Shown piece after piece: positions 1 to 42,240 of a DNA stretch of 42,240 nucleotides. The notes under the pieces are model-generated. The model saw only the letters and a program-made list of their open reading frames with translations. It searched no databases and was not told the DNA's origin. The DNA lies in NCBI GenBank assembly GCA_902625325.1, contig CACOAW010000001.1, positions 130,537 through 172,776 on the forward strand, read 5' to 3'. Numbering within the stretch: position 1 is the first letter of the stretch; each line of letters starts with the position of its first letter. Made by a program: the position numbers and the translations under genes. The DNA is from an uncultured Candidatus Poseidoniales archaeon (GTDB taxonomy: Archaea; Thermoplasmatota; Poseidoniia; Poseidoniales; Thalassarchaeaceae).

Positions 1-831
1 CTACGTCCTATCTCCTCTGAGGATGATGTCATTCACGAGAAGAGCGGTGCAATAGACAGAAGGCAATTCATGAGGCTGTCTTTCAATACAGCAGCTGGAT
101 TGATTACCACCGCCTCACTAGGTAGTGTCGGATTTGCAACCTTCCTAATGGGCCAATCGGAGGGTGGAGCATCCGATTCTGCCATAAAATTCTATGTTCC
201 CAAGGGTTCTGACGTGTGGTACGGCTCTATGGACAAACAGCCCATGACTTTGCAAGCGTTTGTAGACGAGTCCGCCAACACAACGACAGGAATGGTCGGG
301 GCTGCTGGGCTATGGTCGGGTTTACCGATCATAGCAACCTATGTTCCACATGAGGAGAACAAAAACAAGCCATTAGAAGCAGGGACCCCCCGTTTCCAGA
401 TGATGGACGGGTATACCGCAGGCGGGGCTTATGTAGGATCCGGATACGAGATAGAGGAGAAAGAAGAGTATGCATCATTGAATATTCATGACAATCTAAT
501 CATAGTTTTCGCCAGGTGCCCTCACTTGTGTTGTATTCCCGGATGGCAACTCGTTAGCAACGACTTCACTGCGGATAGTTGGTTACCCGGTGGGACTGAC
601 TCTAGTGGAAACAAATCATTCTGCATCTGCCACTCCAGTAGGTATGACCACACCGTGATTGAGAAAAATACAGCTAGAAACAGGTCTAATGGACAAGAGT
701 TTGACTTCATAGGAGTAAAGAAGACCGGTGGTCCAGCTCCGTATGGAATGCCACTGATTCCGTTCACAGTAAATGGTGGAATGATTGAGGCTCTTCCAGA
801 TTTCATGGATTGGTACACTTTTTGCGGGTAG
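1..831 (+). CDS. Rieske iron-sulfur protein, Tat-exported (5' end outside window)
   Basis: This is the Rieske [2Fe-2S] subunit of a cytochrome bc-type complex, which carries electrons on the outer face of the membrane. The cluster ligands are visible as C-P-H-L-C (about nt 517-531) and C-I-C-H (about nt 619-633). The first ATG in frame is at 70, but the frame is open from base 1 and the codons at 58-69 read R-R-Q-F just before it. They are followed by a hydrophobic stretch, which together form a twin-arginine (Tat) signal. The true start is therefore upstream of the window, and an ATG-70 start would destroy the export signal. The protein is longer than a minimal Rieske, with extra sequence between signal and cluster domain. 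Cytochrome b genes follow within 12 nt, indicating one operon and one complex. The family call is secure; the exact quinol oxidised is not visible. Confidence 0.93.
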   Translation, partial: LRPISSEDDVIHEKSGAIDRRQFMRLSFNTAAGLITTASLGSVGFATFLMGQSEGGASDSAIKFYVPKGSDVWYGSMDKQPMTLQAFVDESANTTTGMVGAAGLWSGLPIIATYVPHEENKNKPLEAGTPRFQMMDGYTAGGAYVGSGYEIEEKEEYASLNIHDNLIIVFARCPHLCCIPGWQLVSNDFTADSWLPGGTDSSGNKSFCICHSSRYDHTVIEKNTARNRSNGQEFDFIGVKKTGGPAPYGMPLIPFTVNGGMIEALPDFMDWYTFCG

Positions 832-841
832 GGAAAAAAAT

Positions 842-1714
842 ATGATTCAATTCTGGTTCTTGTGGATTTTCATTGCTTTCGTAGTCGTGATTGTAGCCTT
901 CACGCTCAGAAGAGAGAGGGATGACATGCCGAGGAAGGACATCTTGAGGGCAGTAGAGACAAATGCCGGTAGCATGGGATTGGCCGAGAAGTTATTCCTG
1001 TGGGCCTTTTCCTGGCTAGATACCAGATTTAGGATTCAAGACTACTGGGGTATGAGCAAAGATTCCTACTACAGCATGCATCGACAGATGCCATTGACAC
1101 ACGCCGAAAAATACAAGCTGAGGATAATCTGGTATTGGTACCCTCTCTATTGCTTAGGTGGAATTTCATTCTTGGCATTCATAATCTTGGTGATTAGCGG
1201 GACCATTCTAGGATTTTACTACGTACCTGGAGGAGATTTGGACTCAGATCCGACACCAGCCTACGCATCAATGGAGTTCATCATGCTAGAGCTTCCCTTC
1301 GGATACATCATCAGGTCTATTCACCATTGGACAACGCATTTCTTCGTAGCAGCGGTATTCCTGCACATGTGCAGAGTCTACTTTACCGGTGCTTACAGAA
1401 ACCCTAGAGAGCTAAATTGGTTGATTGGAGTTGCTTTAATGTTCTTCTCGATATTCTTCGGTTACTCTGGTTATTTGTTACCGTGGGACAGCCTGGCATT
1501 TGGTGCTGCCACCATCGGAATAAACATGGCGATGGCCACTCCTCTGATCGGGGAATGGGTGGCTAATGCGATGTTTGGCGGAACAACACTAACGGGCCAA
1601 ACGGTTGTCAGGATGTACTTCCTACACGTTTTCGTACTACCGCTGATTGTTACAGTTCTCATTCTGGCCCATCTATTCATTGTCTGGGTTCAAGGAATTG
1701 CGGAGCCGCACTGA
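842..1714 (+). CDS. Cytochrome b6-like subunit (N-terminal cytochrome b half)
   Basis: This is the haem-bearing membrane subunit of a quinol-oxidising bc/b6f-type complex, about 290 residues. One N-terminal helix (residues 5-22) precedes the usual four-helix core. Haem ligands are visible in helix B (H161/H162 and H175) and helix D (H262 and H277). Fourteen residues separate the two helix-D histidines, the spacing typical of b6 rather than mitochondrial-type b. The G-Y-S-G-Y-L-L-P-W-D segment near 207-216 is also family-typical. I chose ATG 842; the longer frame from TTG 785 would overlap the Rieske gene by about 45 nt. The gene ends in TGA inside the Shine-Dalgarno of the next gene, which supplies the C-terminal cytochrome b half, so the split is b6/subunit IV-like. 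Confidence 0.92.
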   Translation: MIQFWFLWIFIAFVVVIVAFTLRRERDDMPRKDILRAVETNAGSMGLAEKLFLWAFSWLDTRFRIQDYWGMSKDSYYSMHRQMPLTHAEKYKLRIIWYWYPLYCLGGISFLAFIILVISGTILGFYYVPGGDLDSDPTPAYASMEFIMLELPFGYIIRSIHHWTTHFFVAAVFLHMCRVYFTGAYRNPRELNWLIGVALMFFSIFFGYSGYLLPWDSLAFGAATIGINMAMATPLIGEWVANAMFGGTTLTGQTVVRMYFLHVFVLPLIVTVLILAHLFIVWVQGIAEPH

Positions 1715-1720
1715 GGTGAT
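1713..1720 (+). promoter_or_regulatory. Shine-Dalgarno site for the cytochrome b/HdrD-like fusion gene
   Basis: GAGGTGAT lies 3 nt before ATG 1724 and overlaps the TGA of the cytochrome b6-like gene, implying coupled translation. The same GGTGAT-type motif precedes starts at 5219 and 17830 (minus strand), so this genome uses Shine-Dalgarno initiation inside operons. Confidence 0.7.
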
Positions 1721-1723
1721 TAA

Positions 1724-4537
1724 ATGGGTCTAATTGAGAGATTTGGGAGGATTGCTGACACATACGTCAGCGAGAAAGAGCAATTGCTGGGAGCAGAAGA
1801 GGAAAGGAGGAGAGTTCACACAGGACACGGTTTCTGGCCTACTGAAGTTCTTAGAGATACAATAATTTTCGCTTCGATTGTGATGGTCATTGCATTCTAC
1901 TCTTGGATTATCCCCCCGCCCTTGCACAATGCTGCGGATCCGTACGCGCAAGCTGGTTTCGTCTTCCCTGACTGGTACGTTCTATTCTCTTACGGATACC
2001 TCAGGTGGGGCGAGTATTTGCCACAGTTTGACATCCCCGCTGGACCGATAGGGGAGTTCTTCGGTCAGCCAATCGTGTCTTGGAACGCGGGAGTATGGGG
2101 GGCGATGATCACCGGAATTCCAGTAGCCATTCTCGCCCTGCCACCGTTCATAATCGGAAAAAGGGAGAAGAGAGGCGTTGAGGATCCGTGGTTCGCCACA
2201 GCGGGAGCCGTATACCTAGCGCATGTGTGGTTCATCTCTGTGTTCTCAATAAACATCTTCCTCGAGATGTATGGTCAGAATCGAAGCGATTACTGCTGGG
2301 CTGGTCCTCATGGAACATTTTTCTGCGGAACTCAGCCACCATGGACTGCTGAAGTGTTCAATGCGGTTCCATGGATACTTACCGGTGTTTTCATCTTCGT
2401 TTTGCTGTACTTCTCGGTCAGGAAGTTCCTGATTGGCCCCATGGGATCCAGGCTGACTCCAGTTCTCGGCAGACAGGTGGCCGTCGGGTCTTTGGTCGCA
2501 ACCGTTCTACTCTGCACGATTACTTGGCCAGTTTACGAGAATGGTTTCTGGAATCAAAGGGGACTTGGGACTATGGGATTCTGGGAATACCAATATGATG
2601 CTAAGATAGACGAGTTGGATGGGATAAGAGGGCAACCCGCGGACACTCTCATACACGTAGAAAAGGGACCTGTATGGGAAGATTGGGAGGACGAGTGTCT
2701 CCCGTACGAGGAAACTAACTCCCTGTCCGTCTGGGAGACCATGGAAGAGGGGACAACTAATTCGGAATGGTGTGTTTTGCCCGCGAAACATTTCGTAAAC
2801 TGGGGGATCTTCCAACCCACTCGTAGTCAGATAATAGACTTCAGCGGAGTCAATGGGCACGCCGATACTCAGACATCCAGGAATATTGGGGCGAATGAAA
2901 TCATCTACCAAGGAGCAGATGATGACAGCCCTATCTCAATATCTGAATCTATACAATTCGAGGTGGAGGACCTTGGAATATCGAAAGTTCAAACTGACAT
3001 AGGATGCAACTTCAGAACTACCGTGCGAAATGCAGGCGAACACTCTCAGAGTCTGACGCTGACTGATGATGCAGGGCAGGAAATTTGGTCGAATTCGGGA
3101 TCTACTTGCGAGTCTGGTACAATTTACCTTGACTCTGGGAGATCATACACAATTTCCTTCACCACTAACTCAGAGCAGGTCAATGACTCAGTCACCATGA
3201 TTTCAGACTTCTCAGCAGTTTCCTATCAGCCTCTGTTACTCAAGGAAGACGGGACCGCACTGATAAGATCGGAAGTTAGCCTAAGCGATGAGGAGCTGGC
3301 ATCGTTATCAGTGACAAATCCGACCTTCCAGAAAAACCCAAAGAGCCTTGATGCCAAGCTAATTTACTCGATGTTCATACCCTGTCTGGGTGTAGGGGCA
3401 TTAGTTTTCATGTTGCTCAGAAGCATGGCTCGAGGCTACGAGTGGGAAATGAACAAGTGCTATGGATGCGATTTGTGCGACGATGCCTGCCCTGTGAGGT
3501 TGTTCAACGCTGGAGATAAACTGAACATAATCTACAACACGTGGAACAACGAAGACGACGGAGTCCCCCTTTATTCTTGCCTGACCTGCACGGCATGCAC
3601 CAACGCATGTCCACAATTGGTTGACTACGACTCATATATCGATATCAGAAGGAATCTGGTGGTAGGTGGGCCCCCAGCAACGGAGATACCGCACACGGTG
3701 CTACAGGCGGTACTAGCCGCTGAGGCGGAAGAAGACGCAGATGGCTCTTTCATCCCCGTGGAGGAATACCCGTTGGACTCTAGCATAGGATATTACCCCG
3801 GATGTGTCGACTATATTGACCAAGAAATGGTCTTCAGCCATGTAAATAAAGGAACGATGGATCTTGGAGATGCGACGACTTCAGCTTTCACGATATTCGA
3901 AGAAATGGGAGAGGAAGTAACATACCTGGGTCGAGATTTCTTGAAGTGCTGTGGGCACGACCAGAAGTGGCAAGGGATGAGTGAGGTTTTTGAAAAGTTG
4001 AAGGCTTACAACCAGAAAAAGCTCGGAGAGAGCGGGATTGAGACTCTAGTCACTTCCTGCGCCGAGTGTTTCAGGACCTTTGCTCTGGATTATGAGCTGG
4101 ATGACATGAAAGTGATGCACACGACGGAGTTCCTAATTGAGAATGGATTTGATATGAACCTGAAGTCAAACGACGAAGTGACCGTGACTTACCATGATCC
4201 GTGCAGGTTGGGTAGGCAGATGAACATCTACGATGAGCCACGTGATCTGGTAGGCTCTGTAGAAGGAGTGAATCTAGTGGAAATGGAACATACCGGCGAA
4301 GATGCACTGTGCTGCGGTGTCTCAAGCATGATGTCTTGTAATGAGAACAGCAGGGCACTAAGGGTTCAGAGATTCGATGAAGTGAGGGAAACCGGGGCGG
4401 AAATTATGCTCACCTCATGCCCAAAATGCGTAGCGCACTTCGAGTGTCTGAAATTCGAGGGCGACCCAAGACATGACTTCGAGATTCTTGATGTAGTGAG
4501 CTTCCTAGCAAGGCAGATAGAGGAATCAAAAAACTAG
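1724..4537 (+). CDS. Fusion of cytochrome b C-terminal half with HdrD/GlpC-like 4Fe-4S and CCG module
   Basis: A 937-residue fusion. Residues about 40-270 are a cytochrome b C-terminal/subunit IV-like membrane part with the P-D-W-Y motif at 82-85 and about five membrane segments. Residues about 275-540 are a hydrophilic, probably extracytoplasmic insert rich in beta-type sequence that I do not recognise. A membrane helix follows at about 546-567. Next come two ferredoxin-type motifs (C579, C582, C585, C589 and C619, C622, C625, C629). Two complete CCG domains follow: C694, C742-C743, C779, C782 and C827, C863-C864, C899, C902. CCG pairs bind non-cubane [4Fe-4S] clusters in HdrB/HdrD and occur in GlpC, GlcF and LutA relatives. 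The arrangement suggests electron exchange between a Rieske/b complex and a cytosolic Fe-S active site. Substrate and direction cannot be read from sequence. Confidence 0.9.
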   Translation: MGLIERFGRIADTYVSEKEQLLGAEEERRRVHTGHGFWPTEVLRDTIIFASIVMVIAFYSWIIPPPLHNAADPYAQAGFVFPDWYVLFSYGYLRWGEYLPQFDIPAGPIGEFFGQPIVSWNAGVWGAMITGIPVAILALPPFIIGKREKRGVEDPWFATAGAVYLAHVWFISVFSINIFLEMYGQNRSDYCWAGPHGTFFCGTQPPWTAEVFNAVPWILTGVFIFVLLYFSVRKFLIGPMGSRLTPVLGRQVAVGSLVATVLLCTITWPVYENGFWNQRGLGTMGFWEYQYDAKIDELDGIRGQPADTLIHVEKGPVWEDWEDECLPYEETNSLSVWETMEEGTTNSEWCVLPAKHFVNWGIFQPTRSQIIDFSGVNGHADTQTSRNIGANEIIYQGADDDSPISISESIQFEVEDLGISKVQTDIGCNFRTTVRNAGEHSQSLTLTDDAGQEIWSNSGSTCESGTIYLDSGRSYTISFTTNSEQVNDSVTMISDFSAVSYQPLLLKEDGTALIRSEVSLSDEELASLSVTNPTFQKNPKSLDAKLIYSMFIPCLGVGALVFMLLRSMARGYEWEMNKCYGCDLCDDACPVRLFNAGDKLNIIYNTWNNEDDGVPLYSCLTCTACTNACPQLVDYDSYIDIRRNLVVGGPPATEIPHTVLQAVLAAEAEEDADGSFIPVEEYPLDSSIGYYPGCVDYIDQEMVFSHVNKGTMDLGDATTSAFTIFEEMGEEVTYLGRDFLKCCGHDQKWQGMSEVFEKLKAYNQKKLGESGIETLVTSCAECFRTFALDYELDDMKVMHTTEFLIENGFDMNLKSNDEVTVTYHDPCRLGRQMNIYDEPRDLVGSVEGVNLVEMEHTGEDALCCGVSSMMSCNENSRALRVQRFDEVRETGAEIMLTSCPKCVAHFECLKFEGDPRHDFEILDVVSFLARQIEESKN

Positions 4538-4539
4538 GG

Positions 4540-4809
4540 CTAATCGATGAAAGCGAGAATAGCGGAAAGGGAAGAAAGGAAGACATTCATCACGAAGCCA
4601 ACAACTATTGCCCTTGCAAAGCGGTAGTCCTGGTAACCTAATGCTACCAAGTACAAGAATAACCCTATGAAGATGCCACAAGCGAGGGAAATCCACGCGG
4701 AAGTAATACTTAGGGAGACCGCCATGAAGGCCCATATTGCTGTACCGTGAAGGGTGCCTAGCCAAACCATTGGGTCCTTCCACCACTTCTGTGAGTAGAG
4801 TGCTGTCAT
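4540..4809 (-). CDS. Small membrane protein of unknown function
   Basis: An 89-residue hydrophobic protein with about three membrane segments (roughly residues 15-32, 33-58 and 68-87) and a W-W-K-D motif near the start. It is convergent with the cytochrome/Hdr fusion, with stop codons 2 nt apart, and starts just upstream of the divergent ferredoxin gene. I do not recognise a family. The hydrophobic pattern and the tight fit between neighbours support a real gene. An overlapping minus frame (4526-4834) lacks this pattern. Confidence 0.6.
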   Translation of the reverse strand: MTALYSQKWWKDPMVWLGTLHGTAIWAFMAVSLSITSAWISLACGIFIGLFLYLVALGYQDYRFARAIVVGFVMNVFLSSLSAILAFID

Positions 4810-4827
4810 GTAACCACGAATTAGGGG

Positions 4828-5214
4828 ATGCCAATCAAACTCACTATGATAAGTGTGGACTTAATGGATTCGCTGAAGAGAATGACCAAAATCGAGGAAA
4901 TGCTCAAGAGAAGGGCTGTTGAACAATCAAGAATTAGGATACAACTCAACTCGGTAAGGGCTGAGGAGGAAGCACTCCTAAAGGGCGGGGATGACACAGT
5001 TGCATGGGTAAAAGAAGAATTGTGCATTGGATGCGATCAGTGTACGATAGTATGTGAGGATGATGCTATAGAACTGTACGATACACCGCTACTAAGTCCT
5101 GTATTGAATGTGGATGTAAATAAAAAGGCGAAAATTCTGAGAGACCCTTGTACTGGATGCAAGATTTGTGTATTGGCTTGCCCCACAGATGCGATAATAA
5201 TGATTGATAGGTGA
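4828..5214 (+). CDS. Ferredoxin with two [4Fe-4S] clusters
   Basis: Up to 128 residues. The N-terminal half is a charged helical region, probably coiled coil (K-R-M-T-K-I-E-E-M-L onward). The C-terminal half carries two CxxCxxCxxxC motifs, starting C-I-G-C and C-T-G-C, the second closing with C-P. It is a likely soluble electron carrier or peripheral subunit and may supply or accept electrons for the neighbouring Rieske/b/HdrD-like complex. ATG 4828, 4846 and 4864 are all possible starts. A later start would leave more promoter room from the divergent gene beginning at 4809. The stop is followed directly by a small membrane protein gene whose Shine-Dalgarno overlaps this stop. Confidence 0.87.
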   Translation: MPIKLTMISVDLMDSLKRMTKIEEMLKRRAVEQSRIRIQLNSVRAEEEALLKGGDDTVAWVKEELCIGCDQCTIVCEDDAIELYDTPLLSPVLNVDVNKKAKILRDPCTGCKICVLACPTDAIIMIDR

Positions 5215-5218
5215 TTAC

Positions 5219-5503
5219 ATGGGGAAGGACGATCCAGTCAGGTTCGGGGCAGAGTTTGGCCCTCACAGAACGAAGAGGGCGAGCGGGGTTTCATTGTCTA
5301 CTTTCAAGACCCTGGTGTGGGTCTCTAATCTTGGGGGCCTATTCCTATTCGCAATTGGAATGGAGTTGATGATAACGGGCTCATTCTGGTTCGGAATCTC
5401 ATGTATAGTAATTGGAGTTGCCATTGCGCTCTTCCCATCTAACTATGAGATAGTAGGGATGGAGGAATTGGAAGAAGGATTGTGGGCGGGGGAAGAAGAA
5501 TAA
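5219..5503 (+). CDS. Small two-helix membrane protein downstream of ferredoxin
   Basis: A 94-residue protein with a basic N-terminus, two membrane segments (about residues 30-50 and 53-73) and an acidic tail rich in glutamate. AGGTGAT at 5209-5215 sits 3 nt before ATG 5219, so I prefer this start over the TTG/ATG at 5204, which would overlap the ferredoxin. Family unknown. Its position between a ferredoxin and the respiratory genes suggests, without proof, a membrane anchor for the ferredoxin. Confidence 0.65.
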   Translation: MGKDDPVRFGAEFGPHRTKRASGVSLSTFKTLVWVSNLGGLFLFAIGMELMITGSFWFGISCIVIGVAIALFPSNYEIVGMEELEEGLWAGEEE

Positions 5504-5785
5504 ATGACAGGGACATCATTCCAAAATAGAGTCTGGAATGAAATCAAAAATATTCCCGCAGGCCAAACTAGAACATACAAAGAAATTGCAGTTTCAATCG
5601 GAAATACTGGATCATCAAGAGCTGTTGCCAATGCTTGCGCAGCTAACCCTAATCCAATCACAGTACCATGTCACAGGGTAATTCGTTCTGATGGTAGACA
5701 CGGGGGATACAGTGGACCAGGAGGGGCTTTCGGGAAGAGTGCGCTAATTTCGTCTGAGAGGGAAATTGCAACTAGAAATACTTGA
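5504..5785 (+). CDS. O6-alkylguanine-DNA alkyltransferase-domain protein (MGMT/Ogt catalytic domain)
   Basis: A 93-residue protein consisting only of the DNA-binding and active-site domain of the MGMT family. The active-site signature P-C-H-R-V-I is present near residue 58, so the acceptor cysteine is retained and this is not an ATL protein, in which the cysteine is replaced. The N-terminal domain found in classical Ogt is absent; such short forms are known in the family. It likely removes alkyl groups from O6-guanine by irreversible transfer to the cysteine. The ATG follows directly on the TAA of the upstream membrane protein gene, so they are co-transcribed even though the functions look unrelated. 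Confidence 0.9.
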   Translation: MTGTSFQNRVWNEIKNIPAGQTRTYKEIAVSIGNTGSSRAVANACAANPNPITVPCHRVIRSDGRHGGYSGPGGAFGKSALISSEREIATRNT

Positions 5786-5935
5786 TGAAAACGGCAAAAG
5801 ATGCGATTGAAGCTATTGCCCAGATAAACATGTATGTGCTCTGTTTCAGAGGAGAATCCCACAAATCTGAATCTTTTTCACTCATATTATTTCACTTGGA
5901 TTTGAAATTAGAATGTAAACATGACGGGAGCAAAA

Positions 5936-6580
5936 TCACAGCAATGGCAATAGGAGCACTAGGCCGCAGAGGGGCAAAAGCACCATTGTCGCATTGTCGT
6001 CGATTATCTTCGTTGAGGGTAACTCACCAAGGACGGTCAAAGGAGCTAGCAAGATTGCTACAATCAAATCAGTACCAATCCAGAGATGACAACCAAGCCA
6101 CACGCAGTAAGAAACGACCAGCCCTGAGATTACTGCCAATCTGAGGTCTCTCATCTTTCTCTTTACCTCACCCATTGCGGGGTCGACTAGAGTCATTCCT
6201 AGGACAAGTGGAGCCCCATACAACCCCGTCTCCATTCCGTCTCCTTCTCCCTCAGGAGCAACTAGCAAGGCCAAGGCTACTGCAAGAGCCCCCCATGCTA
6301 GCGCGGAAATCTGCCTAGACTCGTACTCTCTCTGCCCAACAATAACAATTCCTGTTCTAAGTCGTATAGCCTCAATAACGAGAATCAGAATACAAACTAC
6401 GCTAACAAACTCCCTCATCTCTAGGGAAAAAATTGAGGATATATCTTCTCCGTGCACATAGTATAGATAGGGTATACATGCCATTGAGATGTGCGTTAGC
6501 CTTCTGAAAGCATGACCTCCTAAGCCCCCAATCGAATGATTTGCATGATCTACGAATAAGTCGTTATCATCTGAAGACAC
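5936..6580 (-). CDS. Polytopic membrane protein, probable dolichol/polyprenol kinase-like CTP-dependent enzyme
   Basis: A 214-residue membrane protein with about six hydrophobic segments. Three landmarks recall the dolichol/phytol kinase and CDP-diglyceride synthetase-related families: an N-terminal R-R-L-T-H-I segment, a central V-D-P-A-M-G-E with a following basic stretch (compare GDPxAxxxG), and a C-terminal I-D-D-N-A-T segment before a hydrophobic P-L (compare the DDNxTxP motif). A role in phosphorylating an isoprenoid alcohol for lipid or glycan carriers is therefore likely but not certain. GTG 6580 follows directly on the TAG of meaB, so the two are translated in tandem. The plus-strand frame 5782-6144 across the same DNA is a shadow. 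Confidence 0.6.
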   Translation of the reverse strand: MSSDDNDLFVDHANHSIGGLGGHAFRRLTHISMACIPYLYYVHGEDISSIFSLEMREFVSVVCILILVIEAIRLRTGIVIVGQREYESRQISALAWGALAVALALLVAPEGEGDGMETGLYGAPLVLGMTLVDPAMGEVKRKMRDLRLAVISGLVVSYCVWLGCHLWIGTDLIVAILLAPLTVLGELPSTKIIDDNATMVLLPLCGLVLLLPLL

Positions 6581-7468
6581 CTACGAACCACCATCTCTAA
6601 CGGACGAAACCAATATTTCGATGGCCTCTCTAACGGTTATAGAACCGTCACATAGTTCTGAGGTGATTTTGTCTATTTCAGGATGGGAAACTAGAATCGA
6701 ATCCCATTCGGAGATTAGTCTCTCCATCATCATCATCTTTCCCCGTGTATTCTGAGGTTCGCATTTCTCAATAATCTCAACAAGTTCCTGTATGCCATGT
6801 CCTTCTTTTGCCGAGACCAGGACAACCTCACGATTGTCATCGCTGGCGAGACTTAGTGAGGAACGTATATGCTGTGCTGCTGAAGATGCACCCGGCAAAT
6901 CTGATTTGTTAACGGCAATAACATCAGCCAACTCAAGAATCCCCGCTTTCTCTGCTTGGATGATGTCCCCCCTATCCGGGCCGTCAACAAGAAGTAGACG
7001 ATCTACCAAGGCAGCTATTCTGAACTCAGACTGTCCTGTTCCTACAGTCTCAACAATTATTCGAGTCCATCCGCATTCTGAAAGTACGCCACATATCGGC
7101 CATAGGACTGGAGAAATGGCACCAGGGGTCTTTCCAGAGGGTATAGACCTCACGAACACGTTCTCTCGCAAATCGTCTTCTCCCTCCATTCTTATTCTAT
7201 CAGCAAGCAAAGAGCCACCGGACAACGGAGATGTCGGATCTAGGGCAAGTACGGCGACGCGTTCACCTGAAGATGCCCATTTCCTGACCATCTGTCCGAT
7301 AAGAGTTGATTTTCCTGATCCCGGAGGTCCTGTAACTCCGAGAACCCAGCCTTTCGAGGTGTTGATACTTGGGGATTCCCCGGATTTAGAGATTGCAGAA
7401 ATTAGCATTGATAGGCTTCTTCGATCGCCTGATTTTGCTGATTCCAATAGATCACTGATGTCAGTCAT
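6581..7468 (-). CDS. meaB: MeaB/ArgK-type P-loop GTPase, methylmalonyl-CoA mutase chaperone
   Basis: G-protein chaperone that gates cobalamin loading and protects methylmalonyl-CoA mutase. The P-loop G-P-P-G-S-G-K-S-T is at residues 47-55 from this start. The family signature E-T-V-G-T-G-Q-S-E follows, then N-K-S-D as the base-recognition motif. The length of about 295 residues is normal. I chose ATG 7468, preceded by a GGGGTGG stretch, over the longer frame from 7513, which would overlap the mutase subunit by 53 nt. The 8-nt overlap with the upstream mutase B12-binding gene is typical of translational coupling. The adjacency to that gene supports the methylmalonyl-CoA mutase role over other ArgK-like functions. 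Confidence 0.93.
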   Translation of the reverse strand: MTDISDLLESAKSGDRRSLSMLISAISKSGESPSINTSKGWVLGVTGPPGSGKSTLIGQMVRKWASSGERVAVLALDPTSPLSGGSLLADRIRMEGEDDLRENVFVRSIPSGKTPGAISPVLWPICGVLSECGWTRIIVETVGTGQSEFRIAALVDRLLLVDGPDRGDIIQAEKAGILELADVIAVNKSDLPGASSAAQHIRSSLSLASDDNREVVLVSAKEGHGIQELVEIIEKCEPQNTRGKMMMMERLISEWDSILVSHPEIDKITSELCDGSITVREAIEILVSSVRDGGS

Positions 7469-7901
7469 TCCAATTCCACCCCGAACCGTCTCCGACTCCA
7501 ACTGGATCTCCATTTTGTTTACGAATCAGAGCCTCATTCAAGAAATCCAAGACATCTGAAGTTGGGGTTCCGGGCCCGAAGACTGCTCTGAGGCCCGATC
7601 GAAATAGGAATTCTATATCTCTTTCCGGAATAATGCCTCCTGCGAAAACAATTACATTTCCTAGTCTGTTATGTACTAGTTGCTCGCAAATCTTTGGTAT
7701 TAGAGAATTATGCGCTCCAGAGAGAGTAGATAGACCGAGAACCTCTGCATCTTCGTCGTTTACAATACGTACAATCTCCTCTGGAGTCTTTCTGAGACCT
7801 GTATAGATGACATCATGACCCCCATCTCTCAATGCTCTGGAGACGACTTTTGCTCCTCTGTCGTGCCCATCTAGTCCAGGTTTGGCAATCACAATTCGCA
7901 T
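7461..7901 (-). CDS. mcmB: Methylmalonyl-CoA mutase, B12-binding (C-terminal/small) subunit
   Basis: Cobalamin-binding subunit of methylmalonyl-CoA mutase, which isomerises methylmalonyl-CoA to succinyl-CoA. The D-G-H-D-R-G motif at residues 11-16 supplies the lower-axial histidine (H13). The G-L-S-T-L-S-G and G-P-G-T motifs of the Rossmann-like B12 fold follow. From ATG 7901 it has 146 residues, matching stand-alone small subunits, and starts with the usual M-R-I-V-I-A-K-P-G-L-D-G. The frame stays open to 8021, but that extension overlaps the divergent carboxylase gene and is probably not coding, although in-frame ATGs at 7928 and 7976 cannot be excluded. The large catalytic subunit is not in the window. 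Confidence 0.93.
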   Translation of the reverse strand: MRIVIAKPGLDGHDRGAKVVSRALRDGGHDVIYTGLRKTPEEIVRIVNDEDAEVLGLSTLSGAHNSLIPKICEQLVHNRLGNVIVFAGGIIPERDIEFLFRSGLRAVFGPGTPTSDVLDFLNEALIRKQNGDPVGVGDGSGWNWND

Positions 7902-8001
7902 GTTTATGTAAGTTGCAAGTGGCAACATGACTTCAAGCAACCGCATATGAAATTCTATTTTCTCAGGAATGCTCATGTGCGGCCTATTCCCGTCCTCCCA
8001 T

Positions 8002-9555
8002 GTGAGTGGAAACTCTGACAAGATTGACGAGCTTAGGCGTCGGAAGGCGAAGTCTCAATCAGGAGGTGGCCAAAATAGGATTTCTGCGCAACACGCTAAA
8101 GGGAAGATGACAGCGAGAGAGAGGGTTCAGGAATTGCTAGATGAGGACTCATTCACTGAAGTTGATGCTTTGGTAGAGCACAGGTGTAGAGACTTTGATA
8201 TGGATAGGAATGTGATTCCTGGAGATGGAGTAGTTTGTGGTTATGGGACCATTGATGGAAGATTAGTTTACTGCTTTGCCCAAGATTTCACCGTATACGG
8301 TGGATCACTAGGTGAGATGCACGGGCTTAAGATATGCAAGATTCTAGACATGGCATTGAAAACAGGAGCTCCAGTAATTGGTCTGAATGATAGTGGTGGT
8401 GCAAGGATTCAGGAAGGGGTCGCCAGTTTGGGTTCCTATGCTGAGATTTTCTTCAGAAATGTCAGATCCAGTGGAGTCATTCCACAGATTTCTGTCATCA
8501 TGGGCCCATGTGCTGGAGGAGCAGTATATTCGCCTGCGATTACTGATTTCGTTGTAATGGTTGAAGAGACATCTCACATGTTCATCACTGGTCCAGAGGT
8601 TATCAAGACCGTTACGAATGAAGAAGTAGGCTTCGAAGATTTAGGAGGGGCAACCACACATGCAACAAAATCAGGAGTAACTCACTTCACCGCAGAGAAT
8701 GATCATGTAGCATTGGACATAGTTAGGGAGCTGGTATCACTAATTCCATCCAACAACCTAGACATTGCGCCATCGATTGAGACTAGTGATCCTCTGGAGA
8801 GAAGGTGTGATTCTCTGGACTCTCTTGTACCCGAAGATCCCAGTCGACCCTATGACATGGGAGAGGTAATTCAGGAGGTTCTAGACTTGGATAGTTTTCT
8901 AGAAATTCAGGATGGTTTTGCTCCGAATATAATTATTGGACTAGGTAGGCTTGGGGGACAGTCGATCGGAGTTGTGGCAAACCAGCCAATGCATCTAGCA
9001 GGCTGTTTGGATATCGATGCCTCTGTTAAAGCAGCAAGATTTGTGCGCTTTTGTGACGCATTTAACATCCCACTGTTGACTTTTGTTGACGTTCCCGGTT
9101 TTCTACCAGGTGCTAGCCAAGAGTGGGGCGGCATAATCAGGCATGGTGCCAAACTACTCTATGCATTCGCAGAGGCAACGGTTCCCAAGATGACAGTTAT
9201 CACTAGGAAGGCGTATGGCGGTGCCTATGATGTGATGTCATCTAAGCATATAAGAGGAGATTACAACATTGCTTGGCCTACTGCTGAACTCGCAGTGATG
9301 GGGGCAAAGGGGGCCGTGCAAATTATTCATAGGAGAAGAATAGATAGTTCGAAAAATCCCGAACAGGAGCGACAGAGGCTAGTTGACGATTACGAGGAGT
9401 CATTTGCAAACCCATACAAGGCTGCTGCATTGGGTTATCTTGACGATGTTATCGTGCCTTCTGAAACTAGGTCTGCTCTAGTCAAGGCATTGGGGGCAAT
9501 TCTGGAGAAAGAAGAGCCTAGGCCCGATAAGAAACATGGAAATATCCCGTTGTGA
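8002..9555 (+). CDS. pccB: Acyl-CoA (probably propionyl-CoA) carboxylase, carboxyltransferase beta subunit
   Basis: The biotin-dependent carboxyltransferase that moves CO2 from carboxybiotin to an acyl-CoA. Both crotonase-fold halves are complete, with [10 protein letters not shown] and G-P-C-A-G-G-A in the N half and [10 protein letters not shown] and A-Y-G-G-A-Y-D-V-M in the C half. In actinobacterial homologues the residue after GGAY helps set acyl preference, and aspartate there goes with propionyl-CoA. Together with the divergent mutase and MeaB genes this favours propionyl-CoA. GTG 8002 begins V-S-G-N-S-D-K-I, close to family starts; an in-frame ATG lies at 7969. The next gene overlaps its stop by 20 nt. 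No biotin carboxylase gene is present here. Confidence 0.93.
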
Positions 9556-9757
9556 TATCGTGAGTGTTGGGGAATTAGAGCCTGAGGAGATAGTCGCGGT
9601 TATCTCAGTAGTACTATTGAGCGGAGAATTGGGAGAAACAATCGCTCCTTCGAAGGGGAGAGAAGCTGGAAGTAACTGGTCGGTTTCGCATAGAATGATG
9701 GCTTCGGGAAACTCCTCGTTGCTAAACTCCAAATCAAGTAGGAGCTCTAGGAGGTGA
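9536..9757 (+). CDS. Small acyl-CoA carboxylase epsilon-like subunit
   Basis: A 73-residue protein between the carboxyltransferase and biotin-carrier genes, overlapping the first by 20 nt. Its core, [18 protein letters not shown] followed later by N-W-S-V-S-H-R-M, resembles the pattern of actinobacterial AccE/PccE epsilon subunits (short strand, P-x-E-E-hydrophobic helix, then a W plus basic segment). Those epsilon chains bind and stimulate acyl-CoA carboxylases. The similarity is by eye and the protein is very short. The genomic position makes it the most attractive explanation. The C-terminal S/R-rich tail is not conserved-looking and overlaps the next gene's ribosome-binding site. Confidence 0.62.
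9749..9757 (+). promoter_or_regulatory. Strong Shine-Dalgarno deciding a TTG start of the biotin carrier gene
   Basis: AGGAGGTGA matches the anti-Shine-Dalgarno almost perfectly and ends 5 nt before TTG 9763. The alternative GTG 9754 lies inside the motif itself, so TTG 9763 is the better start. The motif also contains the TGA of the epsilon-like gene. Confidence 0.65.
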
Positions 9758-9762
9758 GTAGT

Positions 9763-10173
9763 TTGTCTAAGAAAAGGAAAGTAACTGTTAATGGAGTAGA
9801 GTACGAAGTGGAGATTCAATTTGAGGAAGGGAAATGGAAGGTTTCCATAGATGGAAATTTGTACGAAGTCGAGATGGATCAAGGGTCGAAGCGAGGCCAG
9901 CGAAAGAAGCGTGATTCCAACAGAGGAGGGGGGCCAAATTCAGGACTTATTTCTTCGGCGATTCCAGGAAAAATTGTGTCAGTACTAGTTTCCGAAGGTG
10001 ATAAAGTGGACAGCGGTAGTGTGGTAATCGTACTTGAAGCGATGAAGATGCAAAACGAAATTAAGGCCGTTATTGATGGGAAGGTTGAGAAAATCATGTG
10101 CAAACCAGGGGAGAGAATTGAGGCGAATGTGCCTCTGATGGAAATTGTGGATAGCAAAAAAGAGGGTGAATGA
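9763..10173 (+). CDS. Biotin carboxyl carrier protein of acyl-CoA carboxylase
   Basis: About 136 residues. A short N-terminal beta-rich segment and a basic, glycine-rich linker (roughly residues 42-60) precede a C-terminal biotinyl domain. The biotinylation motif E-A-M-K-M is present with the acceptor lysine at about residue 95 from the TTG start, followed by a standard second half. The protein shuttles carboxybiotin between an unlinked biotin carboxylase and the carboxyltransferase encoded upstream. Its stop overlaps the ATG of the next small gene (ATGA), so the four genes form one transcription unit. Confidence 0.93.
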   Translation: MSKKRKVTVNGVEYEVEIQFEEGKWKVSIDGNLYEVEMDQGSKRGQRKKRDSNRGGGPNSGLISSAIPGKIVSVLVSEGDKVDSGSVVIVLEAMKMQNEIKAVIDGKVEKIMCKPGERIEANVPLMEIVDSKKEGE

Positions 10174-10403
10174 TGGCTACTTGCGATTTCGATAATTGCT
10201 CTTCTAAAGCAACACTTGTTAGTAGGCTATCTCCTAATGGATACCTTGTCTCAAGCGGAAAGAAAGCATATTCTTTCAGAGAGGCATACGAACGATTCAA
10301 CTATTGCAGGGACTGCCATGATAATCTCATGAAAGAAGCCTGGAACAGAGTGAGGAGTTCTGGTTCAAAAAATGAGGATCACGTTGCCCCGACAGCGGTT
10401 TAG
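10170..10403 (+). CDS. Small cysteine-rich protein, putative zinc-binding, at the end of the carboxylase operon
   Basis: A 77-residue protein. C-D-F-D-N-C near the N-terminus and Y-C-R-D-C-H in the middle give a CxxxxC...CxxC pattern compatible with one zinc site. It overlaps the biotin carrier stop by 4 nt; ATG 10173 is an equally possible start. No family recognised. Its conserved-looking cysteines and operon position argue that it is real. Whether it has anything to do with carboxylase function cannot be told. Confidence 0.6.
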   Translation: MMATCDFDNCSSKATLVSRLSPNGYLVSSGKKAYSFREAYERFNYCRDCHDNLMKEAWNRVRSSGSKNEDHVAPTAV

Positions 10404-10441
10404 AGCGGCATATTCATCGAACACCTCGCTCATCAGTATTC

Positions 10442-11665
10442 ATGAGGAGTTACGTAAGTCACCTAGAATGTGCATATTCGGGAGAGAGGTTTGATCCTGG
10501 AATCGTCCACACGATATCCACAATAGGTAAGCCAATAGTCGTTAAATATGATTTGGAGAGGCTATCTAAGGAGATCACTAAGAGTTCTATCGAGGATTCG
10601 AGAAAACCCGGTTTCTGGAGGTATTCGCCGCTTCTACCTGTAACATCGGAGGAGAACATGGTCTCTCTAGGAGAGGTAATTACTCCTTTGATCAGACTTG
10701 AAAATCTCTCTACTATTTTTGGATTCGAGGCTGAATCAGTTTTCGTCAAAGATGAGTCAAGGCTGCCTACTGGGTCATTTAAGGCTAGAGGACTTGGTAT
10801 GGCAGTCTCAATGGCCAAAGAGCTGGGAATTAGGCATCTCTCAATTCCAACCAATGGTAATGCGGGATCTGCCTTGGCAGCATACGCTTCCAGAGCGGGG
10901 ATACGTTGTACAGTCCTTTGTCCGGACAATACTCCAGAAATCAACATAAGAGAGACACAGATTCAAGGTGCTTCAACCCACATTGTTAATGGTTTAATCG
11001 GCGAATGCGGACGTATAATCTCAGATGGAATGGAAGAGATAGACTGGTTCGCAGTCTCGACTTTGAAAGAGCCTTACAGAATCGAAGGCAAGAAAACCAT
11101 GGGTCTCGAGCTTGCTGAGCAGATGAATTGGAATCTTCCGGATGTAATATTCTACCCCACAGGAGGGGGGACTGGAATTATAGGAATGTGGAAGTGCTTT
11201 CACGAGTTGAAAGAGCTCGGGTGGATTGACTGTAAATTGCCCAAGATGATATCAGTACAGTCGACAGGATGCGCGCCAATAGTCAAGGCATGGGAAGAGG
11301 GTAGTGAATACGCAGAATTCTGGGAAAATGCGGAGACGATCTCCTCTGGTATTAGAGTACCATCGGCTCTTGGCGACTTTCTGATTTTGGATGCTGTAAG
11401 ATCATCAGGAGGATTAGCGATGGCTGTTTCTGATGAGGAGACTTTGGAAATACAGGAGCAAGTTGGAAAGACGGAGGGATTGCTCCTATGCCCAGAGGGT
11501 GCTGCAGTAGTAGCCGCATACCGAGAATGTATCAAGACTGGCTCTGTCTCAACAAACGATTCTGTAGTCCTTTTCAACACGGCGACGGGACTGAAATATC
11601 CAATGCCAGAGGTTGTTTCTTCAATTGATAAGAATAATGTTGATTACTCTATATTCTCTAAATAA
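10442..11665 (+). CDS. thrC: Threonine synthase
   Basis: A PLP enzyme converting O-phosphohomoserine to threonine. The 407-residue length and layout fit archaeal ThrC: an N-terminal leader domain with one cysteine (C10), then the fold-type II core. The PLP lysine is K114 in P-T-G-S-F-K-A-R-G. A phosphate-binding G-G-G-T-G lies near residue 242, and an N-G-N-A-G segment lies near 138. ATG 10442 has no Shine-Dalgarno and lies about 40 nt after the preceding gene, so it may be leaderless. Its end overlaps the convergent aIF6 gene by 8 nt. Other fold-type II enzymes such as threonine dehydratase are possible, but the N-terminal domain favours ThrC. Confidence 0.88.
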   Translation: MRSYVSHLECAYSGERFDPGIVHTISTIGKPIVVKYDLERLSKEITKSSIEDSRKPGFWRYSPLLPVTSEENMVSLGEVITPLIRLENLSTIFGFEAESVFVKDESRLPTGSFKARGLGMAVSMAKELGIRHLSIPTNGNAGSALAAYASRAGIRCTVLCPDNTPEINIRETQIQGASTHIVNGLIGECGRIISDGMEEIDWFAVSTLKEPYRIEGKKTMGLELAEQMNWNLPDVIFYPTGGGTGIIGMWKCFHELKELGWIDCKLPKMISVQSTGCAPIVKAWEEGSEYAEFWENAETISSGIRVPSALGDFLILDAVRSSGGLAMAVSDEETLEIQEQVGKTEGLLLCPEGAAVVAAYRECIKTGSVSTNDSVVLFNTATGLKYPMPEVVSSIDKNNVDYSIFSK

Positions 11666-12320
11666 GACCTAGTGCATCCTCTATCCGATTTAATTCCGGA
11701 CCGGTTGAGCCTGAGCCAACTAACGCGTGTGTATCGCTAGCACAGCATCCAGCGCCAACGAACGGGGAGCCGAAAGTCACAGTTCCGACCATAACAGGAG
11801 CCTGCATTGCTTGCTCTATCGCCTCTGCTTCTGCACTCTTAACATCAGGATGAATCAGTACTCCGTTGTTGTTTGCCACCATCATGCTTCCAACAGTTCC
11901 ATGACCTGCAACCTGAGAGCGAATTGCTTTCACGGATAATACGTCTGAAATCATCTCCGCTCCCGCAACCGGGATTGTCGGACTTACTATGGCCCCTTTG
12001 TCATTACACTCGATTAGATTCCCGGCTGCATTGACTCCGCTCTCCAGAATTACCACATCTCCGAAGCTGGATAATTCGTCCAAGTCATCCTGTGTTGCAA
12101 TATCTGCAACTGCCACTCCCTTCTTATTTCCGCGAATTAGGCTCCCCAGGAGGGCGGATCCGCCGATTGTAATCCTATGAGATTCCATATCGAATGATGA
12201 TTCAATCTCGTTTGCCATCTCATCTTCCAACGTACTGGGTATGAATAGAACATCTCCGACGACACTTAGGTAAACTCCAACTTGAGAGTGCCCTAGTACA
12301 TCACCGGTGGAAATTGGCAT
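11658..12320 (-). CDS. eif6: Translation initiation factor aIF6
   Basis: Ribosome anti-association factor that binds the large subunit and blocks premature joining with the small subunit. About 220 residues with the repeating pseudo-fivefold pattern of the family, for example I-G-G-S, N-A-A-G-N, N-D-K-G-A, G-T-V-G-S, N-N-G-V-L-I-H-P and G-T-V-T-F-G-S-P. ATG 12320 gives the standard length. The frame stays open upstream to 12500, but that part runs through the 5S rRNA gene and is not protein. An A/T-rich AAATTTTAA around 12346-12355 could be a TATA element for a leaderless transcript; read-through from the rRNA unit is also possible. Confidence 0.93.
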   Translation of the reverse strand: MPISTGDVLGHSQVGVYLSVVGDVLFIPSTLEDEMANEIESSFDMESHRITIGGSALLGSLIRGNKKGVAVADIATQDDLDELSSFGDVVILESGVNAAGNLIECNDKGAIVSPTIPVAGAEMISDVLSVKAIRSQVAGHGTVGSMMVANNNGVLIHPDVKSAEAEAIEQAMQAPVMVGTVTFGSPFVGAGCCASDTHALVGSGSTGPELNRIEDALGLI

Positions 12321-12379
12321 CTTGACACCCGAATTGACTACGTCTATCGTTAAAATTTGTTGCGGGGAGGTGAAGGAGA

Positions 12380-12501
12380 GTGGCACAGCGACGGTCTTTC
12401 CCGTGGGCTTTCGCACCACAGTACCGGAACCGACGCAGGAGGGCTTGACTTCCGGGTTCGATATGGGACCGGGTAGGACCCCTCCGCTATGGCCGTGCAC
12501 A
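12380..12501 (-). rRNA. rrf: 5S ribosomal RNA
   Basis: The minus strand reads through the archaeal 5S core: C-C-A-T-A-G-C-G-G, then C-C-C-A-T-A-T-C-G-A-A-C, C-C-G-G-A-A-G-T-C-A-A-G, T-A-C-T-G and G-G-G-A-A-A. The terminal helix pairs 12493-12498 with 12383-12388 over six base pairs. Ends are estimated to within a few bases, giving about 122 nt. It lies just downstream of the 23S gene on the same strand. Confidence 0.93.
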
Positions 12502-12518
12502 ACTCTTCCTTCGAATGT

Positions 12519-12568
12519 GAATTGATATGCTCTTTTGGACAGAGACTCACATGTAGTGTGTATCTCGA
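12519..12568 (-). other. 3' arm of the pre-23S processing stem (bulge-helix-bulge)
   Basis: On the minus strand this segment is complementary to the region just 5' of 23S (15456-15510). The outer helix is GCATATCAATTC (12519-12530) against GAATTGATATGC (15499-15510), 12 perfect pairs. GTCC (12537-12540) forms the central 4-bp helix, with a 3-nt bulge AAA (12534-12536) on its outer side. Confidence 0.85.
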
Positions 12569-12569
12569 A

Positions 12570-15455
<2,886 letters not shown>

Positions 15456-15510
15456 TATTTCTTATTGTACTCACTAATGTGAGGCCTCTGGTGTCCAGGC
15501 ATATCAATTC
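15456..15510 (-). other. 5' arm of the pre-23S processing stem (bulge-helix-bulge)
   Basis: Pairs with 12519-12568. GGAC (15493-15496) forms the central 4-bp helix and is followed by a 3-nt bulge ACC (15490-15492). The inner helices are AGAG with CUCU, CUCACAU with AUGUGAG, and UAGUG with CACUA. A 3-nt bulge, 4-bp helix, 3-nt bulge is the substrate form of the archaeal tRNA-splicing endonuclease, which excises pre-rRNA. Confidence 0.85.
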
Positions 15511-15691
15511 TGGTTTCTCGGGCCACTACGTCTCCCCGCAGGGCGCAGCAGCCTCAACCACTTACCCTGATAGGCAATCTACCAGAGCGCACAAAGCAAC
15601 CTTGCGACCAACCTATGGTATTTGAACAAGACGGGAGACTTGCCACATCGGACAAAGCAGAACAACGGAGCAAACTAACGAAATTTTGGAG
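15511..15691 (-). other. Structured leader upstream of the pre-23S stem
   Basis: About 180 nt without a gene between the processing stem and the next coding region. On the minus strand it folds well by eye. Segment 15512-15559 forms GGUU/AACC, a 10-bp helix GGCUGCUGCG/CGUAGUGGCC with G-U pairs, and an apical CCC-UGCG-GGG. A GUCUCCC segment (15633-15639) could alternatively pair with the GGGAGAC of that apical loop. I recognise no tRNA, SRP or RNase P RNA core in it. It should contain the rRNA promoter and transcribed leader; an independent small RNA is possible. Confidence 0.45.
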
Positions 15692-15904
15692 TTATGGAGC
15701 GTGATTTATTCCATATGGTATGCATATTTCTTCAAGCGCATGAGGAGCAAACTCAATGCCATATGGTAAGTCAAATTCTTCGTGTCTGATTTCTTTTTCT
15801 TGATTTTCAGGAGTTTTTTGAATATGGCCGCAAGCTTGACACATCCCGATTTGAGGCAGTTCCATCCCACAAACATCGCATGTAGTGGTTATTCGATCTC
15901 CCAT
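15692..15904 (-). CDS. Zinc-ribbon mini-protein
   Basis: A 70-residue protein. C-D-V-C at residues 9-12 and C-Q-A-C at 22-25 form a compact CxxC...CxxC zinc ribbon. A tail follows with two similar P-Y-G-I segments, which stem from a repeated CCATATGG in the DNA. GGAGTGAG just ahead of ATG 15904 is a good Shine-Dalgarno and lies across the end of the upstream transporter gene, so the two are cotranscribed. Function unknown; such ribbons bind nucleic acid or proteins. Confidence 0.62.
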   Translation of the reverse strand: MGDRITTTCDVCGMELPQIGMCQACGHIQKTPENQEKEIRHEEFDLPYGIEFAPHALEEICIPYGINHAP

Positions 15905-15908
15905 CTAC

Positions 15909-17516
15909 TCACTCCAACTCATAATCAATCCTCGACTCTCTTGGCGGTGGCCCGTATATCATTGGAGTGAGGGATAAAGATGCCAGCATCATCACTCCGA
16001 TGATAGTTGCCGGAATGAGTCCATTATCCCATTGAATTGCGTACCTGACAATGCTGTAAACTGTCGCCAGTGCTACACTCAGAAGCATTATCGGATAACC
16101 TGTTTTGAAGAATCTATTGAAAGATATGTCATGACCAGATTCCTCCGCGAGCCCTGCAGCGACAACGTTTGCAGAGGCCCCGATTATAGTGCCGTTTCCA
16201 CCCAAGCAGGCTCCTAGTGCCAATGCCCATGCAAGAGGCCCCAGTTGCAAGCCTAGTTCTGGATCTTCTGCTAGCTTGATTACCACAGGAACCATAGTAG
16301 CCGTATATGGTATGTTATCAATAAAAGCAGAAGCAATTGCAGACACCCATAGTAGCAGAAGTACAGAGATCATCAGTCTATTTTCCTCTGAGGCTCCCTT
16401 TATCGTATCTGAAATTCCGTCTGCTATAGTGTCAATCATCCCCATGTTCTCAAGACCGTGGATCATGATAAATAACCCAGCAAAGAAAATTATTGTCGTC
16501 CATTCGACTGCATCTAACTGTTCCTCTACATGGTGCGGCGAGGTTACCAGAAGCATCAGAACTGCGCCCCCTAAGGCTATTGTCGCGACTGTAAGTATTG
16601 GGTGATGGAATGCGGAGTGGGCGAAGAATGCTATGATGACCAATGCCAAAATCGCACCTGATTTCTTTAGCAGTTTTACATCCTTTATGCCATACCTGAG
16701 CCTCAGTAGATCCACGTTCCGATGTTTCTCGCCCGATAGTCCATCGGATTCCAACTTAGATAGCAACCAGAAGGAAGGAGCCATCGCAATTACCACAGCT
16801 GGTCCGACATGGATGATGAAATCAAGGAACGTGATGCCCTGATCTGCTAAACCGGTTCCAGATAGAGCCTGTGTGGATAGTTGTGCGCCGATTATGATGT
16901 TTGGAGGATCCCCAATTTGTGTTGCTGCTCCTCCAATGTTCGAGAACATTACTTCTGCGATAATGAGTGGCACGGGTTCTAAGTCCAGGACCTTGGCAAT
17001 CTGTATGGTAACCGGAACGATCAGCAAAATTGTCGTTACATTGTCCAAGAAGGCGGAAAAAACAGCCGTTATCGTACACAGTATGACCGAAAGTCGCCAT
17101 ATGGAACCTCCACTTAGAGCATATGCTTGCACGGCAGCCCACTCGAAAACCCCTGTTTTCCCCAGTATGTCGACTATTACCATCATACCGATCAGCAAAC
17201 CGATTGTTTCCTCATCGATCCAAGAAACGATAGTTCCAAGATCGGGGCCATCACCAATGACATGTAGAGTGACAACGGCCGCTATCCCCCCTAGAGCTGC
17301 AGCAAGGGCTCTGTGGACGACCTCGAAAATGATAAGTGTGTAGACCGCGATTAGAATAGCGAAAGATGCAGGCACTGCCCAGCTGGGCATCTCTGGCGGC
17401 TCCCACATTTCAGAGCTAGAGGATGCAGCCATCACAGACGGTAAGAATATGATTAGCAACGTTATAGCGTAGGTCGCCAAAGTTATGCGACTTTTTGCTA
17501 CACTGAAGATGTTCAT
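15909..17516 (-). CDS. ArsB/NhaD-superfamily ion transporter (P-protein/OCA2-like)
   Basis: A 535-residue integral membrane protein of the ion transporter superfamily. An N-terminal signal-like segment (residues about 12-30) and a short outer loop precede about 11-12 helices in two similar halves. Each half carries the hairpin signature of the superfamily: S-A-F-L-D-N-V-T-T in the first and S-A-F-I-D-N-I-P-Y-T in the second. The first is followed by F-S-N-I-G-G-A-A-T-Q-I-G-D-P-P-N, the second by G-G-N-G-T-I-I-G-A-S-A-N. These motifs fit Na+/H+ antiporters of the NhaD type and the OCA2/ArsB branch. The substrate is probably Na+/H+ or an oxyanion, and cannot be settled by eye. The gene lies 32 nt after the YhbY-like gene in the adk-rnp4 run. 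Confidence 0.86.
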   Translation of the reverse strand: MNIFSVAKSRITLATYAITLLIIFLPSVMAASSSSEMWEPPEMPSWAVPASFAILIAVYTLIIFEVVHRALAAALGGIAAVVTLHVIGDGPDLGTIVSWIDEETIGLLIGMMVIVDILGKTGVFEWAAVQAYALSGGSIWRLSVILCTITAVFSAFLDNVTTILLIVPVTIQIAKVLDLEPVPLIIAEVMFSNIGGAATQIGDPPNIIIGAQLSTQALSGTGLADQGITFLDFIIHVGPAVVIAMAPSFWLLSKLESDGLSGEKHRNVDLLRLRYGIKDVKLLKKSGAILALVIIAFFAHSAFHHPILTVATIALGGAVLMLLVTSPHHVEEQLDAVEWTTIIFFAGLFIMIHGLENMGMIDTIADGISDTIKGASEENRLMISVLLLLWVSAIASAFIDNIPYTATMVPVVIKLAEDPELGLQLGPLAWALALGACLGGNGTIIGASANVVAAGLAEESGHDISFNRFFKTGYPIMLLSVALATVYSIVRYAIQWDNGLIPATIIGVMMLASLSLTPMIYGPPPRESRIDYELE

Positions 17517-17548
17517 TATATGTCCCTCTGATATCGAGAATATGAACG

Positions 17549-17830
17549 CTACTGGCCACCGACCTTACAAAAGACTGCAACATTGCCTCTTTGAAATATC
17601 ACAGATGAGTTAGATTCATTAGCTATCCTAGTGAAAATCTGGTTTCTTTCTTCCTTATTCGGTGCCATTCCTTTGTTTATCTTGATCTTGACAACGGTCC
17701 TTTTTTCCAGTTGGTTCTCTAATTCAGAAATCAAACTGGTATTAATTCCGTCTTTTCCGATTCTAATGGAGACTCGCAACGACTCGCTTTTGGCCAATTT
17801 AATCAAATGTGAAGGTGGTCCTTTGTTCAT
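17549..17830 (-). CDS. YhbY/CRM-domain RNA-binding protein
   Basis: A 93-residue CRM-fold protein with the characteristic I-G-K-D-G-I loop (GKxG) near residue 26 and the K-I-K-I-N-K strand downstream. Bacterial YhbY associates with pre-50S particles. The archaeal position beside an RNase P subunit also points to RNA maturation. ATG 17830 overlaps the upstream stop as ATGA, and GGTGAT (17836-17841) is placed correctly for it. The longer TTG 17836 start lies within that motif and is unlikely. Confidence 0.88.
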   Translation of the reverse strand: MNKGPPSHLIKLAKSESLRVSIRIGKDGINTSLISELENQLEKRTVVKIKINKGMAPNKEERNQIFTRIANESNSSVIFQRGNVAVFCKVGGQ

Positions 17831-18156
17831 TTGCAATCACCATATGTGCCCAGAATCTCGCGATTCACTCTTCCACACCTTAGGCATGTTCTGAAAATAA
17901 CTTTTGATGTCACTCTAATTCTAGATGTTTGTCCTGGCAATAGAGATTTCTTACAGGTCCGGCAAATCATTTTTTTTACTTCGCGGCTCGGTCTTTTTCC
18001 GTGTTTCTTACCAATAGCCAGAATGTGCCTAGCAACAATGTCGGATGTATGCGAATCTTCTGGTAAAGATGTTTCGAATATTTTCTCAAGGAAATCTACG
18101 GACTGCTTCGCTTGTTCATTTTTACTTGGTCTTATTCTTCGACTCCGTCTGGTCAT
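17827..18156 (-). CDS. rnp4: Ribonuclease P protein component 4 (Rpp21/Rpr2 family)
   Basis: A 109-residue RNase P subunit that works with the catalytic RNA in tRNA 5'-end maturation. The N-terminal half is helical and basic. The zinc ribbon is visible as C-R-T-C-K-K-S-L-L-P-G (near residue 65) and C-L-R-C-G (near 91), with the R-I-R-V segment between them. All four zinc ligands are present. It lies 9 nt downstream of adk and overlaps the YhbY-like gene by 4 nt, a translation-related run. Confidence 0.9.
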   Translation of the reverse strand: MTRRSRRIRPSKNEQAKQSVDFLEKIFETSLPEDSHTSDIVARHILAIGKKHGKRPSREVKKMICRTCKKSLLPGQTSRIRVTSKVIFRTCLRCGRVNREILGTYGDCK

Positions 18157-18165
18157 CTTTCGACC

Positions 18166-18789
18166 TCAAATATGTGTCAATATCTTGGAAATGGATCCTG
18201 CCACTTCTTCAATGGACCCTGTCCCTTCTACGGCGTGTAGTATTCCTTTTTCCATATACCAATCCCCAAGTGGTTTTGTTTGTTCGTGGTAGGATGATAG
18301 CCGCATCCTCACTGTTTCCTCGTTGTCGTCCTTTCTCTGGATGAGGCGGTGTTCAATTTCAGGAGGAGGGGTTTTGAAACTGACATGGTAGATTTCGCCA
18401 GTTTCAGGGTCCATCCTTCTTCCTACAATCCTGTTAACTATATGTTCATCTGGGACCTCTATTGATATGACCGTCGATACCTCAGTAATTGATTCAAGTG
18501 CCTCAGCTTGAGGAATTGTCCTGGGAAACCCATCGAATAAGACCCCATTGCTAGCGTCTGATTCATTCATTCTGTCTTTAATCAGTCCAATAATCACATT
18601 ATCTGGGACTAATTTCCCTGACTCCATATATTTCTTCGCTTCTAAACCGAGTTCCGTCTCATTGGATAGGGCCAATCTAAGCATGTCTCCGGTTGAAACC
18701 TGCGGCTTACCAGTCAATTGTACGATCTTATCGGCCTGAGTCCCCTTTCCTGCTCCGGGAGGTCCGAACAATACAATAGAGCCTGTCAT
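18166..18789 (-). CDS. adk: Adenylate kinase, LID-containing (bacterial/eukaryal type)
   Basis: Interconverts ATP + AMP with 2 ADP. P-loop G-P-P-G-A-G-K-G-T at residues 9-17, S-T-G-D-M-L-R AMP site, D-G-F-P-R-T, and a long LID region beginning G-R-R-M-D-P-E-T-G-E-I-Y-H with no zinc cysteines. The 207-residue length fits the LID-bearing family rather than the short trimeric AdkA of many thermophilic archaea. It is the first gene of a run with rnp4, yhbY-like, transporter and zinc-ribbon genes. The start follows the protease gene on the same strand by about 40 nt. Confidence 0.94.
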   Translation of the reverse strand: MTGSIVLFGPPGAGKGTQADKIVQLTGKPQVSTGDMLRLALSNETELGLEAKKYMESGKLVPDNVIIGLIKDRMNESDASNGVLFDGFPRTIPQAEALESITEVSTVISIEVPDEHIVNRIVGRRMDPETGEIYHVSFKTPPPEIEHRLIQRKDDNEETVRMRLSSYHEQTKPLGDWYMEKGILHAVEGTGSIEEVAGSISKILTHI

Positions 18790-18828
18790 AGGGTTATGGC
18801 GAGAGAAGTCACAGAAAAATGAACCGGC

Positions 18829-21800
18829 TCATGGACCGTTCTGTTCCCACCAAAGATGCCCATATGCCACCCATTGTTCCATTGACCAGCCGTCTGGAAG
18901 TCCGGTTATTGGTAGAGGCATCGCTCCTTCCGGAACTTGGTGAGTGGGGAGAGTAGGTACTGTTGCCTGAAGCGTGTCATTAATTTCTGACTCTGAGACT
19001 TCCCCAGTTACAACGTCCCCAGTGGTGTAGGTATCGAGAGCAGCTGCTCTTCTTTCTTCCTTGGTACCCGCTTGGAGAGCCGATCCTCGTGGAATCAGTT
19101 CTTCATCCGAATCGACTGGAGAGAATTCCTGTCTGGCTCTGATTCCAAGCGTGATTAGTGCGCCCAAAGCAACTACGAACAGTACTGCAAGAGTCCAGGT
19201 CGGGAGGCCTAAGGTTTCTAACAATCCAGAAATTCCGCCTTGATTAGAGGATTTTGACTTACTAACATCGATAACAAAGGTTGAGTTAGTCAGAGTTGCT
19301 GTAATGTCTTGAGATGTCGAGTTGGCGTAGAACCGCAATTGAGTGAGTCCGTCCTCCGCCGATTTTCTGGGGTTTATTAAAACTGAAATTTCGTAATTTT
19401 CCCCTGGCTCTAATTCCTCTGCAGGCCATTGATATTTTACAGTCCAACCATCGAGTTCTTTGTGAGTGATGAATATCGGAGATTTAGTGTTGCCCTTGTT
19501 TTGCACTTCCAATATTAGAGAAGTTTCCTCTCCCTCAGCGATTCCCTGAATGCTGGAGGTATCAGATTGAATCTCCAGCCAAACCGAGGGAAGGACAATT
19601 ACCTCCATATCTATTGTGATTGTTTGAGTGGAGAGGCTGGGCGATGTAGACTGGATTATCACTGGAACCTTATCCGAGAGGGTTCCCGAGGGAGTTCCAC
19701 TAGGCAACTGTAATGCTATATTGACTACAGAATCCCTATTCATATCCATGGAGAAAGTGCTCCCCGTTAGGAAACCCCCGGACCAACCATCAGGAAGAGT
19801 GCCGAGTGTGAGTTCTATCAACAGCGGTACGTTTCCTGAATTGTGCAGGAAAATATTGGCATTCCCATCTCGTCCCAGAGAGATTGAGAATCCTTCCTCA
19901 GCCTGAACATCTAAAGTCGTGATCTCTTTTACTTCTAGAACCGTCGCATTCGTGATGATATTGTCCTCTAAAGTAGTCTTGATGGTCACGGTGTTTTTGT
20001 CGCCTTTTTCTGAAGCCAGTGGAACAATAGTCCTGATGATTATTCTAGATTCTGAACCAGGATCGATATCTGTTTGTATTGTTGTTACCTCTCCCAATGG
20101 AGGGTCTTCACCGAACAAATAAGCCTGAATCGGCCAAGTATTGCTAGATGATAGTGCCCTCACGTCGAAGGTTAGTGGAATATTTCCCTCATTGGAAATT
20201 GTTAGTATAGTAGAAATTGTGTCTCCATTCTGTACAGCGCGGGATTCAGTAATGGCTACGGGCCCAAATTCGTTCCCCTCCATGTCTGAGATCTGAGTTG
20301 AGAATGCCCTACTCTCTAGAACTTCAACTGTTGCTATCTCCGTAGTTTGTAGATCTGGGTCATTAACCGAAGTTGTGATACAAGTTACTAGGTTTGTATC
20401 TCCTGCTAGGATACCAGACGATGCTGGTGGGACCTTTACACGAATAGGAACGGGAACGAATTGGAGCCTACTTAGCGGACCAATTGTTACTTCTGGAACC
20501 TGGCTGCTTCCTACGTGAACTATCCATCTATCTTCTGTTTCGCAAGAAATTCCGTATTCAGTGGGGCCATTGCCTATGTTCCTGACCGAGAGGGTGAAAA
20601 GTGCAAATTCATTTGGTTTAGCCCCTAGGTCTTCCGTACCAGCCGGAACCGTGTAGAGTCCCTCGACCCTGTCGATATCAACAGAAAGACGAACAGAATG
20701 CGAAATTGTTGGTGCCATCTTATCGTATAGTATGAGGTCGGTCACAAAAAGGCCAGGAAGTGCAAATCTACTCTCCACGTCGGCATCTTCGTCCGTTAAA
20801 TTCAGAGAAATCAGGACTCTGTCTCCAAACTCCCCTGAAGGAGACAGAGTCCATGGTCCTGAGTCGCTGAGGGTCTCGGACCACTCATCCTTAGGAGACG
20901 ACATAATTCCGGAATCGCTTATTTCTTGGACTGCAGAAACCGAAAGTTCCACAGTGGTCTCCGATGTTCCCTCATTGAGTAACTCCAACTGGAAGTTTAC
21001 CCAGCTCTCGGTGCTGGGATTGATGTCCCTATTCCTAGAAGACTGAGACTCCGCGAAATCAGTAGGATAAGACCCATCTTCCATTAGGGGGACGATTCTT
21101 ACACCAATCTCTGTGACGTTAAATTCTAAATCGAAGATGTTGTTATTTGTTCCGATGGTCTCGTCATTCAATTCATCCACTTGAGAAAGGTAATCTAGCG
21201 TTAGTCTAACCAAATGAGTCCCAGTCGACTGAAATGAGTGGTAAATGGAGAATGTCTCAATCTGACCTCCTGTTAGGGAGGGCATTGAGTATGTTCCTAT
21301 TTCGTTTCCATCTGTAACATCTTCAAGAGAAATTGAGTACTGCCCGGTTGGTGCTGCAGCCTGATTTATCCATGAAAGTTGCATGGAAATGGTGTCTCCC
21401 TTTAGAGGGCTGGTTTCTGAGCTGGAAATGGAGTTGGGAACTACTGTCAGGTCGGCCTCTTGCAACTCAATTGCGTTGGAGGAAACAACCAGTGAGAAGT
21501 CCTGGGAAAAGCCTCCTGAATGTCCTATCTTGACTGTCCAAATTCCCGATTCAGCAGAAGCGATTCTAACTCGCTCTAGATTGTTCAAATTATCGATATT
21601 GCCAGTTGACTGACTGAAACCGCTAGCGAAGTCGTTACCCTTGAACTGCTCTCCTGAGGGCGAAGTTACCACTAAGTCTAGATCATTGACTAGCCGACTT
21701 GAATTCTGGTCTGCTGACGAAGATCCTTCCCGGTCGTTCCAAGACAGTGTGGCATCAAGTGCGTTGTTACCAGATACCTCGAAGGTGTAGATGAAACTAT

Positions 21801-23589
21801 GACCGGGTAGAAGACTCCTATCTTGATCTAAAAATAGCGTTTGATTTATTCCGTTGCTTTGGGGAAAAATGCTGTTTGAGATGTTCAGTTGCCCCCAGCC
21901 CTCTTCTGAGTTTGGGACATTTAATTCTCCAATATCTTCAGCACCGTTAACGAGTATTGCCTTAATTAAATTAGAGCTTGGAGATGTAAGTCCGACTTCC
22001 TCTCTCAGGAATTGTCGCGTCATTGCTGAAGCACCCGCGACCACAGGAGCAGCCATGGAAGACCCACTTAGGGTCATATAGAGTGGAGTTGTTCCATCAG
22101 TATGCATCGAATCCGAGCAATCCCCCCCTGCAATTAGGCCAGCCTCCTGGGCTCTAGCGGAGCAAATCATAACACCCGGTGCAACCAATTCGGGCTTTAT
22201 TCGGCCATCGGAAGTAGGTCCTGATGATGATTCGTCATAGACCTGACCCGGAGAATCAGAACCAAATGCACCTGTTGTGGAAGCGCCGACAGTGAGAGAA
22301 TTCTTTGCTGTGCTTGGTGATGCGACACCCGAGTTTGACATATCTCCCGATGAAAAGATTACTAACATCTCCGGATAGTTGTTGGTAAAAAGATCAATAG
22401 ATCTGGAATCCGAAGTGTACTCTCCTACCAGGCTCTCGCTGCCCCAACTATTTGTGTGGATATTCGCATCGTTTAGGAAAGAGTGTTCGAACATATCGTA
22501 CAGAGAACCCCAGCGAGCAAGTATGCCAGAACTATCCACTTCTAACTGGTAGAAATGAAATGTAGACTCAGGAACGATTCCCGTAGAATTTGAGTCTCCC
22601 GTCCCGTCTCCTAGGAGAGTGGCGGTAACATGTGTCCCGTGGCCACTATTAGAGTCAGCACCAGAACTGTCTGGACCAAATAAGTTGTAAATCGGATTTC
22701 TGAGACGATTCCCGAAGTCACCGTGATCCACGTCAAGACCTGTGTCTGAAATCCCTATGACCTCTCCCTCTCCACGTAAATCTAATTCTGATAGTGATCT
22801 TGCATAGTCCACTCCTGAGATTACGCTAGCATTTGAATTATGTATTGTCAGGACGGGGCCGATCTCTATCCTTAGAACGCGTGAATCAGTAGCAAGGGAT
22901 GATATTAGAAGAGATTTAGCGGATTTTACCTTACATAGATATTTGTCGCAGTGAGACTGCAGGTGTAATTCTCCCGTTTTCTCAAAAAGTTCCCTTTCAA
23001 GTTTCGAGAGGTCCTCGGGAGAGTTAGAGGGAGATGGAGTGATATCGAGGTCAATTAGGGCCCCCTCGAGATTCATTAATGGGTACAGTGAATTAGAGAT
23101 TTTCCACATCGCAGGAAACTGACCGACCCACCTAACATGATTCAATTCCTGGATGTTATCGATTTGGTCGCCTGTTCTCCACGGTTCAATGCTAATGAGG
23201 ACGGAATCATCTGGAATATGATCGATGATGCTTATTCCCAGTAAATCTAACGAGTCCTCCAGTTCCTGCAGGTCTGAGCTATGTGACTGTACGATGAAAA
23301 GCCTTCCATCATTGTATTCAGAGAGGCCAATATTTTCCCATGGTCCTGCTGGGGGCAATTCAGTCAGAGGATCGAATTTTCCGAAAGGAGTGTGTATTAG
23401 TCCTGAAGCCTCACTGATTGGATGAACGCCAATCGATGGATTATGAAGAACTACCCAATTGTTTTCTATCGTAGGAGAGGACATAGATCGTGTCCTTTCC
23501 TGGTCAATATCTCCCGTTGAAATCATAGAAGAAATGGGTGAAAGCAAAATCAATAAAACTGCAAAGTAAATTGCTTTTGAAGAAGTCAT
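18829..23589 (-). CDS. Giant cell-surface subtilisin-like serine protease with C-terminal membrane anchor
   Basis: A 1586-residue secreted S8 family protease. Residues 1-25 form a signal peptide and a long N-terminal region may be a propeptide. The catalytic triad is visible: D282 in S-D-T-G, H317 in S-G-H-G-T-H, and S511 in S-G-S-S-M-A-A-P, with N380 as the likely oxyanion residue. After the catalytic domain come a P-domain-like beta region and several repeated beta-sandwich modules, including a CARDB-like one near 710-840. One membrane helix lies at about 1466-1485. A cytoplasmic tail of about 100 residues ends in G-L-P-D-G-W-S-M-E-Q-W-V-A-Y-G and a few more. It probably degrades extracellular protein while staying tethered. 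Confidence 0.93.
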   Translation of the reverse strand: MTSSKAIYFAVLLILLSPISSMISTGDIDQERTRSMSSPTIENNWVVLHNPSIGVHPISEASGLIHTPFGKFDPLTELPPAGPWENIGLSEYNDGRLFIVQSHSSDLQELEDSLDLLGISIIDHIPDDSVLISIEPWRTGDQIDNIQELNHVRWVGQFPAMWKISNSLYPLMNLEGALIDLDITPSPSNSPEDLSKLERELFEKTGELHLQSHCDKYLCKVKSAKSLLISSLATDSRVLRIEIGPVLTIHNSNASVISGVDYARSLSELDLRGEGEVIGISDTGLDVDHGDFGNRLRNPIYNLFGPDSSGADSNSGHGTHVTATLLGDGTGDSNSTGIVPESTFHFYQLEVDSSGILARWGSLYDMFEHSFLNDANIHTNSWGSESLVGEYTSDSRSIDLFTNNYPEMLVIFSSGDMSNSGVASPSTAKNSLTVGASTTGAFGSDSPGQVYDESSSGPTSDGRIKPELVAPGVMICSARAQEAGLIAGGDCSDSMHTDGTTPLYMTLSGSSMAAPVVAGASAMTRQFLREEVGLTSPSSNLIKAILVNGAEDIGELNVPNSEEGWGQLNISNSIFPQSNGINQTLFLDQDRSLLPGHSFIYTFEVSGNNALDATLSWNDREGSSSADQNSSRLVNDLDLVVTSPSGEQFKGNDFASGFSQSTGNIDNLNNLERVRIASAESGIWTVKIGHSGGFSQDFSLVVSSNAIELQEADLTVVPNSISSSETSPLKGDTISMQLSWINQAAAPTGQYSISLEDVTDGNEIGTYSMPSLTGGQIETFSIYHSFQSTGTHLVRLTLDYLSQVDELNDETIGTNNNIFDLEFNVTEIGVRIVPLMEDGSYPTDFAESQSSRNRDINPSTESWVNFQLELLNEGTSETTVELSVSAVQEISDSGIMSSPKDEWSETLSDSGPWTLSPSGEFGDRVLISLNLTDEDADVESRFALPGLFVTDLILYDKMAPTISHSVRLSVDIDRVEGLYTVPAGTEDLGAKPNEFALFTLSVRNIGNGPTEYGISCETEDRWIVHVGSSQVPEVTIGPLSRLQFVPVPIRVKVPPASSGILAGDTNLVTCITTSVNDPDLQTTEIATVEVLESRAFSTQISDMEGNEFGPVAITESRAVQNGDTISTILTISNEGNIPLTFDVRALSSSNTWPIQAYLFGEDPPLGEVTTIQTDIDPGSESRIIIRTIVPLASEKGDKNTVTIKTTLEDNIITNATVLEVKEITTLDVQAEEGFSISLGRDGNANIFLHNSGNVPLLIELTLGTLPDGWSGGFLTGSTFSMDMNRDSVVNIALQLPSGTPSGTLSDKVPVIIQSTSPSLSTQTITIDMEVIVLPSVWLEIQSDTSSIQGIAEGEETSLILEVQNKGNTKSPIFITHKELDGWTVKYQWPAEELEPGENYEISVLINPRKSAEDGLTQLRFYANSTSQDITATLTNSTFVIDVSKSKSSNQGGISGLLETLGLPTWTLAVLFVVALGALITLGIRARQEFSPVDSDEELIPRGSALQAGTKEERRAAALDTYTTGDVVTGEVSESEINDTLQATVPTLPTHQVPEGAMPLPITGLPDGWSMEQWVAYGHLWWEQNGP

Positions 23590-23650
23590 CCACTTTTCGG
23601 AGGCTAGGGCCTCTTTTGACTATTGACTCTTTCCGGGCTGGCCATTTATG

Positions 23651-24691
23651 TCATGTAGAATAGTAAGTACTGATGGCTGAATCGGTCATTTCAGCGGATT
23701 TTCTCCAGTCTTCCTCGACACCCATCAGTGCCCTGATGCAATCTACATTCTCCGGGATTACGTCACTCTCTTGATGTATCGCTTGAAAATAATACAGTCG
23801 GTCTCCGACAAGTTTCACCCCATCCTCCCAAACGAATATCTCGTGTAAGTCCCCCCACTTCCTACCTATATCTCTGGCCATCTCCATCACCTCTGCGGTA
23901 GTGGGGATTCGGTCCTCGGCACCATTCATTATTATCACCCTAGGGGTCTTTGACCACATTTCGATTATCGACTCTGTAGATAGGCCGTGGCCCTTTGGTA
24001 AATCTGCAATAATACAATGAACATGCATTATTGTTGTTGGAACTGCTACCGCAAGGCTGTTTATCTCAATCTCGGGTTTCACCGTCATGACATCTGGCCC
24101 ATGATGGCTAGGAACCTTGAGAACGGGTTTGATAGCATTAATCGGACCCTTGCCAGAGTCTCCTGGATCAGCCGCACGCCTCACCATTGTACACTCAACT
24201 TTCAACGAGCCACAGTTCTCGAATAGGGGCACGAGTGTTCTAGATAGGCCAGTAGTATTGCAAGAAACTACTCTTGTTCCTTCGGCATTCAGATTCTCCT
24301 TATGATTAGCGGAAGAAGTGTAAGAGAGACCGGTCAGATCGTGTTTTTCTCCTCCCTGGAAAATATATTTTACTCCTGCAGAGCGATATTTCTCTAGATT
24401 CTCAGCACCCAATTTACCAGGGGCACAGTCCACAACCACATCCGCGATCGAAAGCAAATCAGAAAGCCCCCCAGAGCAGTCGTACCCGTTTTTCTCAAAG
24501 AGGGATATTCTTTCTTTATCATCGAAGGTGCAGTAAAGTGGGAATCCTTTCTTTATTGCCAGTTCACAACCGAAGCTCGGGCCAGTCTTAGTAACTCCAA
24601 CAACTTCCATGTCTTCTTGTGCGTCTACCGCATCCGCTACACGCTTACCTATTGTTCCATACCCATTAATTGCCACTTTTATGGTTCCCAT
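23651..24691 (-). CDS. gap: Glyceraldehyde-3-phosphate dehydrogenase, archaeal type
   Basis: The archaeal (type II) phosphorylating GAPDH, 346 residues. The nucleotide-binding motif G-Y-G-T-I-G-K-R is at residues 10-17 and the catalytic cysteine is C144 in S-C-N-T-T-G. It interconverts GAP and 1,3-bisphosphoglycerate, probably with either NAD or NADP, and serves gluconeogenesis or glycolysis. The gene starts opposite the glutamate-synthase-like fusion. The 134-nt space between them contains a repeated 12-mer that may be regulatory. Confidence 0.95.
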   Translation of the reverse strand: MGTIKVAINGYGTIGKRVADAVDAQEDMEVVGVTKTGPSFGCELAIKKGFPLYCTFDDKERISLFEKNGYDCSGGLSDLLSIADVVVDCAPGKLGAENLEKYRSAGVKYIFQGGEKHDLTGLSYTSSANHKENLNAEGTRVVSCNTTGLSRTLVPLFENCGSLKVECTMVRRAADPGDSGKGPINAIKPVLKVPSHHGPDVMTVKPEIEINSLAVAVPTTIMHVHCIIADLPKGHGLSTESIIEMWSKTPRVIIMNGAEDRIPTTAEVMEMARDIGRKWGDLHEIFVWEDGVKLVGDRLYYFQAIHQESDVIPENVDCIRALMGVEEDWRKSAEMTDSAISTYYST

Positions 24692-24708
24692 TATCGAATC
24701 CCCATGTT

Positions 24709-24747
24709 GATGCCTATGAAGTTCCTAGTCTGAAGGATGCCTATGAA
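24709..24747. repeat. Pair of 12-bp direct repeats in a divergent promoter region
   Basis: GATGCCTATGAA occurs at 24709-24720 and again at 24736-24747, a 27-nt period, between the divergent gap and glutamate-synthase-like genes. A direct repeat in such a position may be a regulator binding site. Chance duplication cannot be excluded from one sequence. Confidence 0.4.
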
Positions 24748-24825
24748 CATAGCGAATTCGGGAAGAGTCAATAATGGGTCGCCTCCTTCTGGTTACAGTA
24801 GTATCACATAAAGGGGAGGATCAAA

Positions 24826-26367
24826 ATGAAAGAATTGGCAATCAAGAGTATGAAACTCAATAGTGATCTGGATAGGTACGTTGAGCAGGCTCTCGAGCAA
24901 GGTAGGCCAGTGAAAATTGGATGGGGAAGGGCCGGTGACGAAAGGCCGAAGGATGGAGAGTTTGGTGTCCTAACGCACTTGCCGGAAGGGGCCAAGGTAC
25001 TATGCCTGGGCAATCTAGGGCCATTGGTAGGAGCTGCAAATAGAGGAGGGACCCTAACTCTTAGAGGAAGTACTGGTTCAATGGTGGCGGCATTCCATGT
25101 CAAAGGAAAGACCGTGGTTGAGAAGGATGTAGGGGATAAAGCTGGATTTGGGATGCTAGGAGGGGAGATAACCATCCAAGGCTCTTCTGGTAGTGAAACA
25201 GGTTCAGCCATGGAAGGAGGAGTCTTAATCGTCAGAGGTCATGCAGGAGATTACCTTGGTTCTAAAATGTCTGGAGGAGCTATTATTGTAATGGGTTCGG
25301 TAGGTTCGGACCCGGGAAACGGAATGTCTGGAGGGAGGATTATTGTCTCGGGAAGCTGCCCGCCTCCACCCGATGGTGTAGAGATGAGATCCATAAAGAA
25401 ATCAGAAATCAAAGAGTTCTCAAAAATCCTAGAGCCTATGGGACTTGAGCTAAATGAGGATGCGTTGGTTTTAGAACCAGGAGAGATAATTTATGACGAG
25501 GATAGGCGCCCGGAGTGTTCAATTCTAGAAGGATTTGAGAAGATTTCCTTACACCCCAATGAAGACTCTCTTGAAGACAATGCCATATTGGATCACTATA
25601 CTCTTCTTGTACAGAATGACTCAGATTCAGAAGGCGCGCTACTTGAAGTTCCCTGGCTAATTAGCTGTCAGACTACATTGGGTTCAGAAGAATGGGAAGG
25701 GTCGGTAGCGCCAGCTATTGTACGCTCGGAAACCAGGACTAATGACCTACTTCTAGTGGGTAAGAAAGAGTTCGCAGAGGCAATAGACTTCGTGAGAAAT
25801 TGCTCTGGACTAATTTTGGACATAACTGATTTTCCCGGGTTTAATGACTCTGAAATTGAGGCTATGGTGATATCTTTGAGGAGTAGGATGCAAAATAACG
25901 CGATAATTCTGCTTAGGGGAAGGATTGACAGGATAGAGAGGGTGTTCAGGTTGGTGATGGACTTGGAACTAGACGGTGCAGTAGTTATGTGTTCAACTCC
26001 CAGTGGTTCCAGACTTGCATCTTCCCTCCCGAAGATTGGCCTTGCATCGAGGGCAATGGGAATTAGTGAGACAGGTAAGTTCGTGATGCTGGAGATCGAC
26101 TTTGAACCGGAGGCCAAGGATTTGCTAATCGCTGTAGCATCTGGTTGTACTGCAATAGTTTCCCCTCACATTAGTGGAAACGTGAGTTCAAAGATTGAGA
26201 TTCTTGGAAAGGAAATACGAGGTTGGATGAGGGATATAGGAGTTGATCGAATAGATAGGGTTGGAAGGAGGAATCTCAGAGCCAACGACTATGATACTGC
26301 TGCGATATCCGGACTGAGGCTTGTTGGATATGAACGTCCTCTGAAAATGTGGTTAGAATTAGGGTGA
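24826..26367 (+). CDS. Glutamate-synthase-like fusion: GXGXG domain plus degenerate FMN-barrel-like domain
   Basis: A 513-residue protein. Residues about 15-185 form the right-handed beta-helix GXGXG domain found at the C-terminus of GltB and in FwdC/FmdC, with successive G-G-x-I/L-x-I/V-x-G turns. After a linker, residues about 260-510 look like a TIM-barrel of the glutamate synthase/FMN-dehydrogenase type, ending with a D-R-V-G-R-R-N-L segment like archaeal GltB ends. No cysteine trio for the 3Fe-4S cluster is seen in the second half, so the barrel may be catalytically weak or non-flavin. A good Shine-Dalgarno (GGGGAGGATC) precedes ATG 24826. It could be a GltS-related or structural subunit; the substrate is unknown. 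Confidence 0.65.
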   Translation: MKELAIKSMKLNSDLDRYVEQALEQGRPVKIGWGRAGDERPKDGEFGVLTHLPEGAKVLCLGNLGPLVGAANRGGTLTLRGSTGSMVAAFHVKGKTVVEKDVGDKAGFGMLGGEITIQGSSGSETGSAMEGGVLIVRGHAGDYLGSKMSGGAIIVMGSVGSDPGNGMSGGRIIVSGSCPPPPDGVEMRSIKKSEIKEFSKILEPMGLELNEDALVLEPGEIIYDEDRRPECSILEGFEKISLHPNEDSLEDNAILDHYTLLVQNDSDSEGALLEVPWLISCQTTLGSEEWEGSVAPAIVRSETRTNDLLLVGKKEFAEAIDFVRNCSGLILDITDFPGFNDSEIEAMVISLRSRMQNNAIILLRGRIDRIERVFRLVMDLELDGAVVMCSTPSGSRLASSLPKIGLASRAMGISETGKFVMLEIDFEPEAKDLLIAVASGCTAIVSPHISGNVSSKIEILGKEIRGWMRDIGVDRIDRVGRRNLRANDYDTAAISGLRLVGYERPLKMWLELG

Positions 26368-26371
26368 ATTT

Positions 26372-28126
26372 ATGCCTACCTTGGACTTCAAGCACTCCAT
26401 TCTCGAATTTGTACAGAAAATCAATGGAATTGACCACAGATGGGAAGAATGGTCAGATTGGCTCCCCGATATTGGTTGCCCTGTTGATAGGAATGACGAA
26501 CAGTCTGTAGAAGTAGAGGTGTTTCCCGATCGTCCTGACCTGCTAAGTCATGAGACAGTGAGTAGGGCCTCCAGGTCATTCCTATGTTTAAGTGAGGAAG
26601 ATCCGGACATGGCTGTAACAACTGGCGAAATTTCTCTCACTATTGAACCTGAACTGGCAAATGTGAGGCCTGTAGTAATCGGAGCAGTTGTTAGGGCAGT
26701 AAATATTGGTACTAATTCTGATGAAAAGGGAGATTTCATCCAGAGTTTGATGGACCATCAAGAAAAGTTGCATATGACACTTGGGAGAAAGAGAAGATTC
26801 GCTTCGATTGGAGTTCATGACCTAAATACACTCAGGCCTCCATTTCGAGTAACAACAGTGTCGTCAGAATTTTCCTTCACTCCACTATCTGGTGTGGAGG
26901 AGATGAGTATTCAGAAAATACTTGCAGAACATCCCAAGGGAATAGAATATGCCCACCTTATGAAGGATTTGAAGAAATTCCCGATAATTATGGACTCTGA
27001 CGATAAGGTTCTATCATTCCCACCAATTATCAATGGAAGTCACACAACAGTAAGCGAGGAAACGACTGACTTTTTCATCGATGTAACGGGTTGGGACAGA
27101 AGAGCGTGTGAAGCATCTCTACTTCTCGTCTGTCTATCTATGTCTGAGAGAGGAGGAGAGATTGAGAGTATCCAACTAAACCATGCAGACGGAAAGCAGT
27201 ATTTGTCTCCAAAAGGAGAAGCCATAACTCATCGAGTTCCTAGCAGTCTGATTAAGAAAATTCTAGGAATTAAATTAACCACGGAAGATTTGTCATCTTC
27301 AATCAAAAAAATGGGCGGTATATTAGAAGAAAGTCGTACCGTTACAGACGGCCCTAACAAGAGGGGAAGGTGGTCAGACTGCGTAGTTGGAGAGGTCGAA
27401 CATCTAATCAAAATGCCTCGATGGAGAAGCGACATCATGCACCCAGTTGATATTGTGGAAGATATCGCGATAGGTTTCGGTTTCCAGAATCTTCCGCTGA
27501 AGCTTTCCACGACACATCTTGATGCGCTCCCATTGAATAACTCTAACTTGAAGAGGAGGGTTGGAGAGAGCATGAGGGCGTGCGGTCTGCAAGAGGTGCA
27601 GAGCCTGACTCTCTCAAACGAAAGAGATCAGTTCGAAAATGTTAGATGGCCAAATGAAGGATATGTTACAGAGATTGCAAATCCAATAACATCGGATCAT
27701 ACTCTTCTAAGACAATACATCCTGCCCTCGCTACTAAGGCTGCTTGCAGCAAATCGCCACCATGAGCTACCACAGAGGGTTTACGAACTAGGAGACGTCA
27801 TCCGAGATTCGAAGAACTTCCTACGAGCGGCATGGGCCTGTGCAGAAGTGGGCAGTGGATTCACTTCTTCAAAGGGCATTGTACAGGCCCTTGTTCGAGA
27901 TATGGGGGCGATTCAAGATGATGTTGTGTTCAGGGCGACAGAAGCTGAGGATGGACCGTGGATAAATGGAAGGGGTAGCCATGTATTTATTCGAGACGAG
28001 AAGATTGGTGAGTTCGGTGAGATTGATCCAAAAGTTAGCGGCTTTTTCGGAATTAAATCTCCGATTCAAGCAGGAGAGATTGACTTAGAGGCAATATACA
28101 GGATAATCCCCGATCCAATATCTTAG
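26372..28126 (+). CDS. pheT: Phenylalanyl-tRNA synthetase beta subunit
   Basis: A 584-residue archaeal/eukaryal-type PheRS beta chain. The N-terminal P-x-L-D domain, the [11 protein letters not shown] motif (residues about 49-59), the B3/B4 editing region, the B5 region (about 280-380) and the catalytic-like C domain with [15 protein letters not shown] are in order. It forms the alpha2-beta2 enzyme with PheS, which is not in the window. ATG 26372 lies 4 nt after the preceding stop, so it is operonic with the glutamate-synthase-like gene. It ends by overlapping a small convergent gene by 4 nt. Confidence 0.93.
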
Positions 28127-28320
28127 TCATCATCTTCGTCTTTGGAAAGAAGTTTCATGGCGTTCAAAAACTGTTTGTTCTTCAGATGGATTTCGTCGTC
28201 TTTTTTTTCCTCTTTCTTTCCAGATTTTTTTTCATACTCGACCACATTCCTCATGTAATTCGTACCAGATACTTTCGATTTCGGAGGTTTCTTCTTCTTG
28301 AAGGGCCATATGGGTCCCAT
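28123..28320 (-). CDS. Small, highly charged basic protein of unknown function
   Basis: A 65-residue protein with a lysine-rich N-terminal half (K-K-K-K-P-P-K-S-K, then K-K-S-G-K-K-E-E-K-K-D-D) and an acidic end. No fold or motif recognised. It lies convergent with pheT and divergent from rnhB, filling the space with no better frame on the other strand except the rnhB 5' extension. The biased composition makes chance possible, but the compact fit suggests a real gene. Possibly RNA- or ribosome-associated, purely by composition. Confidence 0.5.
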   Translation of the reverse strand: MGPIWPFKKKKPPKSKVSGTNYMRNVVEYEKKSGKKEEKKDDEIHLKNKQFLNAMKLLSKDEDDD

Positions 28321-28411
28321 GTGCCTTGAGCGGAGAGTGATGACATCATACTTTCCCTATTTTGAGTCGGGAAGCAGTAGTTTTGATGGAATTAGTTCTG
28401 TTGGAGTGGCC

Positions 28412-29149
28412 ATGCTTCGACGGCACATAGGGGTAGACGAGGCCGGAAGGGGTCCAGCCATTGGACCACTAGTTGTTTCAGCGCTTAATATTCCTGAGAG
28501 GGACAGATCTATACTCAGAGATTTGGGAGTCGATGACTCCAAAAATCTGAGTAAAAAGAATAGGAATCGCCTGTATAAGGAGATTTTATCATACACTGAA
28601 TCATTAGATTGGGCCGTTGGTTTGGTGATTTGTGAAGCGAAAAGAATAGACGAGTGGATGGATGACGGAAATCTGAATTCCTTAGAGGTGCTCCTCTTTT
28701 CCGAAGCAATAGGAGATGCTGCTGAACCCGAGGGGAATCTAGAGATTTTTCTCGATGCATGTGACATTGATGAAGAGAGGTTCGGTAGGATGGTGTCAAA
28801 GACCCTTGGAGATGGTTGGCGTGATTGCAAGATTTATTCAGAGCATAAGATGGATTCCAGGGATGAAGTCGTTGCAGCGGCAAGCATCATTGCCAAAGTA
28901 ATTAGAGACTCAGCAATGGAAAGACTATCACAAGAGTTGAATATTGAGCTAGGTTCTGGTTACCCCTCGGACCCTAAGACCAAGGAGGCCCTAGAAATAT
29001 TGTGTGAGGAAGAAGTTCTTGCAGATTGTATCAGAAGAAAATGGGCGAATGTAAAGAGAACCTGGAGCAGGAACCACAATCGTCCCATTCAGACTAGAGT
29101 GAATGAAAGAAATGGAGTGTTTCAATCCGCTCTAGATGAATGGGAATAA
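28412..29149 (+). CDS. rnhB: Ribonuclease HII
   Basis: Cleaves RNA within RNA-DNA hybrids and removes misincorporated ribonucleotides and primers. The active-site motif G-V-D-E-A-G-R-G-P is at residues 7-15 from this start, with D9 and E10. Further acidic ligands lie in D-A-C-D and in the later I-I-A-K-V-I-R-D segment. At 245 residues it is slightly long for the archaeal family. I start at ATG 28412 (GTG 28406 also possible); the frame opens at 28298, but that part has no family likeness and would overlap the divergent basic-protein gene. Confidence 0.93.
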   Translation: MLRRHIGVDEAGRGPAIGPLVVSALNIPERDRSILRDLGVDDSKNLSKKNRNRLYKEILSYTESLDWAVGLVICEAKRIDEWMDDGNLNSLEVLLFSEAIGDAAEPEGNLEIFLDACDIDEERFGRMVSKTLGDGWRDCKIYSEHKMDSRDEVVAAASIIAKVIRDSAMERLSQELNIELGSGYPSDPKTKEALEILCEEEVLADCIRRKWANVKRTWSRNHNRPIQTRVNERNGVFQSALDEWE

Positions 29150-29193
29150 CAAGAATGGTGAAATGTAACCAATGGCTGGTTCTTATGTAAAAT

Positions 29194-30903
29194 ATGACTG
29201 AGGAGGAAGTTTTCTGTTTGGAAGATCGGGATGCGGTTCGCAAATATGCATTACAGAACGCTATAGAGTACAGCGGCAAAGGGCAACCTGGAAGCGTTCT
29301 AGGTAGAGTTCTTGGAGAGAGAGAACAACTTAGAACCCGTGTAAAGAGCCTACTATCATTAGTAGAGAAAGAGGTAATACGGGCTAATTCTATAGCTCGT
29401 GAAGATGGAATCGAAGGGGTTCGTAAAGAGTTGGAGAGTTTAGCTCCAGAGGCCCTGGACAGGGAGAGGCATAAGAAAAATGAGGGTTTGAGGGAACTTC
29501 CAGGAAATACATCAGAAGTAATCCTGAGATTCGCCCCTAACCCCAATGGCCCTTTATCCATAGGACATTCAAGAGGGGTGGCTATCAATTCCCTATACGC
29601 AGATAAATATCAAGGCAAGATAGTACTCAGGTTTGATGACACAGATACTAAGGTAAAACCTCCAATGGTTGATGCCTACGCTTGGATAGAAGAAGAGTTC
29701 GAGTGGATGTCAGGAAAGGCTGCAGATGTAGTGATTAGAGCTAGCGAGCGGATGCCAATATATCTCCAACACGCTGAAAAGATGTTGATTGGAGGTTTTG
29801 GCTATGTTTGCAAATGTACTGCTGAGGATTTTCGTGAGTTCAGAGTTTCAAAAACTGAATGTCCATGTAGACATAAGTCGGTCAAGCAGAATATGGACTG
29901 TTGGAACAGAATGAACTCCGGAGAAATTGACGAGGGAGGCGCTGTTGTCAGGGTAAAGACCGAAATGGATCTGCCGAATCCAGCTTTGAGAGACTGGCCC
30001 GCATTAAGGATTCAGCATTCTCCGCATCCAATAGTCGGTGACAAGTACAAGGTCTGGCCTCTGTTAGATTTCCAAAGCGCCATTGAAGACCATCTGCAAG
30101 GAGTAAGCCACATCATTAGAGGAAAGGATTTGATGGACAGCACAAGAAAGCAGACTATTCTGTACGAACACTTCGGTTGGGATTACCCTGAGCCATTGTA
30201 TTGGGGCAGGGTTAAGATACATGAGTTTGGAGGTTTCTCTACCTCTGGAATGTCCTCATCCATTGATTCGGGAAAATTCTCGGGGTGGGACGATCCAAGG
30301 CTACCTACACTCAGAGCAATGCGGCGTCGCGGATTTGATCCCCGCTCTTTGAGAGAGCTTTGGGAAGGAGTTGGCCTTACTCAGAAGGATATCTCAATCT
30401 CATTGAAGACATTGGAATCATTCAATTCTAGGATAATAGATGGGGAGTGCGAAAGAAGGGTTTTCGTCTCGAATCCGAAAAGTCTGGATATTAGTGCCGA
30501 AAATATCCCCTCGAGATTAATTATGGCAAGACATCCAGATGGCCAAATAGAGGGTTTCAGGGAGTGGGAAGTCGGCCTGAATTTATCAATTCAAGAAAGC
30601 GACTTTATCCAAGGAAAACTTAGGTTGAAAGACTTCGCAGATATCAAAATATCAGGTTCTTCTGCAACCATAGAGTCAATTGATCGGAGCGACGATCGGA
30701 AAATAGTACATTGGATTCCAGATAACTTGTCCTCAGAGGCGATACTCTCAGTACCTGATGGTGAGGAGATTTCTGAGGTAAATGGGGTTCTAGAGGACTA
30801 TGAACTCGCAGAGGGCGAAGTATACCAACTTGAGCGAGTTGGTTTTGCTAAATTCGAAGGATTTCAAGACGGGATTGCAAGGCTCCTGTGGCTACACGAT
30901 TAG
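29194..30903 (+). CDS. gltX: Glutamyl-tRNA synthetase, archaeal type
   Basis: A 569-residue class I synthetase of the archaeal/eukaryal GluRS branch, with an N-terminal extension of about 100 residues before the Rossmann fold. The HIGH motif appears as S-I-G-H at 122-125. A C-K-C...C-P-C set in the acceptor-binding region could hold zinc. The KMSKS counterpart reads G-M-S-S-S, a degenerate form. The anticodon-binding beta-barrels follow. In archaea this enzyme usually charges both tRNA-Glu and, as a non-discriminating enzyme, can work with GatDE; the latter is inference. It starts 44 nt after rnhB. Confidence 0.93.
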   Translation: MTEEEVFCLEDRDAVRKYALQNAIEYSGKGQPGSVLGRVLGEREQLRTRVKSLLSLVEKEVIRANSIAREDGIEGVRKELESLAPEALDRERHKKNEGLRELPGNTSEVILRFAPNPNGPLSIGHSRGVAINSLYADKYQGKIVLRFDDTDTKVKPPMVDAYAWIEEEFEWMSGKAADVVIRASERMPIYLQHAEKMLIGGFGYVCKCTAEDFREFRVSKTECPCRHKSVKQNMDCWNRMNSGEIDEGGAVVRVKTEMDLPNPALRDWPALRIQHSPHPIVGDKYKVWPLLDFQSAIEDHLQGVSHIIRGKDLMDSTRKQTILYEHFGWDYPEPLYWGRVKIHEFGGFSTSGMSSSIDSGKFSGWDDPRLPTLRAMRRRGFDPRSLRELWEGVGLTQKDISISLKTLESFNSRIIDGECERRVFVSNPKSLDISAENIPSRLIMARHPDGQIEGFREWEVGLNLSIQESDFIQGKLRLKDFADIKISGSSATIESIDRSDDRKIVHWIPDNLSSEAILSVPDGEEISEVNGVLEDYELAEGEVYQLERVGFAKFEGFQDGIARLLWLHD

Positions 30904-30918
30904 TGGAGTTGAATTTCA

Positions 30919-30924
30919 TTTAAA
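30919..30924 (+). promoter_or_regulatory. Possible TATA element before the zinc-ribbon membrane protein
   Basis: TTTAAA lies just after the gltX stop at 30903. Archaeal TATA elements sit about 25 nt upstream of the transcription start, which would fall close to TTG 30947. Weak evidence from position and composition only. Confidence 0.3.
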
Positions 30925-30985
30925 CTGGCATATTTTCGCTGAAAGTTTGCGTGGCATTGAAGGGGCCCGTCCGAATCAGAGTAAC

Positions 30986-32995
30986 GTGGAAGGCGCCGTT
31001 TCAAGATTTGCCGTCATTTTTTCCTCGATGATGGTAATGGTAGTTTTCTCTCCAATGATGGCTAGTGCTCAAGAGAACAATGACTGCTGTGAATCTCCAG
31101 ATGATTTCGATTTATTTTTGATAGGAGACCCAGATAGTGGGCAATTGACCCCATTCTCTAATGAACTAGAAGAGGAGAAGTCCATGGAAGTGACTTCATC
31201 GGTTTTCGGAGAGGTTGAAATCGGTACCTGGATGATTGTTTGGGGAGAATCGGGGAGTTACTCTTCGGGAACCTGGACCTTCACCATCCCGTATGAGGTG
31301 AAGGACTCTACTGGGGTATCTGCGAACGCAACGGTGGTAGTAAAGGTCGGTGGAAATACCTACGAAAGCTCGGGACAGCTCCCAGCAGTTTATCTCAGCG
31401 AATCGGGTGAGCTCTCTATTCCTATAGAGGTACAGGACGGTCAATACTCTAAAAATGACAAGATCGAAATCACATTCTCAGTACGGAGCATGATTTTTTC
31501 AAATCCGGGCAGTGAATCTGGAATAAACTTCTACTGGGGTTCTGAAGAGTATGCGGCGGCAATGTCCATGTCATTCCCGCTGGTTAATGTGGAAATTCGT
31601 GATGCTAGTGTAAAGGGAAGTCTGGTTTTCTTCCCAGTTAGGCTGAGTTCTGGCTTCGGGGACAGAATGTGGACCTCGTCATCTGGTGGCCTATTGGTTC
31701 AGAATGTTGAAATCTCAGAAAGCCCGATTGTTAACTCCAATGAAGACTGGGTGGATGTAACATTCGTTTGGGATCCTGGTGAGAGCAACGGAGGTTCAGT
31801 CAGGACGGATTTCCATATTTCTCTTCAGAGCTCACTAGTGATTGAAGCGAATAAAATTCACGATATTACGCTCGGCCAAGACACAGGAGACAATAGTTGG
31901 TATCCCGAGGAAGAGCCCCCCCGGACTGGAGGCTCGGGACTTGATCTTGAAATCAACTGCAAATATGACGGTAATTCTATCGAAAGAAAGACGACTATAT
32001 CATTCGACGGTGCCATGTCTCAATGGATGAGATGGGGGCTAGACAATATTGGAAATAAGAGCCTGGGGTCAAACAGTTGGTGGAGGAATCTGAATACGTT
32101 TTCAGATCAGGTTAGCTCCTCGGAGAAGCAGAACGGGAGAGTGGACAACTCCGAACTGTCGGCCTTAGAAACCCACCTTAGGGGCTCGAAGACCGATCTT
32201 AAATCGTTCCTCTCCAGTGGTTTGATGGTTGATCCAGAGGCCGTTTTTGGTGTGGATCCAGTCAACTTCGGCCCTTTGGAAATTAGCATAGACTTGGGGT
32301 CTTCTAGAGCTTTTAATTCGGACTCTATTTCACTAAGAGTTTCGTCGGTATATTACGTCTCTGATAGTGGCTCCAGACAAGTACTGATTGAGGATTTTGT
32401 TAGACCGGGGGGCTATGATTTCTGGGACAAGGTGGGACTCTCATTCGAGATAAGAACAGGGATGCTTTCTGGTTTCGGAGGGATATACCTAGACAATGAA
32501 GAGATAGACTATACTCATAGGAGGTGGATATTGATGGAAATAATCACTATGGAGAGTTCCGATATCGAATCCGATACAGACTTCAGAATGGAGTTTGGCG
32601 CTGAAAACGCCCTCCTATTCAGTCCATTGATATCCGCGATGATATCGGTATTCGCTCTTTGCTTGGCTCTAGGAATTGGTATGGCTCTAACTAGGAGGAG
32701 GACAAGGGCACCGAGTATGATCATGATTGGAGTTTTGGGCGTTCTATCGCTATCCATTTATTGGTTCGGTTTACCTATGCCAATAGTTCTAGGGGTTGTT
32801 TGCTCCAGTGTACTCCTTGTTTTCCCCGCTTCAGTAATTTCTCCAGTCGTTGAGGATGCGGGAGCTCAGAGAAATTTGAATAAGGGCGGAATGGTAAGGT
32901 GCCCTTCGTGTGGAAAAAAAGTTCCTGTCGAGTCAGATATTAGACCACTGAGGATTGATTGCCCTGCATGCGGAAGCACCCTAAGGATAGAATAG
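30986..32995 (+). CDS. Large secreted/membrane protein with C-terminal zinc ribbon
   Basis: About 670 residues. A signal peptide lies just after the chosen start (hydrophobic run, then M-A-S-A-Q). A long extracytoplasmic beta-rich region follows, without recognised family. Then two or three membrane helices (about 545-630) and a short cytosolic zinc ribbon with C-P-S-C-G and C-P-A-C-G at the C-terminus. Because the frame extends far upstream into gltX, the start is uncertain: GTG 30986 fits the signal peptide, while TTG 30947 is 23 nt after a TTTAAA (30919-30924) and would suit a leaderless transcript. It is convergent with the next gene. An outside sensing region joined to an inside zinc site suggests signalling, but this is inference. 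Confidence 0.72.
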   Translation: MEGAVSRFAVIFSSMMVMVVFSPMMASAQENNDCCESPDDFDLFLIGDPDSGQLTPFSNELEEEKSMEVTSSVFGEVEIGTWMIVWGESGSYSSGTWTFTIPYEVKDSTGVSANATVVVKVGGNTYESSGQLPAVYLSESGELSIPIEVQDGQYSKNDKIEITFSVRSMIFSNPGSESGINFYWGSEEYAAAMSMSFPLVNVEIRDASVKGSLVFFPVRLSSGFGDRMWTSSSGGLLVQNVEISESPIVNSNEDWVDVTFVWDPGESNGGSVRTDFHISLQSSLVIEANKIHDITLGQDTGDNSWYPEEEPPRTGGSGLDLEINCKYDGNSIERKTTISFDGAMSQWMRWGLDNIGNKSLGSNSWWRNLNTFSDQVSSSEKQNGRVDNSELSALETHLRGSKTDLKSFLSSGLMVDPEAVFGVDPVNFGPLEISIDLGSSRAFNSDSISLRVSSVYYVSDSGSRQVLIEDFVRPGGYDFWDKVGLSFEIRTGMLSGFGGIYLDNEEIDYTHRRWILMEIITMESSDIESDTDFRMEFGAENALLFSPLISAMISVFALCLALGIGMALTRRRTRAPSMIMIGVLGVLSLSIYWFGLPMPIVLGVVCSSVLLVFPASVISPVVEDAGAQRNLNKGGMVRCPSCGKKVPVESDIRPLRIDCPACGSTLRIE

Positions 32996-33841
32996 TCATA
33001 TTTGGCCCACTGATACAAGTAAATCTGCAATCTCGTTAGCTGCTTCTACAGGTTTTTTTGTATCCCAAAATGAGTTAGCCCTGAAAATCTGAGATGATAA
33101 ATCAGATTCCCAATTTGGAGCAATTATGCAATGCCAGAGAAGTTCCTCGACTCTGGTCGTTGAAGGGACCTTTGACTTGAAAATTGGCTTGACCAGTTCT
33201 CCCATCAATCGTTCTCTTTTGTCTAAATTGGAAGTTTGCCATAGATCAGTTACCCTACATAATTCAGTATCTTCAATCCAAGGGTAATTACCAGATTCTG
33301 GAGATTTTACCTCAGTCACAGGAACTACTCTGATTACTCCTTGTTCAGAAAGATAGTCTCTGAGGAATGAGTAAACTGGATCGTATGCCCTATCAAGTGA
33401 GTCGCTAATCCAATTTCCTGACAGGATCCAAGGTCTTAATCTTCTGAGCCTTTCACTGCTAGGATTGATTTCAGTAGCTAGTAAATGCGCTTGTGCTACA
33501 GTGCATAGTGGGCCCTTCCTGGAATCTCCGGAGCTTCCCCTTAGTCCTTCAACCACGAATTCGGAGATTACAATCCCATTATTCGAGGCTCTACCTATAC
33601 CCGAGTCTTCAGCGACGCGCACGAATGTCCCTGAATCTGGGCTTTGATAATTGAATCTCCTACGGTAAGGAAGGCCCGAATCAAGAAGTACGGCCTCGAT
33701 GGGAGCTAGAGTTAATGCGCCCTTGATATTTGGTTCAGAAATTAGGAGTATCTTTTTCTTTGTGTTACAAACTTCTCTAGCAAAGTTACGAAATGACTCC
33801 CGAATAGTAGAGAAAATGTCGAGCTCTGATATATCTCTCAC
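32996..33841 (-). CDS. Uncharacterised protein downstream of S15, possibly a degenerate RecJ/Cdc45-like protein
   Basis: A 281-residue soluble protein starting with GTG. An N-terminal segment K-K-K-I-L-L-I-S-E-P-N-I-K-G-A-L-T has the shape of the first strand and loop of DHH-family proteins, where active members show H-x-D-x-D-G; here the acidic motif is gone. In many archaea a RecJ/GAN-type DHH gene lies next to rpsO, the same placement as here. Both facts together suggest an inactive Cdc45/RecJ-like replication partner, but the protein is short for that family and the similarity is weak. Otherwise it is an unknown. It lies 37 nt after S15 on the same strand, convergent with the preceding gene. 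Confidence 0.55.
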   Translation of the reverse strand: MRDISELDIFSTIRESFRNFAREVCNTKKKILLISEPNIKGALTLAPIEAVLLDSGLPYRRRFNYQSPDSGTFVRVAEDSGIGRASNNGIVISEFVVEGLRGSSGDSRKGPLCTVAQAHLLATEINPSSERLRRLRPWILSGNWISDSLDRAYDPVYSFLRDYLSEQGVIRVVPVTEVKSPESGNYPWIEDTELCRVTDLWQTSNLDKRERLMGELVKPIFKSKVPSTTRVEELLWHCIIAPNWESDLSSQIFRANSFWDTKKPVEAANEIADLLVSVGQI

Positions 33842-33878
33842 AATGTCTCGGTAGAGAGGGAGTACAAATCTCTAGTGA

Positions 33879-34325
33879 TTACTCGACCATTAGCCTTAGT
33901 TGGTCCCTCTTGTAGGTCCAATCTGAGTCAATCTGATCGCTCTCCCTGTAGTATCTAGAAAGGCGTCTAATCTTTGATTCACACAGTTCTAGCTGCCTTC
34001 TATTGTGGATATCCTTGGAATTCTGTGAGAGGTGGTCAATCAATCTCAGGGCCCTCCTCATCAGGCTCATGAGATCTTCCGGGAGCTTTCCGGACTTCCC
34101 CAGCCTCTCCAGAGTTTGAGAAATTCTCTCCCCGGTCACCAGCCTTACGTTAGGAACTCCATGTTTATCCCTAAGTATGGTGCCAATTGATGCGTTTGAG
34201 TATCCTTCTTCAGAAAGCTGAAGAATCAGTTCCTCAACTTCCTTCTTATCAGAGTTTGACCACTCAGGAGGAGTCTCAGAATGGGGTTTGCTGGAACCAC
34301 TGGCCCCCTTTCCCTTACTATGCAT
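33879..34325 (-). CDS. rpsO: Ribosomal protein S15, archaeal type
   Basis: A small-subunit protein of about 148 residues, the archaeal/eukaryal S13e-like form: an N-terminal M-H-S-x-G-K-G-x-S-G-S extension, the P-P-E-W segment, then the helical S15 core ending in Y-Y-R-E-S-D...W-T-Y-K. ATG 34325 gives the family-typical M-H-S start; the frame continues to a TTG at 34334. The archaeosine synthase gene lies upstream on the same strand with 82 nt between. Confidence 0.95.
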   Translation of the reverse strand: MHSKGKGASGSSKPHSETPPEWSNSDKKEVEELILQLSEEGYSNASIGTILRDKHGVPNVRLVTGERISQTLERLGKSGKLPEDLMSLMRRALRLIDHLSQNSKDIHNRRQLELCESKIRRLSRYYRESDQIDSDWTYKRDQLRLMVE

Positions 34326-34407
34326 CCTAGACAATTGTATTCCTCAGGAGCCCAGCGACCTGCTGTCCCTCTTTAACCGCTACGCCGTGGATGGCATTGA
34401 TATTGGA

Positions 34408-36186
34408 TCAAAGCCTATGTCTCGACTTTGCCAGTTTTCCCGGTCCAAACGGCCATTCCCATCCCGGTGCAACTGCCCTAGCAGAGCCCAGTAGTTCCCC
34501 TTCCTGAATTACAGCCAGTTCGTCGCCCAGAAGGATAGAGGGGTCATAATCCTCAATCATGTTCGGGAATATGTCCCCAGACCATTTAATTCCAGGGATA
34601 AGTTCGACTTTTCTAAGTATGCCGAGGCTCCACAGATTCTTGAGGCTGGCCTTTGAGAATAGGAATCTACCCCTTCGAGGGTCCCATTTTGCCATCTGTT
34701 CTCCATCCTTCGTGATGGTGAAGATTGGTGGCCTCCCTCGTATCTGACAACCATCTAACCATTCATCAGAACCTAATTTGAACCTAGATATAGATTTCAG
34801 CTTCTCCTCTCTGGGGCTGAAATCTAATTCCCCAAGCCCATTTTCGAACGAATAAGATACGGCATCCTTCAATCTAGCTAGGGAGTCCTTTGACCCCGCT
34901 GATTCCCCCTTCCTAGTATCGATTTCATTTATTCCAAGCAAGCCAGTTTCTATTCCGGAGTGATTTACAATAGAGGAATAGCCTACCCTTTCAACGAGTC
35001 TACTTAGCATCTGCCTGATTATCGATAGTTCATCTTCATCCCAGTCTCCAGTTACAGGGATGTCGTAATGTGCAGCAGGCCAAATATCCTCCAATTCCCT
35101 AGGGACTAATCCCAGAGGGGATGTGACCATTATCTCATGCACTCTACGATTGCCTATTGATTTCCTAAATCTGGTGTGGCTTTTTGATAGCCTGTAGGGC
35201 TTCTTGGCAGAACAAGGAAGTAAAACCAAAACCTCTCTCATCTTCATTGGGGGCAGATATTTCTCTGAAATCTCCTCCCTCCAAAGACGGATTGTTACAT
35301 CGTTCCTACTTTCATATGAGTGACATCTTAATTGTGTTCCAATCTGTACTGAGCTTTGTGTCATACCTAGTTTCCCAGACTTCTCGAGAGTAAGTTGATC
35401 ATGCCGCCTAAGATGCTCCACGGACCTAGGACTAGATTTACTCTGAAGTTCTGCTAACTCCCTCAATGAACCTGCTCTAATTGCAGACCTAGTTGATGAA
35501 ATTGAATTGGTCCACATTTGACACTGGGAGACCATCGAACAGTCCTCCTTGGTTGAAGGCTCAGGGATTCTTGGTCCGGATTCAGTCAGTAGTACGCCGA
35601 GTGACGAGGCTTGTCTGGATCTAGCCAGATCAAAAATGTCTACCCCCATCCAAGAAAGTAGTGCGCAATTGTCAGGGCCCGATATCCCAGGGGCCCAAAT
35701 CAATGAGGATGGGAAATGTGTTCTGAGGGTAAAGAGTGCAGTTTCAATCAAACCGGTATTTTTCGAAAGCTGTGGGGCATCCATTAATGCAATTATGGAA
35801 GGCTGGAAGCTGGTTTTTAGCAAGGATGAGTCATGGTGCAGTGAACTCCAAGTTACTGGTAAAAACTCCGCTCCAGAGGGGAATTCGCCAGAGTTTGATT
35901 CAATTAGGCTGGGTGGAAGGGATAAGCCCTGAGAAGCACTCCATGTGTCTTTTCTATCGAATGGGTAGCATAATTTGGCACGTGTAGATACTTCCATAGA
36001 AGAAGGAATCACAGAGTTATCTAATTTCAGATTCAACGGAGCGATGGAAATTGGCAATTCGGGATCATTTTCGCTCACGATGAGACATGGAGAATATGAT
36101 TCGGGAGAATTCCGATCTCCAATAGAGAATAGTCTGGAGAACCTATCTCTAGAGATAGTGCTCCTAGCTATGGGCCGCTCTTCCAT
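34408..36186 (-). CDS. arcS: Archaeosine synthase (ArcS, TgtA2) with PUA domain
   Basis: Converts preQ0 at position 15 of archaeal tRNA to archaeosine, after TgtA has inserted preQ0. The 592-residue protein has a degenerate transglycosylase-like N-terminal region and the ArcS core signature P-C-S-x-K-K-P-Y-x-x-S-x-S-H (near residues 325-338). A C-terminal PUA domain (about 500-590) with G-D-E-L-A-V-I binds RNA. The N-terminal region lacks a clear catalytic TGT set, as expected for ArcS. Start ATG 36186 is 62 nt from the divergent GTG 36249. A TgtA gene is not in the window. Confidence 0.88.
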   Translation of the reverse strand: MEERPIARSTISRDRFSRLFSIGDRNSPESYSPCLIVSENDPELPISIAPLNLKLDNSVIPSSMEVSTRAKLCYPFDRKDTWSASQGLSLPPSLIESNSGEFPSGAEFLPVTWSSLHHDSSLLKTSFQPSIIALMDAPQLSKNTGLIETALFTLRTHFPSSLIWAPGISGPDNCALLSWMGVDIFDLARSRQASSLGVLLTESGPRIPEPSTKEDCSMVSQCQMWTNSISSTRSAIRAGSLRELAELQSKSSPRSVEHLRRHDQLTLEKSGKLGMTQSSVQIGTQLRCHSYESRNDVTIRLWREEISEKYLPPMKMREVLVLLPCSAKKPYRLSKSHTRFRKSIGNRRVHEIMVTSPLGLVPRELEDIWPAAHYDIPVTGDWDEDELSIIRQMLSRLVERVGYSSIVNHSGIETGLLGINEIDTRKGESAGSKDSLARLKDAVSYSFENGLGELDFSPREEKLKSISRFKLGSDEWLDGCQIRGRPPIFTITKDGEQMAKWDPRRGRFLFSKASLKNLWSLGILRKVELIPGIKWSGDIFPNMIEDYDPSILLGDELAVIQEGELLGSARAVAPGWEWPFGPGKLAKSRHRL

Positions 36187-36248
36187 CGGCTATCGATTGA
36201 AGCATTTCGCTTGAAGGATTCTAAGACCTAGTTGTTCTCGCGGTAACT

Positions 36249-37349
36249 GTGAAGGGCCAGCATCTCGCGATTTCTATAGCAATATTTGCGTTGATTTCCT
36301 TGACAAAGGGTGCTGTTGCCGATTCGGAGTTTCTGATTGAAGAGGACTTAGACGCGCCCGAAACAATATGGGGTTCAGAAGGAATAGGTGCCAATTGGAT
36401 TATATTGCCAGAAAATAATTCTACCATCCTAGGAACCTTCGAATTGAATGACTCTGTTGACCTGTATGCCATTGAGATTTCATCCTCAAACTGGACAACA
36501 ATTAGATTCTCTGTATCTGGTAACGACGCGGTAAGCATCAGCATTCAAAGACTCAATCAAAGTACTTGGTCAATAGAAGAGTATGCCAACGAGGACGTGG
36601 GCGAGATTTCACTCGATCAAGGATTCCATGTAATACGACTGGAGAGACTAGGAAGTTACGAGGAAGAAGTGGATTATCGATTCGTCATAAGGAACATGGG
36701 AAACTTCGATGAATCAGGAGAGTATGTGGACCTGTCTCGGTTGTTCGCTCCTTTCTATGTATTCGCTGGTTTATTCCTAATTCTTCCGATGCTTGTAGTT
36801 ATATGGTGGAATAGGGAAAATATACTACCTTCGTCCTTTAGAAACAGCGAGTTTGAAGAGAGTGAGATACAGGTTTTGACTTTACTGAGAGAAAGATTCT
36901 CCGCCGATAGAAGCAGCATAGATTTAGAGGAGATTAATGACGCACTCTCAACTCTAGGTAGAGATTCTTGGAATGCAATTTCTAAAGAATTTGGAAAACC
37001 AGAAATAAGACATTTCACGGAAAATATAGATATTTCATTGTGGCGAGTCCGTGGGGGTTCCGGATCATTTCTAATCGGAATTAAGACAAATCGGTCAAAA
37101 TGGGAAATGGCGGCGATTAGAATCAACACTCCGCTTGGGGAGCCGATAAAAATTGACAGTGTAATTCCTGAAATGATGTTCCAAGATGACGAAATATACA
37201 TCGGAAACCTGGAAGAGAAAACCACTACCTTTGTTCGGTTAGAGGTTTTTGGTAAAGCCCCGGAGGCAGAAATACACATCTCAGGAATTGTTGATGGGAG
37301 CCCGATTGCAGCGGTTCCAGCAAAGACCATAGCAATGGAGGAAGAATGA
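36249..37349 (+). CDS. Membrane-anchored surface protein with cytosolic domain
   Basis: A 366-residue protein with a signal peptide (residues about 5-24), an extracytoplasmic beta-sandwich of about 130 residues resembling the bacterial/archaeal pre-peptidase (PPC) C-terminal type, and one membrane helix (about 170-190, F-Y-V-F-A-G-L-F). A cytosolic domain of about 170 residues follows, with no recognised family. The GTG start is divergent from arcS. It ends 2 nt before the convergent dnaJ stop. Function unknown; the two-sided layout suggests sensing or adhesion. Confidence 0.72.
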   Translation: MKGQHLAISIAIFALISLTKGAVADSEFLIEEDLDAPETIWGSEGIGANWIILPENNSTILGTFELNDSVDLYAIEISSSNWTTIRFSVSGNDAVSISIQRLNQSTWSIEEYANEDVGEISLDQGFHVIRLERLGSYEEEVDYRFVIRNMGNFDESGEYVDLSRLFAPFYVFAGLFLILPMLVVIWWNRENILPSSFRNSEFEESEIQVLTLLRERFSADRSSIDLEEINDALSTLGRDSWNAISKEFGKPEIRHFTENIDISLWRVRGGSGSFLIGIKTNRSKWEMAAIRINTPLGEPIKIDSVIPEMMFQDDEIYIGNLEEKTTTFVRLEVFGKAPEAEIHISGIVDGSPIAAVPAKTIAMEEE

Positions 37350-37351
37350 CT

Positions 37352-38494
37352 CTAACGGCTCCTTCTCGAGTTGGCTTCCTCCCTAATTCTCTCTTCTATC
37401 GGAGGAATTGATTCTTCAAGTTCAGCTCTGATCTCTTTGATCTTATTCCTGAGAGAACGAGAGGTCTTTTTTGGAGATTGAAGTCTAAGAACTACAGTAA
37501 CTGAACCTCTTCTGGAAGAGTTTCCATTGAAGGGCAAGCCCCTTCCGTGAATGGTGATTGTTTCGCCCGGATTAGAGCCAGGGGGGACCTTTATTTTCAG
37601 ATTTTCAGAATCGATGTGGGATATCTCTACTGTAGTGCCCAGTGTTAGGTCAGCGAAACTCAGCGGAAGTGCCATCAAAAGATCCGCTCCGTCTCTTTCA
37701 AACCATTGGTGTTTTTGTACCTCTATCTCGATGTATAGATCTCCTGGATGTCCGTTTAGAGAGTTTGGAGCTTCTCCCTGACCTCGCATTCTAAGACGAT
37801 TGCCCGACGTGATTCCCGGGCTAACAGAGAATTTTACCTGAATTGATTGCAATGACCTACCATCTCCCTTACATTCGGAGCAGGGGTCAGTTACAAGCCT
37901 CCCAGAACCCCTGCATGGTGCGCAATCCTTCCTTACTCGTTGTCTGAATGGACCGATCATCGAAATCTCATCTATCCTACCCCTTCCATCGCAAGAGGGG
38001 CAAGTTCTAGATCCGCCTTCGATATTTGATCCGGACCCATTGCATGAATGGCAATTCTTCAGTACTTCAATTTCTAGATCATCATCCAAACCATTCATGG
38101 CAGCCTGAAACGGGACTGAATGCCTTACCAAGAGGTCGGATCCACGTGATCTGTCTTGCTGCTGGTCACCGAAGAATTGACTGAAAATCGATTCAAAACC
38201 TCCTCCGAAGAGGTCATCGAAGTTGATATCCACGCCCTGGAAGCCGCGAGACCCGAATGGTGATCCTCCTGGTCTTTCGTGCCCAAAGACATCGTACTTC
38301 CTCCTTTCTTCTGGATTGGAAAGTATTGCATATGCCTCTTGGATCTCCTTGAACATAGATTCGGCCTCGGCGTCATCGGGGTTCTTGTCTGGGTGGTATT
38401 TTCTAGCCAATGAACGAAATGACTGTTTTATTTGGTCATCAGAAGCATCCTTGGAAACGCCAAGAACATCGTAATAGTCTCGCTTACCAGACAT
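37352..38494 (-). CDS. dnaJ: Chaperone DnaJ, type I
   Basis: Hsp40 co-chaperone stimulating DnaK ATPase and delivering unfolded proteins. 380 residues: J-domain with H-P-D at 34-36, a short G/F region (about 74-100), and a zinc domain with four intact CxxCxGxG repeats starting at 148, 165, 191 and 205. Substrate-binding C-terminal domains follow. All family elements are present. No dnaK or grpE is adjacent in this window. Archaeal DnaJ/DnaK are widely held to derive from bacteria. Confidence 0.95.
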   Translation of the reverse strand: MSGKRDYYDVLGVSKDASDDQIKQSFRSLARKYHPDKNPDDAEAESMFKEIQEAYAILSNPEERRKYDVFGHERPGGSPFGSRGFQGVDINFDDLFGGGFESIFSQFFGDQQQDRSRGSDLLVRHSVPFQAAMNGLDDDLEIEVLKNCHSCNGSGSNIEGGSRTCPSCDGRGRIDEISMIGPFRQRVRKDCAPCRGSGRLVTDPCSECKGDGRSLQSIQVKFSVSPGITSGNRLRMRGQGEAPNSLNGHPGDLYIEIEVQKHQWFERDGADLLMALPLSFADLTLGTTVEISHIDSENLKIKVPPGSNPGETITIHGRGLPFNGNSSRRGSVTVVLRLQSPKKTSRSLRNKIKEIRAELEESIPPIEERIREEANSRRSR

Positions 38495-38539
38495 AGGCCC
38501 GACTCAGGCCCTGAAAGGAGTCATATCAACCGTTCCCTA

Positions 38540-39298
38540 TCAACTCATGAAAGAACCACATGATGTGCAATAATCCGAAACTGCATCGTTATATGTAGAA
38601 CATGAGTTGCAAAATCTTGTTTTCCTTTGTGTACCATCTGGAATCACCCACTGAGAGCCTCCAGTAGAGCCAAACGATTGAAAATCTTCGATTCTATCAT
38701 TCGTAATGGATTGTTTTTTCTTTAATTCTTGCTTATTCTTATCCGCTCTCTTTTTGGCTGATTTATCGACCAAGGAATAGAAGAAATTCGCTACTAACTC
38801 GGAAATTTTTTTCTCGGAAATTTTTTTTTCTTCCTTTCTTTCCTTGACGATTTCAATTCCGTCCACACGAACAGAATATTCAGAGTCATCTTCATTGTGT
38901 TCTAACTCTTCCAATTCTCTATTGAGTTGTCCTACACTGCCTTGCATCCTCATCCTCGAGCGTGAGGCCTTTCTCCCTTTGAAGTCGGAATGCGCCCTGG
39001 CCTCTAGCCTCTGAATAGCCACTTCCCCCTTTTCCCAGAGGCCCTTATCTTCCATTTTGTAGGTTCTAGATAGGGCATCTATGGCCTTAGAGCGACGGAA
39101 TTCGTGATCACGCACTCGGGAGTATCTGAAGGCCAGAATTATCCCAAATGCGGTAGCAAATAAATGAGTCAGGATTTCCCCTAAATCGTCATTTACAAGT
39201 GCTTCATCTAGTTTAGGGGATAGTATCCTGAATGCAATTACTATAATATTTGGGATCATAATTAGTGCAAGTGAAACTAGGCCAGAACGTTGGACCAT
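38540..39298 (-). CDS. Membrane protein with charged coiled coil and C-terminal zinc ribbon
   Basis: About 252 residues. Two N-terminal membrane helices (roughly 5-25 and 40-58) precede a long lysine/glutamate-rich helical region (about 60-190, probable coiled coil). A C-terminal ribbon follows with C-N-S-C and C-T-S-C. I prefer ATG 39298 over the TTG 39304. Unrecognised family. Like the protein at 30986-32995, it puts a zinc ribbon on the cytosolic side of the membrane. Upstream of dnaJ on the same strand, with 45 nt between. Confidence 0.68.
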   Translation of the reverse strand: MVQRSGLVSLALIMIPNIIVIAFRILSPKLDEALVNDDLGEILTHLFATAFGIILAFRYSRVRDHEFRRSKAIDALSRTYKMEDKGLWEKGEVAIQRLEARAHSDFKGRKASRSRMRMQGSVGQLNRELEELEHNEDDSEYSVRVDGIEIVKERKEEKKISEKKISELVANFFYSLVDKSAKKRADKNKQELKKKQSITNDRIEDFQSFGSTGGSQWVIPDGTQRKTRFCNSCSTYNDAVSDYCTSCGSFMS

Positions 39299-39387
39299 GT
39301 ACAAACGTGAGTTGTAAATGGTTTGAATTTTCGTGAGAAATGGACAAGTCTGGTTATCACTATTAATGTCCAGTAATTCGGAGGAAT

Positions 39388-39876
39388 ATGGATCCCAAGG
39401 TGCGGGTTTCTACTGTAATACGAAGTCATGACAATCCGGATAAGGTCAAAGACTCTATCACGTCAATTTTTCCTGACTGGGAACCTAGTAATTTCCCAGG
39501 GAGATCCTCGTTTCCTGTGACAAGAAGTTCTGAGGTGGTTTCTGCAGAAATTCAGTCAATTGACGGTTTTCTATCAATCCTTAGGGAAAATAGAGTACTA
39601 GACACCGCACTGGATGCCATGGCAATGAAGGCCCACGAGGGAGGGACGGTGTTCTATCTCTCTAGACAATCTGCCTCTATTGGGAAGGTTTCCTTCGTAC
39701 TGGAGCAAAATGCACTTGGAGGATTGATAGAAGTCACATTGGAGGGAAGTGACATAGAGATATGGCTGGAACAACAGACTTGGCACATTGGAAGAGAAAA
39801 AGTCCCTAGGGTAGTAGGCGACGAGTATTCTATGAGCTCCGATGGGGATGCCGCGGAATGGTTCCAATCACCATGA
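39388..39876 (+). CDS. COG1325 (DUF54) RNA-binding protein
   Basis: A 162-residue member of the conserved archaeal COG1325 family, annotated in genomes as an RNA-binding or exosome-related protein. The V-R-V-S-T-V-I-x-x-x-x-x-x-D-K-V start is family-like. So is the S-R-Q-S-A-S-I-G-K-V-S-F segment (residues about 97-108), the counterpart of the K-Q-A-A-x-x-G-x-V-S-F motif. GGAGGAAT just upstream of ATG 39388 is a good Shine-Dalgarno. Divergent from the zinc-ribbon membrane protein. Confidence 0.8.
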   Translation: MDPKVRVSTVIRSHDNPDKVKDSITSIFPDWEPSNFPGRSSFPVTRSSEVVSAEIQSIDGFLSILRENRVLDTALDAMAMKAHEGGTVFYLSRQSASIGKVSFVLEQNALGGLIEVTLEGSDIEIWLEQQTWHIGREKVPRVVGDEYSMSSDGDAAEWFQSP

Positions 39877-40008
39877 GAGCCATCTAGCCTAAGTACGGAC
39901 TCCTTGATATTATTGTACTACTCTGGCATCATGCAAGTTGTCCATTGTTCTCATCTTCGGGTTTAGGATAGTCGGCAAATTCATGCCCTCATAATATTCG
40001 CAGGTACT

Positions 40009-40341
40009 GTGGCGGAAGAGTACGTGGTACAGATTGAGACCTCCGAAAAACAGGGTTTCAGGCCTCTTGGGGTCGTGTCTGCGATCTGGAGTGAGCTTAG
40101 CGGTGGAATCGGACCATGGGGGGCAGTGCGGCCCCTGTTTGCAGTAGCTCTCTCACTAGTCCCTTTTCTATTCCTTGGACAGCATTTCAACAGGCAACAC
40201 AGAAAGGCTGGAGAGTGGTTCTTAATCCAGTTTCCATTAATCCCTGCCTTTCTCTGGCCGTTCTTATTCGTATGGTCCATTGCTGACGCCTGGTGGATCT
40301 CTAGTGGGATTGTAGCTTCATCTCAGAATAGCCTTGACTAG
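40009..40341 (+). CDS. Small membrane protein of unknown function
   Basis: A 110-residue protein with a charged N-terminus and two or three membrane segments (about 40-58, 70-95). GTG start. The 130 nt before it hold no gene and probably carry its promoter. It overlaps the convergent next gene by 4 nt. No family recognised. Confidence 0.55.
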   Translation: MAEEYVVQIETSEKQGFRPLGVVSAIWSELSGGIGPWGAVRPLFAVALSLVPFLFLGQHFNRQHRKAGEWFLIQFPLIPAFLWPFLFVWSIADAWWISSGIVASSQNSLD

Positions 40342-40817
40342 AAATCATCTCTCAGGGAAAGTGGACTGAAAAGGGCACCTGGACTGGAGGCACTGTAGAG
40401 TTGTTTCCTTATTTCGAATTCCCAATCTCTAAGCTCCTGCAAGGCTGGAACAAATTCCATTTGGCTCTCATTCAGAATCGTCCTAACCATCGTATCTAGA
40501 ATGTCCATTCTATCGTTATCCACCCTGTCAATTAGCTTCTCTAGAGGGAATGACTCGATTCCAGTTAGTTCGGTGTTTTCTTTATCAGAATCAACTGGTA
40601 ATGGATTCAAAATAGCCGGTGGGAGTTCCTCTCCAGCTATATCTGCGGCATTCTCGAGAGATTCCAGCACAATTCTGATGTATTTTGAGACTACCAACGC
40701 GACCTCGATTATTGGCATACTTAGCTGATTTGTTAGATGAACCATATTTTCCCTGAGGAATAATAACTTCTCATTAACCTCCGAGTTCGGAGTGGGAACA
40801 GCCCTCCCTTCTTCCAT
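40338..40817 (-). CDS. Predicted soluble helical protein, unknown function
   Basis: A 159-residue protein, acidic and mostly helical, with no cysteine pairs, signal or membrane segment. No family recognised. Codon-frame tightness and convergent 4-nt overlap with its neighbour support it as a gene. It is preceded by the surface-protein gene on the same strand with a 39-nt gap. Confidence 0.55.
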   Translation of the reverse strand: MEEGRAVPTPNSEVNEKLLFLRENMVHLTNQLSMPIIEVALVVSKYIRIVLESLENAADIAGEELPPAILNPLPVDSDKENTELTGIESFPLEKLIDRVDNDRMDILDTMVRTILNESQMEFVPALQELRDWEFEIRKQLYSASSPGALFSPLSLRDDF

Positions 40818-40856
40818 GATTCCGTGAGGGGAGGAGGTAGCAAATGAAATGTAGAG

Positions 40857-42239
40857 TTAAGATGTTCTGTCATCATAGCGAATCGGTGAACCGCTATTCC
40901 CCCTTATCCCATCCAACAGGTCATCGTCTATCTCGAAGAAGTCGTTCAACCAATCCCCATCTGTATCCCAATTCGTAGGATCTGTACCATCTGCGACTAA
41001 ATCCCCGTCAATGTCCAGATTCCACCATCCATAGGCATACTCACCTAGGCCAATGTTTGGAAGGTGGAATTGATCTCCTGCAATCCTGTTGAACTCGTCG
41101 GTCCAAGCCCCGTTAACCATGGTTACATCGTTACTAGAGTTCACATCTTGGTATGAGACATCATTGTCGTCGATAATTAATGCATATAACATGTCCTCGT
41201 CATTTATCCTGTTAATCTTGAGATAATTTGAGTCGGCAGTATTGGATCCTGTACAGGCTCCAAGGAGGGTCTCACGAAGTTGCCACCACTCTTCGACATC
41301 TTCACCTGAGCAGTCAAAGAGGGCTGATGCCCTGACTATTGAAGGGGAAGAAAGGGTGGCGTTTACAACTGCGTAGTACTCCTGGAAGTTGTTGTATGGA
41401 ACATAATCACATACCCCCCTAGAGCAATCCCATTCTCCGTCATTATCCGCATCCTGAGTAGCATCGCTGGGGTCGGTAGCATCATGGGTGAACCATGTCC
41501 AATCTAATTGGGGCCTGTTAATCTGTCCATCGGAGAACTGTATAGGTTTCCAATTCTGAGGCGTCACTTCGATCCACTGAACCTGAATTTTCAGAAAAGA
41601 AGACCAATTATCGTTAGTCTCGTTCCAGCCCCTGTGGAACTCATAGAAATCTGGCATCATGTCTCCATCTGTGTCATTGTCCAGTGGATTTGTTCCATAC
41701 TTGAAGATCTCTCTGCCATCTGAGAGGCTCATGTCTTGGCGGTAGTCCACGACAACTCCATTGACAATAACGGGCGACATCATTACAGAGTCTGAGTCGG
41801 AATCCGGATTCAGCGGCTCTGTCCCATTTCTGTATTCCATAATATTGGTGAAATATAGGGAGTTAGCTCCATTCCCAAACTGCTGATCTGCTGAAAATGG
41901 GGAAAAGGACCTATCCTCCCAAACACCCTGAATCGCTGGAGAATCTATAATATCCCTATCTAACCAACCGTCTGCATCTGGATCATAATCGACATCTAGA
42001 GGATTCAAGGGGTTTAGCGACCAACGTAATGAGTTTACAGGTAGAATCTCCGAGTATACTGAATAGCAGTATTCCCAGCCGTCTGGCATCCCATCTCCAT
42101 CGGAGTCGCTGTCTGTTGGATCACTGATGCCAATCAGGGATCTGTTGAAATTATCGGGGTCTTCCTGATTGATTAGTCCCATCTTTTCAGACGATTTCAA
42201 GCTCTTTGTAGAGAATATTGAGTAAAGCCGACCCCATGC
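40857..42239 (-). CDS. Surface protein with thrombospondin type 3-like calcium-binding repeats (N-terminus outside window)
   Basis: At least 447 residues. Several acidic D-x-D-x-D-G loops are visible, for example D-S-D-G-D-G-M-P-D, D-P-D-A-D-G-W-L-D, D-N-D-T-D-G-D-M-M-P-D and D-T-D-G-D-W-L-N-D. These are typical of Ca2+-binding thrombospondin type 3 or dockerin-like repeats on secreted proteins. No signal peptide is seen. The frame remains open past TTG 42200 to the edge of the window, so the true start and probably a signal peptide lie beyond it. Likely a calcium-stabilised extracellular adhesin or part of a larger surface protein. Confidence 0.85.
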   Translation of the reverse strand, partial: AWGRLYSIFSTKSLKSSEKMGLINQEDPDNFNRSLIGISDPTDSDSDGDGMPDGWEYCYSVYSEILPVNSLRWSLNPLNPLDVDYDPDADGWLDRDIIDSPAIQGVWEDRSFSPFSADQQFGNGANSLYFTNIMEYRNGTEPLNPDSDSDSVMMSPVIVNGVVVDYRQDMSLSDGREIFKYGTNPLDNDTDGDMMPDFYEFHRGWNETNDNWSSFLKIQVQWIEVTPQNWKPIQFSDGQINRPQLDWTWFTHDATDPSDATQDADNDGEWDCSRGVCDYVPYNNFQEYYAVVNATLSSPSIVRASALFDCSGEDVEEWWQLRETLLGACTGSNTADSNYLKINRINDEDMLYALIIDDNDVSYQDVNSSNDVTMVNGAWTDEFNRIAGDQFHLPNIGLGEYAYGWWNLDIDGDLVADGTDPTNWDTDGDWLNDFFEIDDDLLDGIRGNSGSPIRYDDRTS

Positions 42240-42240
42240 T

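Follow-up and report, generated by a model that had tools for sequence, protein, structure and literature searches.

A subunit IV–HdrCB fusion gene in the Rieske/cytochrome b operon of Marine Group II archaea and its proposed role as a ferredoxin:quinone oxidoreductase

The stretch of DNA analysed here (the window, 42,240 nucleotides) comes from a Marine Group II (MGII) archaeon, Ca. Thalassarchaeaceae, as judged by named loci of at most 96% identity, and carries on its forward strand one unbroken reading frame (positions 1724–4537, ATG at 1724 to the stop ending at 4537) whose 937-aa product joins a subunit-IV-like membrane part of cytochrome b to an iron-sulfur module of the HdrC-HdrB (HdrCB) type. 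The best explanation of this gene and its neighbors is that they encode the complex III of MGII, a b6-type Rieske/cytochrome b complex with HdrCB on the cytosolic end of subunit IV, and we propose that this complex acts as a ferredoxin:quinone oxidoreductase; we infer its cofactor content, topology, ferredoxin contact and direction of electron flow from the sequences described below. MGII are uncultured, very abundant archaea, the commonest of the surface ocean, and the Hdr-type module is otherwise known from methane-making microbes. The composition of MGII complex III given here is universal in the group, recurs in several lineages of the Thermoplasmatota and goes together with a ferredoxin gene. 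If the proposed role is correct, it would help to explain how ferredoxin is handled in an aerobic respiration where complex I appears to be without its NADH-binding subunit. The complex also offers a system in which the wiring of a cytosolic redox module to the inner quinone site can be tested, a question shared with b6f, where it bears on cyclic electron flow and haem c-i, and with anammox complexes.

The fusion gene and the anatomy of its product

The fusion gene is genuine, and all of these archaea have it. In a genome search that covered the Thermoplasmatota, with MGII-specific peptides used for the genome scan, matches to the fusion were found in 98 of the 98 genomes searched of the order. 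The protein is full length (residue 1 to at least residue 932) at 79 of the 80 loci that come from named assemblies in public databases, the lone exception being truncated by the end of its contig, and the one-contig genome G060 carries an intact 943-aa frame. An alignment of 83 distinct MGII sequences shows that all 18 cluster cysteines (8 Fer4 and 10 CCG) are invariant and that residues 551–650 are the best-conserved stretch of the whole protein (94–95%). An assembly chimera or frameshift at residues 540–600, which the original prediction named among its possible refutations, is excluded by the 79 loci that span the junction, by the whole frame in G060 and by the conservation of residues 551–650. 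The features first read from the window, a 937-residue chain with PDWY at residues 82–85, two 4Fe-4S motifs and two intact CCG domains, are all confirmed by the reading frame and by Pfam matches to two CCG domains (PF02754, 1.2e-22) and, at residues 575–631, to a dicluster Fer4 domain (PF13183/PF13187).

The chain begins with a subunit-IV-like membrane part of four helices, E–H (residues 1–236, positions 1724–2431, forward strand), whose limits come from alignments to subunit IV proteins of both the fused and the unfused kind. This part scores under the Pfam threshold in the window's sequence; it aligns over its full length with L172 (a PF00032 match) and L175 (a match to the subunit IV model TIGR01156), and also with the phylum's unfused subunit IV chains. 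The Qo (quinol-oxidation) motif PDWY of the ef loop (residues 82–85, positions 1967–1978, forward strand) is predicted to lie outside, and its residues P82, D83, W84 and Y85 are invariant among 66 sequences.

The membrane part is followed by an MGII-specific insertion (residues about 237–567, positions 2432–3424, forward strand) in which two extra helices flank an extracellular beta domain. The insertion is the least conserved part of the fusion, and alignment shows it to be missing from the versions of the presumed MGIII, G194 and G202 (below). Its extracellular domain (residues 271–545, positions 2534–3358, forward strand) is confidently predicted to be a beta sandwich (pLDDT 85.6), for which comparison of the predicted fold gave weak GOLD/jelly-roll matches; a Pfam search of this domain gave no match, and inspection of its sequence revealed no metal-site or cofactor motif. 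The insert was considered as a substitute for cytochrome c/f or a cupredoxin and was rejected in that role on its beta-sandwich fold and the lack of a haem or copper motif, there being nothing beyond cysteines that could pair. What had been described as a long hydrophilic insert and a sixth membrane helix is refined here, the insert being a two-helix hairpin (residues ~237–567) with an extracellular domain. Since loop charges and the four-helix relatives point to such a hairpin, the Fe-S module should stay cytosolic; in the predicted topology, PDWY and the insert both face outward and the Fe-S module lies in the cytosol.

The HdrC-HdrB module itself (residues 579–937) consists of an HdrC-like dicluster [4Fe-4S] domain (residues 579–629, positions 3458–3610, forward strand; Fer4_8/Fer4_9) with 8 invariant cysteines, and two CCG domains (PF02754) of Hdr-type pattern on the same strand: the distal CCG domain 1 (C694, C742, C743, C779 and C782, positions 3803–4069) and the proximal CCG domain 2 (C827, C863, C864, C899 and C902, positions 4202–4429). 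The C-terminal end that subunit IV has when unfused (YEFNLNRTYYKVR in L177) aligns with the point where the Fe-S module begins (YEWEMNKCYGCDLCDDACPVR), and MGII alone have the insertion at this junction. An AlphaFold model of the full-length fusion was poor (pLDDT 52.9) and was set aside for cluster-haem distances.

Neighboring genes

A seven-gene set is present in 62 of 62 complete MGIIb loci, in the order choice-of-anchor V membrane protein, small TM protein (a weak DUF7318 match), Rieske protein, cytochrome b, fusion, 128-aa RnfB-like 2[4Fe-4S] protein and 94-aa TM protein. The Rieske and b6-like genes do lie directly upstream of the fusion as originally predicted, the first ending at position 831 and the second occupying positions 842–1714. 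The Rieske Fe-S protein (282 aa, TAT-type N terminus; positions 1–831, forward strand, with its start just before the window, L101:11983-12831) has CPHLCC and CICHSSRYD boxes, in which the two Cys/His ligand pairs and the disulfide cysteines are all present; a Pfam search returned no family match for it, and its NCBIfam Rieske_proteo match (5.5e-8) is below cut-off. Both boxes are kept in 79 of the 81 loci with a match, as CPHLCC or CTHLCC with CICHSS in 76 loci and as CPHLCC with CPCHLS in 3 more. The b6-like N-terminal half of cytochrome b (290 aa, forward strand) matches Cytochrome_B (PF00033, 5.4e-41), has cytochrome b6 as its best PDB match (3.8e-41) and carries the haem-b histidine pairs H-x13-H (HHWTTHFFVAAVFLH) and H-x14-H (HVFVLPLIVTVLILAH) on helices B and D. 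The cysteine in its YCLGG motif is the equivalent of b6 Cys35, the residue that binds haem c-i in b6-type complexes, and it is kept in 84 of 85 loci. The sole candidate for cytochrome c1 or f is the upstream choice-of-anchor V protein, whose conserved CTCH has the form CxCH and not CxxCH. The MGII proteins thus share with b6f and bc1 the split into b6 and subunit IV, the H-x13-H/H-x14-H pairs, PDWY, the Rieske protein and the Cys35 equivalent, and they differ in the HdrCB extension of subunit IV and in having no clear cytochrome c1/f. Both halves of the complex look functional, since the Qo motif, the haem ligands, the Rieske boxes and the 18 Fe-S cysteines are all kept.

Immediately downstream of the fusion is a gene for an 89-aa membrane protein (positions 4540–4809, reverse strand), which is probably outside the complex since it occurs in just 37 of the 62 complete loci. 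The 128-aa RnfB-like 2[4Fe-4S] ferredoxin (positions 4828–5214, forward strand; Pfam Fer4_21, 6e-12; rnfB model, 1.1e-10, below cut-off) is kept in all 62 complete MGIIb loci, and so is its companion, the 94-aa membrane protein (positions 5219–5503, forward strand), which is also found in L234–L236. In family f2 the ferredoxin and TM genes are just downstream of the fusion and inverted in the three loci read, and by coordinates the ferredoxin gene is near the fusion in most f2 genomes; in the single contig of G060 about 14 kb separate the two. The orphan RnfB of Tully 2019 (PMC6336850) is probably this ferredoxin; that MGII genome paper reports cytochrome b and Rieske proteins, no canonical bc1, and nothing further on complex III.

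Type and history of the iron-sulfur module

By its residues and its place in the tree, the fused module is Hdr-type and not GlpC- or EtfD-type. Of 27 modules placed in a tree, the 12 that are bc-linked all fall in one clade (support 100/99), free HdrCB forms the neighboring clade, and the two together are set apart from the ETF-linked proteins (100/100), with single long-branch rows such as G202 being less certain. The fusion has all five cysteines in both CCG motifs, the same pattern as the free HdrCB of Thermoplasmatota, with C743 present and E781 where EtfD has its histidine. Against NCBIfam it scores 18 bits for HdrC (cut-off 160) and has no HdrB match listed, and none of GlpC, TfrB, GlcF, DsrK or LdhH reaches its cut-off, the best being TfrB (107 bits against 385), with GlpC at 42.5 against 278 and DsrK at 33 against 400. 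The family cut-offs and residues rule out an identity as GlpC, so that of the "HdrD/GlpC-like" label first given to the module the HdrD half holds, on residues and tree, and the GlpC half falls. The original reading of a single bc-type complex with an HdrD-like module on its cytosolic side is likewise upheld.

Among proteins of solved structure, the one nearest to the module in sequence is mycobacterial EtfD (PDB 9ojn), in whose structure the Fe-S clusters D1–D4 stand in line to haem b and menaquinone as an electron wire, one CCG1 cysteine is lost, CCG1 holds a linear [3Fe-4S] cluster and the His of a CxHC motif caps cluster D2 (PMC13083937). EtfD resembles the fusion in having a membrane haem-b part, two [4Fe-4S] clusters and two CCG domains in one chain that feeds quinone (a prediction for MGII), and is unlike it in its five-helix NarI-type membrane part with one haem b and no Qo or Rieske partner. 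That the MGII module is likewise fed by EtfAB from beta-oxidation, making the complex an ETF:quinone oxidoreductase, would fit this homology, the presence of EtfAB in 23 of 23 genomes and the absence from all of them of a classical ETF-QO above cut-off (these genomes are individually incomplete and the pattern is consistent across them). We consider it very unlikely, however, since the MGII genomes checked have a separate EtfD-type paralogue of 662–666 aa with the EtfD residue pattern, whose counterpart in the presumed MGIII adjoins EtfAB, and the bc-linked module lies in another clade than the ETF-linked proteins.

Related arrangements occur elsewhere in the phylum. In family f3 of the same class, presumed to be MGIII, subunit IV and Fer4 are in one gene and CCG-CCG is in the next, there is no insert, and the split module is followed by a four-cluster polyferredoxin and then a TM protein; each genome read lacks one distal-cluster cysteine, C743 in some and C782 in others. 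G194 has a 789-aa insert-free fusion followed by a four-cluster polyferredoxin, and in G202 and G207 the gene after a 606-aa insert-free fusion encodes HdrA-FlpD(MvhD). The searches covered one genome in the order of G194 and two in that of G202, so each of these fusions stands for a single lineage. Other Thermoplasmatota (L177, L180) have ordinary Rieske, cytochrome b and unfused subunit IV genes. The simplest history that these sequences suggest is one capture of HdrCB by the bc complex within the phylum, with later splitting or insertion. The extracellular decorations vary between lineages, as might be expected if the Fe-S module were structural, regulatory or vestigial and the complex an ordinary bc complex, but the invariance of the 18 ligand cysteines, the Fer4 region being the best conserved and the retention of the module in several lineages make that extremely unlikely.

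Direction of electron flow and relation to known complexes

NuoF was missing in 15 of the 16 MGII genomes searched, with positive controls that worked, and a POR domain was found in 16 of 16 (again in individually incomplete genomes with a consistent pattern), which makes it likely that ferredoxin carries electrons in respiration. The complex probably exchanges electrons with cytosolic ferredoxin, and the reading that we favor, with about even confidence, is a net flow from ferredoxin to quinone in which the complex is a second, proton-translocating entry point for ferredoxin electrons. Quinol would be oxidized at the outer Qo site (PDWY), and would hand one electron to the Rieske protein, as bc complexes generally do; the four clusters of the module (two [4Fe-4S], two CCG) would form a wire from the adjacent RnfB-like protein to the inner side, where it would end at haem b-H, haem c-i or the quinone-reduction site. 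Electrons from ferredoxin reduced by 2-oxoacid:ferredoxin oxidoreductases would reduce quinone at the inner site, and re-oxidation of the resulting quinol at Qo would lead to proton translocation.

Ferredoxin entry is favored by the company that the module keeps, with the RnfB-like gene retained beside the fusion in every complete MGIIb locus, close to it in f2, and following the module (as polyferredoxin) in the presumed MGIII and G194, while in G202 and G207 the HdrA-FlpD(MvhD) gene holds the ferredoxin's place. It is also favored by the conserved equivalent of the haem c-i cysteine, by the use of the same Fer4/CCG set in EtfD as a wire to haem b and menaquinone (PMC13083937), and by a like proposal of Diamond et al. 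for the unfused Angelarchaeales neighbors (PMC9038741). Against it, such an entry point would be wasteful if complex I already oxidizes ferredoxin, and the Hdr-type set of bridging cysteines, which is lost in the electron-only EtfD, is complete in MGII, so that the CCG clusters could do chemistry.

The original prediction gave a thiol/disulfide or organic-acid oxidoreductase as an example of what the device might be, and this is not the best-supported reading. A quinol-linked enzyme whose noncubane clusters reduce or form a disulfide, as HdrB does with CoM-S-S-CoB, would agree with the two complete five-cysteine Hdr motifs (including the cysteine missing from EtfD), which are invariant in the 83 MGII sequences, and with the position of the module beside free HdrCB in the tree. 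However, one distal-cluster ligand, C743 or C782, has disappeared independently in the presumed MGIII homologues, the top conserved partner gene encodes an RnfB-like ferredoxin and not a thiol protein, and a methanogenic cofactor role is not expected in the aerobic MGII; we therefore regard a disulfide enzyme as unlikely. Because a distal ligand was lost in two different ways in the presumed MGIII, disulfide chemistry is less credible as a role for the whole family, and an electron wire fits better than conserved two-cluster disulfide chemistry.

The wire could also run in reverse, with the first quinol electron going to the Rieske protein and oxygen and the second through haems b-L and b-H to HdrCB and on to ferredoxin (through HdrA in G202), a bifurcation that we entertain tentatively. 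The second Rieske box, CICHSSRYD, retains the Ser and Tyr that are typical of high-potential clusters, and HdrA-MvhD adjoins the module in G202 and G207. Bifurcation has also been proposed for those anammox Rieske/cytochrome b complexes that have an NAD(P) oxidoreductase on the cytosolic side (PMC12954380). They are like the MGII complex in being bc-type with a cytosolic redox module; there, however, the NAD(P) oxidoreductase that was added is unrelated and is not HdrCB fused to subunit IV. Reduction of ferredoxin would require a very low potential of haem b-L, and MGII, as aerobic heterotrophs, should already make reduced ferredoxin through POR. In a related form, which we rate as doubtful, the low-potential branch of the bc complex would act through the fused HdrCB, quinol and oxygen together driving the reduction of ferredoxin or a disulfide, and G202 and G207 would add HdrA-MvhD flavin bifurcation in the same assembly. 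If bifurcation were true, quinone-based bifurcation would be hard-wired into the complex III of very abundant surface-ocean archaea.

Whichever way electrons flow, the module has known relatives in other settings. Free HdrCB (L212–L219) and HdrD have the same two [4Fe-4S] clusters and two complete five-cysteine CCG motifs, whereas the MGII partner is a bc-type cytochrome b in a Rieske operon and not an HdrE/NarI-type cytochrome. In Hme, DsrMKJOP and Qmo, a b cytochrome in the membrane connects HdrD-like CCG proteins with quinone; unlike in MGII, that cytochrome is of the NarI/HdrE type and there is no Rieske protein or Q cycle. The closest precedent is the Angelarchaeales locus, where Diamond et al. 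2022 described, in a single sentence, hdrD-like and rnfB-like genes beside complex III and suggested ferredoxin entry (PMC9038741). As far as the published description allows comparison, this is a Thermoplasmatota Rieske/cytochrome b locus with adjoining HdrD-like and RnfB-like genes as in MGII, but the genes are neighbors, there is no subunit IV fusion or insertion domain, and the arrangement was not reported for MGII. The fusion had been put forward as undescribed, and we found no earlier description of it in the open-access literature, a scope that leaves most subscription journals outside; the association of such genes was already partly known from the Angelarchaeales. The fusion complex is best filed within the Rieske/cytochrome b complexes, as a variant.

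The extracellular side of the bc-HdrCB complex

The complex is decorated differently on its extracellular side in each lineage. Upstream of the Rieske gene in the operon of the fusion, at 10713-11534 of L101, the locus that covers the operon start upstream of the window, lies a choice-of-anchor V protein with a membrane anchor; its conserved motif reads CTCH (CxCH) in place of CxxCH. This protein may hold an unusual haem or other metal, and it could be the missing c1/f counterpart of the complex. At two loci of relatives of the fusion, N-terminal halves of cytochrome b are fused behind Big_5 Ig-like extracellular domains (L175:788-3613 and L172:6086-7975).

Distal CCG clusters and EtfD-type proteins

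In family f3, presumed MGIII, one cysteine of the distal CCG cluster has been lost at L183, L185 and L187 by two routes, with Ser replacing C743 or Gly replacing C782, and this loss suggests that the cluster there is degenerate or of the linear [3Fe-4S] kind. In G207, another thermoplasmatote, a short HdrA fused to FlpD/MvhD immediately follows the bc-HdrCB fusion (L233:757-2292), and some of its Fer4 cysteines seem to be lost.

MGII and its sister lineage have EtfD-type proteins (L204:3723-5723, L205:2992-4980 and L208:2678-4678) with a membrane N-terminal part and the motifs C[SN]GD and CPHC; they are probably archaeal EtfD. In family f3 EtfAB adjoins the gene for such a protein. Classical ETF-QO is absent. 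At L206 and L218 EtfAB clusters with HdrA-like and CCG-type proteins, a set that resembles confurcating dehydrogenases and from which most CCG1 ligands are gone.

Metabolic setting and a record labelled bacterial

Canonical NADH dehydrogenases were ascribed to MGII in an earlier description (PMC6336850). In our search of G000 and 22 other genomes, nearly all MGII genomes lacked NuoF, the complex I 51-kDa subunit. Translations of window 6581-10173 read as a MeaB-type GTPase, a B12-binding mutase part, a carboxyltransferase and a biotin carrier, suggesting a methylmalonyl/propionyl-CoA cluster adjoining the respiratory operon.

A 73% identical fusion is present on a contig titled Acidimicrobiaceae bacterium SP142 (L084), which for that reason looks like Thalassarchaeaceae and was probably mis-binned into a bacterial MAG.

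Follow-up and report, generated by a model that had tools for sequence, protein, structure and literature searches.

A core gene of marine group II archaea may encode a structural pseudoenzyme derived from a fused glutamate synthase gene pair

The stretch of DNA analyzed here (the window; 42,240 nucleotides), from a Candidatus Poseidoniales archaeon, carries an open reading frame of 513 amino acids at 24826..26367 (+), preceded by the sequence GGGGAGG (24813..24819, +), which lies six bases 5' of the ATG and presumably serves as a ribosome-binding site. The encoded fusion protein unites a GXGXG right-handed β-helix with an N-terminal helix (residues 1-225; 24826..25500, +), a TIM barrel of the type found in FMN oxidoreductases (residues 227-478; 25504..26259, +) and a C-terminal tail, R.NLRA...TA..SGLRL.GY.RPL..W (residues 479-513; 26260..26364, +), which is the most conserved part of our alignments. 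Within the first of these segments lies a loop conserved among Poseidoniales, IGW...PK.GE.G....LP (residues 31-53; 24916..24984, +), evident in alignment A1 and partly of low predicted confidence (pLDDT dips at residues 34-36). The next gene, identified by Pfam as pheT, encoding the β chain of phenylalanyl-tRNA synthetase (26372..28126, +), starts 4 bases after the stop codon and follows the fusion gene at 80/80 named loci. The divergent neighbor on the other side, a glyceraldehyde-3-phosphate dehydrogenase-like gene by Pfam (GAPDH; 23651..24691, −), is found upstream at 76 of the 80, the remaining four being loci that start at a contig end. Fusion proteins of the closest named loci are 88-94% identical to that of the window. 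The order's second family has GAPDH and pheT flanking the fusion gene at all 16 fetched loci, with 73-81% and 42-49% identity, respectively, to the window's genes, and 30-35% for the fusion protein itself.

Several other features of this region merit mention. A 1586-residue subtilase with CARDB and Ig-like domains is encoded at 18829-23589 (−), and a relative of it lies next to GAPDH at most loci from Poseidoniales. Downstream, a 731-residue protein (30800-32995, +) has weak C-terminal zinc-ribbon matches as its sole matches; at roughly one in four named loci, its relatives lie downstream of a gltX-type gene. The segment 12380-15458 (−) holds archaeal 23S (12570-15458) and 5S (12380-12500) rRNA genes, and an Rfam search of the window gave no 16S rRNA. 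A MeaB-type GTPase near a carboxyltransferase (6581-9555) suggests propionyl/methylmalonyl-CoA metabolism. At three loci, L022 (genome G001), L029 (G016) and L126 (G129), two overlapping frames together make up the fusion gene itself, and either sequencing errors or real frame breaks are possible.

An earlier note on this DNA had proposed a GXGXG β-helix in the N-terminal half of the protein and a degenerate, glutamate synthase-like barrel in the second half, and both proposals were borne out. PF01493 (GXGXG) matches residues 57-176 above its cut-off (E 1.1e-11), and the rest of the protein matches no Pfam family at E<=1; neither PF01645, for which the curated cut-off was also not reached, nor PF01070 gave a match at that threshold. 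The AlphaFold2 model, built with 72 related sequences as input, has a pLDDT of 90.6 and a pTM of 0.89, and the barrel folded alone is predicted nearly as well (pLDDT 89.9, pTM 0.89). Comparison with GltB and FwdC, suggested in the earlier note, places residues 4-222 on the C-terminal β-helix of glutamate synthase (1ofe_A, residues 1242-1500; Z 22.4, 2.6 Å over 208 residues) and residues 1-225 on FhcC (6s6y_C; Z 21.6, 3.4 Å over 211 residues). Residues 226-494 form a TIM barrel in the full-length model (Z 18.6, 3.6 Å over 249 residues), and the barrel alone resembles flavocytochrome b2 (Z 19.7, 3.1 Å over 246 residues). Given the high confidence of the prediction for β-helix and TIM barrel alike, an unrelated fold for the second half can be set aside. 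No glutamate synthase chain appears among the best 50 structural matches of the barrel alone, an absence that is no evidence against kinship. The end of the tail is predicted with low confidence in the monomer model (pLDDT 69 and 43 in its last two blocks), which may reflect a limit of the prediction.

The barrel is complete as a fold and eroded in its motifs. Canonical controls (L062, L064, L067, L125 and L247) all carry the cysteines of the [3Fe-4S] cluster, the GGTGA sequence, which we take to be the substrate loop of glutamate synthase, and GG...KA.ALGA, presumably the flavin-phosphate motif. As the earlier note suspected, the cluster cysteines are missing: the triad pattern occurs in 0/72 sequences of alignment A3, comprising the window and 71 of the 80 loci (four with unknown residues and five with incomplete or broken frames were dropped), and in 1/29 of alignment A1, by spacing only, the latter holding 29 of 45 full-length members from both families of the order. 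GGTGA and GG...KA.ALGA are likewise absent from the window protein, and inspection of the FMN-binding residues showed that the flavin-phosphate glycines are gone from its barrel. Other positions are strongly kept in A3—R369, L401-P402 and G440 in 72/72, D432 and K/R364 in 70/72—and D383, G394 and G405 are also well conserved. In A1, R369 is retained in 25/29 and position 364 is variable.

Sequence profiles connect this eroded barrel to its canonical counterparts. A profile of the window family's C-terminal half (29 members) matches barrels of other Thermoplasmatota, the intermediate lineages, at E 3.4e-15, these in turn match canonical glutamate synthase barrels at E 2.7e-56, and the window family matches the canonical barrels directly at E 3.2e-7. 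As controls, the same profile matches IMP dehydrogenase at E 0.045, and the best of 50 column-shuffled profiles reached 0.019; these reject a chance resemblance among TIM barrels. Removing the tail weakens the matches to 4.9e-4 for the intermediates and 2.6e-5 for the canonical barrels, so part of the signal rests on the tail. By the measure of these profiles, the barrel is tied to glutamate synthase rather than to IMP dehydrogenase.

The arrangement of the two domains has a simple candidate origin. The earlier note described them as fused in reversed order relative to GltB; the order, GXGXG then barrel, stands, and no true rearrangement underlies it, as archaeal genomes usually carry the two genes in this sequence. 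Of nine separate pairs in other Thermoplasmatota, eight (L109, L110, L112, L113, L125, L127, L239 and L246, the exception being L247) have the GXGXG gene immediately 5' of its barrel partner, and a fusion of such neighbors gives the observed domain order. Lineages f7, f8 and f11 have the two as separate genes; a single fused gene is present in f33, f26, f13, f20, f3 and Poseidoniales.

Searches of the phylum, covering 292 genomes out of a larger group, also place the losses in context. Beyond the class, many matches are canonical proteins or IMP dehydrogenase-level matches. Among the tail-bearing relatives in other Thermoplasmatota, GGTGA is missing by pattern in all, and the other motifs are distributed unevenly: cysteines and flavin-phosphate motif are both kept in f8, f25 and one of two f7 genomes, and likewise in f33, where GT replaces GG; the flavin-phosphate motif alone is kept in the other f7 genome; f26 and f28 keep the cysteines only; and f3, f11, f12, f13, f20 and Poseidoniales have neither by pattern. 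Most of these relatives end in ..AA.TG..L.GY...LPMW.H, several f11 members in PFWRH, and f28 has a shorter end, some rows of this comparison being cut by contig ends. The barrel tree, from which a planned canonical row from L238 was dropped for want of a frame >=350 amino acids with GGTGA, has very long branches and many low supports and leaves the order of losses unsettled; the graded series is therefore a present-day range rather than a proven path. Neighboring genes in these lineages include isopentenyl-diphosphate isomerase with polyprenyl synthase, an aromatic lyase and the α subunit of citrate lyase, and both f7 genomes have a non-discriminating aspartyl-tRNA synthetase (Asp-tRNA(Asn) ligase) immediately upstream. 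Because neighbors vary by lineage, the neighborhood indicates no partner, and we draw no conclusion on a functional link from it. As a separate observation, a gene for a histidine ammonia-lyase-like aromatic amino acid lyase adjoins the cysteine-bearing members L115, L126 and L244 (f26 and f28).

Within its own order, the fusion gene is present in 55/60 relatives, including 22/22 that are at least 90% complete, and each of the five relatives without it is below 90%; it belongs to the core gene set of Ca. Poseidoniales, the marine group II archaea. Despite rapid divergence between families, the protein is under purifying selection. Among 7 of the 80 loci compared, with two saturated, five close pairs give a dN/dS of 0.12-0.17 for the whole protein, 0.14-0.27 for the barrel and 0.04-0.11 for the tail; pheT, available in 4 of the 7, gives 0.10-0.17 for comparison. 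In 5/5 unsaturated pairs, dN and dN/dS of the barrel exceed those of helix and tail. These ratios reject a pseudogene.

Whether a complete glutamate synthase lies elsewhere in the genome was a further check raised in the earlier note, and for the window's own genome (G000; 1.42 Mb, 78.7% complete) none was found: the fusion gene is the sole GXGXG match and the sole PF01645 match is IMP dehydrogenase. Nor was glutamate dehydrogenase found in this incomplete genome; it is present in 5/5 near-complete Poseidoniales checked. A search with the single family PF13522 (glutaminase domain) returned two proteins in G000, one with SIS domains (GlmS-like) and one of 510 residues. Six relatives of the window's own family (G011, G017, G028, G029, G031 and G035) do possess a gene for a true synthase barrel (L062-L067), near which five of the six encode a GXGXG protein of 860-900 residues; the one of these that was scanned, L055, combines GATase and GXGXG domains. 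The fusion protein coexists with the true barrel gene in 5/6 (all but G028). A second glutamate synthase barrel in G049 (L061), bacterial-looking by eye and beside a ferredoxin-type protein, may be contamination or gene transfer.

Drawing on predicted fold, homology, conservation, motif losses, selection and synteny, we give somewhat better than even chances to the protein being a pseudoenzyme or scaffold derived from a fused glutamate synthase gene pair, and not a glutamate synthase. Its origin would lie in tandem archaeal glutamate synthase genes, GXGXG subunit followed by FMN-barrel subunit, that fused; the barrel would then have lost iron-sulfur cluster, substrate loop and flavin-phosphate site while keeping its fold. 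The present protein would be a non-redox pseudoenzyme, presumably cofactor-free, in which β-helix and empty barrel form one rigid body. The tail (GY.RPL..W) and the loop at residues 31-53 would be the most likely elements to dock a partner, a neighboring subunit or a ligand, on the model of the β-helices of glutamate synthase and FwdC that brace neighboring active sites. A bracing or docking role best fits a β-helix joined to an emptied barrel with a kept tail, and the protein's function is probably structural rather than that of a glutamate synthase enzyme.

The main rival is that the barrel now serves a different enzymatic purpose, because R369, D383, G394, L401-P402, G405, D432 and G440 are so well conserved that they could represent a re-purposed active site, which speaks against a pseudoenzyme. 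Such an enzyme would do without an iron-sulfur cluster and perhaps use a different or differently bound cofactor; the near-invariance of its residues in A3, the completeness of the barrel fold and the retention of the gene in all near-complete relatives agree with it. Across both families of the order, however, R369 and position 364 are less constant, the barrel is the part that changes fastest in every unsaturated pair, and the usual flavin-phosphate glycines are gone, and we consider continued catalysis unlikely, if still a serious contender. The reading of the protein as a functional glutamate synthase subunit in unusual arrangement is close to refuted: both halves are homologous to glutamate synthase, but cluster cysteines, GGTGA loop and flavin-phosphate motif are all missing, some relatives have the fusion gene together with a true synthase, and the PF13522 frames of six Poseidoniales genomes measure 510-627 amino acids, apart from one of 901 residues that is part of G017's true synthase. 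The same evidence bears on the view in the earlier note that a place before pheT is odd for nitrogen assimilation; the position itself is as described there, and it is odd only if the protein is a nitrogen-assimilation enzyme. The evidence is against its being one. Gene order is also what an accessory role in translation, with phenylalanyl-tRNA synthetase (PheRS) or other aminoacyl-tRNA synthetases, builds on—for PheRS it is the whole basis—given the adjacency of pheT at every named locus and the aspartyl-tRNA synthetase beside both f7 genes. Different neighbors in other lineages, and the fact that a fixed gene order inside one archaeal order is explicable by inheritance alone, make this role improbable.

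Extending the pseudoenzyme reading to the phylum, we tentatively suggest, at a little short of even chances, that this core marine group II protein is a structural pseudoenzyme whose Thermoplasmatota relatives represent successive stages from an iron-sulfur flavoenzyme to a scaffold devoid of cofactors, the tail being the functional element that was retained. Marine group II archaea are abundant in the surface ocean, and the GXGXG domain invites misreading of this protein as glutamate synthase or formylmethanofuran dehydrogenase, an error that would distort the view of their nitrogen or C1 metabolism. That every near-complete relative keeps the gene when its recognizable chemistry is gone indicates an unrecognized role. 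The range of partly eroded relatives, moreover, allows the transition from enzyme to non-enzyme to be tested in existing proteins. Each domain is already known singly and a fusion of GXGXG and barrel has been published; our literature search found no description of the Poseidoniales form without cofactor motifs, nor of the partly eroded relatives.

Comparison with known systems shows what is shared and what is distinctive. FMN-dependent 2-hydroxyacid oxidases, such as flavocytochrome b2 and glycolate oxidase, have the same barrel fold, as the structural match above illustrates, at 13-18% identity; the fusion protein differs in having neither a PF01070 match nor the flavin-phosphate glycines. 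FwdC/FhcC, the best PDB sequence matches by phmmer, share the β-helix fold and differ in being without such a barrel. Identity with FwdC is rejected, as the protein scores 68.9 bits with TIGR03122 (the FwdC equivalog) against a cut-off of 130.65, and FwdA exceeded its cut-off in 0/8 genomes compared with 2/14 control genomes. In the account of PMC11656701, FwdC stabilizes an internal cavity joining two active sites and is likened to the glutamate synthase β-helix; for glutamate synthase itself, PMC8097209 describes an ammonia tunnel lined by the synthase and central domains. One published fusion comes from Ignicoccus hospitalis, whose Igni408 likewise places GXGXG in front of an FMN barrel in one protein (PMC2614490), a likeness of description only. 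Igni408 differs in its additional ferredoxin domain, the arrangement being GXGXG-ferredoxin-FMN, in its separate neighboring glutaminase gene, Igni407, and in being a predicted synthase, and is described in that source as unique. The closest relatives are the archaeal glutamate synthase subunits (PF01493 and PF01645), which have the same two domains in the same gene order as the Thermoplasmatota operons and are homologous to the fusion protein in the C-terminal part of the barrel and a tail segment, LRA..TAA.TG..L.G in L125. Unlike them, the Poseidoniales protein is fused, is devoid of cluster cysteines, GGTGA loop and flavin-phosphate motif, and closes on GY.RPL..W in place of the canonical ends.
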